From positions 248,001-312,000 of the forward strand of contig NZ_JAJKFV010000004.1 in NCBI RefSeq assembly GCF_020966775.1: a stretch of DNA of 64,000 nucleotides, given 5' to 3'. A program made the position numbers and the translations under genes. Shown in pieces: positions 1 through 64,000 of the stretch (positions are counted from its first letter, which is position 1; every line of letters starts with the position of its first letter). The notes under the pieces are model-generated. The model saw nothing but the letters and a program-made list of their open reading frames with translations. It made no database searches and was not told where the DNA came from. This DNA comes from Rhodopirellula halodulae. GTDB lineage: Bacteria > Planctomycetota > Planctomycetia > Pirellulales > Pirellulaceae.

Positions 1-194
1 TGGTGCCTTTGTTTGTCGGGCAACCGTTCCTGGTGCTGCTGGCAATGCAATTGGAAGATTCAACCTACAGCACCGTGTCGTCCTTCGTCGTTGGCTTCTA
101 TTGCAGCCACTTTCTGATGGCGATGTTGTTTCTGTCGCTGATGCGGTCCAGCGGGCACCATTGGTTTCGAACCACGGAAGCCGCCACCGGTTGA
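1..194 (+). CDS. C-terminal fragment of a membrane protein (5' end outside window)
   Basis: An open frame enters from the left edge and stops with TGA at 192-194. The visible 63 or so residues contain two hydrophobic stretches (FLVLLAM and, further on, a Phe/Met/Leu-rich helix around FLMAMLFLSLM) followed by a short polar tail, as expected for the end of a polytopic inner-membrane protein. Codon use is like the neighbouring genes. The GTG at position 3 is probably internal, because the frame is open to the edge. Function cannot be read from this fragment. The convergent phosphatase gene ends 25 bases downstream. Confidence 0.5.
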   Translation, partial: VPLFVGQPFLVLLAMQLEDSTYSTVSSFVVGFYCSHFLMAMLFLSLMRSSGHHWFRTTEAATG

Positions 195-219
195 ACCAAA
201 CGATCGACGACGTGACACC

Positions 220-1629
220 TTAATTCTTTTGAAGCTGGCTTCGTTTCAGCGTCATGGAATGCACGGTTTCGTTTTCGATCGTGATGCACTCAAAGGTCAC
301 TTCCGGATCCGGCTTTTCGAACTCGAAGGTGATCTTTCCAAAGAAGTTGCCTTCGTTGTAGGAAAACAACGCTTCTTCTTTGGTTGGATGCGTGTGATCG
401 TTGGTCAGCTTGGACGTTTCGAATTCGAACAGGTCATAGCCTTGGGGACGTTCGATCTTGTAGATGTCCGTGCGATGGCGGTCCGCGGAGATCAGGATGA
501 CACCGCCGATGTCGTGCTCGTCGATCCAATCGAAGATCTCATTGCGTTCGTCTTTGACGCCCCACCATGAATCACGCCCCCCTTTGTCGGCGTGCTCCGT
601 CCAGAGGGTCCCCGACGCGAGCACTTTGAACGTCGCCGTGGAGGCTTTCAATCGCTGCTTCAACCACTCTTTTTGTTCCGGCCCCAACATCGTGCCATCT
701 TCGAAAGAACGGTAGTAGCGATTGTCGAGCATGAACACGTCGACATCTCCCATCGAAAAATCAAACCAACATCCCGGCAACTGATCGCCACCGCCATAAG
801 CCGGGTTGTTCCAATTTTCGCGAAAGACTTTCCATGTTTTGAACTTCCACTCGGGCTTGAAACGCTTCGGTCCACCTGATGAATCATCCTTGCCCAAATC
901 ATGATCGTCGTAGACCGCATACACCGAGGTCGACGCGGTCAGCCGTTGATACTCCGGTCGCAACTGACGGCGGTAGTAGTGAACGCGTTGCTTCGTTCGC
1001 GACTTCGGTTGGTCGATGTAGACGTTGTCTCCCAACATCAACAAAGCGTCCGGTTGGTGCTCCGCGATGACGTCCCACATCTTTTCTTTCGGTGGGTTGT
1101 ACCGAGCACCGCCACCAAAAGCAAAACTCACCGTCGCCGGTTGTTCCTTCGCGGGAAAGGTACGGAAGGAAGGACGCTGCTCAGCAAACACGGCCTCACC
1201 ATCGACCAGGATGTCATACGCAACTCGTGTATTGGGTTTCAGCCCTTTCATATCGAGCAACGCGGTGAAGTCGTTCTCGGCGGACGTTCGCACAACGTCG
1301 CTTTCTCCACCACCCCAAACCAATTGCACTTCCGCAGACTCGACGGTTCGAACCCAAATCCGCGCACTGTTGTCAGTTACACAACCCAGCATGGGTCCGC
1401 CCAGTAACTTCAGCGAGTGCTTTTGAATCAGCTCTTGATATTCCTGATCGTGAACCACGTCTTCCAACGACGCATCGGGCTCCTCCCACGTGTACATGGA
1501 TTGAAGAAAGTAGTGATCCATGTCGCCAATCACCGGTGTTTCCCTGGGCGTGGGAATCGGCGGTTTAGCTTGCACACCAACCGAGGCACATGTGAAAGCC
1601 AGAACGGTGCCACAGAACAATTTCTTCAT
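220..1629 (-). CDS. Secreted PhoD-like metallophosphatase
   Basis: Predicted 469-residue exported phosphatase/phosphodiesterase of the PhoD-like metallophosphatase superfamily, which hydrolyses phosphate esters with a bimetal centre outside the cytoplasm. The start at 1629 gives a clear signal peptide (MKKLFCG, hydrophobic core, Ala-Lys near residue 21); the frame stays open upstream to 1797, but that part lacks export features. A beta-sandwich N-domain (residues 70-160, GGPMLGCVTDNSARIW) precedes the catalytic domain. Metal-site motifs are GDNVYID (200-206), YDDHDLG (240-246) and SADRHRTD (381-388). The usual PhoD motif variants GDYIYE and WDDHE are replaced by these relatives, so the substrate is uncertain. 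The gene lies downstream of the transglutaminase-like gene, 104 bases away on the same strand, and may be cotranscribed with it. Confidence 0.85.
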   Translation of the reverse strand: MKKLFCGTVLAFTCASVGVQAKPPIPTPRETPVIGDMDHYFLQSMYTWEEPDASLEDVVHDQEYQELIQKHSLKLLGGPMLGCVTDNSARIWVRTVESAEVQLVWGGGESDVVRTSAENDFTALLDMKGLKPNTRVAYDILVDGEAVFAEQRPSFRTFPAKEQPATVSFAFGGGARYNPPKEKMWDVIAEHQPDALLMLGDNVYIDQPKSRTKQRVHYYRRQLRPEYQRLTASTSVYAVYDDHDLGKDDSSGGPKRFKPEWKFKTWKVFRENWNNPAYGGGDQLPGCWFDFSMGDVDVFMLDNRYYRSFEDGTMLGPEQKEWLKQRLKASTATFKVLASGTLWTEHADKGGRDSWWGVKDERNEIFDWIDEHDIGGVILISADRHRTDIYKIERPQGYDLFEFETSKLTNDHTHPTKEEALFSYNEGNFFGKITFEFEKPDPEVTFECITIENETVHSMTLKRSQLQKN

Positions 1630-1733
1630 GAGGTGAATCTCGCGATCGCGGACAGGGCGGGAATCTGCTTCCCGTCGCTCGCGGTGACCGCAACGAGCGA
1701 GGAAGAGATCGAGAGATTCTAGCAGATACGATT

Positions 1734-2393
1734 TCAGCCGCGTTCGATTCGTTCGTTCGAATCCACATCCAGCAGGTCCCGCGCAAGCTCGTTCCAATCG
1801 TCATGCGACAGCAAACAACGTTTGACCTCCGGGTGCGGAGTCGACCAAATTCGAGGCAAATCTGATTCTCCCGTGATCATGGGTCGGAAAGCCAACTGTT
1901 CCCGCGGCGGATGGAACATCGCTTGGACGCCCGGCTTGTTGCCACGTGCGTCGATGCGGTACCAACCATGGCTGGGTAAATGAACCGCATTCAACCCATG
2001 CAAACAAAACGGAGCCCCATCGCCATCGACCGAGAGTCGTTGATAGCAAAGCCCAGCCGGGATTTGGTTGGCTCGCAACAACGCACAAAGCAGGTGACTC
2101 TTGGCGTAGCAATAGCCGATCCCATGTTTCAACACATCGGAGGCTCGGCAAGTCACCGGTCCGCGTCGCGCATCACCACTGTGTTGGATTGAGTCACGCA
2201 CAAACTCAAAACACTTTTTCGCGGTCTCCTCCACCGTGCCGCTAACCAACCCGCGTGCTCGCGTCACCACCGCGTCCTGGTCGCTATCAATGATGTCGCA
2301 CGCGGCTAAAAATCCACACGGGTCGGGTTGGCTATCCAATTCATCCACAGCTTCGCTGTTCCTTTTAACATGCTTCGTCGCTTCCCGAATCAA
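1734..2393 (-). CDS. Transglutaminase-like superfamily protein
   Basis: 219-residue soluble protein with the papain-like transglutaminase core. The probable catalytic triad is Cys95 (GIGYCYAKSH), His132 or His138 (LHGLNAVH) and Asp148 (YRIDARGN). The order, the spacing and the hydrophobic helix after the cysteine (LLCALLRA) match bacterial transglutaminase-like cysteine proteases/amidases, which act on peptides or crosslinks. There is no signal peptide, so it is probably cytoplasmic. The start is a TTG preceded by GAGGGA; no ATG lies in frame upstream before a stop, so the N-terminus is moderately secure. Substrate unknown. Confidence 0.75.
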   Translation of the reverse strand: MIREATKHVKRNSEAVDELDSQPDPCGFLAACDIIDSDQDAVVTRARGLVSGTVEETAKKCFEFVRDSIQHSGDARRGPVTCRASDVLKHGIGYCYAKSHLLCALLRANQIPAGLCYQRLSVDGDGAPFCLHGLNAVHLPSHGWYRIDARGNKPGVQAMFHPPREQLAFRPMITGESDLPRIWSTPHPEVKRCLLSHDDWNELARDLLDVDSNERIERG

Positions 2394-2518
2394 TCCCTCG
2401 GGTCATCGGCGATTTGCCACCCGAGCGACCATCATGCCTTTGCATCGTCAAACGAAGGGACGGAACAGGCGAAGCGTAGGTTCGGTCCGGTCAGAGTTTT
2501 GACCAGGACACGCGGGCT

Positions 2519-2770
2519 TTATGAAGTGCTCGGCAACCGCGATTGCCGACGAGCGTGCCACGCACCGCACCAAAAGAACGTGACCAAGACAGTGGTCAGC
2601 ACCAAAGCGGAGAGAACATCCGCGGGCGACAAAGCCACGGCCGCTATGCTTCCAACGAAAAACATGCCAGCCATCGAGGCGAACCGATGCCGGCGGACAC
2701 GCAGCCCAACCGCAAACAAACCAAACATCACCGGAAGCAGAAGCTCCGCGAAACCAATCGACCAATGCAT
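2519..2770 (-). CDS. Small membrane protein, unknown function
   Basis: 83-residue hydrophobic protein with about two transmembrane helices (residues 8-22 and 33-67 contain long apolar runs such as LVLTTVLVTFFW) and a basic C-terminal tail. The ATG at 2770 is preceded by a good Shine-Dalgarno sequence, AAGGAGATGGACG, which supports real translation. It lies on the same strand as the neighbouring genes but about 125 bases from the transglutaminase-like gene. I recognise no family motif. Confidence 0.6.
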   Translation of the reverse strand: MHWSIGFAELLLPVMFGLFAVGLRVRRHRFASMAGMFFVGSIAAVALSPADVLSALVLTTVLVTFFWCGAWHARRQSRLPSTS

Positions 2771-2943
2771 CGTCCATCTCCTTCAAAGAGACCAAGGAAC
2801 ATTCGCCGAAAGCACTCTGTCGACCAGGGAACATCCCATTGACCACAGCCGTGAAGCGATCAAACGATTCTATCAGATCTGGATGCCCTATCGGCGTTGG
2901 GATCGCGAGCCAAACTCGCAGCGACCTTCGATTCCCACCGCGT

Positions 2944-3240
2944 TCAACCAGCCAAAATCCCCAGAAAAACCACGATGGTGATCGCCTCGCGATATTCCAA
3001 TTTTCGAAGAGGAACCAAATCAGTCACCAGCCGGTTCCAGAATTCGTTCACAAACCAAGCGCTGATGAACATCATCACCAGATAGCGGACGAAATCGATC
3101 AGCGACGTCAGCACCACGCCTTGAACAGGATACCCCTTCGCTTTGTCCGAGAATGCAAAGGTGAGAAAACCTGTGCCCGCGGAATACAAGATCAACAAAA
3201 TGTTGAAACCGATCGTGATGCCTTGTCGGTGTTTGTTCAT
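2944..3240 (-). CDS. Hypothetical membrane protein
   Basis: 98-residue protein with three apolar segments (FNILLILYSAGTGFLTF, a middle stretch around VVLTSLIDFVRYLVMMF, and a C-terminal ITIVVFLGILAG). The ATG at 3240 (MNKHRQGIT) is preferred because the open upstream extension to 3384 is Ser/Pro/Lys rich and non-hydrophobic. The C-terminus ends inside the last helix. It sits 61 bases downstream of the lipoprotein gene on the same strand and may be cotranscribed. No function can be assigned. Confidence 0.6.
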   Translation of the reverse strand: MNKHRQGITIGFNILLILYSAGTGFLTFAFSDKAKGYPVQGVVLTSLIDFVRYLVMMFISAWFVNEFWNRLVTDLVPLRKLEYREAITIVVFLGILAG

Positions 3241-3301
3241 GCGGAAGCCTGCGTTGTTCGGATAGGAACTGTCTGACGATCGCTTACTCGAAACGAACGG
3301 A

Positions 3302-3754
3302 TCAAGCGTACTGCGTGGGGGCCAAGAACGTTCGTTCTTCGACACCGCTTTCGGTTTTAAAAGCGACGTAGCCATCGGATTCAATTCGCGTTCGTTCTTC
3401 TTCGTTCAAATCTTCCTCCAACTGCCGCTGGATCAATTCGGTGTCGATGTACTTGACCACCAACTTCGCGGAAACGGTGGTGGCGACGATCAGCACCGAC
3501 AGAATTCGCATGCCTGGATACGGCAAGAAGAAAACTCGCGGACCGATCATTCCCGAGACGATTTCGTACCCGCGCAAGGCGACTCGATAATTCTCCAATT
3601 GGTCGGTGGATGTCTCCTCCACTTTCCTTTCCAGCTCCGCATTGACCTGATCCACCGTCGCGGCAACCGGCGCCGTCACTTGGCCTTTGTCACAACCCGC
3701 GACAGACGCCGCGGCGGCCACCGCTGAAAGTGAAAGAAATTGTCGTCGCTGCAT
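3302..3754 (-). CDS. Predicted lipoprotein with twin-arginine-like signal
   Basis: 150-residue protein starting MQRRQFLSLSAV with a hydrophobic stretch and a lipobox-like VAGC (Cys at about residue 21). RRQFLS resembles a Tat motif, so export as a lipoprotein is likely. The mature part has a charged coiled-coil-prone segment (ELERKVEETS), an apolar stretch (about 80-100, MRILSVLIVATTVSAKLVV) and a very acidic C-terminal region. The start at 3754 (ATG) is used rather than the TTG one codon upstream. Unknown function; possibly in one unit with the small membrane protein downstream. Confidence 0.65.
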   Translation of the reverse strand: MQRRQFLSLSAVAAAASVAGCDKGQVTAPVAATVDQVNAELERKVEETSTDQLENYRVALRGYEIVSGMIGPRVFFLPYPGMRILSVLIVATTVSAKLVVKYIDTELIQRQLEEDLNEEERTRIESDGYVAFKTESGVEERTFLAPTQYA

Positions 3755-3864
3755 CAAACCGGCCCAGAACGTGAATGGAAGACTCCCCCATTCTAGGCCG
3801 CATGCGACTCAATCGTGGGCGCCTAGAACAGCGCCCGAATCGCGACTTCGCGGCAACGCAGCGA

Positions 3865-4299
3865 TCAGATCAGGTGAAACTGTTTGAGAAAATCGCGTCG
3901 ACTCGGTTGGAAACGCCGGTGCTCTACGTGCTTCAGTTTGCGCTGCCGTTCTTCGAATGCCGGCACGATGACTCCCCAACCACCATTACGAGCGAAGAAC
4001 ACCACGTAGTCGATCTTGTTGGGTGCCCAGCTATTTTGGATCTGCTGCGACTTGCCTTTGTTCAGAAATGACTTGACCTGAATACGAAAAAATTGCGGGC
4101 CGTCGGAGATCAACAGATCCGTTTTGTGACCGTGATCGAGCACCGGCAGAAAGACTTGCCATCCATCCTGCATCAGCCAACTGGCAATCAAACTCTCGTA
4201 CGAGGTGTTCTTGAGAGCTTGATGCGTTCCGGATTGAGTCTTCGTGATTCGTCGCGGCACAGAGTTCACAATCTCGCGAGAGGGCAAAATCGATTCCAA
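3865..4299 (-). CDS. PD-(D/E)XK nuclease-like protein
   Basis: 144-residue protein resembling the Holliday-junction-resolvase-like/PD-(D/E)XK endonuclease fold. A helix with an acidic residue (SYESLIASWLMQDGW) is followed by a beta strand with the metal-binding Asp (GHKTDLLISDG) and the second half-motif FRIQVKSF, where Gln replaces the usual Glu of ExK. Such Q-x-K variants occur in some active members of the fold, so activity is possible but not assured. The protein stands alone, with no methyltransferase or helicase partner beside it. Start uncertain: the frame opens at a TTG (4299), and GTG codons about 11-14 residues downstream are alternatives. Confidence 0.6.
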   Translation of the reverse strand: MESILPSREIVNSVPRRITKTQSGTHQALKNTSYESLIASWLMQDGWQVFLPVLDHGHKTDLLISDGPQFFRIQVKSFLNKGKSQQIQNSWAPNKIDYVVFFARNGGWGVIVPAFEERQRKLKHVEHRRFQPSRRDFLKQFHLI

Positions 4300-4541
4300 G
4301 CGAACTGACCGAGAATGACACGGGCTCTCAAGCTCGACGGGCCACGGGACAGATCCGACTTTTCCGATTCTGAAGCTTACGTCCCCTCGGAAGAGAACGT
4401 CCGCTCCACCATTCCAGGCCCGAGTGAAAACGGGCTGCGAACAATTATCCAGTTCGGATTGTGACGTTCCGAACGATCAGCCGGAGCAGGATCCTTGCCC
4501 TCGGCGACATCTCACGATTTCTGCACCACCAACCGAGCCGG

Positions 4542-5861
4542 CTAACTCGTGGGCAGACACGAGTCCAACGTCAGCAAGACAAACGCGGTTCCATACGGTT
4601 GGTGGTAATCGTACAGCGGGTAGTCCCACCACGATCCGTCCGTTTCCTGACGGTCCAACATCAGCTTTGCCAGCATGGCTTGATAGGGACCACGTTCGTC
4701 CTCGGGCAATAAATCCATTCCCACGGCCGCGTAGTAGTGACCAAAGAAGTAAAAGTAGCCGGCGACCTGCATCCAAGCTTCGTGGGGGATCGGACGTTTT
4801 CGGCCAATGTCCAACCATCCGTTGCGGAGGTACAGCCGGCACAACCAAACCTTCACCACGTCGTCGGTGATCTTGGTGTCTCCCCAAACTCGCATCGCCG
4901 CGTTGCAACACTGCGACCGTCCCAGACTTCCGCCGGGACGGTTGATCTCACGCATCGGTTGGTATTGCAAGTCTTCGCTGTACAGGTAGCTGAAGTCGGG
5001 CTTTTGTTGTCGGCCCAACGAAGCCACCGCGCGATCCACCATTCGTTGTGGCGGAGACACTCCAATTTTGTCCGCTTCTTTCAACGCGACCAAAACCGCA
5101 CCGTTGACGAAACTGGTGGAGGAGGAGGTCGGTTGGTCGGACTGATACCGGAAATCATAATAGCCCCAGCCACCATCGACCGATTCGTATCGCTGCAGTT
5201 TTTCGAACTGGTCCTGGATCAAGTCAACCATCACGGTCTGTTGATCGAGATCGCCTTCGTGCCATCCATGCAATCGCACCAAGGCTTGGATCGAATAGCC
5301 ATGGCCCCAAACGTTGTACAAAGCGGTTCCATCAGCGCGACGCAGTTTGGGCAATTCACGAAGCAACCATGTCTCCGCCCGCTGAATCGAATCACGAACC
5401 CGCGATTTCAAATCGCTCTGTTCGGTTTCTGGCAAGCGATCGAACGTATCGATCAAACCAGAAATGCCCAACGAAGTGGTCGCAGCTCGAAACGCATGAT
5501 GAGCCCCCGGAACCGGCGCGTAAATATTCAATCCTTTGGTTCGCGTCGGCGATCCCCAGGAACCATTCGGATTTTGATCCGCCAGCATGAATTCGACGCC
5601 GCGACGGATCGCTTCGCGAATTTCGGCGGGCGTTGGTTCATCAATCTTCGGTGGAACGGGTGTTTCGTCCAACTCAAACGGACGTTCCAGAACGGCCTCT
5701 TGCGCATTAGCCGAAGACATGTCGACAATGGTCACGCCGCCGCAAATCAATCCAGCCATCAACAACCATGCGTTGCAGTGCAATGCCCTTCTCACCGGTA
5801 ACCAACTCGAGAACCAACTCGACCGCACAGACGCCGCGTGATCATCTGATTGATAGATCAT
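4542..5861 (-). CDS. Exported squalene-cyclase/prenyltransferase-like repeat protein
   Basis: 439-residue protein of the alpha/alpha-toroid terpene cyclase/prenyltransferase superfamily. A signal peptide-like segment (LLMAGLICGGVTIV then SSANAQEA) precedes helical repeats with QW-type motifs: QNPNGSW near residue 95, GGWGYYDF in the middle and DGSWWDYPL near the C-terminus. The DxDD cyclase motif of true squalene-hopene cyclases is not visible, so this is more likely a secreted structural or binding toroid than a hopanoid cyclase. The ATG at 5861 has AGGAG seven bases upstream; an alternative ATG two codons earlier overlaps that site. It follows the adaptor gene by about 10 bases, so the two form an operon. 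Confidence 0.75.
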   Translation of the reverse strand: MIYQSDDHAASVRSSWFSSWLPVRRALHCNAWLLMAGLICGGVTIVDMSSANAQEAVLERPFELDETPVPPKIDEPTPAEIREAIRRGVEFMLADQNPNGSWGSPTRTKGLNIYAPVPGAHHAFRAATTSLGISGLIDTFDRLPETEQSDLKSRVRDSIQRAETWLLRELPKLRRADGTALYNVWGHGYSIQALVRLHGWHEGDLDQQTVMVDLIQDQFEKLQRYESVDGGWGYYDFRYQSDQPTSSSTSFVNGAVLVALKEADKIGVSPPQRMVDRAVASLGRQQKPDFSYLYSEDLQYQPMREINRPGGSLGRSQCCNAAMRVWGDTKITDDVVKVWLCRLYLRNGWLDIGRKRPIPHEAWMQVAGYFYFFGHYYAAVGMDLLPEDERGPYQAMLAKLMLDRQETDGSWWDYPLYDYHQPYGTAFVLLTLDSCLPTS

Positions 5862-5871
5862 GGTCATTCTC

Positions 5872-7185
5872 CTAAGGCGTCGAAGACATTGGTTCGAATT
5901 CCACCGAGGCTTTCGTCGTCGGCACAACAGAATCATCCACCTTCCCCGAAATTTTCACCACCGCGTCAAATTGCGTTCCCATGAAGGGCACCGGCGAGAT
6001 TGATTCCAAACTCCCTTTCAGTTTCAGATCAGGATCGATGGTTGGATGCACCATGCATCGATCGCCCGCATTCAACTTGGCGACGTCGGCTTCGCTGAGT
6101 GTCAGCCGGACTCGCAACTTACCAGGCTGGACCAGCGTTGCGATGACTTGGTCGGGCGACACTTTCGAACCCGCTTCGATCGGACTTGGTTTCGCATTCA
6201 ACGCACCACGATTGAGTTCGCCGTAGAGCAAAATCCCGTCCCCGGGAGCTTGCACGACGATCGATTTGCGTTGTTCGCGAAGCTTTTCGTAATCCGCTTC
6301 CTTTTTCGCCAAAGCATCCGCCGCCTTGCGACGTTCGAGGTCGCGTTTCTTCTTCGCACTCTCCAGGTCTCGGACCGCTTTCTCGTAAGCGATCTGGGCG
6401 CGTTCCCAGGCTGCCTCTTTCTGAGCGTCTTCCGCCGGAATGGATTGCTCGAGCGTTCGTTCTGATCGGATCTTGGTGCTTTCCAACCGGAACTCCGCCG
6501 ACTCGACCGATTGCTTGGCACGCTTGAGAACAATCTCTTCGGACTCTTCCGTCAAATCATCCGCGTCGTACATCTGCTGGAGCTGCTTCAGCTCTTCCAT
6601 CACGTTGTCCAGCGACGCCTGCGACATCTTGATATCGAATTCAGCGCTTTTGATTTTTCGATCGCGATCGACCTGCATGTAATTGTCGTAGGCCTGCTTC
6701 GCAGCTTTGCGTGTCCGCTCCGCGTCTTCGCGGTCCAGTTTCTGAGCAGCGACAAACTGATCGTAGGCGAATTGATCGTCTTCGGCCGCGAGCCTTGCCA
6801 GCCGAATTTCAATTTCAGAACTGGTCATTTTCTCGTCGATGGCCTCGGTATCGAACCAGATCACGGCCTGCCCTTTTTTGACCTTCGCTCCGTGCGGAAG
6901 GATTTTCTTGATTTCAAGCTGACCAAACTGATCCAGCCCGTGTGTTAGCTCCCAACTCTTGACCGCCTCCAAAGTGCCTTGCAGCTTGACGACTTCCGCT
7001 TCCGGCTCAGCGGACGCGGTCTCGTCAGCGGACTCTTTGCTCTCATCCGTTTCGGGCTTCGCTTGTTCCTTTGATTCCGTCGGCTTCTTGCCCCCGTCGT
7101 CCGCCGAGACCACGGGCCCGGATGCAATCGCGAGACAACCAATGACCACAGCAGCCCATAGGGCTGGATTCAACAAACACTTCAT
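5872..7185 (-). CDS. HlyD-like periplasmic adaptor (membrane-fusion family)
   Basis: 437-residue exported protein resembling membrane-fusion/efflux adaptors. It has an N-terminal signal segment (MKCLLNPALW...AIASG), an acidic linker (KPTESKEQAKPETDESKE), and a lipoyl/barrel-sandwich half (KILPHGAKVKKGQAVIWFD). A long alpha-helical hairpin rich in Glu/Lys/Arg (residues 110-300) leads to the second lipoyl half (VQAPGDGILLYGEL) and a beta-barrel part with KVSPDQVIATLVQPGKLRV. No ABC transporter or outer-membrane factor is adjacent; the only operon partner is the cyclase-like protein. The start at 7185 is chosen for the signal peptide; the frame is open 14 codons further. Confidence 0.75.
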   Translation of the reverse strand: MKCLLNPALWAAVVIGCLAIASGPVVSADDGGKKPTESKEQAKPETDESKESADETASAEPEAEVVKLQGTLEAVKSWELTHGLDQFGQLEIKKILPHGAKVKKGQAVIWFDTEAIDEKMTSSEIEIRLARLAAEDDQFAYDQFVAAQKLDREDAERTRKAAKQAYDNYMQVDRDRKIKSAEFDIKMSQASLDNVMEELKQLQQMYDADDLTEESEEIVLKRAKQSVESAEFRLESTKIRSERTLEQSIPAEDAQKEAAWERAQIAYEKAVRDLESAKKKRDLERRKAADALAKKEADYEKLREQRKSIVVQAPGDGILLYGELNRGALNAKPSPIEAGSKVSPDQVIATLVQPGKLRVRLTLSEADVAKLNAGDRCMVHPTIDPDLKLKGSLESISPVPFMGTQFDAVVKISGKVDDSVVPTTKASVEFEPMSSTP

Positions 7186-8023
7186 GGTGCGGATCTCAAA
7201 AGGCAGGAGGTAGAGCCAGGCAGGCAAACGCGACTATTGGCCAGTTCATCAACGAATTGGTCGAGAGAGCGTTCTTAAGCCCCAGTTTAGCTGACCAAGC
7301 AATCGCGGTTGCGAAGCAGGCAAGGTAGCCACTCAGCCGCTCGGATCAAACAAAAGAGATTTGCGAACGAACGATCCGCCCTAACCGCTCGACAACGGTC
7401 CCCACACCAACACGCTGCGTTTCGTATCCGAAGCCCAAAGAGATAGCCAGAGTCGCAAACCTCGAATCCCCAACGATTCGCACTGAACGCAAAAGGAGCA
7501 ATGCAGCCCCCACATCGCGAAAGCCAACAAGGCCCCTCAAAGTCACCACAAAAAGAAATCCAGCACGCCCAGGTGTAGACGGAAAAGTCACCTCAAGACA
7601 CTGCAGAAAGGACTGCTCGGCCGTATCTTCGGTCACGACGAAGCCAAACTGGTTGCCTGTTCCGCGAACTTGGGCCGAAACTTCAGGTGGCGTGCCTGGC
7701 GTTGCCAGAGAACCGGCGTCGATTGCGGATGCCGATCAATCGCAAGCGTCTGATCGAATCAAGCTAGCCGGGCTGGTTTTGTTTCTGCTCATTCCGCTGG
7801 CCACGGAACAGCAAAGCCAACTAATCAGATGCCGGAACGCTCGGCTAGGCCAATACGCCCAGCAGCGGCAGCGAGCACGGCGGGCCAGCGGGAGTCGGAG
7901 CGGACTGAAACAACGCTAGGAGTCCCATCCCGTCCTGTTTTTTCAACTCGAGCCCCCCGTCGCGTTGGACTGGGGTATTCGGTTGCTGTGCGCCCTTGCA
8001 TCTTTCAATTTGACATAAATGCC
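7186..8023. other. Gene-poor stretch upstream of the nucleotidyltransferase module
   Basis: About 840 bases in which I see no convincing gene, tRNA, terminator or mobile-element end. Open frames here (for example 7346-7636 minus and 7653-7919 plus) have no recognisable motif, no good ribosome site and atypical composition. It should hold the promoter of the adaptor gene at its left end and that of the module at its right end, but neither can be pinpointed. Confidence 0.4.
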
Positions 8024-8179
8024 ATGATTGATTCGGCGGTGCGGTCAAGAAATTTGCTCGCTAACTCTAGGCGTTGTTGTATTCGCTTTGAAGCGAGGCT
8101 AGAGTCACTGGATGAAATTAACTTGGCATCACCGAACGACGCCGCTACCCGAAGCGTCGAGTACCTCGCTTCCTTTTGA
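8024..8179 (+). CDS. Possible 51-residue ORF at the head of the nucleotidyltransferase module
   Basis: ATG at 8024 (MIDSAVRSRN) opens a short frame ending TGA at 8177-8179, predicted to be helical with mixed charge (FEARLESLDEINLASPND). Its stop overlaps the TTG that begins the longest version of the next gene (TTGA), an arrangement typical of translational coupling. There is no strong Shine-Dalgarno sequence. It could be a real small partner, such as an antitoxin-sized protein, or chance coding in a leader; comparative data are needed to choose. Confidence 0.3.
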   Translation: MIDSAVRSRNLLANSRRCCIRFEARLESLDEINLASPNDAATRSVEYLASF

Positions 8180-8706
8180 ACACGATTCAAACGTTTGCAA
8201 ATGCCGTATTTCAAGGGTGGGCCGTGAAGCCTGATCACCCCGCACTTCTTGAGCCAGGGATGCACCCTTTTGATCTGGCGAGTATTCGTGAACGCTGCGT
8301 AATCGCTTTCGGTGCATCTTCGACTCGCACGGACTTGATGCGAGGTCTGGAATATGCGTGTGATAGAATAACGGCAGCAAGTATCTACGGTGAACTTTGG
8401 ATTGATGGGAGCTTTGTCACTCAGAAGGAAAATCCTTCCGATATCGACGCTTTACTCGTCGTACCACACGACTTCCTAAATTCGCCGTCGAGCGAAATGC
8501 AGGACGTCTTCAGGTGGCTTCGAGACGGTGACTCAAAGGCAGAAATTGGCTTGGACGCTGACGTAGTGCCAGAGTTCCCTAAATCAAGCTCGATGTATCC
8601 GCTTTGGGAAGAGAACCGTCTTTACTGGATGCAAACTTTCGGCACTGGGCACGACGAGAAGACGGAAAAGGGTATCGCGAAAATCAAGTTTTTTGGAGCA
8701 ATCTGA
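8176..8706 (+). CDS. DUF6932/MNT-like nucleotidyltransferase
   Basis: 176-residue (from TTG 8176) or 160-residue (from GTG 8224) protein with the minimal-nucleotidyltransferase signature. The strand-loop WIDGSFVT is followed by PSDIDALLVV, supplying the paired acidic residues of the pol-beta-type metal site, and a third acidic strand may be IGLDADVV. The upstream helix LEPGMHPFDLASIRERC resembles the N-terminus of DUF6932 proteins. GTG 8224 has AAGGG upstream and fits the usual family start better; TTG 8176 overlaps the preceding small ORF. MNT proteins of this type often act as antitoxins or transfer AMP to partner proteins. The stop overlaps the next start (TGATG), so the downstream protein is the obvious partner. 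Base composition is lower in GC than the flanks, consistent with acquisition. Confidence 0.7.
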   Translation: MNTIQTFANAVFQGWAVKPDHPALLEPGMHPFDLASIRERCVIAFGASSTRTDLMRGLEYACDRITAASIYGELWIDGSFVTQKENPSDIDALLVVPHDFLNSPSSEMQDVFRWLRDGDSKAEIGLDADVVPEFPKSSSMYPLWEENRLYWMQTFGTGHDEKTEKGIAKIKFFGAI

Positions 8707-9644
8707 TGTCGATCATCGCATCGCTCAAATACAAGATCAGTGAAACAGACCGGCTGATTCGTTCACATGAGCGGGCCATGGTTGCCTATCCTGAAGATGC
8801 GCTCGCCCTGTCATACAGCGTGCAAGCTTTAGTGAAGCAGCGAGAAAAGCTGGTCGCCTCATTCGAGAATGCTAGCAACCAAATCGGACATGAGGTCTGT
8901 CGCTACCGACTATTCAAAGATGCTGGAAATCCTTCCGTCGACGCCATCTCAACCGTCCTCCACGAATTTCAGCATCTGGTTGCTATGGTCTTTTGGTCTC
9001 TTAAGCGAGATGAACCGTTAACAAAATCGATCATTCCTGCGTCAATTCAAACAAAGACTTCATTTCAGTTTGGCTACTCCTACGTCGGTTCCGTTGGCAT
9101 CACTCTGACGATACCAAGTGAGCAGATGCTGTTTGATGAATTGTCTGACTTAGACGAAAGTGTTGAGACGGTATTTGGCATCGCTGCAGCGGAGGACGCG
9201 GATGTGATTAGTGAGTACGCAGCCAAGCTTGGTAGGCCAGTGATTCAATCGGCTTTCAAATGGGCGACAGCGAACGTTAAGCATGGCGTCGGATCGGACA
9301 TCAAGTGGTGCAGAAACGGATCGATTCGACACGAAATGTTCATCGAGTGCCAAAAGTTTCAGCGTTTCAAAGATGCAGTCGAGTCCACAGGGGAAGAGAG
9401 TGTGGCGCAAATCAAAGGGACAGGAACACTGCTCGAAGCTGGTGTTCAGCCCAAAACGTTTAAGCTGTCAATTGACGGAGCCGACGACGTTGTACGCGGA
9501 ACTTTTGAAAATGCGATCGACAATGAACACAGAGCCGAAGTTCCCGGCAGATACTCGTTCGTCCTGAGTCGTACGTCTCGCGTGAGTCTTTCAACAGGCG
9601 AGGAGAAAGTCAGTTACGTTCTGACTGAGTTGACCCCAGTTTAG
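8706..9644 (+). CDS. Unknown protein coupled to the MNT-like nucleotidyltransferase
   Basis: 312-residue protein starting MSIIASLKYK at an ATG overlapping the upstream stop (TGATG). The N-terminal 60 residues form a charged helical segment (ISETDRLIRSHERAM, VKQREKLVASFENAS) that could be a coiled coil; it contains an R-LIRS-H arrangement reminiscent of the HEPN R-x4-H motif, though out of its usual context. A second helix has LHEFQHLVAMVFW. The remainder looks alpha/beta with strands (FGYSYVGSVGITLTIPS) and a C-terminal beta-rich part. No signal peptide. I do not recognise the family. Strict coupling to a nucleotidyltransferase suggests a toxin/antitoxin-like or defence two-component unit, but that is inference. 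Confidence 0.6.
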   Translation: MSIIASLKYKISETDRLIRSHERAMVAYPEDALALSYSVQALVKQREKLVASFENASNQIGHEVCRYRLFKDAGNPSVDAISTVLHEFQHLVAMVFWSLKRDEPLTKSIIPASIQTKTSFQFGYSYVGSVGITLTIPSEQMLFDELSDLDESVETVFGIAAAEDADVISEYAAKLGRPVIQSAFKWATANVKHGVGSDIKWCRNGSIRHEMFIECQKFQRFKDAVESTGEESVAQIKGTGTLLEAGVQPKTFKLSIDGADDVVRGTFENAIDNEHRAEVPGRYSFVLSRTSRVSLSTGEEKVSYVLTELTPV

Positions 9645-10140
9645 AAACGCATGCGGCGTGCAAATTCCCCGGCCGGCGCGAGTCGTGCCGTGCCGTGCCG
9701 TGCAGAAACGCGACGCCAACGACGATATCGGACGCTGACGACAAGCTACCTTTTTAATCTAAGCTGAATCAACGCCCTGATCTTCAGGAGGTAATTACAA
9801 GCCGCGAGTAGGTTGCCTGGCATTACACGGCAAACGATATCATCAAGCACTGGCGGCTAGTTGTTAGCCGAATCCTTCGACAACTCAAAGTTTGCTGCGA
9901 TCCATGACAATTCGTACCACGCGCCGCGAGACGTTAACACTCAGCCCTCGGCACGAAGCGTCCGTCCGTTCTTTCAAGGTGAAACTACAAACCTAGACGA
10001 TTGTCGGATCGAGAATCAAAACTAAACCCAAGCTTCGCAACCTGATGTTGCTGTCCTTACGATGCTCACGGGTTTTGTGCTTGAGAACGCAAATCACCAA
10101 GCTCGCTTCCAAACGTTGTGACCAGCTTGCCATTCGCACC
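9645..10140. other. Gene-poor stretch downstream of the nucleotidyltransferase module
   Basis: About 500 bases without a convincing gene. It contains a small direct repeat, CGTGC four times in tandem (9684-9703). AGGAGGTAA near 9787 resembles a ribosome site but leads to no sensible ORF. No terminator with a T-run is clear after the module. Confidence 0.4.
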
Positions 10141-10530
10141 TCACTTGTAGTTCAAGTCCGCGTAGTAGCGATTGAAACTGGTGTTGCCTTGGCAGTTCAG
10201 CAGACAGCGAGCAACAGTCAGCTGCTTGGGTCGAATGACCGTTTCGATTTCGCCTGGCGGAAAGTGCTTAAGAACTGAATACGGAACCGATACAGAGGCC
10301 ACCGACACAAATGGCCAGAGCGGAGTCTCAGACTCATCCATATTCACTGATCCACCAGCGGCTTCAATGGTAGCAATCAATTCACGGCGTCCCGCCTCTT
10401 TGCGAGCGAGGATTGCGAACCCCACAGCACAGACAAGCAAGGCAACCAGCATCGCTTGAATTGAAAACCGGATTCGAAATGAAGACTGCAATTTTTTCAT
10501 TTGAGATCGATCCGTTCGAAGCAACTTCAT
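10141..10530 (-). CDS. Membrane-anchored hypothetical protein, planctomycete RFSI/R-type N-terminus
   Basis: 129-residue protein (ATG 10530; ATG 10500 is an alternative) with the motif FRIRFSIQAMLVALL followed by a single transmembrane helix ending at LARKEAGRR. An amphipathic R-x-R-F-S-I/L-R/Q segment leading into one helix is a recurring N-terminal design in planctomycete proteins of unknown function. The rest is a small extracytoplasmic domain (IEAAGGSVNMDE, PPGEIETVIRPK). The frame continues upstream to a TTG at 10548. It is divergent from the NPYKTPP protein gene. Confidence 0.6.
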   Translation of the reverse strand: MKLLRTDRSQMKKLQSSFRIRFSIQAMLVALLVCAVGFAILARKEAGRRELIATIEAAGGSVNMDESETPLWPFVSVASVSVPYSVLKHFPPGEIETVIRPKQLTVARCLLNCQGNTSFNRYYADLNYK

Positions 10531-10676
10531 GACAACGAAGCAAGCCAACGACGATAGGCTGATGCAGCCAACATTGTTGCATTCGGCAACGAAAAGGCCA
10601 GTCAGAGAACAATTGTCGCATCAATGAACACTTCGCGGTTGCACCGCCAAGAATCGGCGATGAACCAAGCAAACCA

Positions 10677-10892
10677 ATGACCAACCCGTACAAAACGCCG
10701 CCAGAAGTTGACGATGATGACTTGCGGCTCAAGGAACGCCAACGCAAGATCAGCCTTCCGCACCTCGTCGCGAATTTTCTTCTCTTGGTGGGAACAGTCT
10801 GTTCATTTGGCGGGAAAGCCACCGCAGCAGCCTGCACGTTGATCACGGCTGCTCTGATCCTGATTCATGAACGCTTCAGCGCGGCTCGCTGA
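10677..10892 (+). CDS. Small membrane protein with NPYKTPP N-terminus
   Basis: 71-residue protein starting MTNPYKTPPEVDDDD. The N-P-Y-x-x-P-P opening is a common feature of short planctomycete membrane proteins. An acidic/basic linker leads to a hydrophobic C-terminal half with two apolar segments (VANFLLLVGTVCSFGG, AACTLITAALILI). Function unknown. It is divergently arranged with the preceding gene across about 145 bases. Confidence 0.6.
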   Translation: MTNPYKTPPEVDDDDLRLKERQRKISLPHLVANFLLLVGTVCSFGGKATAAACTLITAALILIHERFSAAR

Positions 10893-11064
10893 GCACCGCC
10901 GCACCAACGATGCAAAAAGAAGCGGTGGATCAGAAGATAATCCGTGAGTCCCCGAGCACGGATGCCAGAATTGCAGCCAAAATGAACCGTGATCGAGACA
11001 CCCAAAATTTGTGTTACACAGGTGCTGTTGATTCGTAGTTGTTGATTCACAACGGAGAACAAGG

Positions 11065-11138
<74 letters not shown>

Positions 11139-11235
11139 GAGGAGGGTCGCGGGGTGGCGACGGTCGGCAGTTTAAACCACCCGTTTCAATTTGGCGAGTT
11201 GACCTGGACGGTTTTGATTCCCTCGAAAATACAGC

Positions 11236-11595
11236 TCAATCGCTCGCGGTGGTGGTGTCCGCGTAGGACCAACCGCATTCTGGGCAAGCGTCGTCGTCCT
11301 CCGCCATTTGATTGCCGCACGCGAGACACGCGTCTTCGTTCGAACTTGCCACCGAGTGAAGGCGGGCCTTGGATTGCGTCCGCAATTGGCTGGCGATCTG
11401 TTTTGCGTGGTTCGATTGCGACTCGGGAACCTTCACTTTGATGCCTCCATAAGCCCCCGAGTGCATCCAGTTCATTCCGACCGTGTGATTGTCGACCAAC
11501 TGAGGCGTCAAGCCTTCTCGCGTTAACAACATGGCCAACATCTCCGCGTCGACCACGTGATCAAAAACATCCACGACAACATATTCGGTTTGCAT
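11236..11595 (-). CDS. DUF2007-type protein with C-terminal zinc ribbon
   Basis: 119-residue protein (MQTEYVVVDVFDH) with a small ferredoxin-like N-domain of the DUF2007 type (MLAMLLTREGLTPQLVDN), a linker, and a C-terminal zinc ribbon with two CxxC pairs (CLACG...CPECG). The frame is open upstream to 11811, but that sequence is low-complexity and the conserved part begins at 11595. DUF2007 proteins are proposed to be signalling or binding proteins of unknown ligand. Transcribed toward the tRNA gene. Confidence 0.7.
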   Translation of the reverse strand: MQTEYVVVDVFDHVVDAEMLAMLLTREGLTPQLVDNHTVGMNWMHSGAYGGIKVKVPESQSNHAKQIASQLRTQSKARLHSVASSNEDACLACGNQMAEDDDACPECGWSYADTTTASD

Positions 11596-11856
11596 CGGAT
11601 CAGTCTTGGTGAGAGTGAAGTGTGAAGCGTGCCGAACCAAAGTCATCCGAGCGGGGCTCGCCCTCGAAAGGTAAGAGCGATCGCAGGCACACCATGTTGT
11701 TAATTGGTTGGCTTCGAAAACCATACGACTGGGCGCCAAAAATCTTGCTGCAAACTCTGTTGCAACCCCGCTCCGAGACGACTCGCGGTGGTCGATGACG
11801 AATCTTGGCAAAGAAAACCTCGGTTGGCTCTGTTCAGGTGCGTAAACGGTTCCAAC

Positions 11857-11893
11857 AAAAAAACGGCTCGAGAAAGCTTGTTCCTCGAACCGT
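11857..11893 (-). terminator. Rho-independent terminator of the haem-binding dehydrogenase gene
   Basis: On the minus strand a 10-base stem ACGGTTCGAG/CTCGAGCCGT (one G-T pair) with an 11-base loop is followed by a run of seven T. It begins about 29 bases after the stop codon at 11922. Confidence 0.8.
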
Positions 11894-11921
11894 TCGGGTC
11901 TTTCAAATTTGCGAAGAAGTT

Positions 11922-14507
11922 TTACTTCGTCGCGATCGGATCGGTGTAGATCGCGTGGTTGGCGTTGCCACCCGCTCGCAGGTAAGCGACCAAGTCCGCG
12001 ATTTCCTCTTCGTTCAGCGTGTCCAACAGACCGTTTGGCATCATGCTGACTTGCGACTCTCGCGTTTGGATCACTCCTTCGCGATTCACTTTGGTCAACG
12101 ACGACGGATCCAACATGTTGGTCATCACGCTCAACTCCCCGCCTCGCATGTTGATCACGCGGCCGGTGACGACTTCTCCATCCTCGGTCAGGAACTGAGT
12201 TGAGCCGTATTGGTCACTGATGACCTTGCTGGGTTCGATGATCGAAACCAGCATGTCACGTGGGCTGAATTTCCCGCCGGCACTGGTCAAATCGGGTCCG
12301 AGAATCCCGCCCTGCAGTCCCATGCGGTGACATTTGTAGCACTGCGCCGCCGCAAACATCGCCTTGCCGTTTTCGAAGTTTGGTTTGCGAGCCGAATCAC
12401 TGACGACGTTGACCAAGTCATCGACTTTCCACTCTTTCACAAACTCACGCGGCGGTCCGGCAGCCACCTCGGCGGTCGACTTGGGTTTCGCGAGCACGTC
12501 GGCCAAGGACTGCTTGTCTTCGTCGGACAACGCGTCCACGGTGACCTTCTTGATATTGTCCAAGAAACCACCAAACGACATTCCGCCGCGAGCGGTCTTC
12601 ATTTCGTTGAACCACGCCAGGTAGTCACGACGAAGGTCTTGGCTCCAACCTTCTTTCGCGGCACGCAATGCCATGGCGTAGTGGATCTGGCTTTCTTGGC
12701 TGGGCGAATTCTGCATCGCGGCCAAGACTGATTCGGTCGATCCGGGAGCGTTCAGGTAGATCGCCATGATGGCCAACTCACGATCCAGTGAATCCACACC
12801 GGACGGGAATTGCCCCGCAATCTTGTCGAGCAATGCCGCCCGCTGCGAATCGCTGAAGCCGCCCAAACGAATCGCTACCAAACCGGCAGCTCGCAGGTAG
12901 TCGATGTTCTCATCCGCGGTCAGCATTTCCAGCTCAATCGACTGCAACGCATTCACCGCGTCGACTTGGTCCGAAGCTTCGCCAGTTCGGGCCAAAGCGA
13001 CAACGCCCAGGATTTTGGCCTGACCGGATTCCGCATTGAGAACAGCGTCTTTCCAAGCGGCGGGCGAACGATGCTCCAGGGCAATGCGAGCCGCGAATCG
13101 GATGGCTCGGTCTTCGTGCCCCAAGTTTGCGATTGCCAACTGGATGGCATCTTCGACGCTCACGTTCAGTGCGTCGTCATCGACGTGCAATGCCTCGATG
13201 CGATGCCGCAATTCGCGGAGCTGTTTGGCGTCTGCGGTGACGGCAGCCGGTTTGGTCTCATCCGCTGACAGATCACCGGTGTAGCGAATGCGGTATAGAC
13301 CACTTTGGGTGCCGCGACCTCCGATTGCGAAGTAGAGGGCACCGTCAGGGTGAATCACCAAATCGGTCACCGGCAGCGGTGCCGCGGTCGCGAAAGTTTC
13401 GTAGCTTCCCGTGTAGCTCGAGCCATCTTCGCTCAGGTGCACGGCGTGGATATTGCCGTAGCTCCAGTCGGAGATGAACAACGCGTTTTCGTATTTCTTC
13501 GGGAATTTGGCCCCGTAACCGAACACGATGCCGGTGGGTGAACCAGGTCCGATGTCGACGGCCGAACCGAACGAATCAGGATAGTATGCGGGCCATTTGC
13601 CCGTCCCGTTTCGCCATCCAAATTCGGATCCACTGATCACATGATTGATTCGTGTCGGGCGATACCAAGGCGTGCCGACGTCCCATTCCATGTCCGCGTC
13701 GTAGGTGAACAGTTCGCCTTGGCGGTTGAGAGCAATGTCATAGGGATTTCGGAAACCGGTCGCGATCAATTCAATGTCGCTGCCGTCTGGCTTGAGCGAA
13801 CAAATGAAACCACCAGGAGCCATTCGATTGGCGTTGTGCCCGCGGGCGTCGGGCATGCGACCGAGCAGGTGATCCTCGTCCCAAACTTCCGGCACTCGCG
13901 AATGAGCGATGTTTTCCGGCAAGTTCGTGTTGTTCCCGGCCACCATGATGATGCGTTCGCCATCGGGTGTCAGGATCAACGCGTGAGGCCCGTGCTCGCT
14001 GCCGCCATTGAGCGGAATGATGTGTTCTTTCTTGTCGTATTGGTCGTCACCGTCGGTGTCGGTCAGACGCCACAGCCCGCACGGAAATTCTCGCGCGTTC
14101 ACGTTCGCATAAAGCGAACCGAAAGCACACAACAACCCTTGGGCACCGACGAACTCGATGTCCAACTTCTCCACTTCGGCTTTGCCCGAACTCATGTCGA
14201 TGCGGAACAGGCCACCGGATTGGTCGCAAGCGATCAAGCGTCCTTTCGGGTCGACGGTCAGACTCACCCAGGAGCCTTCCGTGTCAGCGGCAACTTCGTG
14301 GATCAGTTCGACTTCAAATCCGTCGGGAACTTTGAATTGATCGGCGGGAGTCACACCCAAGCCAGCTGCCGAAGCAGGGGTGCTCAAGACCAGCGAAGCA
14401 CTCAGCAGACCGGCGACGACACCGGCGCGAAGGATGGAACGGCCAGCCACACGAGCAAGTCGGGACACCGAGGTTCCCGTGCGTGCGGACAAAAGGAGGG
14501 ATTTCAT
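11922..14507 (-). CDS. PVC-type haem-binding membrane-bound dehydrogenase
   Basis: 861-residue exported protein of the large planctomycete family that joins a sugar-dehydrogenase-like beta-propeller, HEAT-like repeats and a single-haem cytochrome c domain. The start at 14507 gives a signal peptide (hydrophobic core to STPASAAG). The propeller begins DQFKVPDGFEVELIHEV and includes GFRNPYDIALN and SDWSYGNIHAVHLSE; a helical-repeat section follows, and the C-terminal 150 residues carry the haem site CYKCH (FAAAQCYKCHRMG) with a distal methionine candidate. It acts outside the cytoplasmic membrane, probably oxidising a sugar or other organic substrate, which is unknown. An in-frame extension to 14699 lacks export features. 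A strong terminator follows. Confidence 0.85.
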   Translation of the reverse strand: MKSLLLSARTGTSVSRLARVAGRSILRAGVVAGLLSASLVLSTPASAAGLGVTPADQFKVPDGFEVELIHEVAADTEGSWVSLTVDPKGRLIACDQSGGLFRIDMSSGKAEVEKLDIEFVGAQGLLCAFGSLYANVNAREFPCGLWRLTDTDGDDQYDKKEHIIPLNGGSEHGPHALILTPDGERIIMVAGNNTNLPENIAHSRVPEVWDEDHLLGRMPDARGHNANRMAPGGFICSLKPDGSDIELIATGFRNPYDIALNRQGELFTYDADMEWDVGTPWYRPTRINHVISGSEFGWRNGTGKWPAYYPDSFGSAVDIGPGSPTGIVFGYGAKFPKKYENALFISDWSYGNIHAVHLSEDGSSYTGSYETFATAAPLPVTDLVIHPDGALYFAIGGRGTQSGLYRIRYTGDLSADETKPAAVTADAKQLRELRHRIEALHVDDDALNVSVEDAIQLAIANLGHEDRAIRFAARIALEHRSPAAWKDAVLNAESGQAKILGVVALARTGEASDQVDAVNALQSIELEMLTADENIDYLRAAGLVAIRLGGFSDSQRAALLDKIAGQFPSGVDSLDRELAIMAIYLNAPGSTESVLAAMQNSPSQESQIHYAMALRAAKEGWSQDLRRDYLAWFNEMKTARGGMSFGGFLDNIKKVTVDALSDEDKQSLADVLAKPKSTAEVAAGPPREFVKEWKVDDLVNVVSDSARKPNFENGKAMFAAAQCYKCHRMGLQGGILGPDLTSAGGKFSPRDMLVSIIEPSKVISDQYGSTQFLTEDGEVVTGRVINMRGGELSVMTNMLDPSSLTKVNREGVIQTRESQVSMMPNGLLDTLNEEEIADLVAYLRAGGNANHAIYTDPIATK

Positions 14508-14791
14508 GGGCGAAACGTTTTGCCGAAGTGTATGGAGGGAGGATGAACGGTAGGACCGTCCGTAAGGCCGGGGAAAGGACCACAGCGTCCCCGGACGAAG
14601 TCCATATAGTAACCGCGGATCCCCTAAATCGCCAACCAATCCGGGCCTCTGAATCGGCGACGTGACGGCGCTGTTTCGCGTCTCGCCGGCACAAACCAAC
14701 CTGAAATCGGTCCCAGCCGAAATCGTCGTCGTCCAAAACCCGCGATCCCTTCGCCGCGGAACATCGGTTCACCTGCCCGTTTGGTCTCGAC

Positions 14792-17083
14792 ATGCGGCGT
14801 GTGGGCTTGCTACAGGCCAACTGGAGCCTGCGTTCTCCACTTGGTTATGTTTGTTTTTTCCTGGTGCCTGTCATGATTACCTGGATCGGAATGCCCTTTT
14901 TGTCCGCCTTTGCTTTTGTGATGGGCGGGGTCTTCATCGGTCATCTGCTGTGGTACCGCGATCGAACGCGTGACCTGAATGCGGTCAAAGACGCGGAAAA
15001 GAAATACGCCAAGGCCAAAGCAGCGGCTCGCAGTCGCAAGCATCATTTCCTGGGCCTGCAAACCGACATCGATTCGCTGACCACCAAACGCGATGAATTG
15101 TCAGCCGAGAACGAACAACTGCGACAGTGGTTGAAAGATCAGAAACAACTGACCGGACAAGCCAAGACTGAACTCGGGCACCTGCAAACCGAACACAGCC
15201 GTTTTGAGCTCGCCGCCAACGACGCGGAGAAAGCTCGTGACGCGGCACTCGCCTCCGTCGAAAAAGCGGAACAAGAAATCGAATCGCTCCGCGCCGCATT
15301 ATCGGACAGCGAAGCCAAGTTCGAAGAATCCGCGGCCAAAATGCGTGAGTTGGCTGAGACCGCCAAAGCCACCGGCGACGAACTGTCCAACCGTGAAAAG
15401 CAACAGGACTTCCTGAAGCAAGCCAACGAGCAATTGCAGACCGAGAACGCCGATCTGCAGTCTCAATTGGAAACCACACGCGGCGAAGTTTTCGCGATCA
15501 ACGAAACGGTTCAATCGCTTCAGCAACAACAGACCACGCTGCAATCCGAACTGGATGCAAAGGCAACCGAATACCAAGACTTGATGGCGGAACTGGATTC
15601 GTCCAAACAAGAAGTCGAAACGTTGACGCAATCTTGCGAAGCGTTGCAACAACGTGTCGAAGACGCCATCACCCAGCGTGACGCGGCGATCCTGCAACGA
15701 GACCAGTTTGCTGCGGAACGCGAAAACGTGGCTAGCGAGTACGACGAAACCGACCAACGCTACACCGAACTGCAAAAAGAGTATGAGCACCTTCGATCGC
15801 AACACGAAGTCGCGATCCAGAACGCTCTGCGGCACGAAGAAGCCACCCAAACCGTGCAGGCGCAACTGGAAACTCGCGTCGAAGAATGCACACGTCTGGA
15901 AACCAACCTGCAAGAACAAGAATTGAAATTGCAGGCGATCCAAACCGAACGCGACGAATTGATGGAAGAGCTGGAAGAACGCACCCAACGAATCCAAGAA
16001 GCCATCGACAGCCGCGTGGAAGCCGACACGGAACGCTCGCAGTTGGAACAACGTTTGGACAGCACGATCGCGGACCTGAACGCCAAGCTCGAAGAAGCCA
16101 CCTCGCGATTGGAAAGCACGGAAACGTCGCTCGACCAGACCAAAACCGAATTGTCATCCACCGAGACGAAGCTGTCACAAGCCGAGTCCCGTTTGCAACA
16201 GGCACAAAGCGAATTGAGCTCGACCGAGTCGCAACTGGAAACACAAGAAGCCTCGCTGAATCAAACTCGCCAAGAACTGGCAAGCCAGAATTCACAATTG
16301 GCCGAAACGGAATCGCGGCTCGAACAGAGCGTAAGCGAATTGCAAGAGACAAAGTCACGCTTGGAATCGACGGAAACGTCGTTGGCCGCCGCCATCGTGC
16401 AACGCGATCGTCACGAAGAAACGCTGAAAGAAATTCACGCTTCCACCGAACAATTGCGGGCGGAAGCCAAACAACTGGAGAGCACCATCACGGCCAAGGA
16501 CCAAGCCATTGATGAGCTGCAAGCCAACCTGAAAGATCAACAAGACGCCGTGGCGCGTCACCGCGCGGAACTGGAACGACTGAACGCCATCCGTCCCGAG
16601 TTCGAGAACTTGAAACAGTCCGTCACCGATCGCTCGCAAGAAGTGCAACGGCTGACCCAACAGCTTGCTCAGCAACAGCAGCGTGAAACGGAACTTCAGT
16701 CGGAGATCCAACAACGTGATCAGCAGGTTCAATCGCTGCGTCGTTCGCAAGAACAATTCGAAGCACGCGTCAACGAACAAACCTCGCTGGTGCAACGCTT
16801 GACCCAGGAACTCAAAACGTCCAAAGAGTCGCTGCAAACGGCCCGTCAACACGAACCTCGTGCCGCGGCCATGCAAGCTCAGGTCAACGACCTCACGATG
16901 GAACTCAAACGAGTCTCCGCCGAACTGGACCAAAGCCTCGACACCAACGCGGAACTGCAAGAACGCATGAAAACGTTGGAAGGCAAGTTGCACGAAAGTG
17001 CCGCGATCATGCGAGACCTCCGTCGCAAACGGGCTCACGTTCCCGTGTTGGAACCCAAACAGGAACAACGCCGCGCGGCGTGA
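14792..17083 (+). CDS. Membrane-anchored long coiled-coil protein
   Basis: 763-residue protein with an N-terminal hydrophobic hairpin (residues 18-58, YVCFFLVPVMITW and FAFVMGGVFIGHLLW) followed by about 680 residues of continuous heptad-like Glu/Gln/Leu/Arg/Lys-rich coiled coil. The centre (about 430-530) repeats a Ser-Thr-Glu module (LESTETSL, LSSTETKL, LSSTESQLE, SRLESTETSL). The C-terminus ends in a basic patch (MRDLRRKRAHV). The design suggests a cytoplasmic rod tethered to the membrane, structural or organisational; no enzymatic domain is visible. It ends exactly where the convergent GH10-like gene ends. Confidence 0.75.
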   Translation: MRRVGLLQANWSLRSPLGYVCFFLVPVMITWIGMPFLSAFAFVMGGVFIGHLLWYRDRTRDLNAVKDAEKKYAKAKAAARSRKHHFLGLQTDIDSLTTKRDELSAENEQLRQWLKDQKQLTGQAKTELGHLQTEHSRFELAANDAEKARDAALASVEKAEQEIESLRAALSDSEAKFEESAAKMRELAETAKATGDELSNREKQQDFLKQANEQLQTENADLQSQLETTRGEVFAINETVQSLQQQQTTLQSELDAKATEYQDLMAELDSSKQEVETLTQSCEALQQRVEDAITQRDAAILQRDQFAAERENVASEYDETDQRYTELQKEYEHLRSQHEVAIQNALRHEEATQTVQAQLETRVEECTRLETNLQEQELKLQAIQTERDELMEELEERTQRIQEAIDSRVEADTERSQLEQRLDSTIADLNAKLEEATSRLESTETSLDQTKTELSSTETKLSQAESRLQQAQSELSSTESQLETQEASLNQTRQELASQNSQLAETESRLEQSVSELQETKSRLESTETSLAAAIVQRDRHEETLKEIHASTEQLRAEAKQLESTITAKDQAIDELQANLKDQQDAVARHRAELERLNAIRPEFENLKQSVTDRSQEVQRLTQQLAQQQQRETELQSEIQQRDQQVQSLRRSQEQFEARVNEQTSLVQRLTQELKTSKESLQTARQHEPRAAAMQAQVNDLTMELKRVSAELDQSLDTNAELQERMKTLEGKLHESAAIMRDLRRKRAHVPVLEPKQEQRRAA

Positions 17084-18634
17084 TCACATCAGCATTTCTT
17101 CGCGGACTTTGGTGAGATACGCCAGCATGGGCCGCGGACGCCCTTTCGCGTCAATCACTCCGGCGTGCGGCGTCATGTGAGGATGCTGGTCCGACCATCC
17201 GTCCCACACGACCGCATGTACGACCTGCTTCGACAACAACGTTTGAATCAGTGGTTGGACAAAATCAAACTGTGCCTTCGCCCAAGCATCGGGTTCCCCG
17301 TTGATCTCGGGTGACAAAGGCCGCGTCTGCATTGGCAATCGAGCCGCTGCGTCTTTGCCGGGTGCTCCGGCGACTGACAATTGCACCATCAACGGTGCGT
17401 TCAAAGTCGCCCAGCGGTCGATGATCTGACCAAACTCGACGGCGGACCGCGGGTGAGTGTCACCGCTTTCAAATCCGAATCGAAAGTTCAATCCGATTCC
17501 GGCCACGCCCAAACCGCTTCTCAGCAAGGCATCGGCGAAATGCAGTGGGCTGATTCCTTGTTCATCACGAGCCAAGTACTCGCCACAGGGTTGATCCAAC
17601 GACATCAACACGGGTGTGTTGGGATCACAACGACGAATCGTCTGCAACACGCCGATTGAAAATCGCATGACTTGTTCGTCATCCAAACCCAGCGGTCCGG
17701 CGACGTTCAATCCTGACGCGGCATTCCACAAATTCACTCGGCCGCGAAATTGCTCGACGGTTTTCTCGACGAACCCCATCATCGTCGACATCAATTTTTC
17801 GAAATCGTCTTCGAGCAGCGTCAGCCAATCGGGCAACAAGCCTTTGCGGTAATCAATGATTGGTCCGCCAATGACTCGCAATCCCATTTGGGCACACGCG
17901 GTCAAGGCTTCGTCGACGGGTTCGTAGTTGGGTCGGCCGGAATCCGTTTCAATTTCACCCCAACTGATGCGAACGGCGGCGGCGTTGAACGCTCGCGCGA
18001 TCGTGGTTTGTTCGTCGATGGATCCGGATGCGGTGCCGGATTGGATGTCGTGGGTGACTTCCGTGGCAGGCAGAGGCGGCAGGACTCCCACGGCCAACAT
18101 GGTGCAAAGCCGGCTTTCGCGACTGCGTCGGTAGGCAACGGATTGAGTGGAAAACAGCTCCCCCAATTCGCTGGATGCTAATTCCAGGGACTCGATCGCT
18201 TCCAAAGCCGCATCCACGCAGGCGGGATCATCCGGTGCACACTGCGCGGCGTCGAGGAACCGTTTGGTGCCGCGGGTCAACAAATCGTCGAAGCGATCGT
18301 TCAGGACCAATCCGCCACGCTGCCACACGTCGGCTTGAACACGAACGCGATAACAACTGCCGCGGGCCAATTCGACAAACAACCGATGGGCGGAATCCAA
18401 ACACCGCAGACTGCACGTGCTGAGTTGGCGATAGCCGATCGATGGAATGGGACAGGTCAAAAACAGCTTGGCCGAAGTGTCGACTCCGCGAGTCAGCGTG
18501 AACCGCCCATCCGAGTAGGAATTGCGGGATTGCCAGGGCACGCCTTCGATGCCGCAGAGGTACGCGTCTTCCCAACGACTCGACAAAAAGAGCTCGTTTG
18601 CTGCATCAGGGACATTGAAATGCATTTGCCCCAT
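17084..18634 (-). CDS. GH10-like TIM-barrel protein lacking catalytic glutamates
   Basis: 516-residue protein with an N-terminal beta-rich region (MHFNVPDAANELFL onward) and a C-terminal barrel resembling family 10 glycoside hydrolases: FNAAAVRISWGEIE, MGLRVIGGPIIDY, RVNLWNAASGLN, GLGVAGIGLNFRFG, PLMVQLSVAG. In active xylanases the fourth-strand motif is W-D-V-x-N-E and the seventh strand carries T-E-L-D. Here these positions read WNAAS and VQLSV, so both catalytic glutamates seem absent. It may bind glycans or act by another chemistry. No signal peptide is evident. Start among TTG 18643, ATG 18634 and ATG 18625 is not settled. Its stop directly abuts the coiled-coil gene's stop. Confidence 0.65.
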   Translation of the reverse strand: MGQMHFNVPDAANELFLSSRWEDAYLCGIEGVPWQSRNSYSDGRFTLTRGVDTSAKLFLTCPIPSIGYRQLSTCSLRCLDSAHRLFVELARGSCYRVRVQADVWQRGGLVLNDRFDDLLTRGTKRFLDAAQCAPDDPACVDAALEAIESLELASSELGELFSTQSVAYRRSRESRLCTMLAVGVLPPLPATEVTHDIQSGTASGSIDEQTTIARAFNAAAVRISWGEIETDSGRPNYEPVDEALTACAQMGLRVIGGPIIDYRKGLLPDWLTLLEDDFEKLMSTMMGFVEKTVEQFRGRVNLWNAASGLNVAGPLGLDDEQVMRFSIGVLQTIRRCDPNTPVLMSLDQPCGEYLARDEQGISPLHFADALLRSGLGVAGIGLNFRFGFESGDTHPRSAVEFGQIIDRWATLNAPLMVQLSVAGAPGKDAAARLPMQTRPLSPEINGEPDAWAKAQFDFVQPLIQTLLSKQVVHAVVWDGWSDQHPHMTPHAGVIDAKGRPRPMLAYLTKVREEMLM

Positions 18635-18938
18635 GGCAACCAACGCTTCAAAAAATCAAACGAATTCGAATCAAGTGGGGTCCAACAGGACCGGAATGGA
18701 ACGCCCCAAACCAAATGAACGAGAATGCAAAGCCTGCTTGGCGATGCATGGGCCCCGTCGCGGCTCACATGGTAGTCGGTTCGGTCTCTTTTCGCGAGAT
18801 GGCAGGATCCGCCCCCTAATCCTCCCAAACGGTTGATCGCGTTGGGTTGCGGCATCGCGTCCAAACGTCTGCGCGTGTACCCTGTTTCGCTCGTTTTTGA
18901 ATCGCTCCCGCTGAAAAGCAAACTGAGAAGCAACACGA
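18635..18938. other. Divergent intergenic region
   Basis: About 300 bases between the divergent GH10-like and SNF2 genes, presumably holding both promoters. I see no tRNA, terminator or convincing small ORF in it. Confidence 0.35.
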
Positions 18939-21900
18939 ATGGACTGGATCGCGGAAGACCAACTCGGGTCGCTAGGATTGCTGATGGGCGAGGCGGTGGA
19001 GCGTCTCGTGGATTCTCACGATGAAGGCTTCGATTCGCGAGCTGCGATGCTGACGGTGAAGACGCCCACGCTGACGCAAGGCGACCACGGCGTCCGATTT
19101 GATTTTCAAATCGTTGGGAATCGCGAAAAGCAACAATCGGTGGCGTTGGAGATCGTCCCCTCGGTGGACGACGACGATCCGGGCGGAACTAGCGAACTGA
19201 CCAGCCAGTGCCATTGCGGTTGTGTCGCCTTCCTTCGCGACCAATCGTGCCCGCACACCTTGGCCGCCGCATGGTGGTTGCAAGAACAGATCGCGCGTCG
19301 CAGTGGCAACGGCCAACTGATCGAGTTCCTCGGTGGCCTGAAAGCCGATGCGGTCGCCGCCGGAAAACAGTTCGTCGATGAACTGCTTCGCCGTGCCAAG
19401 AACTCTCGCCCCGCCGCACCGGACGACGCCGAGCCCACTCGATTGCAATGGCGAGTGCGAATCAACATGGCCTCGCAAACGGCACCTGTGACCATCACAC
19501 CGTTTGAACAGAAACAACGCAAAGGCGGCAAAGGCTGGACGAAGGGCCGCGAGGTTCGCAGCTTTGACTTGCTGGATCAAAACTTGTTGACCGATCCGCT
19601 GGATAGCAAGATCGCATCACTGACCTCCGTGCCGACTCACGGGGTGCATGACGACAACTATGGAATCTTTGAAGCGCTGCGATTGCTGGCCGGTCATGAA
19701 AACATTGCTTGGGACGATCAGAACGCTTTGCCAGTGGAAGTCTTCTGCAGCCAACTGACACTGACGTTGCAACCGGTCGAGGTGGAACGCAAAGACAAAG
19801 CGAATTCGAACAAGTCCAAGAAAAGCAGCTCGGCGAAAAAGAACAGCAAAGCCACCTCGCGAAAATCGGCTCGCGGTTCATCGAAATCCGCCGAAGAGTT
19901 GCTGAACCAATCCACCGCAACGTTGACGATTGATGAGTCGGAGCTGCCTCAAGCACCGGCGACGGATTCGTTGGTTCCCGACGAACTGCTCGCCGATGAC
20001 GAGAAGGTCGAGGTTCAGTTTCAACCTCGTTTGTCGGTCGAAGGCATCGACATCAACGTGCAAGAATGCGAAACGGTGGTCGGCGGTTTGAGCCCCGTGG
20101 AACCAGCCATCATTTTGGCCGACTCGGAAGATGACCGCATCGTGTTGTGCACGCTGACCGATCCCGCCGCGATTGGCATCGTTCAATTTCTAATGCGAGA
20201 AGACTACCGCGACACATTGCTCGATCATGCAACGGCTTCGCGTTTGGCTTTGGCGGCCGGTGCGATCGATTCGCTGATTCGTGTCGAACTGCCGCCTCAG
20301 TTGGCCGGCCCAATTGTTCCCGCTCCCTGCGAATTGGTGCTGCAGTTGCGGCCGCGTCCCGGAGCCGGGCTGAAGGTTTCGCTGCGTGTTTACGAGACGC
20401 GACTGCGTGATTCGTTGATTCCCGGCGAAGATCCCGAGCTGGTTCCGTGTCTGGCAGAAACCGGTCCGATCCGATTGCAGCGTGACTTGAAGGCAGAACT
20501 GGATTCGGCGGAAAAGATCGTGCAAACGTTTGGCCTGAATCGTTTGTCACACGACAGCACGATGGAGTGGGTCGCGTTGACCGACCACGCCGCATTGGAT
20601 TTGCTGGGACGGTTGCACGACGCCGGTGAGGATGCCCCACGCATTGTTTGGCCCGAAGGCGAAACGTTCCGTGTGCGTGGCGAGATCACTCCAAAGTCGC
20701 TGCGGATCAAGATCGACGATTCTCCCGACTGGTTCGGCATGACCGGGACGGTCACGGTCGACGGGGTCGATGTTCCGTTGCAAGACTTGCTGACGGCGGT
20801 TCGTGAAGACCGGCAATTGGTTCGTGTTGGCGACCGTCGCTTTGCCAAAATCAGTGAAGCGTTCCGCAAACGATTGACGCAGCTTGGCGACACGTTGGTC
20901 AGCGAGAAAGGCCAACTGCGTTTGGCGGGTGCCGCGGTGCCGCTGGCTCGTGATGTGTTGGGCGATGACGTGACGCTTGAAACCACGGCGGCGTGGCATC
21001 AGGCGATCGAGCGTTTGGATTCACTGCAAGACTGGAATCCCGATCACCCGGACGGATTGGACGCCACGCTGCGTGATTACCAACTGGATGGTTATCGCTG
21101 GCTGGCACGGCTGAGTCGCTGGGGCGTTGGTGGTGTCTTGGCCGACGACATGGGTTTGGGAAAGACGGTGCAAACGTTGGGCATTCTGGTGGAGCGAGGA
21201 TCCGGCGGCCCCGCGTTGGTCGTCGCTCCCACCAGCGTCGGTGAGAACTGGGTGCGAGAGGCGGAGAAGTTCACGCCCGCATTGACCGGCAAGCTTTACC
21301 GAGATTGCAATCGCGACGAAGTGATCCAAAACGCAGGCCCGGGCGACTTGCTGATCGTCAGCTACCAATTGCTACAGCGTGACGCCAAACGTTTTGCCTC
21401 CCGCGCGTGGCACACGTTGGTGCTCGATGAAGCTCAGTTCATCAAGAATTCGCAAACCAAAACTTCGCAGGCCATTCGCACGATCCAAGCCGACTGGCGA
21501 TTGGGATTGTCAGGGACGCCACTGGAGAACCACCTGGGCGAACTTTGGAGTTTGTTCCGCACGCTCAGCCCCGGACTGCTGGGATCTTGGCAACGATTCC
21601 GAAGCCGCTTTGCCGAACCCATCGAACGCCACGGCGACGCCGACCGACGCGAATCGCTGGCCCGGCTCGTGCGTCCGTTTGTGTTACGACGAACCAAGGA
21701 CAAGGTGCTCAAGGAACTACCACCTCGCACGGAGATCACCCTGCGTGCGGAGCTGTCGGCGCCGGAAAGAAAACTGTACGAAGACGCTCGCTTGGCCGCG
21801 TTGGCCGAACTGACCACCGGTGGAGCCGCTCCCAATCACGAAGGTCGTCGACGCATCCAGACATTGTCTTGGCTGACCCGACTGCGACAATTGGCGTGTC

Positions 21901-22454
21901 ACCCGTCGCTCGTGGAACCGAGCTGGAAGGGCACATCGTCCAAACTGCAATTGATGCTGTCGTTGGTCGACGAGCTTCGCGAAGGCGATCACCGGGCATT
22001 GGTCTTCAGCCAGTTCGTCAAGCACCTCAACGTCGTCCGAAACGCATTGGACGAACGCGGCATCACCTACCAATACCTCGACGGTGCCACACCATCGCAT
22101 GAACGCCAGCGTCGCGTCGATGCGTTTCAAAACGGTGAAGGCGATCTGTTCCTGATCTCGCTGAAAGCGGGTGGAACGGGCTTGAACCTGACCGCCGCTG
22201 ACTATGTGTTGCACTTGGATCCATGGTGGAATCCAGCCGTGGAAGACCAAGCCACCGACCGTGCCCACCGCATCGGTCAAGAACGCGCGGTCACGGTTTA
22301 CCGATTGGTCGCTGAGCGAACGATTGAGGAGCAAATCCTTCAACTGCACGCTGACAAACGTGAATTGGTGGCGGGCGTTCTGGACGGAACCGACGCGGCA
22401 GCCAAACTGCAAACGCAAGACTTGATCGACCTGATCAAAACCGAAATGTCTTGA
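18939..22454 (+). CDS. SNF2-family ATPase with SWIM zinc finger
   Basis: 1171-residue DNA-dependent ATPase of the bacterial SNF2/HepA type. A SWIM zinc finger (CHCGCVAF...CPHTLAAAWW, residues about 90-112) precedes a Lys/Ser-rich linker (about 285-325), a large SNF2-associated region, and the two RecA-like motor domains. Walker A is DDMGLGKTVQTLG (about 736), Walker B DEAQFIKN (about 830), motif III LGLSGTPLENH, and the C-terminal helicase part has LVFSQFVKHL and DRAHRIGQ. Such proteins remodel nucleoprotein or displace RNA polymerase. It is intact and near typical length, with no restriction or defence partner alongside. Confidence 0.92.
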   Translation: MDWIAEDQLGSLGLLMGEAVERLVDSHDEGFDSRAAMLTVKTPTLTQGDHGVRFDFQIVGNREKQQSVALEIVPSVDDDDPGGTSELTSQCHCGCVAFLRDQSCPHTLAAAWWLQEQIARRSGNGQLIEFLGGLKADAVAAGKQFVDELLRRAKNSRPAAPDDAEPTRLQWRVRINMASQTAPVTITPFEQKQRKGGKGWTKGREVRSFDLLDQNLLTDPLDSKIASLTSVPTHGVHDDNYGIFEALRLLAGHENIAWDDQNALPVEVFCSQLTLTLQPVEVERKDKANSNKSKKSSSAKKNSKATSRKSARGSSKSAEELLNQSTATLTIDESELPQAPATDSLVPDELLADDEKVEVQFQPRLSVEGIDINVQECETVVGGLSPVEPAIILADSEDDRIVLCTLTDPAAIGIVQFLMREDYRDTLLDHATASRLALAAGAIDSLIRVELPPQLAGPIVPAPCELVLQLRPRPGAGLKVSLRVYETRLRDSLIPGEDPELVPCLAETGPIRLQRDLKAELDSAEKIVQTFGLNRLSHDSTMEWVALTDHAALDLLGRLHDAGEDAPRIVWPEGETFRVRGEITPKSLRIKIDDSPDWFGMTGTVTVDGVDVPLQDLLTAVREDRQLVRVGDRRFAKISEAFRKRLTQLGDTLVSEKGQLRLAGAAVPLARDVLGDDVTLETTAAWHQAIERLDSLQDWNPDHPDGLDATLRDYQLDGYRWLARLSRWGVGGVLADDMGLGKTVQTLGILVERGSGGPALVVAPTSVGENWVREAEKFTPALTGKLYRDCNRDEVIQNAGPGDLLIVSYQLLQRDAKRFASRAWHTLVLDEAQFIKNSQTKTSQAIRTIQADWRLGLSGTPLENHLGELWSLFRTLSPGLLGSWQRFRSRFAEPIERHGDADRRESLARLVRPFVLRRTKDKVLKELPPRTEITLRAELSAPERKLYEDARLAALAELTTGGAAPNHEGRRRIQTLSWLTRLRQLACHPSLVEPSWKGTSSKLQLMLSLVDELREGDHRALVFSQFVKHLNVVRNALDERGITYQYLDGATPSHERQRRVDAFQNGEGDLFLISLKAGGTGLNLTAADYVLHLDPWWNPAVEDQATDRAHRIGQERAVTVYRLVAERTIEEQILQLHADKRELVAGVLDGTDAAAKLQTQDLIDLIKTEMS

Positions 22455-22762
22455 CCGCGATTCAGTTGGTATCGCACCAATTCACAAGTCGATGACGACC
22501 GAACGCCGCACCGGATTGGTCTCGCCATCCGGTGGCTTGACGGGTCATGAGCTTGCAAAGATCGCCTTGCCTTCGCAGAGCCACACCGCACTGCAACGCA
22601 TACTGCCTGGCATGTCCGTGGATCCCACCAATGTGCAAAGCCGCGAGTTGGGGCACCCGGCTTTCCCCGTGATTGGCATCGACTTTGCGGCCTGTGTTCT
22701 CCTGAATTCACGCACTGTGCAGAAAACGCAGTGTCAAATTGTGACCCCAAAAGGAGACCGAA
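22455..22762. other. Leader and promoter region of the acidic secreted protein
   Basis: 308 bases without a gene. Its right half contains a sigma-54-like element (22674-22689), a short imperfect inverted repeat (CACTG at about 22712 and CAGTG about 15 bases later), and the ribosome site AAAGGAGACC just before the ATG at 22763. Confidence 0.45.
22674..22689 (+). promoter_or_regulatory. Sigma-54-like -24/-12 promoter
   Basis: TTGGCATCGACTTTGC places GG and GC 12 bases apart, as in the TGGCAC-N5-TTGC consensus (9 of 10 informative bases if C/T at position 6 is allowed). The start of transcription would fall near 22700, leaving a leader of about 60 bases before the good ribosome site of the 22763 gene. 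No enhancer-binding-protein gene is nearby. Confidence 0.4.
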
Positions 22763-23875
22763 ATGACAAAGCGAATTCCAACACGAAAACGTCTTGCTCT
22801 CGCCATCGCCGCCGGCTTGATCACTCCCGCCGCAGCCACTTCCACCGCCCATGCCGGTTTCGGCTGGGAATGGGAACACGGTTCCCCATTCTACGAAGAC
22901 GATGCGTGGTACGACGTCAGCGAATGGTTTGACGGAAACGATTACAACCCAACCGATGAAGCCATCGGACGCTGGGACAACGAAACGTACGATGCAAGCG
23001 AAGCCGTGACGTCTGGCGATGCAGACAACGACATCAACTGGACCGAGAACGACCACGGCTACTATGCCGACACGGAGAGCGGTGACACTTGGTTCTACGA
23101 TTACTACGACTACGGGTATTCGGACTACGGTGACGCCGATGACGACGGCAACTACGACTACACATCCAACTACTACGACTACGACAACGATGGCGTGTAC
23201 GACGCGTTTGCCTCCTACACGGACACCGATGGCGATGGCGTGTTCGATGACGCGACCTATGTGTCGTTTTCGGACGATGGCGGCAACGACCAATCGCAAC
23301 GAGAGGCACAGCAGAAAGCTGACCAACAGAACCCTTCAGCGAAGAGTCAAAGCTTTGCCGGTCGCATCACGCGAGCCAAGCAAGTGAAGACTCCTGCCAC
23401 CACCAACGTCGTGGTGGAACTTCAAAATCAAGACAAGGGTCAATCGATGATCGCGGACCTTGGTCCCGCGGACAAACTCGACCGAATGCCGCAGCTCAAT
23501 GACCGGCTGACCGTGAAAGGCACGCCGTTCAAGACAGGCGAGCGCGTTGTGTTGTTGTCTCAGACGATCCAGCACGAAGGCCAGCAAATGCAGGTTGAAC
23601 GCAGCGGTCGTGAGTACAAGGGCAACGTGCAAAGCACGAAGACCGTGAAGATCAACAATCAGGAACGCCAACTCGCAAAGCTAAGCACTGACAACGGCAA
23701 AACGATGTTGGTGGACTTGGGATTGAAGAGCAAGCTGGACAAAAACATCACCGAAGGCAGCCAGATCACCGTGACTGGTCCCGCCATCCAGGTGAAAGAC
23801 CGAGTAATGCTGCTTGCCAATCAAGTCACGCTGGACGGTGACACGATCGACATCACGCGAATGGCGAAGAAGTGA
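22763..23875 (+). CDS. Secreted acidic Tyr/Asp-rich protein with duplicated C-terminal domain
   Basis: 370-residue exported protein with signal peptide (MTKRIPTRKRLALAIAAG, cleavage near AHAG). Residues 33-170 are very rich in Asp, Tyr, Trp and Glu with calcium-loop-like units (DADDDGNYD, DTDGDGVFDD). The C-terminal half contains two tandem copies of one beta-rich domain: GRITRAKQVKTP...DLGPADKLD...VVLLSQTI and GNVQSTKTVKIN...DLGLKSKLD...VMLLANQV. Acidic thrombospondin-3/EF-like repeats suggest calcium binding on the cell surface. Strong ribosome site (AAGGAG) upstream and a perfect terminator downstream indicate a monocistronic, well expressed gene. Confidence 0.75.
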   Translation: MTKRIPTRKRLALAIAAGLITPAAATSTAHAGFGWEWEHGSPFYEDDAWYDVSEWFDGNDYNPTDEAIGRWDNETYDASEAVTSGDADNDINWTENDHGYYADTESGDTWFYDYYDYGYSDYGDADDDGNYDYTSNYYDYDNDGVYDAFASYTDTDGDGVFDDATYVSFSDDGGNDQSQREAQQKADQQNPSAKSQSFAGRITRAKQVKTPATTNVVVELQNQDKGQSMIADLGPADKLDRMPQLNDRLTVKGTPFKTGERVVLLSQTIQHEGQQMQVERSGREYKGNVQSTKTVKINNQERQLAKLSTDNGKTMLVDLGLKSKLDKNITEGSQITVTGPAIQVKDRVMLLANQVTLDGDTIDITRMAKK

Positions 23876-23910
23876 GCCCGCGGACATGTCCACCAATAAA
23901 ATATCGCCAA

Positions 23911-23940
23911 TGCGTCCGAGCTATCTCGGACGCATTTTTT
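23911..23940 (+). terminator. Rho-independent terminator
   Basis: Perfect 10-base stem TGCGTCCGAG/CTCGGACGCA with a four-base loop CTAT and a run of six T, 35 bases after the stop of the acidic protein gene. Confidence 0.92.
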
Positions 23941-24147
23941 CGTGCTCCGATTATGGAGCATGCAATGGATGGCTACGTTTGCACGTCGCTTCTCGAAGCG
24001 TGACCAACCGAGCGGCCGCAGACTGCCAGCTTCGATTGGCGGTGCTGAATCCCCCGCAAGCTACTTGCGTTGACCGACAATCCGTAGAAGAATGTTTGAT
24101 CGCAGTATGTTTGCGTTTTCTTCCCCCTCTCTTAATGAGTCATCGTC

Positions 24148-24327
24148 ATGTCGCGATTCTGCTATTCAACCATGTTTGCATTGGGCCTCATCTTCTCGAC
24201 CGCCGGTTGCGGTGGCGGAAGCAACGAAGTGATCGAAGACACTCGTACGCCTGCGGAAATCGAGCAAGAGCAAGCTGAGTACGAACAACAAATGGAAGAA
24301 TCAATGAACACGGGCACCAACAGCTGA
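24148..24327 (+). CDS. Small acidic lipoprotein (59 residues)
   Basis: ATG at 24148 gives MSRFCYSTMFALGLIFSTAG followed by Cys21, a convincing lipoprotein signal peptide and lipobox (STAGC). The mature part is only about 39 residues: a Gly-rich start (CGGGSNEV) and a Glu/Gln-rich helix (EIEQEQAEYEQQMEESM). Short acidic lipoproteins of this pattern are frequent in Rhodopirellula-type genomes. Stop TGA at 24325-24327. It precedes the glycosyltransferase gene by about 40 bases and may be cotranscribed. Confidence 0.7.
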   Translation: MSRFCYSTMFALGLIFSTAGCGGGSNEVIEDTRTPAEIEQEQAEYEQQMEESMNTGTNS

Positions 24328-24369
24328 TCAGCCATTTCAAATGGTTTCGATTGCTCACGGCGTTGATTG

Positions 24370-26127
24370 ATGGCTAGTCGCAAAAATCGTTTGTCCCCTG
24401 CTGTCTCAACGCCCGCGAGTCCCGAGGCTGCACCTGCAGCGAAGAACCGTTTCTCTTTCGCGGTTCTCTTAGCGAGCATTTGTGGGCTCGCTTTTTTTCT
24501 GCGCCTCGTGAATGTCCTGCAGACCGACGAGGTGCCCACGATGGTGCGTCTGCTGGGCGACGCCAGGGGCTATTTCGAATGGGCTCTGCGAATCAGCGAA
24601 GGTGAATGGTATGGATCGGAAACGTTCTACCAAGCTCCGCTGTATCCCTATTTCCTGGCGGTGATCATCTCGATCTTTGGCCCCAGCGTCACCGCGATCC
24701 GATTGGTCCAGATGATGCTTGGTGTCGCCGGCGTGGGGCTCATCGGGCTGACTGGCCGCAAGTTATTCTCGGACAAAGTCGGTTTGCTTTCCGCGGGCAT
24801 GCTGGCGATTTACCCTCCCGCCATCTATTACGACGGAATCATTCAAAAGACGGCCCTGGCGACGTTTCTGCTGTGTCTCTTTGTGACCGCATGCAGTTTC
24901 CTCCAGGTGTCAAAACGCCCGTGGCATGCTGTCGTGGTCGGCATCTCACTCGGACTGCTGGTGATCACCCGGGAAAACGCCTTGCTATGGACGCCGTTGA
25001 TCCCAGCGTGGATCTTGCTGGGGATCTCAGCGGACATGAGAAAACGCTGGGCCATCGTCGGCTGCTATGCGATCGGAATCGCCGCGGTGCTCATGCCCGT
25101 CGCAGCCCGGAATGCTTCGCTGGGTGGTGAATGGTCGCCGACCACATTCCAAGCCGGCCCGAACTTCTACATCGGCAACAACCTGCTCGCCAGCGGAATC
25201 TACATCCCCCTGGTGCCAGGACACGAGACGCCAATGCATGAACGGGCGGACGCTCAACGTTTGGCAGAAGAATCTGTTGGGCATGAGCTCTCCGCACGCG
25301 AGGTCTCACGGTTTTGGATGTCGCGAGCCTGGGCTGAGATCCGAGAAGCCCCCGGTCGCTGGCTGCAATTGATGATCGCCAAGTCATTCATGGTGATCAA
25401 TCATTACGAAGTGCCCGACGTCGAAAGCATGTACATCTTTCGCGACTATTCGGCGGCATTGCAACTCAGCCGGCTCTGGCATTTTGGAATCCTGTGTCCA
25501 CTCGGCTTGTGGGGAGTGATTGCGACTCGTCAACGCTGGCAAGTGTTGTGGCTGCAGTACCTGCTGCTGCTCTCGATGATTGCCGCCGTGGTGTTGTTTT
25601 TCATCTTGGGTCGGTATCGGAATCCTGTTGCAGTTCTGCTGATTCCGTTCGCTGCAGCGGGCGTGATGGACCTCTACCAACGCGTGCAAAACCGGGACTG
25701 GCGATCCGTCGGCATCGCCGGTTTGGTTTTGCTGCTCGCGGCAGTCGCGTGCAACATCACTGTGCACGAGGAACAATCGCTGCAGGCCGGATGCTACATG
25801 AACATGGGCATCTCCGCCGCAAAGGCCGGTGATTTGCAAACTGGAATTCGTTTGCTGCACCAAGCCATCGCTGAGTTCCCAGAAATGGCGGAAGGCTACC
25901 TCAATCTTGGCCGCGCTTACATGCTCAGCGGCCAGCCCGGTCGGGCTGCGCAGTGCTTTCAAAACGCCCTGACCCTGGACCCGCGCCTGGTGGAAGTCCA
26001 TTCTCAACTCGGCGAAGCACTGGAGATGTCGGGCTACCGGGAAGCCGCGATCCAACAATACGAGCGTGCCCTGATGGTCGATCCATCTGACCCGAGAGCG
26101 ACCGAAGGCCTGCAACGTAGCCGCTGA
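24370..26127 (+). CDS. ArnT/PMT-like glycosyltransferase with C-terminal TPR repeats
   Basis: 585-residue polytopic membrane protein of the GT-C superfamily (dolichyl-phosphate-mannose mannosyltransferase-like). The first helix is followed by the catalytic-loop acidic residues LLGDARGYFEWA and the FYQAPLYPYFLA segment typical of the PMT_2 domain, then about ten more helices (residues 110-460). The last 110 residues are soluble TPR repeats (GYLNLGRAYMLSGQPGRAAQ and YREAAIQQYERAL), probably periplasmic. It would transfer a sugar from a lipid-linked donor to a lipid or protein outside the membrane. Start ATG 24370; the TTG one codon earlier is also open. Confidence 0.8.
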   Translation: MASRKNRLSPAVSTPASPEAAPAAKNRFSFAVLLASICGLAFFLRLVNVLQTDEVPTMVRLLGDARGYFEWALRISEGEWYGSETFYQAPLYPYFLAVIISIFGPSVTAIRLVQMMLGVAGVGLIGLTGRKLFSDKVGLLSAGMLAIYPPAIYYDGIIQKTALATFLLCLFVTACSFLQVSKRPWHAVVVGISLGLLVITRENALLWTPLIPAWILLGISADMRKRWAIVGCYAIGIAAVLMPVAARNASLGGEWSPTTFQAGPNFYIGNNLLASGIYIPLVPGHETPMHERADAQRLAEESVGHELSAREVSRFWMSRAWAEIREAPGRWLQLMIAKSFMVINHYEVPDVESMYIFRDYSAALQLSRLWHFGILCPLGLWGVIATRQRWQVLWLQYLLLLSMIAAVVLFFILGRYRNPVAVLLIPFAAAGVMDLYQRVQNRDWRSVGIAGLVLLLAAVACNITVHEEQSLQAGCYMNMGISAAKAGDLQTGIRLLHQAIAEFPEMAEGYLNLGRAYMLSGQPGRAAQCFQNALTLDPRLVEVHSQLGEALEMSGYREAAIQQYERALMVDPSDPRATEGLQRSR

Positions 26128-26303
26128 CGCATTCTGCTGCGAATCTATACCTGCTCACTTTTCGCACGCCGGTGATTAATTCTCCATTGTGGCGAAACTC
26201 AGAAAAATTATGCCCCACAGCGTCGACGAAGACTGGTAGGGTCAGAGCCTTCTAGGGGGTTCTGCCCCGTTGATACATCTATTCTTTTCTCGGAGAGTCT
26301 TCT

Positions 26304-27512
26304 ATGTCGAGATCTCGTACGTCTCGCCAGGGTTTCACGTTGGTGGAATTGCTGGTCGTCATCGCCATCATTGGCGTTCTGGTTGGACTGCTGTTGCCGG
26401 CCGTTCAAGCCGCACGTGAAGCTGCACGTCGCATGTCCTGCAGCAACAATTTCAAACAAATCGGTCTTGCGATTCACAACTATCACTCGGCCTTCAACCA
26501 AGTTCCAACGAACGGAACCGGTTCGAAGCGAGAGATTTCAATGACCAACGCCACGAACCAGAGCAACCGACTGTTCCTGAGCTGGTTGGTTCCCATCCTG
26601 CCTTACATCGAACAACAAGGCATGTGGGAATCGATCTCGAACCCCAGCCAAGTCAACGGCACGTGGCCAGCGATGGGCCCATGCCCATGGCAAACTCAGT
26701 ACGAGCCTTGGGTCACGCAAATCCCAGCCTACCGCTGCCCAAGTGACGGTGCCTCTGCCAGCGGCCCCGGCCAGTTGGCACGATCGAACTACGCCTGTTC
26801 AGTCGGCGACGCGGTTGACCGCGCTCACAACGGTGGGATCAACGATTTTGGTTTCTTTGGAAATCGAAATGATCGCGATGAGAACTGGGCCGTGACTCGT
26901 GCGCGTGCTGCTCAACGTGGTTTCTTTTGGAATCGCAACAAGACCCAGTTCCGCGACGTCCTGGACGGTCTGTCGAACACCATCGCTGCTGGCGAAGTGC
27001 TCACTTCGGGCGGGAAACGTGAAATCAGCGCAGAGTTCGTTCGCAACATCACAACGATGCTGAACCCGAACGACACAATCTTGATTCCAGCTCGCTGTGC
27101 GCAGGGAGCTCACATCGATCCAACTCGTCCTCAGTTCTACGACCCAAGTGCCACAGTCAGCGGCAGCCTGTCGCAAGCCAAGCATTCACGTTGGGCTGAC
27201 TCGCGACCATATTACACGGCGTTCCACACTATTCTTCCGCCCAATAGCGCAAACTGTGTCCACGCGAATAATGACGGAAACCACTCTGGGGTGATCTCGT
27301 CGGCTGGTAGCCGCCACACTGGTGGTGCTCACGTGCTGATGGGTGACGGTGCGGTCAAGTTCATCACCGACAGCATCGATACCGGAAACCTCGAATCGCC
27401 AACTGTCTGCCGGAATGGGCCGGGCCTGCCCGCAGGGTCACAAAGCCCATACGGCTTGTGGGGTGCGCTAGGAACGCGTGATGTGAAAGAAGTCATCGAC
27501 GAAGAGTTCTGA
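26304..27512 (+). CDS. DUF1559 pseudopilin-like protein, copy A
   Basis: 402-residue planctomycete-type protein with a type IV pilin-like N-terminus: [17 protein letters not shown], where cleavage would occur before the Phe and Glu5 is kept, followed by [20 protein letters not shown]. The large DUF1559 (SBP_bac_10-like) domain ends with the conserved [15 protein letters not shown] element. Probably exported and assembled or anchored at the cell surface; exact role unknown. Ribosome site GGAGA seven bases from the ATG. A strong terminator follows at 27542. About 91 percent identical, without gaps, to copy B downstream by my count. Confidence 0.9.
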   Translation: MSRSRTSRQGFTLVELLVVIAIIGVLVGLLLPAVQAAREAARRMSCSNNFKQIGLAIHNYHSAFNQVPTNGTGSKREISMTNATNQSNRLFLSWLVPILPYIEQQGMWESISNPSQVNGTWPAMGPCPWQTQYEPWVTQIPAYRCPSDGASASGPGQLARSNYACSVGDAVDRAHNGGINDFGFFGNRNDRDENWAVTRARAAQRGFFWNRNKTQFRDVLDGLSNTIAAGEVLTSGGKREISAEFVRNITTMLNPNDTILIPARCAQGAHIDPTRPQFYDPSATVSGSLSQAKHSRWADSRPYYTAFHTILPPNSANCVHANNDGNHSGVISSAGSRHTGGAHVLMGDGAVKFITDSIDTGNLESPTVCRNGPGLPAGSQSPYGLWGALGTRDVKEVIDEEF

Positions 27513-27541
27513 TCCCCGGTTCACCCGTCTTCAGTTAATCG

Positions 27542-27576
27542 AAAACCTCGTTCGCTCACGGCGAACGAGGTTTTTT
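27542..27576 (+). terminator. Rho-independent terminator after DUF1559 copy A
   Basis: Stem AACCTCGTTCG/CGAACGAGGTT (11 bases, perfect), loop CTCACGG, then six T. Preceding A bases extend the pairing with the T-run, so it may work from either strand. Confidence 0.92.
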
Positions 27577-28031
27577 CATACACCCACCCGAATGGAAAAA
27601 AGCAACAACCCCTCAAAGCATCACCGGCTGCCAATATCCACCAGTCACAAATCGCCATCCCCCCTCGCAACCTCCACCGCACCGCTAAAACGCTCATTTG
27701 TCGCAAGATGCCAGTGACAAGGAATCTCAATCCACCAATGTCGCCGAACCCGCCATAAACACCCCTAGCCTGGCACCGCTTCAGGGTTCGTCGGAATAGC
27801 AAGTGCATTCGATCGGTGAATGTCAGCACGGTCGAAACTTGATTCGGACCCCAGTGTTCCTTACAAGAGCCGAACCCGCATCGAAATTATCAAAGGAGCG
27901 CAAAAACACCTTAACCTGGTGTTTTTTCAAATTGCGACTCCCCAAGCCGCATCGTTTTGTCTAATCTTCATGCTCTTTCTGAAGGAATTTCCCTTCGTTT
28001 TGTCCAAAGCCTTTTCTAGGAGCTTCTTTTT
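27577..28031. other. Intergenic region between the DUF1559 copies
   Basis: About 455 bases with no supported gene; a minus-strand ORF at 27521-27829 has no recognisable features. It contains a second terminator-like hairpin near 27902 and the ribosome site TAGGAG before copy B. Confidence 0.4.
27902..27927 (+). terminator. Terminator-like hairpin in the leader of DUF1559 copy B
   Basis: AAAAACACC, seven-base loop TTAACCT, GGTGTTTTTT: a short stem followed by a six-T run, with no gene immediately upstream. It lies 105 bases before the ATG of copy B, so it may be an attenuator in that leader, or the end of a short upstream RNA. Confidence 0.5.
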
Positions 28032-29240
28032 ATGCCGAGAACTCATAAGTCCCGGTCAGGTTTCACACTCGTGGAATTGCTGGTTGTCATCGCCATCATC
28101 GGCGTGCTTGTCGGTCTGCTTTTGCCAGCCGTTCAAGCTGCCCGTGAAGCCGCACGCCGCATGTCCTGCAGCAACAATTTCAAACAAATCGGACTCGCAA
28201 TCCACAACTACCACAGTGCTTTCAACCAAGTTCCAACGAACGGAACTGGGTCGGCACAGGTGCCGAGCATGACCAATGCGACGAACCAAAGTAACCGTTT
28301 GTTTTTGAGCTGGTTGGTCCCGATCCTGCCTTACATCGAACAACAAGGCATGTGGGAATCCATCTCAAACCCCAGCCAAGTCAATGGCACGTGGCCAGCG
28401 ATGGGTCCATGCCCATGGCAGACTCAGTACGAGCCTTGGGTCACGCAAATCCCAGCGTACCGCTGCCCGAGCGACGGCGGATCAGCAAGCGGCCCAGGCC
28501 AACTGGCACGTTCTAACTACGCTTGCTCCGTGGGTGACGCAGTCGACCGCGGTCACAATGGTGGGGTCAACGATTTTGGCTTCTTTGGAAACCAAAACAA
28601 CCGCGATGAAGACTGGGCTGTGACTCGGGCTCGCGCGGCTCAACGTGGATTCTTCTGGAACCGAAACAAGACTCAGTTCCGGGATGTCCTTGACGGTCTT
28701 TCGAACACCGTCGCTGGTGCGGAAGTTGTCACCTCCGGCGGCAAACGAGAAATTAACGCCGACTTCGTGCGGAACATCACGGATATGCTGAATCCAAACG
28801 AAACGATTCTGATCCCGGCTCGCTGTGCGACCGGTGCTCACATCGACCCAGCTCGACCTCAATTCTACGCTCCTGGAGCCAACGTCAGCGGAAGCCTGTC
28901 GCAAGCCAAGCACTCCCGTTGGGCTGATTCCCGTCCGTTCTACACCGCCATTCACACAATCCTTCCGCCAAACGGAGCGAACTGTGTTCACGATGGTGGC
29001 GACGGCAACCACTCGGGCGTGATCTCATCTGCAGGTAGTCGTCACTCTGGTGGGGCTCACGTGCTGATGGGTGACGGTGCGGTCAAGTTCATCACCGACA
29101 GCATCGACACTGGAAACCTCGAATCTCCCACCGTTTGTCGCAACGCTCCGGGACTTCCGGCTGGTTCGCAAAGCCCTTACGGCCTTTGGGGTGCACTCGG
29201 TACGCGTGACGTGAAAGAGGTCATCGACGAGGAATTCTGA
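28032..29240 (+). CDS. DUF1559 pseudopilin-like protein, copy B
   Basis: 402 residues, same layout as copy [21 protein letters not shown] pilin-like start, then the DUF1559 domain and [15 protein letters not shown] near the end. Differences from copy A cluster at the extreme N-terminus, around residue 75, and in two middle patches (about 165-260 and 295-330), while the first helix and the C-terminal third are nearly identical. This points to a recent tandem duplication or gene conversion. AGGAG nine bases before the ATG. It has its own terminator. Confidence 0.9.
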
Positions 29241-29272
29241 TTCACAGAGTCTTCTCAGTCTGAAATTACGTG

Positions 29273-29306
29273 GAACCTCGTTCGCCGCTGGCGGACGAGG
29301 TTTTTT
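29273..29306 (+). terminator. Rho-independent terminator after DUF1559 copy B
   Basis: AACCTCGTTCGCC paired with GGCGGACGAGGTT (one G-T pair), three-base loop, then six T. The outer half (AACCTCGTTCG) matches the terminator of copy A, so the terminator was probably duplicated with the gene. Confidence 0.9.
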
Positions 29307-29441
29307 GATGTGCACAGGCACGTTTTGATACGATGGCCCGGTCGATTCATTCCATGCCTCACCCACAACCGAAACCGCCAGCAAGACGTCCAGCCTGCGC
29401 GAAGCAAGCTTTGACTGCTCTCCCATTGACTGCTCTTCCCA

Positions 29442-30623
29442 ATGTCCGACGAAGGCTCTCCCTGTCAGCAAACCCCGGTCACGTTAAGCGTCAAGAAACG
29501 AATCTTGTTCAGCCTTGTTGTGGTCATCAGCTTTTTCTGTGTCGCTGAGATTACGTTTCGTGGCCTGGAATTGATCTGGCCACCACATGATGTCGACCTG
29601 GGCTTGGGATTCAATCGTGACAGTCGAGTCTTTGTTGAATCGCCAGTTGATGCGGACCGGATGGAAACGGATCGAGCCAAACGCGTCAGCTTTGTCCGCC
29701 AGCGGTTTCAACGCGACAAGCCATCCAATGCCTTTCGGATTGTGGCACTGGGCGGATCATCAGTGAATCAGCTCGAACCGCAATTCAAGCGACTCGAAAA
29801 CGAACTGAGTACCGAGACCCAGACGGTCGAAATTATCAATTGCGGTGGCTTCGCCTACGGTAGCCATCGGCTGGTGCTGGTTCTTCGCGAAATGCTGAAC
29901 TACGACCCCGATTTGATTCTGCTTTACACGGGACACAACGAATTCGAAGAGGTGGAGCAGCTCTCATTGTCTGGCGTTGAACACCTTGCCATCGAACGCA
30001 CCATCAGCCACTCAGCCATCATTCGTTTCATTCGCGATCGCCGGACGGACTATGAAATCAGTCGCCTGGAACGCGAACACAACCAACGTCTGCTATCACG
30101 CGAAGAACCGGTCAGCGAAACAAACTTCGCCCGCGCGTGGTCACATGATTTTGACCAGGACGATGTTCGCGAACGGATGGAAAGTTACGAGCACAATTTG
30201 CGCGTGATGCTCACCACAGCAAAAAAAAGAGACATCCCCGTCATCATGGGCACCGTGTCATCGAACCTCTTGATGCCCTACCTGCCCCAAGAAGCGGCCA
30301 CGCGATACCGGGACGTGTACGAGTTATGGAAAACGGAATCCATCGAACCCGGATTGCAGCTCGCCAATGAGATCTTGGCGGAAACTGCCGGCCGGCATCA
30401 GTGCAGCGAACTGGAGAACAACATTCTCCGCCGTCTCGCGGATGAATTCTCAGTCCCACTGATAGACATTGAAAGTGCGATTGCAAAGCAAGAGCCACAT
30501 GGCATCCCCGGGGAAACACTGTTCGATGATCATTGCCACCTGAACTCGGCCGGTCGCGACATTTGGGCGTCGCAATTCGCCCCCGAAATTCAAAAGGTCC
30601 TCTCAGCCTCTCGGATGCCTTGA
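29442..30623 (+). CDS. Membrane-anchored SGNH/GDSL hydrolase-like protein
   Basis: 393-residue protein with a single N-terminal transmembrane helix (RILFSLVVVISFFCVAEITF) and an extracytoplasmic SGNH hydrolase domain. Block I is VALGGSSV (Ser nucleophile), block III is YTGHNEF (Gly/Asn oxyanion hole), and the C-terminal DDHCHLNSAGR supplies the Asp-x-x-His pair. Such enzymes remove acyl or sulfate-type groups from polysaccharides or lipids. In planctomycetes related proteins accompany TPR and multihaem proteins of unknown function. Its gene is convergent with the seven-haem cytochrome gene, 32 bases apart. Confidence 0.75.
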   Translation: MSDEGSPCQQTPVTLSVKKRILFSLVVVISFFCVAEITFRGLELIWPPHDVDLGLGFNRDSRVFVESPVDADRMETDRAKRVSFVRQRFQRDKPSNAFRIVALGGSSVNQLEPQFKRLENELSTETQTVEIINCGGFAYGSHRLVLVLREMLNYDPDLILLYTGHNEFEEVEQLSLSGVEHLAIERTISHSAIIRFIRDRRTDYEISRLEREHNQRLLSREEPVSETNFARAWSHDFDQDDVRERMESYEHNLRVMLTTAKKRDIPVIMGTVSSNLLMPYLPQEAATRYRDVYELWKTESIEPGLQLANEILAETAGRHQCSELENNILRRLADEFSVPLIDIESAIAKQEPHGIPGETLFDDHCHLNSAGRDIWASQFAPEIQKVLSASRMP

Positions 30624-30655
30624 GCATCCTCGCCGTTCGGCAGGAGGCAGCGAGA

Positions 30656-32056
30656 CTATCGCGAGCCTTGAAGGCTCTCTAAATAACGCTGGGTTGCCGC
30701 TTCATCAATGCGGATTTTGTGATCACGCAGTGGCGGAAAAACATCGCCTTCAACGCTCTCCAACCGTAGGTTTTCAGTCGAACGACGCGGCATATGACAG
30801 TCGATACAGTTGGACCCGAAGTCCACACCCTCCTGTGGATAATATCCACAATCACTTTCGTTTTCGTGGCAAGTCATGCAGCGGTTCGAGAACAACTGGT
30901 CGTCGCCACGCTCATTGTGGTGCGGGTCGTGACAATCCACGCAAGTCATTTGCGATTGCTGGAAACACACGCTTTCCGCCAATCGGTTCAGCTGATTGCT
31001 GGTGTGAACGCTGTTCTTCGCATCCTGCTGATTGTCCGGCGGAAAGTAATGATCCTCCAGCGGATCTCCAGGACGAAAACTCAAAGCATCGCCCTTCAAC
31101 TCCCTTGAACCACCGTGGCACTGGCCGCAAATGTCCATTTGCAGCTTCCTGTCCAGGTCAGCCGGGTTGGTGATTGCCACCGCATTCTCTGCGTCACGAT
31201 GGTCACGGTGATGGTTCACATGCCCTTCAGCGGGCCCATGACACCGTTCGCAAGTCACGCCCAGGATCAACGAACCGGGTGTGTAACGATTCCGGTTGCC
31301 GCGATAGTCGAAGTAGGTCAAGTGGCAGTCCAGGCATCGCTGCGGAATCGGTCGAGCGTACGCCGCGTCACCGTCAATGTATCCCGGACTATTGATCCAC
31401 TGATCACCGTCCGTGATGTGCGTCACATTATGCTGATACAGCCGGTCTCGGTGCCAATAGAGATACGTCTGGGCCATTTTTGATGATCCCATGATGATTT
31501 CCATCGGGACCTCGAAGCTCCAATCAAAGAAATGCACCTGTTGGAGAAACTCATTGCCCCGATGAATCATCTCAAACGAAACGTTGGGGTCCGACGTTTG
31601 AAAACCGTTGAAGCCTTTGTCGAACCGGCCGTCGATCGTCTGTTCGTTCACCGGGCGACTGGTCTTGTAGTGCCCCGTCGCCAAAAAGGAATGGTACTTT
31701 TCCTCGTGGCATTCCTGGCACGCTTCTGCGCCCACGAACCCGGGGTTCTCTTCGACCGGCGTTTCATCCGTGCTCTTCTCTGGACGGTAGCCGGGCTGAA
31801 AGGGAATCTCCACTCCGCCGCCGTCTTCGTACTTTCCAACGAACCAAACCTTGCCTTCTGGGATCAGGCTCACCACCATGTCGGACGAAGGCTCGGTTCG
31901 AACCGGAGCGACGGCTTCGCTCGCCTCTTGTTGCTGTCGTTCTCGAACCAAATCGCGAATCAGTTCATCCTCTGGATGTTCCTGCACCGATTGGCGAATC
32001 ACCCAACCGGCGCCAACCACAACCAAAATGATGATGAGCCCGCGTTTCAAGTTCAA
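30656..32056 (-). CDS. Seven-haem c-type cytochrome
   Basis: 466-residue protein with an N-terminal membrane anchor (LIIILVVVGAGWVI) and seven CxxCH haem sites: CQECH, CLDCH, CERCH, CGQCH, CVDCH, CMTCH, CIDCH. Spacing resembles octahaem/pentahaem reductase-like cytochromes of the doubled-CXXCH class, but no CxxCK site is visible. Candidate extra ligand histidines are frequent (GHVNHHRDHRD). It should act in the periplasm in electron transfer or as a reductase of unknown substrate. Start is a TTG (32056) with AGGAA upstream. No cytochrome maturation or quinol oxidase genes are adjacent. Confidence 0.85.
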   Translation of the reverse strand: MNLKRGLIIILVVVGAGWVIRQSVQEHPEDELIRDLVRERQQQEASEAVAPVRTEPSSDMVVSLIPEGKVWFVGKYEDGGGVEIPFQPGYRPEKSTDETPVEENPGFVGAEACQECHEEKYHSFLATGHYKTSRPVNEQTIDGRFDKGFNGFQTSDPNVSFEMIHRGNEFLQQVHFFDWSFEVPMEIIMGSSKMAQTYLYWHRDRLYQHNVTHITDGDQWINSPGYIDGDAAYARPIPQRCLDCHLTYFDYRGNRNRYTPGSLILGVTCERCHGPAEGHVNHHRDHRDAENAVAITNPADLDRKLQMDICGQCHGGSRELKGDALSFRPGDPLEDHYFPPDNQQDAKNSVHTSNQLNRLAESVCFQQSQMTCVDCHDPHHNERGDDQLFSNRCMTCHENESDCGYYPQEGVDFGSNCIDCHMPRRSTENLRLESVEGDVFPPLRDHKIRIDEAATQRYLESLQGSR

Positions 32057-32276
32057 CGTTACCGTTCCTACTTCCTAGTTCCACCCACCCCAACCAGAGA
32101 GCCGACACAATCATCCGCTCTTGGACAGCAATCCGGTCAGCACCGGTTGAATCAACAGGACGCTGCCCCGACACAACGGCCAAGTGGTGTTTGCTTTGCC
32201 CACCACGACCTGTCATTCTAGCTGACACGCTGCTCTCGCCAAACGCACGAAATGTGCAGAGGTGGTGAAAGGCCGT

Positions 32277-33020
32277 TTAACCTTCGGTCTTGGCTGGGAT
32301 CAGATTCACGACGGTTTGGATGACTTCGCCGATTGTCATGACTCGGGCGTATCGGTCTCGCAGCGTTGCCAAGGTGGCGTTGTGAAGTTCGGGTGTCACG
32401 GTCGCACAACAATCCTCGACGACGGTGACGAGGTACCCCAGGTCACACGCGTCTCGGACGGTCGTCTCGACACACTCATTGGTGTAGACGCCCACAACGA
32501 ACAAGGCCTCGATGCCCAGGTTTTTCAGCACGTAGTGCAAGTTGGTTGAACTAAACACACCACTCGCGGTTTTGTTGATCACAATCTCGTCGCGATCAGG
32601 CAGCGGAGCGACCTCTTCCAAAAACTCCGCTTCATGCGAACCGGGAGCCGCCAGCAAATTCAGGCGTTTGTGCCCTTTTCCGCGATCACGGCCGTCTTTG
32701 GTCAACGATTGAATTCGCGTGTGAATGACTTCCAAATTGCGTCGCCGAAACGCTTCTTGAAGCCGCCGAACATTCGGGAGCACCGTCTGTTGCAAACGAT
32801 CGAAGTAATACTTCTGACCCTCGGGGGATACACCGTGATTGTTCCCTTCGGCGAACACACCGCACCCCGGTGCCGCATCCAGGTACTGCAAATCGATGCA
32901 AAGAAGAGCCGTGTGACGCCCAACCAAAAACTCACCGTGAGCCGGGTTGTCAACGAACGATTCCTGATAAATTTCGCGAAGCGGATCGGGGTGATTGTCT
33001 TGGGGTGCAAATTCATTCAT
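32277..33020 (-). CDS. Isochorismatase-family amidohydrolase
   Basis: 247-residue cysteine hydrolase. The triad is Asp43 (LLCIDLQYLD), Lys150 (VINKTASGVF) and Cys183 (VGVYTNECVETT), with the expected cis-peptide region before the cysteine. The family includes N-carbamoylsarcosine amidase, ureidoacrylate (RutB-type), biuret and nicotinamide hydrolases. ATG 33020 starts the conserved protein; the frame extends upstream into the preceding gene. It is the last gene of the carbamoyl/ureido cluster, 16 bases after the M20 hydrolase, so its substrate is probably a ureido or amide compound made by the pathway. Confidence 0.85.
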   Translation of the reverse strand: MNEFAPQDNHPDPLREIYQESFVDNPAHGEFLVGRHTALLCIDLQYLDAAPGCGVFAEGNNHGVSPEGQKYYFDRLQQTVLPNVRRLQEAFRRRNLEVIHTRIQSLTKDGRDRGKGHKRLNLLAAPGSHEAEFLEEVAPLPDRDEIVINKTASGVFSSTNLHYVLKNLGIEALFVVGVYTNECVETTVRDACDLGYLVTVVEDCCATVTPELHNATLATLRDRYARVMTIGEVIQTVVNLIPAKTEG

Positions 33021-33036
33021 TTCAGGCGTGGTTCCA

Positions 33037-34281
33037 TCAGTCCGTGGTGCCGGAGAGTTCAGCGAGCGAGTGCAGCAAAACGTTAGCACCTGCTTCGATG
33101 TCTTGCCATGCGGTCCATTCCGCCGGCGAATGGCTCTGCCCCGATTTGCTGGGAACAAAGATCATCCCGACGGGAATCATCCGTCCCATGATCTGCGCAT
33201 CGTGTGCAGCCCCGCTGGGCATGATCTCGTAATCCAGTTCCAATCGCTCGGTCTGTTTGCGAATGGTCTCCACCACACTCTCGCCGCAAGTGACGGGGCT
33301 GATCAAACTCTTCTGTTCAAATTCGAACATCAGACTTCGCCGCCGGGCAATTGCGGACAGTGCTTTTCGAAATGCATCGGCCAATTCGTCCAAGACTTCC
33401 ATCGATGTGTCACGGACGTCCAAGGCGAACTCAACCAATCCCGGCACCGTGTTCGTTGCGCCCGGCAAGATCTGTGCTTTGCCGATCGTCGCACGACTGC
33501 GGTCGCTGCCATTTTCTTCCAGGATGCGTGGCACCTCGTGGGCGAAATCAGCCAATCCCATGAATGCATCGTGTCGCATGTCCATCGGAGTCGTGCCGGC
33601 ATGATTGGCTTCACCTTTCAGTCGAACTGACCACGTGAACAATCCCGTGATTTGATCCACCACACCGACTGATTTATGCAAACAATCCAAGACGGGACCT
33701 TGTTCGATGTGCATTTCCAGATAGCAGTGCAAGGTCTCCGGATCGCGGGCCGCATCCAGTGCCGCGACGGGATCGTAACCGTGCCGCGACATTTCATCAT
33801 GCAACGGAACCCCGTTCATGTCCGTCATCGTGGCGATCATTTCGGGGTTGATCTGACCGCACAGCGACTGAGACCCGAACATTCCACCGAACCGCCCTTC
33901 CTCGTCACTGAAGGCAATCAGTTCGATCGACCGTTGATTCTCAAATTCTGCTTCACGCAGACACCGCAAGCACTCCAGTCCGGCGACCACACCCAACGTT
34001 CCATCCAGTGCACCCGCACACGGAACCGTATCGATATGCGAACCGACCAAGACCTTTGGCGCATCCGTTTTCCCCGTCAGTTCCGCCGAGACATTGGCCG
34101 CCCCGTCCAACGAATGATCAAAGCCTGCCGCCTGTATCCGGTCGATCAACCAACGCTTGCCTTCGATGTCGGCATCGGTGAACGCCATCCGGTAGATCCC
34201 ATGATCTTCCGCATTTCGTCCGATTTGTGACAGTTCCAGAATGTCTGCTTTGATCCGTTCCAAATTGACTCGCATTGCCAT
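33037..34281 (-). CDS. M20-family N-carbamoyl-amino-acid/allantoate amidohydrolase-like enzyme
   Basis: 414-residue zinc amidohydrolase of the AllC/HyuC/beta-ureidopropionase type. Metal ligands: His82 (VGSHIDTV), Asp93 (GALDGTLG), the Glu pair near 127 (FSDEEGRF), His in YLEMHIEQGPVL, and His in SGAAHDAQ. The dimerisation (lid) domain contains GEANHAGTTPMDMRHDA. These enzymes hydrolyse N-carbamoyl groups from amino acids, releasing ammonia and CO2. Its ATG overlaps the stop of the asparagine synthetase gene (TGATG), so the two are translationally coupled. The substrate is inferred from family and neighbours. Confidence 0.88.
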   Translation of the reverse strand: MAMRVNLERIKADILELSQIGRNAEDHGIYRMAFTDADIEGKRWLIDRIQAAGFDHSLDGAANVSAELTGKTDAPKVLVGSHIDTVPCAGALDGTLGVVAGLECLRCLREAEFENQRSIELIAFSDEEGRFGGMFGSQSLCGQINPEMIATMTDMNGVPLHDEMSRHGYDPVAALDAARDPETLHCYLEMHIEQGPVLDCLHKSVGVVDQITGLFTWSVRLKGEANHAGTTPMDMRHDAFMGLADFAHEVPRILEENGSDRSRATIGKAQILPGATNTVPGLVEFALDVRDTSMEVLDELADAFRKALSAIARRRSLMFEFEQKSLISPVTCGESVVETIRKQTERLELDYEIMPSGAAHDAQIMGRMIPVGMIFVPSKSGQSHSPAEWTAWQDIEAGANVLLHSLAELSGTTD

Positions 34282-36200
34282 CAGTCCACCGCCGGCAATG
34301 GCAAGTTCTCAACATACTGACCATGCAGCATATGCAACTGCAGAACATGGTTGATGACGATGTCGTTTCGACGCGCGATCGTGCCATCGGTTTCTTTCCA
34401 AGCATCATCGATGAACGACATCAACTTTCCGTGGTCCAAGAATCCGACTGACGAAACCCGCGAAGGCGTCAACCAATGATCGATCATCTCCTGCACCGCA
34501 GCACGTTTGACCGGATCCGTGTGTGCGGGCGGAGCCATGAAAGCGAACTTCTTGCGTTCATAAAGCTCGCGAGGCAAGACATTGACCATTGCTTCGCGGA
34601 GCACCCATTTTTCCACGCCATCGCGAATTCGAATGTTCGGCGGGATCTTTGTCGCGTACTCGGCAACATGGTGATCGAGGAAGGCGGGTCGGGCTTCCAT
34701 GCTGTTCGCCATGTCCATTCGGTCGCCGCCCCAGGTCAAAATTTGGCCCTCGAGCATCGTCTTGCTCCACGTGTACTGCGACACATCCAGCGGATGCCGC
34801 CCACGCACCTGCGCCGGATCGATCGCTCCAGCCACCGCACCCACCGGGTCGTATTCCTGAAGCATCTGCGACATGGACGACGAAAGAATGGGCTGGAACC
34901 GTTTGAGAACCAACATCCAAGGTTGAATCCACGACGGGGTGAACCCACACAAATCCTGCCAAGCGGCGTGCTGCATGTCTTCTTCCGCCAGGATCGCACC
35001 GGCGAAGATGCCGCCTTCGTCATCGCGCCCCAACCAATCGCGTTTGAAGAACGGATAGCCGCCGAACAGCTCGTCGCTGCCTTCACCGGTGATCACCGCT
35101 TTGTAGTTGCACGCCCGAACGCGGCGACTCATGTGCCACTTCGCGACCGCCAACGTGTTGTAGAACGTTCGCTCGGCGTGCCAAGTCGCTCGCTCAAACG
35201 CTGGTCCATAAAGCTCCTTTTCGGTCAGCCTCAACAACTCTTGCTCAGCCCCGGTCCGTTCCGCCATTCGTTTGGCGATATTGGACTCGTCATACTCATC
35301 GCTATCGAACGCGATGGTGAAGGCCTTCACGGGAGACTGCTGCAGCGTGTTGGCCAAACCAAGAATGGAACAACTATCGATGCCGCCGGACAAGTAACAG
35401 CCAACCGGCACGTCGGCTTCCAATCGTGCGGCAACCGCATCGATCAATCGATCCTGCACCCCCTGCACAAACGGAGCGGGATCCGCGTTCTCATCGTGCG
35501 AATCTGGAAACTCCAAATCCCACCAGCGTTTCGATTGAACCTCCAGCGAGCCCCCCCGTTTCTGCACGATCAACATGTGCCCCGGCAACAACGCTTGGAC
35601 GCCTTCGAACGCCGTGCTGCCAGGCACCATCACCTGCATCATTTGGTGAATGGCGGCCTTCGGACACAAGCGAGGCTCGATGTCGGGATGCTGAAGAATG
35701 GATTTGACTTCCGATCCCCACACAAACCCATTGTCGTTGACCGCGTAATAAAGCGGTTTGATTCCGAAACGATCGCGGATCAGAACGAGTCGCTCTTTTC
35801 GGTCATCGTAAAGCACGACCGCGAATTCGCCACGCAGGTGGTCGACCATCGCCAAATCATGCTTCAAATACAACGGCAGCGTGATCGCGCTATCGCTTTT
35901 GCCGTTGCAGACATAGTTCTCACATGCCAGTGCGGTGCGAATGCGTTTGTAGTCATAAAGCTCGCCGTTGACCGTGACCGCATAGTCACCATCGTCCGTT
36001 TCGATCGGCTGATGACCACACGCCAGCCCGATGATTGACAATCGAGTATGCCCCATAGCCAACCCGCGCTCGCGAAAAAATCGGCTGCCGCGTTCGTCGG
36101 GGCCTCGGTGATCGAGCACGTCCAACATGCGATCCAAAGAGAACCGCAATTCGCGTTCGTTCGTTCGAGAAGGATTCCAAAATCCGGTGATACCACACAT
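34281..36200 (-). CDS. asnB: Glutamine-dependent asparagine synthetase (AsnB type)
   Basis: 639-residue two-domain enzyme. Cys2 (MCGITGFW) is the N-terminal glutaminase nucleophile after Met removal, with RGPDERGS, SIIGLACGHQP and NGELYDY in the class II glutaminase fold. The synthetase half has the pyrophosphate motif YLSGGIDSCSIL and GEGSDELFGGYPFF. ATG 36200 is certain because Cys must be residue 2; the frame is open further upstream. It would convert aspartate to asparagine, or amidate a related carboxylate. Adjacent carbamoyl-transfer and N-carbamoyl-hydrolase genes make a modified aspartate a plausible substrate. About 640 residues is typical of the AsnB subgroup linked to special metabolites. 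Confidence 0.92.
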   Translation of the reverse strand: MCGITGFWNPSRTNERELRFSLDRMLDVLDHRGPDERGSRFFRERGLAMGHTRLSIIGLACGHQPIETDDGDYAVTVNGELYDYKRIRTALACENYVCNGKSDSAITLPLYLKHDLAMVDHLRGEFAVVLYDDRKERLVLIRDRFGIKPLYYAVNDNGFVWGSEVKSILQHPDIEPRLCPKAAIHQMMQVMVPGSTAFEGVQALLPGHMLIVQKRGGSLEVQSKRWWDLEFPDSHDENADPAPFVQGVQDRLIDAVAARLEADVPVGCYLSGGIDSCSILGLANTLQQSPVKAFTIAFDSDEYDESNIAKRMAERTGAEQELLRLTEKELYGPAFERATWHAERTFYNTLAVAKWHMSRRVRACNYKAVITGEGSDELFGGYPFFKRDWLGRDDEGGIFAGAILAEEDMQHAAWQDLCGFTPSWIQPWMLVLKRFQPILSSSMSQMLQEYDPVGAVAGAIDPAQVRGRHPLDVSQYTWSKTMLEGQILTWGGDRMDMANSMEARPAFLDHHVAEYATKIPPNIRIRDGVEKWVLREAMVNVLPRELYERKKFAFMAPPAHTDPVKRAAVQEMIDHWLTPSRVSSVGFLDHGKLMSFIDDAWKETDGTIARRNDIVINHVLQLHMLHGQYVENLPLPAVD

Positions 36201-36331
36201 AGAAACAGTTGGTGTTTCGAAGAAATTCGAGAGTGAGTGTGCGGGCAAAACCATGCCCGCATCAATGAAGGCCACAACGTCTGAACGCAGGCGTGACGCA
36301 GAAAGATCGCCAAACCGGGTTCACTTGGCAG

Positions 36332-37414
36332 TTAGATGCCGCTGATCTTGTCGGTGCGATCGAGAATGGCTGCCAGCAAGGCTTGGCGTACAAATACCGC
36401 GCCAGCGGCTTGAGCGAAGTAAAGATTGTGATCCGTTTCGTCCAGGTCTTCATCCAATTCCGCGTTGCGCGCGAGTGGGTGCATGACCACCGCTCCCGGT
36501 TTGAACGGGCTGGCCGCATTCAAACTGTGGCGTGCGTCCAGGTTTCGATAGCTGTCACCCAAAAACGCGATGGAGTTGACATAAACCACATCCAATTCCG
36601 GCAAGACTTCTTGCACGTCGTTGGTGATTTCGATCGGTATTGGCGACTGTTCGATCGGCTCCGTCAAATCCAATCCAACCGGGTCGGCCATCTCGCTGAT
36701 CAACGTGATCTTGCTGACCGCTCCGGTGAACATGAGCGCCAGACGCAGGAAGCTCTTAACAGCTCGCATGGATCCTGGCGTTCCGATGATTCCCAAGTGC
36801 ACGCGTTTTTCAGGCGGACAATCCACCGAATGCAACTGTGGTCGCCATTTCAACAACGCATACCAATCAATCAAAGCTTGCGTCGGATGATGTCCGGAAC
36901 CATTGCCCGCATTGATCAGCGGACGTTGCAAATTCTTTCGGATCTCGTCCATGCTGTTCGTGTCGGGGTGTCGCATGATCACGACGTCACCGTAGGTGTT
37001 GAACATTTCTCCGATGTCGGCCAGCGATTCCCCTTTCGCAATGCCGGTGACTTGCCCATCCGGCACGGACAACACCTTGCCATCCAGTCGCTGGACCGCA
37101 CTTTCGAACGACAATCGCGTTCGAGTGCTTGGCTCGAAGAACGCCGTGATAGCGATTTTGCCATCCAGTGGCTTGTCCATCTCGACGTTGCGTGACTCCA
37201 GCAACGCGGCCAATTGAGCGATCGCCAAGACCGTTCGCCGGTCAAACTGTCGCGGGTTCACGATGGATTGCCCGGCCAAATCCTTGAGCTTCTCACGATC
37301 GATTCGGCCATCGAACGCATCCAGCAGCGACAGCGGCGAAAGCTGTCGCCCTTTGGAATTGGACGCAGCGGCATCCAATGCCGCGGACACTTGTTGGTTT
37401 GAAAGAGAGTTCAT
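36332..37414 (-). CDS. Divergent aspartate/ornithine-carbamoyltransferase-family enzyme
   Basis: 360-residue transcarbamylase. The carbamoyl-phosphate half is intact: FFEPSTRTRLSFE, the loop lysine in GIAKGESLADI, IMRHPDTN, and NAGNGSGHHPTQALIDW. The acceptor half is unusual: where aspartate carbamoyltransferase has the TRVQ/TRIQ segment (Arg229 and Gln231 in E. coli) this protein reads VNSIAFLGDSY, and HPLPR is HPLAR. An extra 50 N-terminal residues precede the core. It could be the housekeeping PyrB of this lineage or a transcarbamylase for another acceptor; the operon with an SSS transporter, AsnB and an N-carbamoyl hydrolase favours a special role. ATG 37414 follows the 39-residue peptide by four bases. 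Confidence 0.8.
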   Translation of the reverse strand: MNSLSNQQVSAALDAAASNSKGRQLSPLSLLDAFDGRIDREKLKDLAGQSIVNPRQFDRRTVLAIAQLAALLESRNVEMDKPLDGKIAITAFFEPSTRTRLSFESAVQRLDGKVLSVPDGQVTGIAKGESLADIGEMFNTYGDVVIMRHPDTNSMDEIRKNLQRPLINAGNGSGHHPTQALIDWYALLKWRPQLHSVDCPPEKRVHLGIIGTPGSMRAVKSFLRLALMFTGAVSKITLISEMADPVGLDLTEPIEQSPIPIEITNDVQEVLPELDVVYVNSIAFLGDSYRNLDARHSLNAASPFKPGAVVMHPLARNAELDEDLDETDHNLYFAQAAGAVFVRQALLAAILDRTDKISGI

Positions 37415-37418
37415 GGGG

Positions 37419-37538
37419 TTACCAGATCTGCTTGTCCCGCAAGTCAATCCACAAAAATCCGATTAGCACCGCCACGCCAAGCACACAAAGTACCAGACTG
37501 CCAATCACAAGTAGCTGAAAAAAGAAAACGGAAAACAC
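37419..37538 (-). CDS. 39-residue single-helix membrane peptide
   Basis: A GTG three bases after the symporter's stop opens a frame whose sequence is one hydrophobic helix (FFFQLLVIGSLVLCVLGVAV...IGFLW) with a charged tail (IDLRDKQIW), ending TAA four bases before the next gene's ATG. Tight packing between two well supported genes, membrane-helix composition and a positively charged tail argue that it is translated. Small single-span subunits accompany several transporters, so it may be an accessory of the SSS symporter. Too short for standard gene callers. Confidence 0.55.
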   Translation of the reverse strand: MFSVFFFQLLVIGSLVLCVLGVAVLIGFLWIDLRDKQIW

Positions 37539-37541
37539 GGC

Positions 37542-38993
37542 TCAGTCCTCCGCCAAAGTTTCGAAATGGAAATCACCGGGCCAAATTCGGCAGCAAATCG
37601 CGAAGGTCACTCCTGAAACCGCCGAACCGATCAACGAAGCCGTGAACCATCCGATCGTGAAATACGCCACCAAACCGATCACGCTACCCAGCACCATCGA
37701 CGCGCATGCCGCCTGGGAACTGGCTCGCCGCGAATACAAACCACACAAAATGGGCCAGATACAACTGCCAACCATCGGGCCCGCGAAAAACAGAACGGTT
37801 GCCAGGGTTCCGACGTTCTGCAGCGCCGCGATCCAAGCGATCGCTCCCAACACGATGATCGCAGCCGCCGACCATTGACGCTTCGTTCGGTCCTCGGCGG
37901 CTTCGCCTCCAACTCGTTTGTGAATCGGTTCCGCGATGTCATTGACGATCAAATCTGACGTGGCCGCCAACAAACTATCGATGCTGGACGCCAACGAACA
38001 AAAGACGACAACAAAAACCAGCAACGCACCGCCCGTTCCCAACAACGTCGCGGCGACCAGAGGCCCCGCCGTGTCAGGCTCGCTGATTCCAATCCCCAAC
38101 GACGGCGCGGCCAATCCAAGAAATCCCGCGACAATTGGAACGGGCAACCACAACACGCCGCCCAATGCATACGCCTTGGGACCGACGCCTTCTCGCATGG
38201 CGAAGGCTCGGCTCCACCACACGTTGCTGTGAAAGATCTCCCCAAACCCGAACAGCATGTTGTTGAACAAAGCCATCAACGCCGCGGGGAAGAACGCGGA
38301 AAGCAACATCGGTCGTTCGGTTCGGAGGTCTTCGTGAATTTCCGCCAGATCGACTTGTGTGAGCACGGCAATCGCCACGACCACCAAACCGGCCAGAATG
38401 ATCAGGCTCTGAATGAAGTCCGTTCCGATCACCGCGTACATTCCGCCAAACAAGGTGTAGGCCACGCAAACCACCACCACGACCGTCATTCCGACCTCGT
38501 AAGGAATGCCTGACAACACGTTCAGCAATTTCCCGCCGGCCATCGACATCGATACCAACCAAGTCACCGCGTAGAACAGCGAGATCAACAAGAACGGAAT
38601 CGTCCCCATCCATCCATACCGACGACGCATGAACTCCACGGCGGTATAGCCAGTCGGCATCAACTGCCGAATCCGTCCGCTCATCGGTGCAAACGCGAAC
38701 AGTCCAAAGCTGGCGGTGGAATACGCGACGGCACCCCAAATCCCCAATTGCAATGCGTACTGCGGAGCCAACATGGTCGTATTGGAGGTGATCCAGGTTG
38801 CCACCGCGGTCGCGGTTCCCATGGCCAGGCCCACGTTTCGGCCGGCCACAGCAAAACCGTCGTAGGACTTCGCTTGTCGCCCCCACCACCATCCCAGGGC
38901 GATCCACAACACGCCAAACAGCAGCAGCAATCCGTAGCCCGCTTCCGGACTCAAAATCGCTCCGCTTTCAGCAAACAAACCGATTCCGTTCAC
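37542..38993 (-). CDS. Sodium:solute symporter (SSS family)
   Basis: 483-residue polytopic protein of the SSS/LeuT-fold family with about 13 helices. Family marks: GRNVGLAMGTATAVATWITSN at the first helices, AYTLFGGMYAVIGTDFIQS (the SSS signature region), and CSLASSIDSLLAATSDLI in helix 8, where the Ser-Ser pair contributes to the sodium site. It is closest in style to urea/polyamine-type members, so uptake of a ureido or amide compound would fit the operon; this is inference. The start overlaps the end of the upstream gene by four bases (ATGA). Confidence 0.88.
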   Translation of the reverse strand: MNGIGLFAESGAILSPEAGYGLLLLFGVLWIALGWWWGRQAKSYDGFAVAGRNVGLAMGTATAVATWITSNTTMLAPQYALQLGIWGAVAYSTASFGLFAFAPMSGRIRQLMPTGYTAVEFMRRRYGWMGTIPFLLISLFYAVTWLVSMSMAGGKLLNVLSGIPYEVGMTVVVVVCVAYTLFGGMYAVIGTDFIQSLIILAGLVVVAIAVLTQVDLAEIHEDLRTERPMLLSAFFPAALMALFNNMLFGFGEIFHSNVWWSRAFAMREGVGPKAYALGGVLWLPVPIVAGFLGLAAPSLGIGISEPDTAGPLVAATLLGTGGALLVFVVVFCSLASSIDSLLAATSDLIVNDIAEPIHKRVGGEAAEDRTKRQWSAAAIIVLGAIAWIAALQNVGTLATVLFFAGPMVGSCIWPILCGLYSRRASSQAACASMVLGSVIGLVAYFTIGWFTASLIGSAVSGVTFAICCRIWPGDFHFETLAED

Positions 38994-39622
38994 GATTCGC
39001 CCTCCCGGGTCTCGCTGTCCCGAACCACGCTGACCCGGACCTCACTGTCCGTTGAGGCCAGCGCGAACGCATCGGAGCGGTACCTTCGCGTTCCGCTGGC
39101 AATCACGACGACGACCGCGAGAAACACGATGGCACCGACAATCAGCAATCCTGCGGCTTGTTCCAACGGCCAGTGCATCACAGCGACCGTGGCGGGAACG
39201 CCCGATCTCGCGATCACCTGCCCCGAGTCATCCATTGCCTGGACTTCATAGCGATAGATACCGTCGTTCAGTCCCGAGACAAACGCGATGGGCAAAGTTC
39301 CCTGATAAACCAATCGGGAAGTGGGATTGAACTCAGCGACCGCCGTCAAATCGACGTCTTCGCCTTCCAAACCAGCAACGGTTGCATCGGCTGGCAACTC
39401 CGCGACGCCGGTCTCGTAGACGTGGTAAGAGCCCTCGACGTCGTCCGGAAACTCAAACTTCCAGTTCAGTTTGAAATATCCCTCGCGGGAAACACCAAGA
39501 CTCGCCGAATCAAACTCGACCACGTCGGTCGACAGCGAACCACTTGACGGTTCTTGACCGGTAACAGGCAATGCCTGAAAAGAAAGAGACCACCCCAAAC
39601 ACGCAAACCATGCGCAAATCAT
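38990..39622 (-). CDS. Exported membrane-anchored protein upstream of the symporter
   Basis: 210-residue protein with an N-terminal signal peptide (ICAWFACLGWSLSFQALPVTG), an extracytoplasmic beta-rich domain of about 130 residues (EGYFKLNWKFEFPDD, NDGIYRYEVQAMDDSG) resembling a fibronectin/Ig-like fold, and one C-terminal transmembrane helix (LLIVGAIVFLAVVVVI) followed by a short cytoplasmic tail. Coupled to the symporter by an ATGA overlap, it may be a substrate-binding or assembly partner. First gene of the cluster; no clear promoter seen. Confidence 0.65.
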   Translation of the reverse strand: MICAWFACLGWSLSFQALPVTGQEPSSGSLSTDVVEFDSASLGVSREGYFKLNWKFEFPDDVEGSYHVYETGVAELPADATVAGLEGEDVDLTAVAEFNPTSRLVYQGTLPIAFVSGLNDGIYRYEVQAMDDSGQVIARSGVPATVAVMHWPLEQAAGLLIVGAIVFLAVVVVIASGTRRYRSDAFALASTDSEVRVSVVRDSETREGES

Positions 39623-39858
39623 CAGGCGGAAGGACGAATTGCCTTCAAGGCAAAAGATATCTCAATCCCGTCGGGGTGACGCGAGCGGACCTGAGACGAA
39701 CTCAGCCGGTTCACGATAGGACTCAAATTTCGAGTTAAGAGCCTATCAGATCGACGAAAACGAAGAAACCGCAGCCGACGCCGGAACGGCGAGGAGTCGT
39801 GAAATCTTCTCGAACGGATTGCGTGAACTGCGAACGGCTTTGCCGCGTGATGATGAGG

Positions 39859-40371
39859 TCAGGGCGATTGAAACATGCTGGCTTCCCAGATGAAGTCACG
39901 CTGTTTCAATCGAACGCGAGGCGGAATGATATCGACGACTTCCGCGTCACCGATCTTGTCGCCTTTCGAGACGAATTGAGTTTGGTCACCAAATCGCATG
40001 ATGGCTCGCGAATCTTCTAACCCCGCAAACCCCAGAACTTGATAGCTGGATGCCTTGGTGGGTTGAGCGGATGTTGTGCTCGGAACATCGTCGTCCAAAT
40101 AGAACGGATTCTTTCGCTCCGGAAACGGCGGATCGAACTTCTGGGCAGCTAACTGGGAGGAATCAGACGACTCCACGCCGATTTCCAAATCCGCCTGCGT
40201 GCGTTGGTCCTGCAAAGCCACTCGACGAATTGTTTCGATTGACTCGGGATCCACACCGCAGCCGGAGACGATTGCGAAGCCCAACACCAACGCGCCGATT
40301 CCGCGAAAATTCCGCGTCGGCGAAATGGGTCCGCTTTGAATGGTTGAAGACATTCGATTCGAAAACAACAT
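39859..40371 (-). CDS. PilP/GspC-like lipoprotein of a secretin system
   Basis: 170-residue predicted lipoprotein: signal segment [12 protein letters not shown] then Cys38, followed by a linker and a small beta domain at the C-terminus ([33 protein letters not shown]), the size and layout of PilP-type pilotins or inner-membrane clamps. ATG 40371 overlaps the secretin stop (TGATG), indicating translational coupling. Probably anchored in the inner or outer membrane and binding the secretin N-domains. Confidence 0.65.
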
Positions 40372-42992
40372 CACCGAATCTCCACGGGCCGAACGTGAAC
40401 CGGCGGATACATCGACGCGGTTGTCGCATCGGGTGCTGACATCCGATCGGCTCGCAAGGGCTCTCCCCAAGGGGACGAAGTCGTCCCCGAACGGAATCTT
40501 TCTTGAGCGATCTCGTTTTGCTGGATCAAATCTCGCAGCGAAGCCCCCACCTCCTCTTGGGCGATCGCGACGGCAGGCGACTCACGTCGAGCAGGAACTT
40601 TCAGCGACAACGGAATGGCCGAAGACACATCAGGTGCCGAGATCGCTTCCATTGCCTCCAATTGCACCGCGTCCGCATCCAACATCTCGCCAGCGTGAGG
40701 ATGCGTTCCCGGAAACTTCAAGGAGCTCCCAGTGGGTGACAGATTTGGTTTCGACAAATTCGGGGCAGACAAGTTCGGTGCCGAGAGACTCTGCCCGTTT
40801 AACTGTCCGTTTGAATCGGGTGCATGCATGAATGCGTCGGTGGACGGTTCGATCGAATGCGTGATCGCACCGTCATAGGCATCCGGGTAAGCGACCTCAA
40901 AGGTTGAAATGCCCGTGCCGCCCAACATTTCCAATTCTCGCGTGCCGCCGTTCAGACGCGGACGCGGATGGTGGTTGGGACAGTTGATATCGTGACAGTA
41001 CGGAGCCTGCGGACAGACCGATGCATACGGAATGCTGTCCAATTGCTTGGTCGCAACGCAATACGCTTGACGCGAACGAGCGTTTCCGTGGTCGTAGGGC
41101 GAGATGATCTCTGGTTTCAAGAAGACAATCAGCTCACTTTCGCGAACTTCCGTCGCATGACTTCGGAACAATTTCCCAACGTACTTCAAGTCACGCAGGT
41201 ACGGCACACCGTTGACATTCTCGATCACGCGTTTCTGACGCAGCCCACCGAGCGTGAACATGTGACCGTTGGCAACACGCACGGTGGTCTCGGCTGTGCG
41301 GCTATCGATCACCGGATTGTTCTCGATCTCACCGACTTTGACGCTGTATTCCGGTTGGACCTTCAGCTCGATTGTATTGTCGTTGCTAATTCGCGGCGTG
41401 ACTTTCAGGATGATGCCGGCGTCTTTGAATTCCACCTGAGCAAACACCACATTGCTGCTGCCTTCGGAGGGCTGCGCCGCGACGATTGGAATTTGCTGAA
41501 CGATCTTGATCGATGCTTCCCGACGATCGATTGCGGTGATCGATGGATCGGCCAACAACTTGGCTTCGTCGCTGGAATCGAGAGCTCGCAACAACACACC
41601 GGTATCAAATGTGTCCGTCAACGTACGCACACCCAAGGTGGTGCCTCCGCTGCCCAGCGTTCCAAACGTCAGTGCGTTGGAAACATTGCCCGCCAAATCA
41701 GCCAGCGCCGATTCGTTTGTCGTGTTCAAACGAAAATCGCGTCCCCAATTCACGCCGAGTTCCTCGAGTTCCTCCAACCCGACGTCGTAGATCAACGCCG
41801 TGATGCGAACTTGTGCACGAGGAATGTCCAACTGCTTGAAGGCTTGCGTCGCCAAGTTCAGCTGTGCACGATTGCCCTTGATCATGATCCGGTTTTCAGC
41901 TTCGAACACGGCGACCACGGTGCCGTCACCGAGCGCTCCTTCCAGCGACTCCCGCATCTCCGACGCTTCGGTGTACTGAGGCGTCAGATAGATCAGGTTG
42001 GTCGCGTTGGCGTCGTAGTAGCTGTCGCCGGACGTTGCGTCGCCAGTCGATCCGGATGTGCCGGGGCCGATTGACTGTGTCAACGAGTCCGAGTTCCCCG
42101 ACGGTCCGGTCATTGAACCCGACGGCTGCTGCGAACGCATCGTTTGCAACATGCTTTCGACGCGGTCAATGTTGACGGCGTTGTCGACGACCAACATCGC
42201 ACTGCGTCCCACCGGTTGGATACGACCGCGATCGGACAACAACAATTGAGCCGCCGCGATGGTGGCCGTCATCTCTTCCGTGTCCGCCGCGCGAAAACGC
42301 AATGTGCGCGATTCAAACTCCGGACTGGCGGTTCCCACTTCATCCAGTGGCAACACCACCAAACTGTTCCCCGCGGCAATGTAGCCGTACCCCGAGGAAG
42401 TCAAGATCGCGGAAAGCACATCACGAAGCGGCGCGTCCTTGAAGACACCGGAAACGTTCCCGGAAACCTTCTCGCCAGCCACAATGTTGATGTTCCACAA
42501 ATCCGACAGCAGGAAGACCACCTCCTGAAGCGACGTTTTGCGAAAGGTGATGCTGCCGCGTTGGTTCAGCACTTCATCCACCGACAGAGGCGGTCCCGCC
42601 AAAGGAATCATCTTCGCCGACGAATGGGTCTGACTTGGGTTTCCAAGTGGTGCTTCGCCCGAAGCCGTCGCCTCCAATGCGATTGCCGAACCCGCCGACT
42701 GCGCGGATGGCACCACATCAACGTTGGTGTTGGGTTCGGCCGCGATGGATTGGCCTGAGAGATTTGCAACACAAACCGCCAGGGTGAAACCGAAACCGAC
42801 GGACACAGACCGCAGCCAACCGCGGTGATTCAAGCAATCCCACAACAAGAACGACTTCGCACGACGTCGTTTGGCAACCGCCAAACGGGAGTGAGTCTTC
42901 AACGATTTGCGCACACCTTTTCCACTGCCGAGCGATGGACTCGGAGAGTTGATTGCGTGAATCGTGATCGACGCGGAGCCTTCCATGGCCAT
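40371..42992 (-). CDS. Secretin (GspD/PilQ-like) outer-membrane channel
   Basis: 873-residue secretin. A long basic N-region precedes a signal-like helix and the cleavage-like [13 protein letters not shown]0-type domain: [38 protein letters not shown]-domains with [18 protein letters not shown] and [12 protein letters not shown] follow, then the secretin core with [14 protein letters not shown] and [18 protein letters not shown]. After the core come about 220 extra residues with a short repeat [15 protein letters not shown], unusual for secretins. The ATG 42992 has TTGAGGA eight bases upstream. It acts with the genes on both sides in type II secretion or type IV pilus assembly; no pilin gene is in the operon. 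Confidence 0.85.
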
Positions 42993-43040
42993 GCGTTGTG
43001 TCCTCAAGAAGAATAGCTGGTGACTCAACAAAGCGTTGTG

Positions 43041-43688
43041 TCACTTCAGTCGCGTCGAATCCATCGCTGCGACCAGTTCGTCGTCTTCGCGAATCGAGCG
43101 TTGCAACCCGTACAAGCTGATTCGCAGTTCCAATTCAATCCATTTGGCATTGGAACCCGAAGGTTCCATTCCCAACGTTTCAACCGTCATCAACCATTGC
43201 TGTTGATGAATCTTTCCTGTCACTTCCAAGATGGCGTCCAGCGTTCCGTCGGCTACCAAAGTCAACGAGTGCGTGTGCAACTCGAAGTCGGACTCCATGT
43301 CCATTTCAGGTAAGCGACGACTCTTTGGATCATCGTTGTCCATGGCCCATCGTCGACGTTGTCCATCCTCAATTTCCAAACTACGAAGCGTCGCTCCGCT
43401 TTGTCGCACGATGCCAATCATCGTGTCGCGAACTTGCTGGATCTTTTCCGGTGTGGTGGAACGATTCAGCAGTTCCGTTTGCTGTTGACTCAAGGTGGCT
43501 TCAACACGTTGCAATCGAACGTCACGCGACTTCAACGTGTCGAACTCGGTTTCGAGTTCCGACAGCTCACGATGCCCAGCTCGTAGTTCTCTGTAGTCAT
43601 CGACCAGTGGCTTTCCGATCACTATCAACAAAACGAAACTTCCAGCCGCAACGATCACTCGGATTAGCCGATCATTCGGTTTATTCAT
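43041..43688 (-). CDS. PilO/GspM-like inner-membrane assembly protein
   Basis: 215-residue bitopic protein: N-terminal helix VIVAAGSFVLLIVIGKPLV, a coiled-coil segment (ELSELETEFDTLKSRDVRLQ), and a ferredoxin-like periplasmic domain (LHTHSLTLVADGTLDAILEV). This matches PilO/GspM in size and order. It overlaps the PilM-PilN fusion gene by four bases and ends 48 bases before the secretin gene. Confidence 0.75.
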   Translation of the reverse strand: MNKPNDRLIRVIVAAGSFVLLIVIGKPLVDDYRELRAGHRELSELETEFDTLKSRDVRLQRVEATLSQQQTELLNRSTTPEKIQQVRDTMIGIVRQSGATLRSLEIEDGQRRRWAMDNDDPKSRRLPEMDMESDFELHTHSLTLVADGTLDAILEVTGKIHQQQWLMTVETLGMEPSGSNAKWIELELRISLYGLQRSIREDDELVAAMDSTRLK

Positions 43689-45292
43689 CGAATGTCACCT
43701 TGTCCGATTTGAGCCACCTGAGGTTTGCGCATTCCAAGTCGAATTTGGAACAGCAGGCCATCGTCATCCGCACTGGCTCCCGTTCCCAACAACGCGACTT
43801 GGTTGATCTCTGGTACGCGGCGCACATAGCTGATGACGTCGTAGATGTTGTTCTCGTCCGCGGTCCAGCCTTCCAAATGGATTTGATATTCGGAATCCAA
43901 CACCAGCGAACGCAGCCGAGTGTCACCTGGCAAACACTGAGCCAACTGGGTCACCAACTGATTGACTCGCGGTGAAAACGATTTTTGCTCCACCGTTTGC
44001 AAATGAGTAACATATTCGCGTGTGTCTTGAACTTCGGACAAGCGAACCTTGGTTTGTCGCATTTGTGTTTCGACAAACTCGCGTTTCTTGATCTGTTGAT
44101 TGGCTCGGTTCTGTTCGCTGGACTTCATGCCGTAGGCAACCATCAACAGAACCACCGCCGCCGCGACGGGCCAATAAGTATTGGTGACACGCCGAAACAA
44201 GGACAGACTGCGATCACGTCGAATCTGTTGCAACAGATCCGGCTTGGGCAAATCTGGATTGGTGATCATCGGCAACACAGCCGCCATCACCGCCACGGTG
44301 TCCGTACGCGAAACGGGGACTTCGCACACAGTGGCTTCGGAATCTTCCGCCGCGTCTTTGTATCGCTGGATTGTCCATGCCGCCGTCTCCAAACTGATCG
44401 CCGACACGGACAGTTTGTCATCCTCCGCGAAACGTGCGACGACCGGATTCACCTTGTCGACACCACCACCCACAAACAACTGATCCAAGCGGTGATCCGA
44501 CATGCCACGATGTCGTTGACAGAACCGTTGCAAACGTTCCAAGTGCCCATCGATCGCGTCCGCGAATTGAGTGCCATCTCGAGCAGCGGCTGGACGGTAA
44601 TCCAATAGCAACCGACCTTGGAACGAAATCCCAACTTCCCACGATCGACCAAACGCATTCGCGATCAACACGGGTGCGTGATGATCCAACCCCAACCAAC
44701 CAATCAACCGGGACACGCTGACCAACGAAGGCTCCACCCACGCGATCTCAACATCGCACATCCGGAACACTTCGTACAAGTTTTGCAGCCGCACCCGATT
44801 TCCGACCGCCGTCAAAGCATGCTCCATCCCCGGACCGATGGTCTCTCGGGTGTGGCCGGTGACTTTTCCACCTGGACCGAGCTGCAAGTAACGAGGGATG
44901 CGTCCCGCGAGTGCTTCCAAGTCGCGGTCGACGTCTTCCACCGTTCCAACCGAAATGCGTGTCACGCAGAAGTCACCACTGAGCGACAGAGCAACGGCTT
45001 CGTCGTTGATTTGATGACGTTGCTTCAGCGTTGTTAACGCCTCGACCATTTCATTCCAACGGCCGCTGTTGATCCAACCGCTGGGGTCCGAGCAACGCAC
45101 TTGATCCACAATCATTTGATCCGCTGGTTCATCCAATTGAACCGCTTCGGCGGATTGCGTTGCGATCACCAGAATCAAACGATCGTCCTCAATGCGCATT
45201 GCAACGCGACGTTGAGTGCATGTCTCCGACGATGATCGCCGCAAGGGCCATCGACGAGAAGATTCGGTTGGAGTGCGATGAGAACGAGTCAT
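43685..45292 (-). CDS. PilM-PilN (GspL-like) fusion protein
   Basis: 535-residue protein with an actin-like ATPase-type domain (residues 32-330: AVALSLSGDFCVTRISVGTV, VLIANAFGRSWEVGISFQG, LFVGGGVDKVNPVVARF), then one transmembrane helix (WPVAAAVVLLMVAYGM, about 370-387), a coiled coil and a periplasmic domain (RSLVLDSEYQIHLEGW). PilM and PilN are separate in most type IV pilus operons; a single chain resembles GspL. The first gene of the unit; the start at 45292 is an ATG without obvious ribosome site and Met32 (45199) is an alternative. Confidence 0.75.
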   Translation of the reverse strand: MTRSHRTPTESSRRWPLRRSSSETCTQRRVAMRIEDDRLILVIATQSAEAVQLDEPADQMIVDQVRCSDPSGWINSGRWNEMVEALTTLKQRHQINDEAVALSLSGDFCVTRISVGTVEDVDRDLEALAGRIPRYLQLGPGGKVTGHTRETIGPGMEHALTAVGNRVRLQNLYEVFRMCDVEIAWVEPSLVSVSRLIGWLGLDHHAPVLIANAFGRSWEVGISFQGRLLLDYRPAAARDGTQFADAIDGHLERLQRFCQRHRGMSDHRLDQLFVGGGVDKVNPVVARFAEDDKLSVSAISLETAAWTIQRYKDAAEDSEATVCEVPVSRTDTVAVMAAVLPMITNPDLPKPDLLQQIRRDRSLSLFRRVTNTYWPVAAAVVLLMVAYGMKSSEQNRANQQIKKREFVETQMRQTKVRLSEVQDTREYVTHLQTVEQKSFSPRVNQLVTQLAQCLPGDTRLRSLVLDSEYQIHLEGWTADENNIYDVISYVRRVPEINQVALLGTGASADDDGLLFQIRLGMRKPQVAQIGQGDIR

Positions 45293-45554
45293 ATGCTCGT
45301 GCCAACGGCTATCTACCCTTGATGGCTGAGGTCAAAACCATTGGAGGTGGAAAGATTCCACCTGAATGCCGTCGGCTACCCAGATCTTGGCGGCAATACC
45401 AGCCTCAACGACGGCGCGGCGCTGGCAAGCTGTTAGGATGATCCGGGACGTTTCGATTGCAGATCATTGCCGGGTTCATTGTCATGTTCCATGCCGAGTC
45501 CATCGCAACGTTCCGATCGCCCTTGTTCCTCTATTCTTCTTGGCGGCCATTCCG

Positions 45555-47117
45555 ATGCGACGTTCTCAACCTACTGTTCCTATCCAACGCCCTCCCGCGT
45601 TGACAAGTCTGCGTCACTGGACCACCGTCGCGATTGTGTCGGCAATTCTTTATGGCATGCTTCCTTGCCAACCCGTCGCTGCGCAGAACGGATCCTTTTT
45701 GGAAAGTCTGTTTCGTTCCATCGCGGAAAAGAAACTGCAGGAAGAACTCGCAAAGAAAAACGCGGATCGTCCTCAACGCCCGGCACCGGGTTCACCACCG
45801 CGTCCTGGCGATTTCCCCTCCGGTCCGCTGGGTCCATTTCCGGGCGGCCCCGCGCCGGGTCGCCCGCCATCTAGCTCGCCATCTCGTCCGAACGATGGGC
45901 CGCGAACGATTCGAACGTCTTCCCCAGAAGTCCGTGAATTCGCGGAACAGTTGGTTCAAATGGATCGGGAATTGATCTCCCTGAAAGACGCATTGCAAGC
46001 CGCGTCTCGACGGGATGCAGCCGTGCGAGCGTTGCTGCCGGAGGTTTATCAGGTGCAGGCCCAAGTGCGCAGTTTGTTGCACCAATGTGACGGCGCTCGA
46101 TCGTTGGGGCCATTGAAAGACCCCTATCGATTGCTGGATCAACGGTGGCGAGAATTGTCGTTCCAAGTCCGATCGTTGCCACAACGTTCCGATGACTTGC
46201 GCCGGATTGTATCCAACTGTGATCAAACGGATCGACGCATGTCCCGTCGGTTCGGCTTGGAACCTCAGTTCGATCGCCACGGGCTTCACGATCAGATGAT
46301 CATCGCCGCAACCTACATGCAAGCCTTGCTGGACGATCTCGAAACCGCCCGCGTGTCGACCGAGCAATGTCGTGATTGGGTCCATCGTGGTCGCTTGCTG
46401 CGTCAAACCATTTTGGAAGAGGCCGAACGAGTCGAATCCGTGAAGTACGACCAAATCGTCAGTCGCTTCACCGAGTTCGTGGCACGCTGGCAAGACTTTT
46501 CGGGTGAACTCGCGGCACTGCGTGATCCTGTGTTGGATCGTCGTTTGGCACGCATCGCTGAATGTGGCGATCAGACTTACGCCCTGCTGTGGATGCCACC
46601 TCCGCCGCGTCCCAAGCCACTGCCTGGTCCGGGTTATCCGGCTCCGGGGTACCCTGGTCCTGGCTATCCCAGTCCTGGCTATCCTGGACCGATTTTTCCG
46701 GGCCCCGGTTTCCCAGGTTCGGGGTCCAACGGGGAGCTGTCCTATGGCACACGCCAAGCGTTGTTGTCCGAAGCCGCCGCGTTGGAAGGATCCGCCGAAT
46801 ACTTCCGTGCGGATTTGAAACGTTACGCTCGCTACCTGACGCCGGATTCTTACGAACGCGACGTGTTGCGGGGCACGGATCGGCTCTACGATTTGTCCAA
46901 GCGTTTGCATGACGAACTCGACCGCCGCCAACCTTTGGACCGTCTGCAACGCACCGCGGCGGAATTGGCGGAAATCTGGGAAGATCTCTCGGACGAAATT
47001 GGACACATCGATTCGCACGGTTTGTCCGGTCGGCGAGCCCAATCCGTTCGCGAACGTTTCGAACAGATGTTGCCAATGGTTGGTTCGTTGACCGCCACAC
47101 TACTTCCCGCCCGTTGA
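45555..47117 (+). CDS. Secreted helical protein with Gly-Pro-Tyr repeats
   Basis: 520-residue exported protein: signal peptide (TTVAIVSAILYGMLPCQPVAAQ), a Pro/Gly/Ser-rich linker (about 70-120), a helical domain (LVQMDRELISLKDALQAASR, QVRSLLHQCDG), a proline-rich insert with GPGYPxPGYP repeats (about 355-395), and a second helical domain. The ATG 45555 is chosen because the longer frame from 45366 has no export signal at its start. Elastic linkers between helical domains suggest a surface or spacer protein; no enzyme motif. Divergent from the PilM-PilN gene. Confidence 0.6.
   Translation: MRRSQPTVPIQRPPALTSLRHWTTVAIVSAILYGMLPCQPVAAQNGSFLESLFRSIAEKKLQEELAKKNADRPQRPAPGSPPRPGDFPSGPLGPFPGGPAPGRPPSSSPSRPNDGPRTIRTSSPEVREFAEQLVQMDRELISLKDALQAASRRDAAVRALLPEVYQVQAQVRSLLHQCDGARSLGPLKDPYRLLDQRWRELSFQVRSLPQRSDDLRRIVSNCDQTDRRMSRRFGLEPQFDRHGLHDQMIIAATYMQALLDDLETARVSTEQCRDWVHRGRLLRQTILEEAERVESVKYDQIVSRFTEFVARWQDFSGELAALRDPVLDRRLARIAECGDQTYALLWMPPPPRPKPLPGPGYPAPGYPGPGYPSPGYPGPIFPGPGFPGSGSNGELSYGTRQALLSEAAALEGSAEYFRADLKRYARYLTPDSYERDVLRGTDRLYDLSKRLHDELDRRQPLDRLQRTAAELAEIWEDLSDEIGHIDSHGLSGRRAQSVRERFEQMLPMVGSLTATLLPAR
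46621..46720 (+). repeat. Coding repeat encoding GPGYP-type units
   Basis: Five or more short units of GGT/CCT-CCG/GGC-TAT-CC encode PGPGYPAPGYPGPGYPSPGY and continue into GPIFPGPGFPG. Degenerate 15-18-base periodicity makes slippage possible. Confidence 0.6.
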
Positions 47118-47142
47118 TCCTTCGTTCATCGTTTCTATCAAC

Positions 47143-47868
47143 ATGAGTCACCGATCTGTTCGCTGTCCTCAGTGTCGGACACAAGCCAACATTCCCGCCG
47201 CCGTGGTCACCGCTCGATGTCCCTCGTGCGATCATGTCTTTGGCGTGGAAGCCGCCTTGGTCGCGGAGACTCCGATGACCGCATCGAAGACGCGTGCGAA
47301 GGCAACCACCGGTTCCGCAGGTGCCGGCCTGAACATTCCCGTGATCGCTGGGATATTGGCGGGACTGCTGATTCTGGGCACCGTTGCCGCGGGAATGGTC
47401 CTGCTGTCCTCCGGCTCCGCGGAAACCGACGCTGTTGCCACAAACTCAGGCTCCACGGCAGATGTCAGCTCGAATGCGGACACGCCGAGCGATGATCAAC
47501 CGGTCTTGGTCGAGCCCACCGAGGCCCAACTGGCCGCCCTGCAAATCGCGAGGGTTCCGGAGGACAAACGCCGCCGAATCTACGATCAAATTCGCGATTC
47601 CGCTCGCACCACGATCGAAGCTCCTTTGTTGGTCCCCGACGGCAATCCCGTCCGAGCCACCTTGGAAAAGAACCAGCAGGCAATCCATGATCGTTCGCTG
47701 ATGCAGCTTTCCGCTCTGCACGATGTTTCAATGGAAGACCTGGAGCGGATCACAATCGAAGGCGACACAAAGAACTGGGATCCGAGTCCTCGCAGTCACG
47801 CACGTCGCAACGGCGAACGTCTGTATCCCGAGGAACGCAGTCGCGGATGGAAAGGCAAAGGCAACTAA
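47143..47868 (+). CDS. Zinc-ribbon membrane protein
   Basis: 241-residue protein starting with a zinc ribbon (RCPQCRTQANIPA...RCPSCDHVF), a cytoplasmic linker, one transmembrane helix (PVIAGILAGLLILGTVAAGM, about 65-88), an acidic/Ser linker, and a C-terminal helical domain (QIARVPEDKRRRIYDQIRDS, HDRSLMQLSALHDVS). The zinc-ribbon/one-helix arrangement is common in planctomycete regulators and secretion accessories. It follows the repeat protein by 25 bases on the same strand and may be cotranscribed. Function unknown. Confidence 0.65.
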   Translation: MSHRSVRCPQCRTQANIPAAVVTARCPSCDHVFGVEAALVAETPMTASKTRAKATTGSAGAGLNIPVIAGILAGLLILGTVAAGMVLLSSGSAETDAVATNSGSTADVSSNADTPSDDQPVLVEPTEAQLAALQIARVPEDKRRRIYDQIRDSARTTIEAPLLVPDGNPVRATLEKNQQAIHDRSLMQLSALHDVSMEDLERITIEGDTKNWDPSPRSHARRNGERLYPEERSRGWKGKGN

Positions 47869-48092
47869 AACGCGGACTTGCTGGCGACCTTGAACGACAG
47901 ACTCGCGATGGTCATGGACCGCGACTGTTTCACGCCAGTGTCGCTTGGACCGATGGATCCAATCGCGTTTGAACTCGCAAGATTCGAAACCCTGAATACA
48001 CTGAGTCCAAACGTGAACGCTTGCACCAGGAATCGTCTTCCGCGTTCGTCTCCAAGGACACTTGTTCCACGGAACCTCAGCACCACGGATTG

Positions 48093-49115
48093 ATGGCGAA
48101 ACGTAAACCCGATCTCGATTCCCTCAGCGACGAGCAACTGCTCGACATGCGGATTTGCGACTTGGGCGTCACCATCCGTGATTCGCCACTGAAGAAGCGA
48201 ATCGAGCAACTCAACGCCGAGCTGGCGGATCGCAATCTGCGATTCACTCCCCACTGTTGGTTAAGTGAGGATTGGTTTTCGCCCGATGAAATCCCTGGGA
48301 TCGCCATTCCGTTTTACTTGGCGCATCCGCGACTGATGCGTTTGGAACGCAAGCAATTGTTGGAGGTCGAAGGTGGCACGCACGAATGGTGCATGAAAAT
48401 CTTGCGACACGAGGCCGGTCACGCGATCGACACCGCCTTTCGATTGCGTCGGAAAGCTATCTACCGCAACACCTTCGGCAAGACCTCGCTGCCATACCCC
48501 GAATTCTACCAACCCAAACCGTCCAGCCGCGATTACGTGTTGCACCTGGACATGTGGTACGCCCAAGTGCATCCGTTGGAGGACTTTGCCGAGACATTCG
48601 CGGTTTGGCTGCGTCCCGGTTCCCGCTGGCGAACTCGCTACAAAGACTGGCCAGCGATTGAAAAGTTGAAGATGGTGAACGAACTGATGACGTCGCTGCA
48701 GGGGAAAAAACCGAGCGTTCAATCGCGAGCCACGCTGGATCCCATCAGCCGCATCCGCCGGACCCTGCGAACGCACTACGAACGCAAACGCCAACACTAT
48801 GGCCTCGATCTGCCCAGCGTTTACGACAACGATTTGCGGAAATTGTTCTCGTCCGACCCCACGCATCGTCGCAACGTCACCGCCGCGGCATTCCTCAGCC
48901 GAATTCGCACGGAACTGCGAGCCTCCGTCGCGAAATGGACCGGCGAATACGCGTACACGATCGATCAAGTCATCCAAGAAATGATCGAACGCTGTCGCGA
49001 ATTGCAATTGCGTCTGGGCACCACCCCCGAAGAAGCCAAACGCGACGCGATGATCCTGGTTGCCGTCCGCACGACCAACTTCTTGCACGAGGGAGGTCAC
49101 CGTGCGGCGGTCTGA
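48093..49115 (+). CDS. Predicted zinc metallopeptidase (HExxH ... ETFA type)
   Basis: 340-residue protein with zinc-site ILRHEAGHAIDTAF (HExxH) and a third ligand Glu in PLEDFAETFAVWL, the spacing of gluzincin-like putative zinc-binding metallopeptidases related to the EDWAETWAHY group. No signal peptide, so cytoplasmic. ATG 48093 (MAKRKPDLD) is preferred to the upstream frame from 48021. It is followed 63 bases later by an ATP-grasp ligase gene on the same strand; a protease next to a carboxylate-amine ligase suggests peptide tailoring. Confidence 0.75.
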   Translation: MAKRKPDLDSLSDEQLLDMRICDLGVTIRDSPLKKRIEQLNAELADRNLRFTPHCWLSEDWFSPDEIPGIAIPFYLAHPRLMRLERKQLLEVEGGTHEWCMKILRHEAGHAIDTAFRLRRKAIYRNTFGKTSLPYPEFYQPKPSSRDYVLHLDMWYAQVHPLEDFAETFAVWLRPGSRWRTRYKDWPAIEKLKMVNELMTSLQGKKPSVQSRATLDPISRIRRTLRTHYERKRQHYGLDLPSVYDNDLRKLFSSDPTHRRNVTAAAFLSRIRTELRASVAKWTGEYAYTIDQVIQEMIERCRELQLRLGTTPEEAKRDAMILVAVRTTNFLHEGGHRAAV

Positions 49116-49178
49116 TTCACGTGTTCACTGGAGCAACCAGCTCAAATCCTTCGCGGCGCGTCCAGCGGAGGCCAGGCC

Positions 49179-50204
49179 ATGAGCAAGCTCCGCGTGCTGG
49201 TTCTGGTTCGGGAAGGCAACGTGCCGCCGGACTCGCTGGAAGGCTTCACCGACAAAGAAGCCGATCCTTGGAAAGCCGAATACGATGTTTGTGAAACCTT
49301 GCGAGGGCTTGGTCACGAAGTCCTTCCGCTCGGGATCTTTGACGACTTAGCGCCCATTCGTGCGGCCTTGCAGGAGTTCCAGCCCAACATCACGTACATG
49401 TTGCTGGAAGAGTTCTACGGCGTGGTCACGTACGATTTCGCGGTGATCAGCTATCTCGAATTGATGCAGCAACCCTACAGCGGATGCAACCCTCGTGGTT
49501 TGATGCTCAGCAAAGACAAGGCGTTGTCCAAGAAGCTGTTGATGTACCACCGCATCCCCACACCGCGTTTCACGGTGTTCCCCAATGGACGCGCCATCCG
49601 GCGACCTAAGAAGCTGGAATTCCCGCTGTTTGTGAAATCGACCATCGAAGACGCCTCGTTCGGCATTGCTCAAGCCTCGATTGTTCACAACGACGAAGCC
49701 TTGGCCGAACGCGTCGCCTTCTTGCACGAGAAAACGGGCGGCGATGTCATCGTCGAGCAATACATCGAAGGACGTGAATTGTATGTCGGCGTGATGGGCA
49801 ACACGCGTTTGGTCACGTTCCCGGCGTGGGAAATGGACTTTGGCAAGATGCCTGACGAGTCAGCCCGGATCGCCACCAGCCGCGTCAAATGGGATCGCAA
49901 CTACCAGGAAAAACACAACATCACTTGCCACGCGGCGGAAGGTCTGACGGACGCTCAGCAAAAGCAGATTGGCAAGCTCTGCAAACGTGTGTATCGGGCG
50001 TTGCACATGAGCGGCTACGCCCGCATGGACCTTCGAATGACTCCCAGCGGCGACGTGTATGTCATCGAGGCCAACGCGAATCCCAACATTGAATACGGCG
50101 AAGACTTCGCGGAATCCGCCGAAGCGGCGGGAATCTCGTATGAGTCACTGATCCAGCGAATTCTGAACCTGGGGCTCAGCTACCGCGCCGCCTGGATGGG
50201 ATGA
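49179..50204 (+). CDS. ATP-grasp ligase (D-Ala-D-Ala-ligase-like)
   Basis: 341-residue ATP-grasp enzyme. N-domain MSKLRVLVLVREGN, central lid FPLFVKSTIEDASFGIAQ, DVIVEQYIEGRELYVGVMG, and metal/ATP motif YARMDLRMTPSGDVYVIEANANP (Asp, Glu and Asn ligands). Joins a carboxylate to an amine with ATP hydrolysis; the true substrate is unknown, as the serine/tyrosine signature of Ddl for D-alanine is not evident. Probably cotranscribed with the upstream metallopeptidase. Confidence 0.82.
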   Translation: MSKLRVLVLVREGNVPPDSLEGFTDKEADPWKAEYDVCETLRGLGHEVLPLGIFDDLAPIRAALQEFQPNITYMLLEEFYGVVTYDFAVISYLELMQQPYSGCNPRGLMLSKDKALSKKLLMYHRIPTPRFTVFPNGRAIRRPKKLEFPLFVKSTIEDASFGIAQASIVHNDEALAERVAFLHEKTGGDVIVEQYIEGRELYVGVMGNTRLVTFPAWEMDFGKMPDESARIATSRVKWDRNYQEKHNITCHAAEGLTDAQQKQIGKLCKRVYRALHMSGYARMDLRMTPSGDVYVIEANANPNIEYGEDFAESAEAAGISYESLIQRILNLGLSYRAAWMG

Positions 50205-50432
50205 ACTCGATCGCGGTCCGGTGGTGACACCCAAACGAAGTGTCTATCTGTGACCTTCGAACGAACGTTCCCCCAATTGGATTCGCGTTCGCTCTTTCCA
50301 AAGTTGCCTAACCGGACCTCCGGTTGCGGCGATGAATTCCGGTGTCAATTGTTCCGATGGGAAGCATTGGATGGATCGGATCACCGCCAACGCCCGCCGC
50401 TCGGCGAGTCAAGCAACGAAGGGTCTCAGGCA

Positions 50433-51173
50433 ATGCCTCTCAAGAAGCTGTGGAATTCTCTGCGTGGAGTCACCCCTCAACCGAAGGTGACTTCGGAGGC
50501 GACTCCTGTGGCACCCGCTGCCAAATCGTCTGCGCAAGCCGATGCCGGTGCGGCGAAGACCCCGGTCGCCAAAACAACCGTGCCCGTGAAGGCATCACCT
50601 GCGGTCGCCAAGGCGAAGGTTCCGCCCGCCGTGGCCAAGGCGGCTCCTGCGGCGGAGGTTCCCGTCGCACCGAAAGCCAAACCAGCCTCGCGCGGCGTGC
50701 TCTCAATGCTTTCGCGTGGGGAACACGATGCGTTGGTGAAGCTGCTTTCAAAACAACAGCCCAGCAGCGTGTTGGAGGTGGGTGTGGGCGATGGGTCACG
50801 CACGCCGGCGATCGTTCACTCGCTGACCGAAACCCAACCTGAACTGAAGTACGCCGTCATCGACCAATTTGAAATGGTCGGCGGAATACTGAAGCTTCGC
50901 GATTTTCATGGTCAACTGGTTGGCCTGTCGATTCGACCTTCGATCATTCCGGAACCCGCGGCTCGTGGAATCGTGACCGTGCTGCACCGCTTGGGCATGA
51001 TGGACGCGATCATCCTGGATCCTTCGTTGGACTCCGAGACACTGACCGAGATCGAAACGGTGATCGGCAAGGTCTCACACGCGGACACGACGATTCTGCG
51101 TCAGACCAACGGCAAGTGGGCGGCCAGTGCGTCGACATCCACGACGTTGCGTTCGAATCGACGCGCCGCTTAG
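50433..51173 (+). CDS. Methyltransferase-like protein with Ala/Lys/Pro linker
   Basis: 246-residue protein: a short N-terminal helix (MPLKKLWNSLRG), about 80 residues of Ala/Lys/Pro/Val low-complexity sequence (KASPAVAKAKVPPAVAKAAP), and a class I SAM-dependent methyltransferase-like domain with VLEVGVGDGSRTP (motif I), YAVIDQFEM (motif II) and AIILDPSLDSE. The catalytic pocket cannot be judged from sequence. CAGG lies before ATG 50433; an open frame runs to 50250. It is convergent with the kinase gene. Confidence 0.6.
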   Translation: MPLKKLWNSLRGVTPQPKVTSEATPVAPAAKSSAQADAGAAKTPVAKTTVPVKASPAVAKAKVPPAVAKAAPAAEVPVAPKAKPASRGVLSMLSRGEHDALVKLLSKQQPSSVLEVGVGDGSRTPAIVHSLTETQPELKYAVIDQFEMVGGILKLRDFHGQLVGLSIRPSIIPEPAARGIVTVLHRLGMMDAIILDPSLDSETLTEIETVIGKVSHADTTILRQTNGKWAASASTSTTLRSNRRAA

Positions 51174-51202
51174 CAGACCGTCTTTGCCGCCACGACGACG
51201 TT

Positions 51203-53572
51203 TCATCGAGTCAGTGCCGCGTCATCCAGCGTCGGATTTTTAGTTTGCCCCGGCTGCGTTCTCGCGGCCTGTTCAAATTCGTTCTCCCACCAATCCGCTG
51301 ACATCGCCTGCGTCCACCGCCCCGCTTCCGGCAATGATTCCAAAGCAGCCGTGCAGGCTGCGACGGATGCGAATCGATTCTCGACCGAGCGATCCAAACA
51401 TCGCATCAGGATGTCTTGCAATTGGTTTGGTAACTCGTGCGAGACACGTTCTTCCGGACGTCTGGGCACCTCTTCCAGTTGCTTCAAACACAGATCGATG
51501 ACGGAATCGCCATCAAAGATCGGCCGCCCGGTCAGCAACGCATAGCCCACCGAACCGATGGAATAGATATCGCCTCGAGGGGACGCCGTCGCGGGATCGC
51601 GAATGGTTTCCGGCGCCATGTACAACGGCGTTCCAGTCATTGAGTCCGCGCGTGTGACGCCTTCCTGCAACGTCACATTGGAATCGCCACCGATGTCTTT
51701 GACCAAACCGAAATCCAACACCTTGATGTGATCCCACAAACCACCGTGAGCACTGACCAAGATGTTGGCTGGTTTGATGTCGCGATGAATCAGCCCGGCT
51801 TTGTGAGCCTCCGCGATCGATCCGCAAATCTGAAGCAAGAAGTGAACCGTGCGTTCCGGTGACTGCGGTCCATAAAAGTCGATCAATTGCTGCAGCGAGA
51901 TCCCGTCGATGTATTCCATCACGTAATAAAACGTTTCACCGGGATCGACTTCTTCATCCAAACTGACCGTTCCTATTTGTGATTCACCCGTCACGGCGCT
52001 GTACTGGCCAAAGTCAAAAATGGCGATCGTATTGGGATGTCGCAGGGTCGATGTCAGCTGCACCTCGCGATGGAAACGCGCCACTGATCGGCTGCTCAAT
52101 TGCTCGCCTTCCAAGACTTTGATTGCCACATCGCGACGCAGGTATTCGTGTCGTCCGCGATACACGGACCCCATGCCTCCAACGCCCAACAGTTCGACGA
52201 TGCGGTACTGCCCAATTCGTCGTCCATCGATGGCTTCCTCTTCGCGTTGCAATCGGCGGAATGCGCGGTGACGTGAATAAGCAATCAGGCTGATCGCGAT
52301 GCCCGCGAAAATCACGACTCCGGCCAGCGTCGCAATCAAAACGCGGCGGAGAATTGTTGCTGGCAGATACGCCTCGGAGAGTTCCATTTCCGTGACCACG
52401 GCGAACTCCAGATCCGGCAACCACTTCCAAGCTCCCACCACCATCGCACCGCGATAGTTCCGATACCCTGACAAATCCATCCCGTCCGCACGCCGCGTCG
52501 CCTGATCCGCCATTCGAGTCAATGGACGCCGCACATCGGGATCGTTCACCGCGTTTTCCAACAACACGTCATAGCCGGGATCGCGAATTTCGTAGTTCAG
52601 CACGCTGTTCCGCGGGAACCCTTTGTCGCCCAACGCCTCTTCGAACCGGCTGGACGATAGCAACCGGCCCTGGCCATCCATCGCGTAGGATTCGTCGGTC
52701 TCGCCGGAGCGGGTGATTTGCAACAGGTGGCTGAATCGGTCGTCGGCTTCCATCACCCAACCAAACGCACCGTAGCACTGGTGGCGATCCATGAGCGGCG
52801 AAACCATCACCATGATCGCATCGCGATCTTCCCATCCCTGAACGTACTGAGGCAGCACCAACGTTGATTGGCCGCCATGCAAACGATCAAAATTGGATTT
52901 CGAAAGATCCAATCGCAAATCGATCAATGATCGACGACTGCTGGATGCGATTTGGCCACTTTGGTCCAGCAAGACCCACGGCACCGATCCAATCAGAGGT
53001 GGAATCTCCACCAAGAGTTGACTGGTGACCTGTTCGCGTTCAGCGTCGCCGGATTGCAAACAATGCCGACACAACTGACGCACGACTTCGTCTTTGCTGT
53101 AGCGTTCGGATTCACTCCGCAAATCCGAGAACATCATTTTCAACGAGTGCTCGTTGGCCGCCAAAACAGACAGCAGCGATCTCCGCACCAAGTTCTCGGT
53201 GGCTCGTTGGATCGCCGAAGCCAAGATGGCTCCGGCCAAGCAAGCCGCTATCAAAACGACCAACAACGAAACTCCGGTGGCCACGCGACGACGCGTGAAC
53301 CAAGGCTTGGACACCAAGGTCCGCTGCGTCCTGCTGCCGGATCGAACGTCGGTGTTGGCCGCGACGCCCAATCGCGATCGGATTTCCGCCGCACGCTGGC
53401 CCGAGTGATCGGTCAGGTTTTTTCCAAATGGCGCGTTGGAGGTCTCGCCGTGCGACAATCCCTCCCGCCGCAGCTCGCCAGATCCCAGCTCACTGGCTCG
53501 GACCGGTTCGAACCCATCCAGGGTCTTTCCGATCGCGTTCGAGGACTCGGGGGAGGAAGAATCACCGGGCAT
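51203..53572 (-). CDS. Receptor-like serine/threonine protein kinase with N-terminal dCache-like sensor
   Basis: 789-residue protein: a cytoplasmic N-tail, transmembrane helix 1 (97-120), an extracellular sensor of about 285 residues (dCache-like: GYRNYRGAMVVGAWKWLP near 369), helix 2 (408-432), and a C-terminal Hanks-type kinase. Kinase motifs: GVGGMGSVY (463-471), Lys485 in VAIKVLEG, HRDIKPAN (Asp598), DFGLVKD (Asp620), and APE-like YMAPETIRD. All key catalytic residues are present. Two-helix sensor-first topology resembles sensor histidine kinases rather than PASTA kinases and is typical of planctomycete STPKs. Ligand unknown. Confidence 0.88.
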   Translation of the reverse strand: MPGDSSSPESSNAIGKTLDGFEPVRASELGSGELRREGLSHGETSNAPFGKNLTDHSGQRAAEIRSRLGVAANTDVRSGSRTQRTLVSKPWFTRRRVATGVSLLVVLIAACLAGAILASAIQRATENLVRRSLLSVLAANEHSLKMMFSDLRSESERYSKDEVVRQLCRHCLQSGDAEREQVTSQLLVEIPPLIGSVPWVLLDQSGQIASSSRRSLIDLRLDLSKSNFDRLHGGQSTLVLPQYVQGWEDRDAIMVMVSPLMDRHQCYGAFGWVMEADDRFSHLLQITRSGETDESYAMDGQGRLLSSSRFEEALGDKGFPRNSVLNYEIRDPGYDVLLENAVNDPDVRRPLTRMADQATRRADGMDLSGYRNYRGAMVVGAWKWLPDLEFAVVTEMELSEAYLPATILRRVLIATLAGVVIFAGIAISLIAYSRHRAFRRLQREEEAIDGRRIGQYRIVELLGVGGMGSVYRGRHEYLRRDVAIKVLEGEQLSSRSVARFHREVQLTSTLRHPNTIAIFDFGQYSAVTGESQIGTVSLDEEVDPGETFYYVMEYIDGISLQQLIDFYGPQSPERTVHFLLQICGSIAEAHKAGLIHRDIKPANILVSAHGGLWDHIKVLDFGLVKDIGGDSNVTLQEGVTRADSMTGTPLYMAPETIRDPATASPRGDIYSIGSVGYALLTGRPIFDGDSVIDLCLKQLEEVPRRPEERVSHELPNQLQDILMRCLDRSVENRFASVAACTAALESLPEAGRWTQAMSADWWENEFEQAARTQPGQTKNPTLDDAALTR

Positions 53573-53580
53573 GCAAAATG

Positions 53581-53600
53581 CCGGTTCCTGTTGGAACCGG
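53581..53600 (-). terminator. Hairpin after acs
   Basis: CCGGTTCC, loop TGTT, GGAACCGG: a perfect 8-base stem between the acetyl-CoA synthetase stop and the kinase start. On the minus strand it is followed by only CATTTT, so it is a weak terminator for acs or a readthrough-regulating hairpin before the kinase. Confidence 0.45.
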
Positions 53601-53642
53601 TTTCGTGAAAATCAATGGAGTAGGGGGCGCAGCCCCACCACT

Positions 53643-55658
53643 CTAGTCTTCTTCACGCAATTTCGCGAGCGCGGACAAGTCTTCCAGCGTCGATGTGTCA
53701 CCCTTCAATTCGCGTCCGGCCGCCACATCACGCAACAATCGACGCATGATTTTCCCGCTGCGGGTTTTCGGCAGGGCCGCGGTGAAACGAACGTCGTCTG
53801 GTTGAGCCAGTGCCCCGATCTCCTTGCGAACGTGCAGCCGCAATTCTTTGCGGAATTCCTCGCTGTGTTCGCGGTCGTTCGTGGTGACAAACGCCGCGAT
53901 CGCCTGACCTTTGCAATCGTCAGGACGACCGACCACGGCTGCTTCGCAAACGTCGGGGTGCGACACCAGAGCCGACTCCACTTCGATCGTGCTCAGTCGG
54001 TGACCAGAAACGTTGATCACATCGTCGATGCGTCCCATGATCCAGTAGTAACCATCGGTGTCACAACGAGCGTTGTCGCCCGTCAAATACTTACCGGGCA
54101 CGTCCGACCAGTACTGCTGCACGAAACGTTCTTCATCGCCGTAGATGCCGCGAAGCATTCCCGGCCAAGGCTGAGCGATGCAAAGCTTGCCACCATGCTC
54201 GCTATCGACCGGATTGCCAACCTCATCCACCACGGTCGGGACGACGCCAGGCAATGGCCGTGTGCAGGACCCGGGTTTGGTGGGTGTGATGCCAGGCAGC
54301 GGACTCATCATGATGCCGCCCGTTTCCGTTTGCCACCACGTGTCGACGATCGGGCAACGCTCGCCACCGATCTTTTTGTGATACCACATCCAGGCTTCTG
54401 GATTGATGCCTTCCCCCACGCTGCCCAACAATCGCAAACTCGAAAGGTCGTGCTTGTCGACATGTTGGTCGCCCCATTTGATGAAGGCGCGAACCGCGGT
54501 CGGTGCGGTGTAAAGAATGTTGACCTTGTGCCGCTCGACGATGTCCCAGAAACGATCTTCGGCGGGGAAGTTTGGTGCTCCCTCGTACATCAAACACGTC
54601 GCACCAGCCGACAACGGACCGTACACGATGTAGCTGTGCCCGGTGATCCAACCGCAATCCGCGGTGCACCAATACACGTCTTCTTCGCGATGATCGAACA
54701 CCCACTGAAACGTCCGCTTGGCCCACAAGTTGTAACCGGCGGTGGTGTGCAGGATGCCTTTGGGTTTGCCCGTGCTGCCGGAGGTGTAGAGGATGAATAG
54801 CGGCGTTTCGCTATCAAGCGGCTTGGCTGCCATCTCGCCCGGTTGCGAATCCACCACGTCATGCCACCAAACGTCGCGTCCTTCCGTCATCGGCACGTCT
54901 TCGCCCGTGCGACGCAACACCAAGCAGTGCTCAACGGTGGGTGAATTCGCCAAGGCTTCGTTAACGGTTTCTTTCAGCGGCAAAATTTTCCCACGCCGAT
55001 ACAGACCATCCGATGTGATCATCAGTTTGGCCGATGCATCGTTATTTCGTTCCGCGATCGAGGCGGCACTGAAACCGGCAAAGATGACCGAGTGGATCGC
55101 ACCGATCCGAGCACAAGCCAACATCGCGATGGCGAGTTCCGGTGTCATCGGCATGTAAAGGCTGACCACGTCACCCTGACCGATTCCCAACTGCGTCAAA
55201 CCTTCGGCGCACTTCGCGACTTCGGTTTGCAACTCGGCATAGGTCAGTGTGCGTTGGTCGACGGGTCGGCCGTTTTCCATCGGCTCGCCTTCCCAGATGA
55301 TCGCGGTTCGATCACCTCGACCGGCGGCCACATGAGCGTCCACGCAGTTGTAGCTGGCGTTGGTCTTGCCTCCGACAAACCATTTGGCGTGAGGCGGTTG
55401 CCAATCGCAAACCGTTTGAAACGGTTCAAACCAATGAAGGTGTTCTTCGGCTTCGGCTCGCCAAAACTCGTCCGGGTTGTCTCGCGCCGCAGTGGCCAAC
55501 TGTTGATACTGTTCCTCGGTTGAGATCACCGCTTTGGAAGTGAATTCAGCCGTGGGGTGAAACAATCGGTCTTCGACCAAAACGTGATCGATTGATCCGG
55601 AACCATCGGCTGAGGCGGGTTGGTTCGAACTGGAGTCAGACGAGGACGCGGTGGGCAT
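53643..55658 (-). CDS. acs: Acetyl-CoA synthetase
   Basis: About 671-residue AMP-forming acyl-CoA synthetase. ATP/adenylate motifs [11 protein letters not shown] (A3), [14 protein letters not shown] and [10 protein letters not shown] are characteristic of acetate-specific enzymes, as is the C-terminal [13 protein letters not shown] whose lysine is the conserved acetylation site. It activates acetate via acetyl-AMP to acetyl-CoA. ATG 55658 starts the protein ([10 protein letters not shown]); the frame is open upstream to 55703. Divergent from asnS. Length is within the family's usual 640-670 residues. Confidence 0.96.
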
Positions 55659-55807
55659 GGGGATGGTGGGGGCAATTGAGTAGCAAGGAGGGAAATTGAG
55701 CAACCCTTAGCTTAATGGGAATCCATCGAGTTGTGGTGGAGGCGTTTCAACAGGAATTCGCTACGATACAAATCGTGTCCTCAAAATCCGTTTCTTTTCC
55801 ACTCGCG

Positions 55808-57208
55808 ATGATTGACCCCATGGACTGGACCACGATTGACGATTGCCGCACCTGCACCGAATTGCCGAAACCGGTCGAAATTCGCGGATGGGTTCGCACG
55901 CGGCGCGACAGCAAAGGCGGATTCAGCTTTCTGGAAATCAACGACGGAACCAGCCTTGGAAACCTGCAAGTCGTCGCTCCCGCGGAACTGGACAACTACG
56001 CCGATGAAATTCAAAAACTGACCGCCGGATGCAGCGTGGTCATCCAAGGCGAGCTAGTGGAATCCCCCGCCAAAGGCCAGTCGACTGAAATGCACGCCTC
56101 CTCCGTTCGCGTGATCGGATGGTGTGATGGCGAGACGTATCCGTTGCAAAAGAAACGTCACTCGTTCGAAAAACTTCGCGAGTGGGCTCATCTGCGTGCC
56201 CGCACCAACACGTTGGGCGCGGTGATGCGAGTTCGCAATCGAATCAGCCAATCCATTCACCAGTTTTTTGACGACGAAGGATTCAACTACCTCCACACGC
56301 CAATCATCACGGCCAGCGACTGCGAAGGCGCCGGCGAGATGTTTCGCGTGACGACGTTGGACCTGGAAAAACTGGCTGGATCAAGCCGCCCTCTCGATCC
56401 CAAACAGGACTTCTTTCAAAAGCCAACGCACCTGACCGTCAGCGGACAACTGGAAGCGGAAACCTACGCCACCGCGCTTTCGCGTGTGTACACGTTTGGC
56501 CCGACCTTCCGCGCTGAGAACAGCAATACGTCGCGGCACCTGGCCGAATTTTGGATGGTCGAACCCGAAGCCGCGTTCTACGACCTGCAAGACAACATGC
56601 GATTGGCGGAAGCCTTCCTCAAACGGATCTTCACGGATTGCTTGGATCATTGCGGGGAAGACATGGAATTCTTCGATCTGCGAATCGAGAAAGGAAAGAT
56701 CGATCAACTGAAATCGGTGATCGAGAAACCCTTTGAGCACATGACCTACACCGACGCGGTCGAACGATTGCTCGCATCCGACGAATCGTTCGAGTACCCG
56801 GTGCAGTGGGGAACGGATCTGCAAGCCGAACACGAACGTTACTTGACCAGCGTGGTGGGCGGTCCCGTGATCCTGACGGATTATCCATCGACGATCAAAC
56901 CGTTTTACATGCGAGTCAGCGATGATGGCAAAACAGTCGCGGCCATGGATGTGTTGGTTCCTGGCGTCGGCGAAATCATCGGTGGTTCTCAACGCGAAGA
57001 ACGCTTGGACGTGTTGCAGCGTCGCATGGCCGAAGGAGGCTTGGACGAATCCGAATACTGGTGGTACGTCGATCTGCGTCGTTTTGGAACTGTGCCCCAC
57101 GCGGGTTTCGGGTTGGGGTTGGAACGTGCCGTTCAATACGTCACTGGCATGGCCAACATTCGTGACGTGATTCCATTTCCACGCACGCCCGGCAACGCCG
57201 AATTCTAA
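55808..57208 (+). CDS. asnS: Asparaginyl-tRNA synthetase
   Basis: Class II aminoacyl-tRNA synthetase of about 466 residues. OB-fold anticodon-binding domain ([19 protein letters not shown]), then the catalytic core: motif 1 region [14 protein letters not shown], motif 2 [21 protein letters not shown], and motif 3 [15 protein letters not shown]. The HFRAE and asparaginyl-type features and the TSR-HLAEF motif favour Asn over Asp. ATG 55808 or 55820 are both possible starts. The TAA stop overlaps the ATG of the next gene (TAATG). Confidence 0.95.
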
Positions 57209-58185
57209 TGACGCGCGGCGTTTGTCGACTGGCTCCCTCACCAACCGGAGCACAACACCTGGGCAATGCGAGAACGTTCCTGATCGCGTACTGGAGCGCG
57301 CGGTCTCAGGACGCTCGTTTGATCTTGAGGATCGAAGACATCGACTCGCCGCGAGTCAAACCGTGGGCCACGCAGCAAGCCATCACCGATTTGCGTTGGT
57401 TGGGAATGGACTGGGACGGCGAGCCAATCATCCAGACCGAACGCTCGTCACTTTATGACGAAGCTCGTCAGAAATTGCTCGACGACAATCGCATTTACCC
57501 CTGCACCTGCACACGTCGTGACATCGAAGCCGCCGCGTCCGCACCGCACGAAAGCCCGGCATCGGGATGGGCTCCCGACGCCCCGGTCTATCCCGGCACC
57601 TGTTCGACTTGGCAAAACGGCGAACCACTTCCAACCGGCAAACCGTTCTGCTTTCGATATCGAATGAATGCCCATCCGAACAAGTTCACGGACTTGGTTC
57701 ACGGCGAAGTGACCTGCGACCCGCTTACCGACATCGGCGATTTCCCCATCACGCGAAAAGCGGAACATGCGGAGGACTGCTTAGCGGCGTACCAATTGGC
57801 GGTCGTCATTGATGACATCGACGCGGGTGTGACCGAAGTCGTTCGAGGCGACGATCTGATTCTCAGCACGTTCCGGCAACTGCAGCTCTACGAATCATTG
57901 GGGCAGACGCCTCCTGCTTACGCTCACGTTCCCTTGGTCACCGGTACCGATGGTCGCCGGCTGGCAAAACGTCACGGCGACACACGATTGTCACACTTTC
58001 GTGATCAAGGCATGCCGCCGGAAACCATCGTGCAATGGGCGGCCGAATCCTCCGGCTTGATGGCAACGAAGTCCTTGGATGGTCTGACGATGCATCAAAT
58101 GCATCGACAAATGATCGAGCAGTTCGACTGGGATAGAATTCAACGCTTACCCACCATCGTCGAATCGTTCAACGAAACCGAGTGA
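57208..58185 (+). CDS. gluQ: Glutamyl-Q tRNA(Asp) synthetase
   Basis: 325-residue class I enzyme resembling the catalytic half of glutamyl-tRNA synthetase without an anticodon-binding domain. HIGH-like HLGN (LAPSPTGAQHLGN), the zinc site CTC...YPGTC, and KMSKS-equivalent RRLAKRHGD are present. It attaches glutamate to queuosine of tRNA-Asp. Coupled to asnS by TAATG overlap, pairing two enzymes that act on aspartate-family tRNAs. Confidence 0.93.
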   Translation: MTRGVCRLAPSPTGAQHLGNARTFLIAYWSARSQDARLILRIEDIDSPRVKPWATQQAITDLRWLGMDWDGEPIIQTERSSLYDEARQKLLDDNRIYPCTCTRRDIEAAASAPHESPASGWAPDAPVYPGTCSTWQNGEPLPTGKPFCFRYRMNAHPNKFTDLVHGEVTCDPLTDIGDFPITRKAEHAEDCLAAYQLAVVIDDIDAGVTEVVRGDDLILSTFRQLQLYESLGQTPPAYAHVPLVTGTDGRRLAKRHGDTRLSHFRDQGMPPETIVQWAAESSGLMATKSLDGLTMHQMHRQMIEQFDWDRIQRLPTIVESFNETE

Positions 58186-58203
58186 GACGACACACTGCCG
58201 TTT

Positions 58204-59184
58204 TCACCCGTTGACGCGAACGACCACGCGTCCGCGATGTTTGCTGTCGCCCCAATTCTGGGCGGTGGGGACCACGTCGTCCAAAGCAATCTCGTTGGTC
58301 ATTCGTTCCAACTTGTCCAAGTCCAAATCCTGTAGCAGACGTTGCCAGGCTTTTTGACGCTTCGACGTTGGACAGTAAACACTGTCGATCCCAGCGAGCG
58401 TCACGCCTCGCAAGATGAACGGGGCCACCGTCGCGGGCAGATCCATTCCTCCGGCCAGTCCACATGCGGTGACCACGCCGCCGTACTTGGTCGAGGCACA
58501 GATATTGGCGAGCGTGTGACTTCCGACAACATCCACGGCCCCGGCCCAGCGTTCTTTGGCCAGCGGCTTACCAGGCTCGGAAAACTCTGACCGCGGCAGA
58601 ATTTCGCCAGCTCCAAGTTCTTTCAAATAGCCCTCTGCATCCGAACGTCCAGACACCGCCGCGACCTCGTAACCAAGGTTTGCCAGCACACTGATCGCGA
58701 CACTGCCCACGCCCCCACCGGCCCCCGTCACCAAGATCGGTCCGTCGTCCGGCGAAACGCCTCCGTCTTCCAAAGCCATCACGCACAACATCGCGGTGAA
58801 CCCGGCGGTCCCGATCGCCATGGACTGACGGGTCGACAATCCCTCCGGCAACGCGACCAACCAATCCGAATTCAAACGTGCCTTCTCGGCGTAACCGCCC
58901 CAATGCGTTTCGCCGACGCCCCATCCGGTCAGAACCACTTTTTGTCCTGCAATGATCGAGGGGTTCTTGCTGACTTCCACGACACCGGCCAAATCGATTC
59001 CCGGCACCATGGGGAACGATCGAATCACGGGAGCCTTTCCGGTGATCGCCAGCACGTCTTTGTAGTTGAAGCTGGACCATTCCACTCGCACGGTCACGTC
59101 GCCATCGGGCAACTGCTGTTCGTCGATGCCTTGCAGCGTCGCATTCACCCCAGCGTCGCTCTTCTCAACCAATACGCCTCTCAT
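58204..59184 (-). CDS. YhdH/AcuI-type zinc-independent quinone oxidoreductase (MDR family)
   Basis: 326-residue medium-chain reductase. MRGVLVEK start, SFNYKDVLAITGKAPVIRSFP, PGIDLAGVV, NADPH-binding VTGAGGGVGSVAISVLANLG, and C-terminal DSVYCPTSKRQ are characteristic of YhdH/AcuI acryloyl-CoA reductase-like enzymes. ATG 59184 has the strong ribosome site GAGGAG. It probably reduces an enoyl substrate with NADPH; adjacency to no propionate genes leaves the substrate unproven. Confidence 0.88.
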   Translation of the reverse strand: MRGVLVEKSDAGVNATLQGIDEQQLPDGDVTVRVEWSSFNYKDVLAITGKAPVIRSFPMVPGIDLAGVVEVSKNPSIIAGQKVVLTGWGVGETHWGGYAEKARLNSDWLVALPEGLSTRQSMAIGTAGFTAMLCVMALEDGGVSPDDGPILVTGAGGGVGSVAISVLANLGYEVAAVSGRSDAEGYLKELGAGEILPRSEFSEPGKPLAKERWAGAVDVVGSHTLANICASTKYGGVVTACGLAGGMDLPATVAPFILRGVTLAGIDSVYCPTSKRQKAWQRLLQDLDLDKLERMTNEIALDDVVPTAQNWGDSKHRGRVVVRVNG

Positions 59185-59524
59185 GTTTGCTCCTCGTTTC
59201 AATGTGGGATGTGGCCCATCAACGTCTGATGTCGATTGGTGTGCGATTGAGTTCTGACGAGAATTTGGATTGGTGTTGCAATGATGATTCCTTTCCAACA
59301 TCCGCCTTCCTCTCTCGACGTGCAACCAGTCGCAAGATCCGATCGTTGACGCTCGGGTGACAGGTCGTCTCCATAGAGCCCCACGAGGTCGAAAATCATT
59401 TGGCCCCGCAAAACACGCCGGTTGCGAAAATCTGAACGGCGAAAAAATGGAGGCAGTTGTTCCATTCACCTACCATGCGTCTCCCGCAAAGATTCCCCTC
59501 CCTCCGTTTCCCACCTGAGCCGTC
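59185..59524. other. Divergent intergenic region
   Basis: 340 bases between the oxidoreductase and the glycoside hydrolase. The minus-strand frame continues from 59184 to 59469 but carries no conserved sequence. No tRNA, terminator or obvious operator is visible. Confidence 0.35.
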
Positions 59525-61129
59525 ATGCAAATGTCGTCCTCCATGCTCACCCGCGTCACGTTCGCGTTGTATCTGATTTGTTTCGCACTTCTACCGTCCC
59601 TGAATGCCGACGACTCCATTCGGCAATGGGAAGTCACCGAGATCCGTCTGACTGCAGACACACTTCCGGATGTGCCCATCGATGCGTCGCTGAACGCTGA
59701 ATTCACACACGAATCCGGCCGAGTCTTCCAAGTCCCCGGGTTCTATGACGGGAACAATGAATACTGTATTCGCTTCACCGCACCTGATTCTGGCAAGTGG
59801 ACCTACAAGACTCGATCCGATATCAGTTCGTTGACCGGTCAAACGGGCACACTCGATGTGCAACCCGCCAGCGACCATCGACGTGGCGGGATCGAGCTGG
59901 ATCCCGATCACCCGAGGCAATTTCAATACCAAGATGGAAAGCGGTACTACCCGATTGCCTTTGAGTGCGATTGGCTGTTTGCGTTGGACGCGGAGAACGC
60001 CGATGGCATTCCCAAGTCGAGCCGTCTCATCGACACGATCGCGGACAACGGATTCAACCAAGTGGTCATGAACGTGTTCGCGTACGATGTCAATTGGAAG
60101 AAAGACGACCAATTGATCGACAAGTACGACTACGGCAGCCCCGACGTGTATCCGTTCGCGGGCCACAACAAATCACCCGACCACTCACAGATCAACATTG
60201 AATACTTTCAGCGTCTTGATCGGGTCATCGAATACTTGGACGAAAAAGGCATCGCCGCGCATTTGATGGTTTACGTCTGGAACAAGAACGTGAACTGGCC
60301 GGAAGCCAATGGTGACGCCGACAACCGCTACTTCGACTACGTGGTTCGCCGCTACCAAGCCTACCCGAACTTGATTTGGGACATTTCCAAAGAAGCCCTC
60401 GGATACGGGCACAACGATGTGAACTACATCCACGGTCGTATCGAGCGACTAAGAAACCAGGATGCCTATCAGCGACTGATCACAGTGCACGATTACAGCT
60501 ACTGCCGACGTTTCGCCGACAAGATCGATTTTGTTTCGGTTCAACTTTGGCAATCGGAACTGCATCATGTGATGCGTGATGTCTGCAAGAACATTCCAGG
60601 CAAACCCATTCTGAACATTGAACACGGTGGCTACGAGCGTGGCCCCTACGTCGTCTTCAACGGGAACTACACCTCACCCGAAGTTTGCCTGGAACGTTCT
60701 TATCAATGCGTTTTCGCTGGCACGTTTCCGACTCACTACTGGCAGGGTGCGGCTTGGAACGTCGTGATCGACGATCTCAAAGATCTCACACCGGATCAAC
60801 GCCCACGTTTGGAATATTATCGCCACCTAGAAACGCTGGTCGATAAATTTGATATCGGCAATTTGATCGCCGGCGACGTGCGTAGCAACGCGGGTTTCTC
60901 TCTGCACAACGACAAGGGGTTGATCCTGTACTACGTCCCCAAGGAGTGTGACTTCCTCGGTTTGCGACTTCCAAAGGGCCTTCAAGGTGAAACGATGTCG
61001 CTGCAGTGGTTCAATCCGTTTGACGGAACCTTCAGTGAAACCTCCGAACAAACCATCACGCGGTGGCCAGCGGTAAAAGTTCCCGAGGGCGACGGTTTCC
61101 GTGTCTTGATCTTGCGTCACCCTTCCTAA
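59525..61129 (+). CDS. Secreted DUF5060/DUF4038-like glycoside hydrolase
   Basis: 534-residue exported protein with signal peptide (TFALYLICFALLPSLNA), an N-terminal Ig-like DUF5060-type domain (TAESG-like FTHESGRVFQVPGFYDG, SGKWTYKTRS), a TIM-barrel of the DUF4038/putative collagen-binding GH type (FECDWLFALDAENADG, GFNQVVMNVFAYD), and a C-terminal beta domain (GLRLPKGLQGETMSLQWFNP). Candidate catalytic glutamates are E290 (WDISKEALG) and E366 (ILNIEHGG). Related enzymes cleave apiose- or rhamnose-type glycosides; the substrate here is open. Monocistronic. Confidence 0.8.
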   Translation: MQMSSSMLTRVTFALYLICFALLPSLNADDSIRQWEVTEIRLTADTLPDVPIDASLNAEFTHESGRVFQVPGFYDGNNEYCIRFTAPDSGKWTYKTRSDISSLTGQTGTLDVQPASDHRRGGIELDPDHPRQFQYQDGKRYYPIAFECDWLFALDAENADGIPKSSRLIDTIADNGFNQVVMNVFAYDVNWKKDDQLIDKYDYGSPDVYPFAGHNKSPDHSQINIEYFQRLDRVIEYLDEKGIAAHLMVYVWNKNVNWPEANGDADNRYFDYVVRRYQAYPNLIWDISKEALGYGHNDVNYIHGRIERLRNQDAYQRLITVHDYSYCRRFADKIDFVSVQLWQSELHHVMRDVCKNIPGKPILNIEHGGYERGPYVVFNGNYTSPEVCLERSYQCVFAGTFPTHYWQGAAWNVVIDDLKDLTPDQRPRLEYYRHLETLVDKFDIGNLIAGDVRSNAGFSLHNDKGLILYYVPKECDFLGLRLPKGLQGETMSLQWFNPFDGTFSETSEQTITRWPAVKVPEGDGFRVLILRHPS

Positions 61130-61163
61130 CCAATCCGTTTCAAACGAGCCCGATTTGTCTCGT

Positions 61164-61201
61164 CCACCCATCCCCGCTGCTTCAACAGCGAGGAAAGGTG
61201 G
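61164..61201. terminator. Possible bidirectional hairpin between convergent genes
   Basis: Nested inverted repeat: CCACC...GGTGG outside and CGCTG-CTTCAA-CAGCG inside, located between the stops of the glycoside hydrolase and alpha/beta hydrolase genes. There is no T-run, so it is at best a weak terminator. Confidence 0.3.
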
Positions 61202-61220
61202 GTTTGAATTCGTTGCTTGA

Positions 61221-62081
61221 TCAGACGGCAACGGGAATCCGTTGCAAGAATTCCAAAGTCGCACTGGCGAACTCCTCCGGGTTGTCTTGAGGAGTCCAGT
61301 GCGAGCAGTTTTTCATGGGATGCATCTCTGCGTGAGGCATGTCCTTGACCAACTGCTCCGCGGTGCTGATGGGTTGCCATTTATCATCCTCACCCCACAA
61401 CAACAACGTGGGTTGATTCATCTTCGGCAAGCGATCGGTCAACGGCGTGGTGTGGTTCGTGTTCAAACTGGCCGCGTTGCGCACCAAACTCACAATCCCG
61501 TCGGGTTCGCAGTACGGCGTCACAATGCCTTCTTTGAAGTCATCCGTCAGACGTTCTTTTCGCGACAGACCAAACTCGAAACTCTCGACCAGTTTCTCTC
61601 GCATCTCTTCCGGCTGTAACTTCGCGTTGCGTGGATGACCGAGAGCCAACATTTCATCGACCGGCCAACTGTCATAGGCGACACTGTTGGACAACACCAT
61701 CGATTGCACCAATTCCGGATGACGGTCGGCAAGAATCAACGCGACTCCGCCGCCAATGTCGTGGGCGACAAAGTGAGCTCTCTCGATGCCCAGGTGTTCC
61801 AAAAAGCGTTCGGTCACATCCGCTTGAAATTCGATCGAGCGATCAAATCGATCACGTCGGTCGGAGTAGCCATAGCCAACCATGTCGGGCGCGATCACTC
61901 GGTAGTGCTTGGCAAGCTCGTCGATCACTTCATGGAACAAGAACGACCACGTTGGAATCCCATGCAGCAACAGCAACGGCTCGCCTTCGCCAATGTCGGT
62001 GTAGGCAATTTGCAGTGGTTCATCAATGACTCCGTCAAGCGAAATCGTTTGTTGGCGGTTTCGAAAATCTTGGATCTTCAT
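61221..62081 (-). CDS. Alpha/beta hydrolase with Asp nucleophile (dehalogenase/epoxide-hydrolase-like)
   Basis: 286-residue hydrolase. Oxyanion motif LLHGIPTWSFLFHEV, nucleophile elbow FVAHDIGGGVALI with Asp108 replacing the esterase Ser, and base His in NCSHWTPQDNPEEF. HD-I-GG resembles epoxide hydrolases or haloacetate dehalogenases rather than haloalkane dehalogenases (HDWG). ATG 62081 has AGGAG upstream; the frame extends further. A palindromic operator lies 53 bases upstream and a TetR gene precedes it, so it is probably induced by its substrate or product. Confidence 0.85.
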   Translation of the reverse strand: MKIQDFRNRQQTISLDGVIDEPLQIAYTDIGEGEPLLLLHGIPTWSFLFHEVIDELAKHYRVIAPDMVGYGYSDRRDRFDRSIEFQADVTERFLEHLGIERAHFVAHDIGGGVALILADRHPELVQSMVLSNSVAYDSWPVDEMLALGHPRNAKLQPEEMREKLVESFEFGLSRKERLTDDFKEGIVTPYCEPDGIVSLVRNAASLNTNHTTPLTDRLPKMNQPTLLLWGEDDKWQPISTAEQLVKDMPHAEMHPMKNCSHWTPQDNPEEFASATLEFLQRIPVAV

Positions 62082-62133
62082 ATCAGGTCTCCTGGGGGCA
62101 TTTCGTGATTGTGGACAAGCTTCACGCCTTTTC

Positions 62134-62149
62134 TTGAACGTCCGTTCAA
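62134..62149. promoter_or_regulatory. Palindromic operator, likely for the adjacent TetR protein
   Basis: TTGAACG-TC-CGTTCAA: perfect 7-base arms with a 2-base spacer, the size of TetR-family operators. It lies in the 207-base gap between the TetR gene's stop and the hydrolase's ATG, where the hydrolase promoter should be. Confidence 0.65.
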
Positions 62150-62288
62150 ATAAAGAATGAGCAACCACGGAGTTAATCCGCCGAACTCGTCGACTGACCG
62201 TTCCATCGTTTCGCCCTGCGGTGCATTCTCGCGGCGTGGATCGCCCCAGCAGATCAGCCAAACGCACCTAGAAACTCGCAACGAACGA

Positions 62289-62903
62289 TTAGCTGCCAAA
62301 GAGCAGCGTTCGAAGCGTCAGCAGGGTTTGCTTTGTACTCGCCGCGTTTCCGCTCACTCGCGAGTGCAACAAAGCGCCGTCTCCCGCCGCCACGGTCAAT
62401 CTGGCCAGCGATTTCGCGGAAAGACTTTGATCCATCTCCCCGGCATCCATCGCCTGCTGGAACGTTTTGGCAAATTCACTCACCAAATGCCGAGTTGAAT
62501 CCGCCATCACAGCGGCAATGGCCGCATTTTTCGGGCCAATCTCACCGCCCGTGTTGATCAACAAACAACCACGATGATCATCGGCCCGCGCATCCGCTTC
62601 CCAACGAGCAAACACACGACGCACACGCTGACTTGCGGTGCCAGAACCTCGCAGCATTTCGATCACTTCATTGACGCGTGAATCGATGTAGCGACGAAGT
62701 GCCAACTCAAACATCGCGGCTTTGTCGCCAAACGCGTGAACCAGACTTTGCCGCCCCTCACCCGTGGCCGCCTCCAATTCGCGATAGCTGGTTTCGTTGT
62801 AGCCGAGTCGCCAGAAGACTTCGACGACCTTCAGCAAAACCTCGTCCCGATCGAATCCTCTCGGACGACCGATGGAACGTGGGGATGCATTCGATGAAGA
62901 CAT
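62289..62903 (-). CDS. TetR-family transcriptional regulator
   Basis: 204-residue repressor. N-terminal helix-turn-helix (GRPRGFDRDEVLLKVVEVFW...TSYRELEAATGEGRQSLVHAFGDKAAMF, residues 12-60), then a helical ligand-binding domain resembling TetR_C (CLLINTGGEIGPKNAAIAAV). Same strand as the hydrolase and upstream of it. Likely represses the hydrolase, perhaps itself. C-terminal LLHSRVSGNAAS is typical of the YcdC/TetR_C_16-like group, by eye. Confidence 0.9.
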   Translation of the reverse strand: MSSSNASPRSIGRPRGFDRDEVLLKVVEVFWRLGYNETSYRELEAATGEGRQSLVHAFGDKAAMFELALRRYIDSRVNEVIEMLRGSGTASQRVRRVFARWEADARADDHRGCLLINTGGEIGPKNAAIAAVMADSTRHLVSEFAKTFQQAMDAGEMDQSLSAKSLARLTVAAGDGALLHSRVSGNAASTKQTLLTLRTLLFGS

Positions 62904-63068
62904 GACGGCGGCGCGAAGCGATGAAATGGACGATTGGCTGCTGGAAAATGGGCTGCTTCAGACGGGAACGCAGCCAGCATCAAATTACTGGCATCCCCAA
63001 CGCTTTCCAATCGCGAATCCGCCCAACGTTCCGCCGACGAGTTCACCCAACCAAGAAGACCACCTCGC

Positions 63069-64000
63069 TCACCAGATCCAACGCGTGCCCACCAGACCGC
63101 TTTGGAAAGTCGACTTGGAGTTCAAGTTGCCTTGATAGGCAAACGTCATTTGTCCGCCCAAGATCATTCCCCAATCCAATTGGGCACCCAGCGACAACCA
63201 ATCTCGCCCCGTCTCCGCACTTCGCGTATTCATGTCGTTTCCATTGGCGCGCACTGTCGCAATGGTCATCTGCTGGTCGTCCAAGTATTCGTGCATCCAA
63301 CCAAACCGTAGCTGCGTCGTCGCGGGTCCCAGTTGAGTCGCGTTTGTACCGGCGAGAGAACAACCCACGGTGGTTCGCAACGATTGCCCGTCGATGGCGG
63401 TGGTATCCAGCACAAAGTCACTGTCGCCCGTCTCGGATGCGGCACCCAAGTCCGCTTGAGCGCCTTGTAGCGAAATGAATGACAGCCACAACCAATCGTC
63501 AGACGACATGACCGAGCCGACTTCAACCGAGGCGAACTGATCATTGCCATCTAACTCGCTTTGAGCGGAAGTTCCCGTCTGCAAGACGGACATGGACCGA
63601 TCGATCGAATGGTCTTGGTAACCGTAACCACCGGATCCAAACACATAGAACCGTTCACCCACGTACTGGGCGGCCCCTCCGAAACGGTAGAGATCGGTGT
63701 CCGCTTCCTGTCCTAGACCCAGCATGTTCGTATCAGCAGCACCGATTTGCACAAATCCATGCACCCCCAATCCCACCGGTGCAATGTATCCCGTGCCGAT
63801 CTCCACCCCACCAATCGTGCGGCGATATCCTTCGGCTGGACAATGATCGACCTGGGTGTCCAGTGACATGCCGTACCCTCGCACCCAAGGCGACCAGTGA
63901 CCGGAGGTGTAAAGATCGGACTGCTGCAGCAGCACTCGGTCGCGCAGAGCATGCATCGCGTTGTGGGCTTCGTTGATCTGGGCGTCGACCAACGATGGAT
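63069..64000 (-). CDS. Outer-membrane beta-barrel/autotransporter C-terminus (5' end outside window)
   Basis: At least 308 residues; the frame continues past the right edge. Alternating aromatic/polar strands (HWSPWVRGYGMSLD, FYVFGSGGYGYQDHS, LRFGWMHEYLDDQQM) and the C-terminal aromatic residue (LVGTRWIW) match an autotransporter-type beta-barrel domain inserted in the outer membrane. The passenger domain would lie beyond the window. Terminator not seen. Confidence 0.7.
   Translation of the reverse strand, partial: PSLVDAQINEAHNAMHALRDRVLLQQSDLYTSGHWSPWVRGYGMSLDTQVDHCPAEGYRRTIGGVEIGTGYIAPVGLGVHGFVQIGAADTNMLGLGQEADTDLYRFGGAAQYVGERFYVFGSGGYGYQDHSIDRSMSVLQTGTSAQSELDGNDQFASVEVGSVMSSDDWLWLSFISLQGAQADLGAASETGDSDFVLDTTAIDGQSLRTTVGCSLAGTNATQLGPATTQLRFGWMHEYLDDQQMTIATVRANGNDMNTRSAETGRDWLSLGAQLDWGMILGGQMTFAYQGNLNSKSTFQSGLVGTRWIW

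Follow-up and report, generated by a model that had tools for sequence, protein, structure and literature searches.

A six-gene cluster in the 64,000-nucleotide stretch of Rhodopirellula halodulae DNA analysed here (the window) probably serves the synthesis, re-uptake and breakdown of a small uncharged compatible solute, derived from an amino acid by N-carbamoylation and alpha-amidation. The product is perhaps carbamoyl-glutamine amide (CGA), an osmolyte described in 1991 and known from the producer Ectothiorhodospira marismortui/mobilis. The likely role of the cluster is osmoadaptation, a point absent from the initial annotation of this DNA; also added here are the distinction between core genes and an optional pair of hydrolases, the loss of aspartate-binding residues from the transcarbamylase, and a candidate product. 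If correct, this reading would assign genes to an osmolyte known since 1991, and would define a family of transcarbamylases that act on a new substrate and would otherwise be mistaken for PyrB-like. It would also mean that widespread bacteria of the sea and of soda lakes have a nitrogen-rich salt protectant served by a symporter and recycling pair of its own.

Table 1. Genes of the cluster at positions 32277-39622, with label, position in the window, strand and assignment
SMP	38990..39622	-	small membrane protein, putative symporter partner
SSS	37542..38993	-	sodium:solute symporter
TCB	36332..37414	-	transcarbamylase, amino-acid site altered
ASN	34281..36200	-	AsnB-type glutamine-dependent amidotransferase
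ZNH	33037..34281	-	Zn-dependent hydantoinase/carbamoylase-family amidase, likely N-carbamoyl-L-amino acid hydrolase
ISO	32277..33020	-	isochorismatase-type cysteine amidohydrolase

The ORF listing, combined with NCBIfam and Pfam family scans, resolved six minus-strand genes (Table 1) rather than the seven originally counted, and the same scans bore out the family names that had been given. The SMP and SSS reading frames overlap by 4 bases and those of ASN and ZNH by a single base, making two overlaps where three overlapping or ≤4-base junctions had been reported. There are two intergenic gaps of about 130 bases: that between TCB and ASN measures 131, in agreement with the earlier figure, and that between SSS and TCB, previously unmentioned, measures 127. 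ZNH and ISO are separated by 16 bases. The start of ASN was placed at the ATG immediately before the catalytic cysteine; the other five start sites were chosen by the analyst.

TCB exceeds the Pfam cut-offs for PF02729 (120 bits) and PF00185 (41 bits), and shares with PyrB its fold and carbamoyl-phosphate residues. The relevant alignment contains 82 TCB rows, representing 81 distinct sequences because two loci, L034 and L058, are one and the same. The carbamoyl-phosphate site (S52-T55, K84, R105, H134 and Q137) and R167 are retained in all 82, whereas R229 and Q231, which bind aspartate in PyrB, are lost in every row: R229 is Ser in 81 and Ala in one, and Q231 is Ala in 79 and Thr in three. 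Both residues are intact in all 28 planctomycete PyrB controls. The 82 sequences differ further from PyrB in having Gly for S80 and Ala or Ser for P268. The loss of R229 and Q231 points only to a substrate with a non-acidic side chain, without singling out glutamine.

It is extremely improbable that TCB is merely a second aspartate (or ornithine) transcarbamylase supplying pyrimidine or arginine synthesis. Although its best NCBIfam matches are ATCases, and a structure search with its predicted model returned the ATCase fold, TCB reaches none of the NCBIfam cut-offs for PyrB or ArgF (for the PyrB models, 168.8 against 263 bits and 168 against 237 bits) and, besides the two lost residues, its sequences form a separate clade of their own in a quick tree (support 99). 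A check for a second, canonical pyrB located PyrB, along with ArgF, elsewhere in the same genome, so the ATCase-like gene is not the sole pyrB. A spare ATCase or OTCase was rejected on these grounds, and, as far as sequence comparison goes, TCB joins PyrB and ArgF as a third paralogue. Its model does not display the pocket, because the loop bearing the changed residues (279-289) is of low confidence.

ASN scores 394 bits against TIGR01536 (cut-off 267), with Cys1 and the NGE, SGGIDS and GEGSDE motifs intact; a conserved FYNTL.VAK stands where E. coli AsnB has TTIRAST in the alignment. Two further AsnB-type genes are present elsewhere in the genome.

Conservation was assessed in the best 80 of 117 relatives from one genome-contig search (loci L035-L114), with L034 added for counts out of 81; the hosts are distantly related bacteria. 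Among these best 80, SSS, TCB and ASN occur in the same order on one strand in 76, and the four loci without the full set are all truncated by a contig end. SSS lies upstream of TCB in 78 of the 80, the other two again being cut by the contig. Since the ordered, one-strand arrangement is kept in 76 loci and the other four are contig-cut, the linkage is far beyond chance, and a chance neighbourhood was rejected. The initial view of the genes as an operon-like block devoted to carbamoyl and amide nitrogen is upheld by this conservation as a unit, the core not being scattered in related genomes. A plasmid search for orthologues returned 46 records, all below 60% identity, with 34.5% the best among the matches listed.

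The two remaining enzymes are hydrolases. ZNH scores 551 bits against NF006771 (cut-off 399) and 365.6 bits against TIGR01879, the hydantoinase/carbamoylase-family amidase model (cut-off 204). It lies in the same superfamily as the N-carbamoyl-L-amino acid hydrolases, one of which, 3n5f, is its best solved relative (255 bits, as against 199 for an allantoate amidohydrolase structure). ISO (131 bits against PF00857, cut-off 27) shares a superfamily with the isochorismatase-type amidases, which include biuret, N-carbamoylsarcosine and ureidoacrylate hydrolases, but it falls far short of both NF050097 (BiuH; 73.4 against 370 bits) and TIGR03614 (RutB; 56.4 against 378 bits). Its Asp, Lys and Cys, presumably the catalytic triad, lie within conserved CID.QYLD, NKTASGVF and ECV. 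Unlike the known carbamoyl hydrolases and isochorismatase-type amidases, ZNH and ISO are here paired and linked to synthetic genes; their hydrolytic chemistry mirrors that of TCB and ASN, and they would reverse both synthetic steps.

ISO is present in 42 of the best 80 of 117 relatives, each time with ZNH, and the pair is missing from 10 loci that have long flanks. ZNH was scored as present at ≥50% identity; L060, L068 and L108, where relatives reach only 25-31%, were scored as lacking it, and L107, with the hydrolase pair about 5 kb past ASN, as having the pair. Judged by this distribution, ZNH and ISO are an optional, mobile pair, and SSS, TCB and ASN are the predicted synthetic and transport core. 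Plain catabolism of a ureido compound was rejected because conservation is strongest in the synthetic part. The earlier suggestion of synthesis or turnover of a ureido amino acid is likewise supported.

An osmotic role is suggested by the surroundings of the related loci. EctR/CosR-like MarR genes lie near 20 of 81 loci (the best 80 of 117 relatives plus L034). The MarR protein of L047, its MarR domain confirmed by Pfam, matched plasmid regulators in 33 records, of which eight were examined; in all six with gene tables, the regulator sits in an ectoine neighbourhood. In five of the 81 loci the betaine-synthesis genes GSMT-SDMT-BCCT are directly upstream of the cluster. No regulator lies beside the window's own cluster, the osmotic neighbours being found only in related loci; in many hosts the cluster is probably under the control of an EctR/CosR-type MarR repressor. 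Across 149 family genomes, relatedness ignored, TCB occurs in 10 of the 11 with glycine/sarcosine methyltransferase (GSMT) and in none of the 23 with ectoine synthase (called at ≥88 bits); the overlap is likewise zero when ectoine synthase is called by the Pfam cut-off (29 genomes) or at E≤0.001 (38 genomes).

Two known systems offer parallels. In ect clusters a MarR regulator stands next to solute synthesis genes, accompanied in some by an SSS-type transporter, according to the portions of the sources available (PMC13342039; PMC7876524). Those related loci that have a MarR gene nearby are alike in joining predicted solute synthesis genes to a related regulator, but the cluster has no ect enzyme, and the two systems never occur together in the 149 family genomes. 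The second is the asnO-ngg type operon PA3458-PA3461 of Pseudomonas aeruginosa for the osmoprotectant N-acetylglutaminylglutamine amide (NAGGN). In the accessible part of its description, an AsnB-type amidotransferase adjoins a MarR repressor, the locus also holds a hydrolase gene, and the AsnB-type enzyme acts on a glutamine compound with a capped nitrogen, which it amidates at the carboxyl end (PMC8070244). There the cap is acetyl and a dipeptide ligase takes part, whereas here the cap would be a carbamoyl group added by a transcarbamylase; ASN reaches only 257.7 bits against the NAGGN amidotransferase model TIGR03104 (cut-off 570.1), and Ngg (a GNAT and ligase enzyme) is absent from the six window genes in NCBIfam and Pfam scans.

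The symporter and the two amidohydrolases could also serve a nitrogen store or scavenging system, in which cells take up or deposit a ureido amide that ISO and ZNH later degrade, with no osmotic role; CGA-like compounds are indeed nitrogen-rich. This is unlikely, as it is the synthetic genes TCB and ASN that are conserved, the hydrolases can be missing, and the regulators and betaine genes adjoining related loci are osmotic.

The compatible solute favoured here would carry a carbamoyl group on the alpha-nitrogen of an amino acid and an amide on its alpha-carboxylate. In the first step, TCB would use carbamoyl phosphate to carbamoylate a neutral amino acid, most likely glutamine, on its alpha-amino group. 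SSS and its membrane partner SMP would re-import the solute and, as salt falls, ISO would strip the amide and ZNH the carbamoyl, yielding glutamine, CO2 and ammonia.

A sub-case of this reading keeps the same enzymes and role but has asparagine, or some other neutral amino acid, carbamoylated and amidated in place of glutamine; the product would therefore be a new compatible solute and not CGA. This is rather unlikely, its share being contained in the probability given to the favoured reading. It accords with the altered TCB site, which indicates a non-acidic side chain only, and no pseudomonadote appears in the record titles of the best 80 of 117 relatives. A literature search found no description of genes for CGA synthesis. 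Against this sub-case, CGA is the only carbamoylated, amidated osmolyte named in the available part of an osmolyte review (PMC1224877). More tentatively, the solute may be spread over Planctomycetota, Verrucomicrobiota, Bacteroidota, Myxococcota and minor phyla, made by an ATCase-fold-derived transcarbamylase and an AsnB-type amidotransferase and served by a recycling pair and symporter, and so may not be a speciality of purple sulfur bacteria.

Some evidence runs counter to the solute reading. With salt and nitrogen varied, NMR of R. baltica named glutamate, sucrose, trehalose and MGG and no such solute (PMC3694870), even though the cluster seems intact there: a genome that is apparently R. 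baltica SH1 (G423) carries all six genes, with no stops. The main text of the R. baltica salinity-expression literature does not mention the cluster genes under the RB numbers used, which were a guess. The hosts Sphingobacterium and Chitinophaga are, to our knowledge, not recognised as salt dwellers.

SSS exceeds the PF00474 cut-off (79 against 22.8 bits) and falls below that of TIGR00813 (109 against 184). The presence of this uptake-type symporter in the core argues against the synthesis of a secreted specialised metabolite or signal that contains a ureido amide, as does neighbour clustering, in which no recurrent synthetase or export genes appear beside the core. AsnB-type enzymes and carbamoyltransferases are found in such pathways, and ASN also matches lasso-peptide and macrolactam cyclases, with scores far under the cut-offs; this alternative is very unlikely. 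SMP, a putative partner of SSS, lacks sequence matches in NCBIfam, Pfam and PDB. Its model (mean pLDDT 83) comprises a putative signal segment, a beta-sandwich domain (strands 34-148) and a single long C-terminal helix (153-199), and a structure search gave weak, generic beta-sandwich matches (PKD/FN3/Ig-like). In 59 of 81 loci (best 80 of 117 relatives plus L034) an SMP homologue precedes the symporter gene and, by manual count, the two overlap by 4 bases in 30 of those 59.

Six genes, all on the minus strand, occupy window positions 32277–39622 in the ORF listing (table). The flanking genes, encoding a 203-residue protein without family match and a type II/IV-pilus-like secretin upstream (window 40371–43031), and a cytochrome-c-type protein downstream (window 30656–32056), are not counted as part of the cluster. 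A cytochrome-c-type gene also lies downstream of the cluster in two related loci, L035 and L157.

Genes of the cluster in transcription order, with assignments from family scans
Gene	Position	Strand	Order	Assignment
SMP (small membrane protein)	38990–39622	-	1	no family match
SSS (symporter)	37542–38993	-	2	sodium:solute symporter
TCB (transcarbamylase)	36332–37414	-	3	ATCase/OTCase superfamily
ASN (AsnB-type amidotransferase)	34281–36200	-	4	asparagine-synthase type
ZNH (N-carbamoyl hydrolase)	33037–34281	-	5	hydantoinase/carbamoylase amidase
ISO (isochorismatase-type amidase)	32277–33020	-	6	isochorismatase-type hydrolase

The initial annotation read the cluster as carbamoylation, glutamine-dependent amidation, and N-carbamoyl and amide hydrolysis, a chemistry that holds, but did not name the role proposed below; the second, canonical pyrB that it proposed looking for is present elsewhere in the genome, along with one ArgF. 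TCB itself scores under both the PyrB and the ArgF cut-offs. In an alignment of 82 TCB rows (81 different; E. coli numbering), the carbamoyl-phosphate residues and R167 are invariant, while the position of R229 is occupied by Ser (81) or Ala (1), Q231 by Ala (79) or Thr (3), S80 by Gly throughout, and P268 by Ala (81) or Ser (1). R229, Q231 and S80 are retained by all 28 planctomycete PyrB controls. R167, R229 and Q231 are contacts to the aspartate moiety, and we infer that the second substrate of TCB is a neutral amino acid. The TCB sequences form a single clade with a support of 99 in a quick tree, in which the long outgroup branches are placed with little certainty. A structural model (mean pLDDT 86) matches the ATCases of Trypanosoma, Pyrococcus and E. 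coli, with the loop following the changed residues predicted poorly.

ASN retains the glutaminase and ATP motifs. Comparison with 72 relatives longer than 600 residues revealed a conserved FYNTL.VAK where E. coli AsnB has TTIRAST, and a family-specific stretch, CGFTPSW.QPW; two further full-length AsnB-type genes are found in the genome. In a Sphingobacterium locus (L069, near 11080–13026), ASN starts MSGITG rather than MCGITG and has NGR for NGE; judged by these residues its glutaminase site looks lost, and the enzyme may use ammonia or be decaying.

The solved protein nearest to ZNH is an N-carbamoyl-L-amino acid hydrolase, and the model for ErtE, an N-carbamyl-L-glutamate hydrolase, is third among its NCBIfam matches, under cut-off. 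ISO groups with biuret, N-carbamoylsarcosine and ureidoacrylate hydrolases, under the BiuH and RutB cut-offs. The chemistry of the pair is expected to mirror the two synthetic steps in reverse.

Among 294 genomes sampled across the phylum, TCB matches above the level of canonical PyrB occur only in the window's own genome (100%) and one other (62%), the remaining matches listed all being ≤37%. Within the family, TCB is present in 24 of 149 genomes and 8 of 68 genera, including five of the six genomes of its own genus, this one counted. Scanning the contigs of named genomes yielded 117 relatives, the best 80 of which were kept and belong by title to Pirellulaceae, Phycisphaerales, Verrucomicrobiota, Bacteroidota, Myxococcota/Polyangia, GN15 and Calditrichaeota. 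The conservation of gene order, which the initial annotation had suggested comparing, is borne out for SSS-TCB-ASN, found in the same order and strand in 76 of these 80 loci; the other four end ≤450 bases from TCB, on the side of the absent gene. An SMP homologue precedes the symporter in 59 of 81 loci. ISO is present in 42 of the best 80, always with ZNH, and ZNH occurs without it in five; the pair is found downstream and codirectional (28), upstream and divergent (9) or downstream and convergent (5), and 10 loci whose flanks are long on either side do not have it complete. As the SSS-TCB-ASN order is kept and the pair is absent or repositioned, the cluster comprises a synthetic and transport core, around which an optional hydrolase module has moved.

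Three clusters without the usual pair come with distant ZNH relatives (L060:13336–14619, L068:12400–13335 and L108:3064–4281; 25–31% identity), perhaps a different breakdown enzyme. At L106:6815–9816, the symporter match is split in two by a 477-residue minus-strand ORF, a possible insertion. In L041, a metagenome-type record under the title Rhodopirellula baltica BR-MGV, TCB is only 82% identical to that of the window, versus 91% for genome G423, and the species name of the record therefore looks doubtful.

Capping with carbamoyl at one end and amide at the other leaves an amino acid without charge, a common trait of compatible solutes. The cluster probably serves osmoadaptation as a pathway for an N-carbamoyl amino acid amide; that its product is specifically carbamoyl-glutamine amide (CGA) is a possibility we advance more tentatively. 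In the parts of the sources consulted, CGA is described from one organism, as a minor solute (PMC3857566), and is attributed to purple sulfur bacteria (PMC7824335). No genes for CGA were found in the parts of the open-licence PMC literature consulted under variants of the compound name, and they may be described elsewhere; when the names of the enzymes were combined with osmolytes, nothing there looked relevant by title. A precedent is the locus for N-acetylglutaminylglutamine amide, described as combining AsnB-type amidation with a hydrolase and with a MarR repressor in divergent orientation (PMC8070244).

Several points weigh against the proposed pathway. Genome G423, which we take to be R. 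baltica SH1, holds all six genes, with no stops in the aligned parts. The solutes named in the consulted part of an NMR study of R. baltica are glutamate, sucrose, trehalose and MGG (PMC3694870). Since no such solute is named and the G423 cluster appears intact, in R. baltica the cluster would be silent or minor under those conditions, or its product differs. No pseudomonadote names occur in the titles of the best 80 of 117 relatives, and no regulator lies beside the cluster in the window or at most related loci. Several hosts are, to our knowledge, not known as salt dwellers.

Neighbouring genes favour the osmoadaptive reading. A MarR-type regulator was found by neighbour clustering at 20 of 81 loci, spanning several phyla, and by eye at one more (L034, identical to L058); at L087, L088 and L109 it directly precedes SMP on the same strand. 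The regulator from L047 matches 33 plasmid records, eight of which were examined; in all six of these with gene tables the match falls within an ectoine neighbourhood, adjoining ectA in five, with proVWX intervening in one. The Bacteroidota regulator from L089 matches several of the same records, plus Listeria and Streptomyces records. Vibrio CosR is described as a repressor of ectoine, betaine and BCCT genes (PMC7876524). At five loci (L038, L042, L043, L045 and L047), genes for the glycine betaine synthesis enzymes GSMT (glycine/sarcosine methyltransferase) and SDMT (sarcosine/dimethylglycine methyltransferase) and for a BCCT transporter lie upstream and share the strand of the cluster, separated from it by one 76-residue ORF only; at L054 they are on the opposite strand. 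Scores from L047 and L045 only were 492 bits for GSMT (NF051855, cut-off 350), 375 for SDMT (NF041675, under the cut-off of 550) and 454 for BCCT (TIGR00842, cut-off 408). The 76-residue ORF, of no known family, is conserved at L044:7426–7656, L038, L041–L043 and L045–L047, between MarR or betaine genes and SMP.

The window's genome has its own MarR/GSMT-SDMT-BCCT block, on another contig. Across the 149 family genomes, TCB is present in 10 of 11 with GSMT (1.8 expected; hypergeometric P ~2e-8, relatedness ignored), the overlap by genus being 7 of 8, and GSMT lies within some 6 kb of TCB in only two of the ten genomes with both. TCB is found in none of 23 genomes with a strong ectoine synthase (3.7 expected; P ~0.012, relatedness ignored). 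In the genus g245, taken to be Stieleria, the ectoine-positive genome G431 gives no TCB match, and four others have TCB; ectoine clusters are described in seven of 56 Pirellulaceae type strains, including Stieleria varia, in the consulted part of one study (PMC13342039). The sole GSMT genome of the 11 without a TCB match (G435, locus L154) also has MarR, SDMT and BCCT genes, in a block resembling that of the window's genome.
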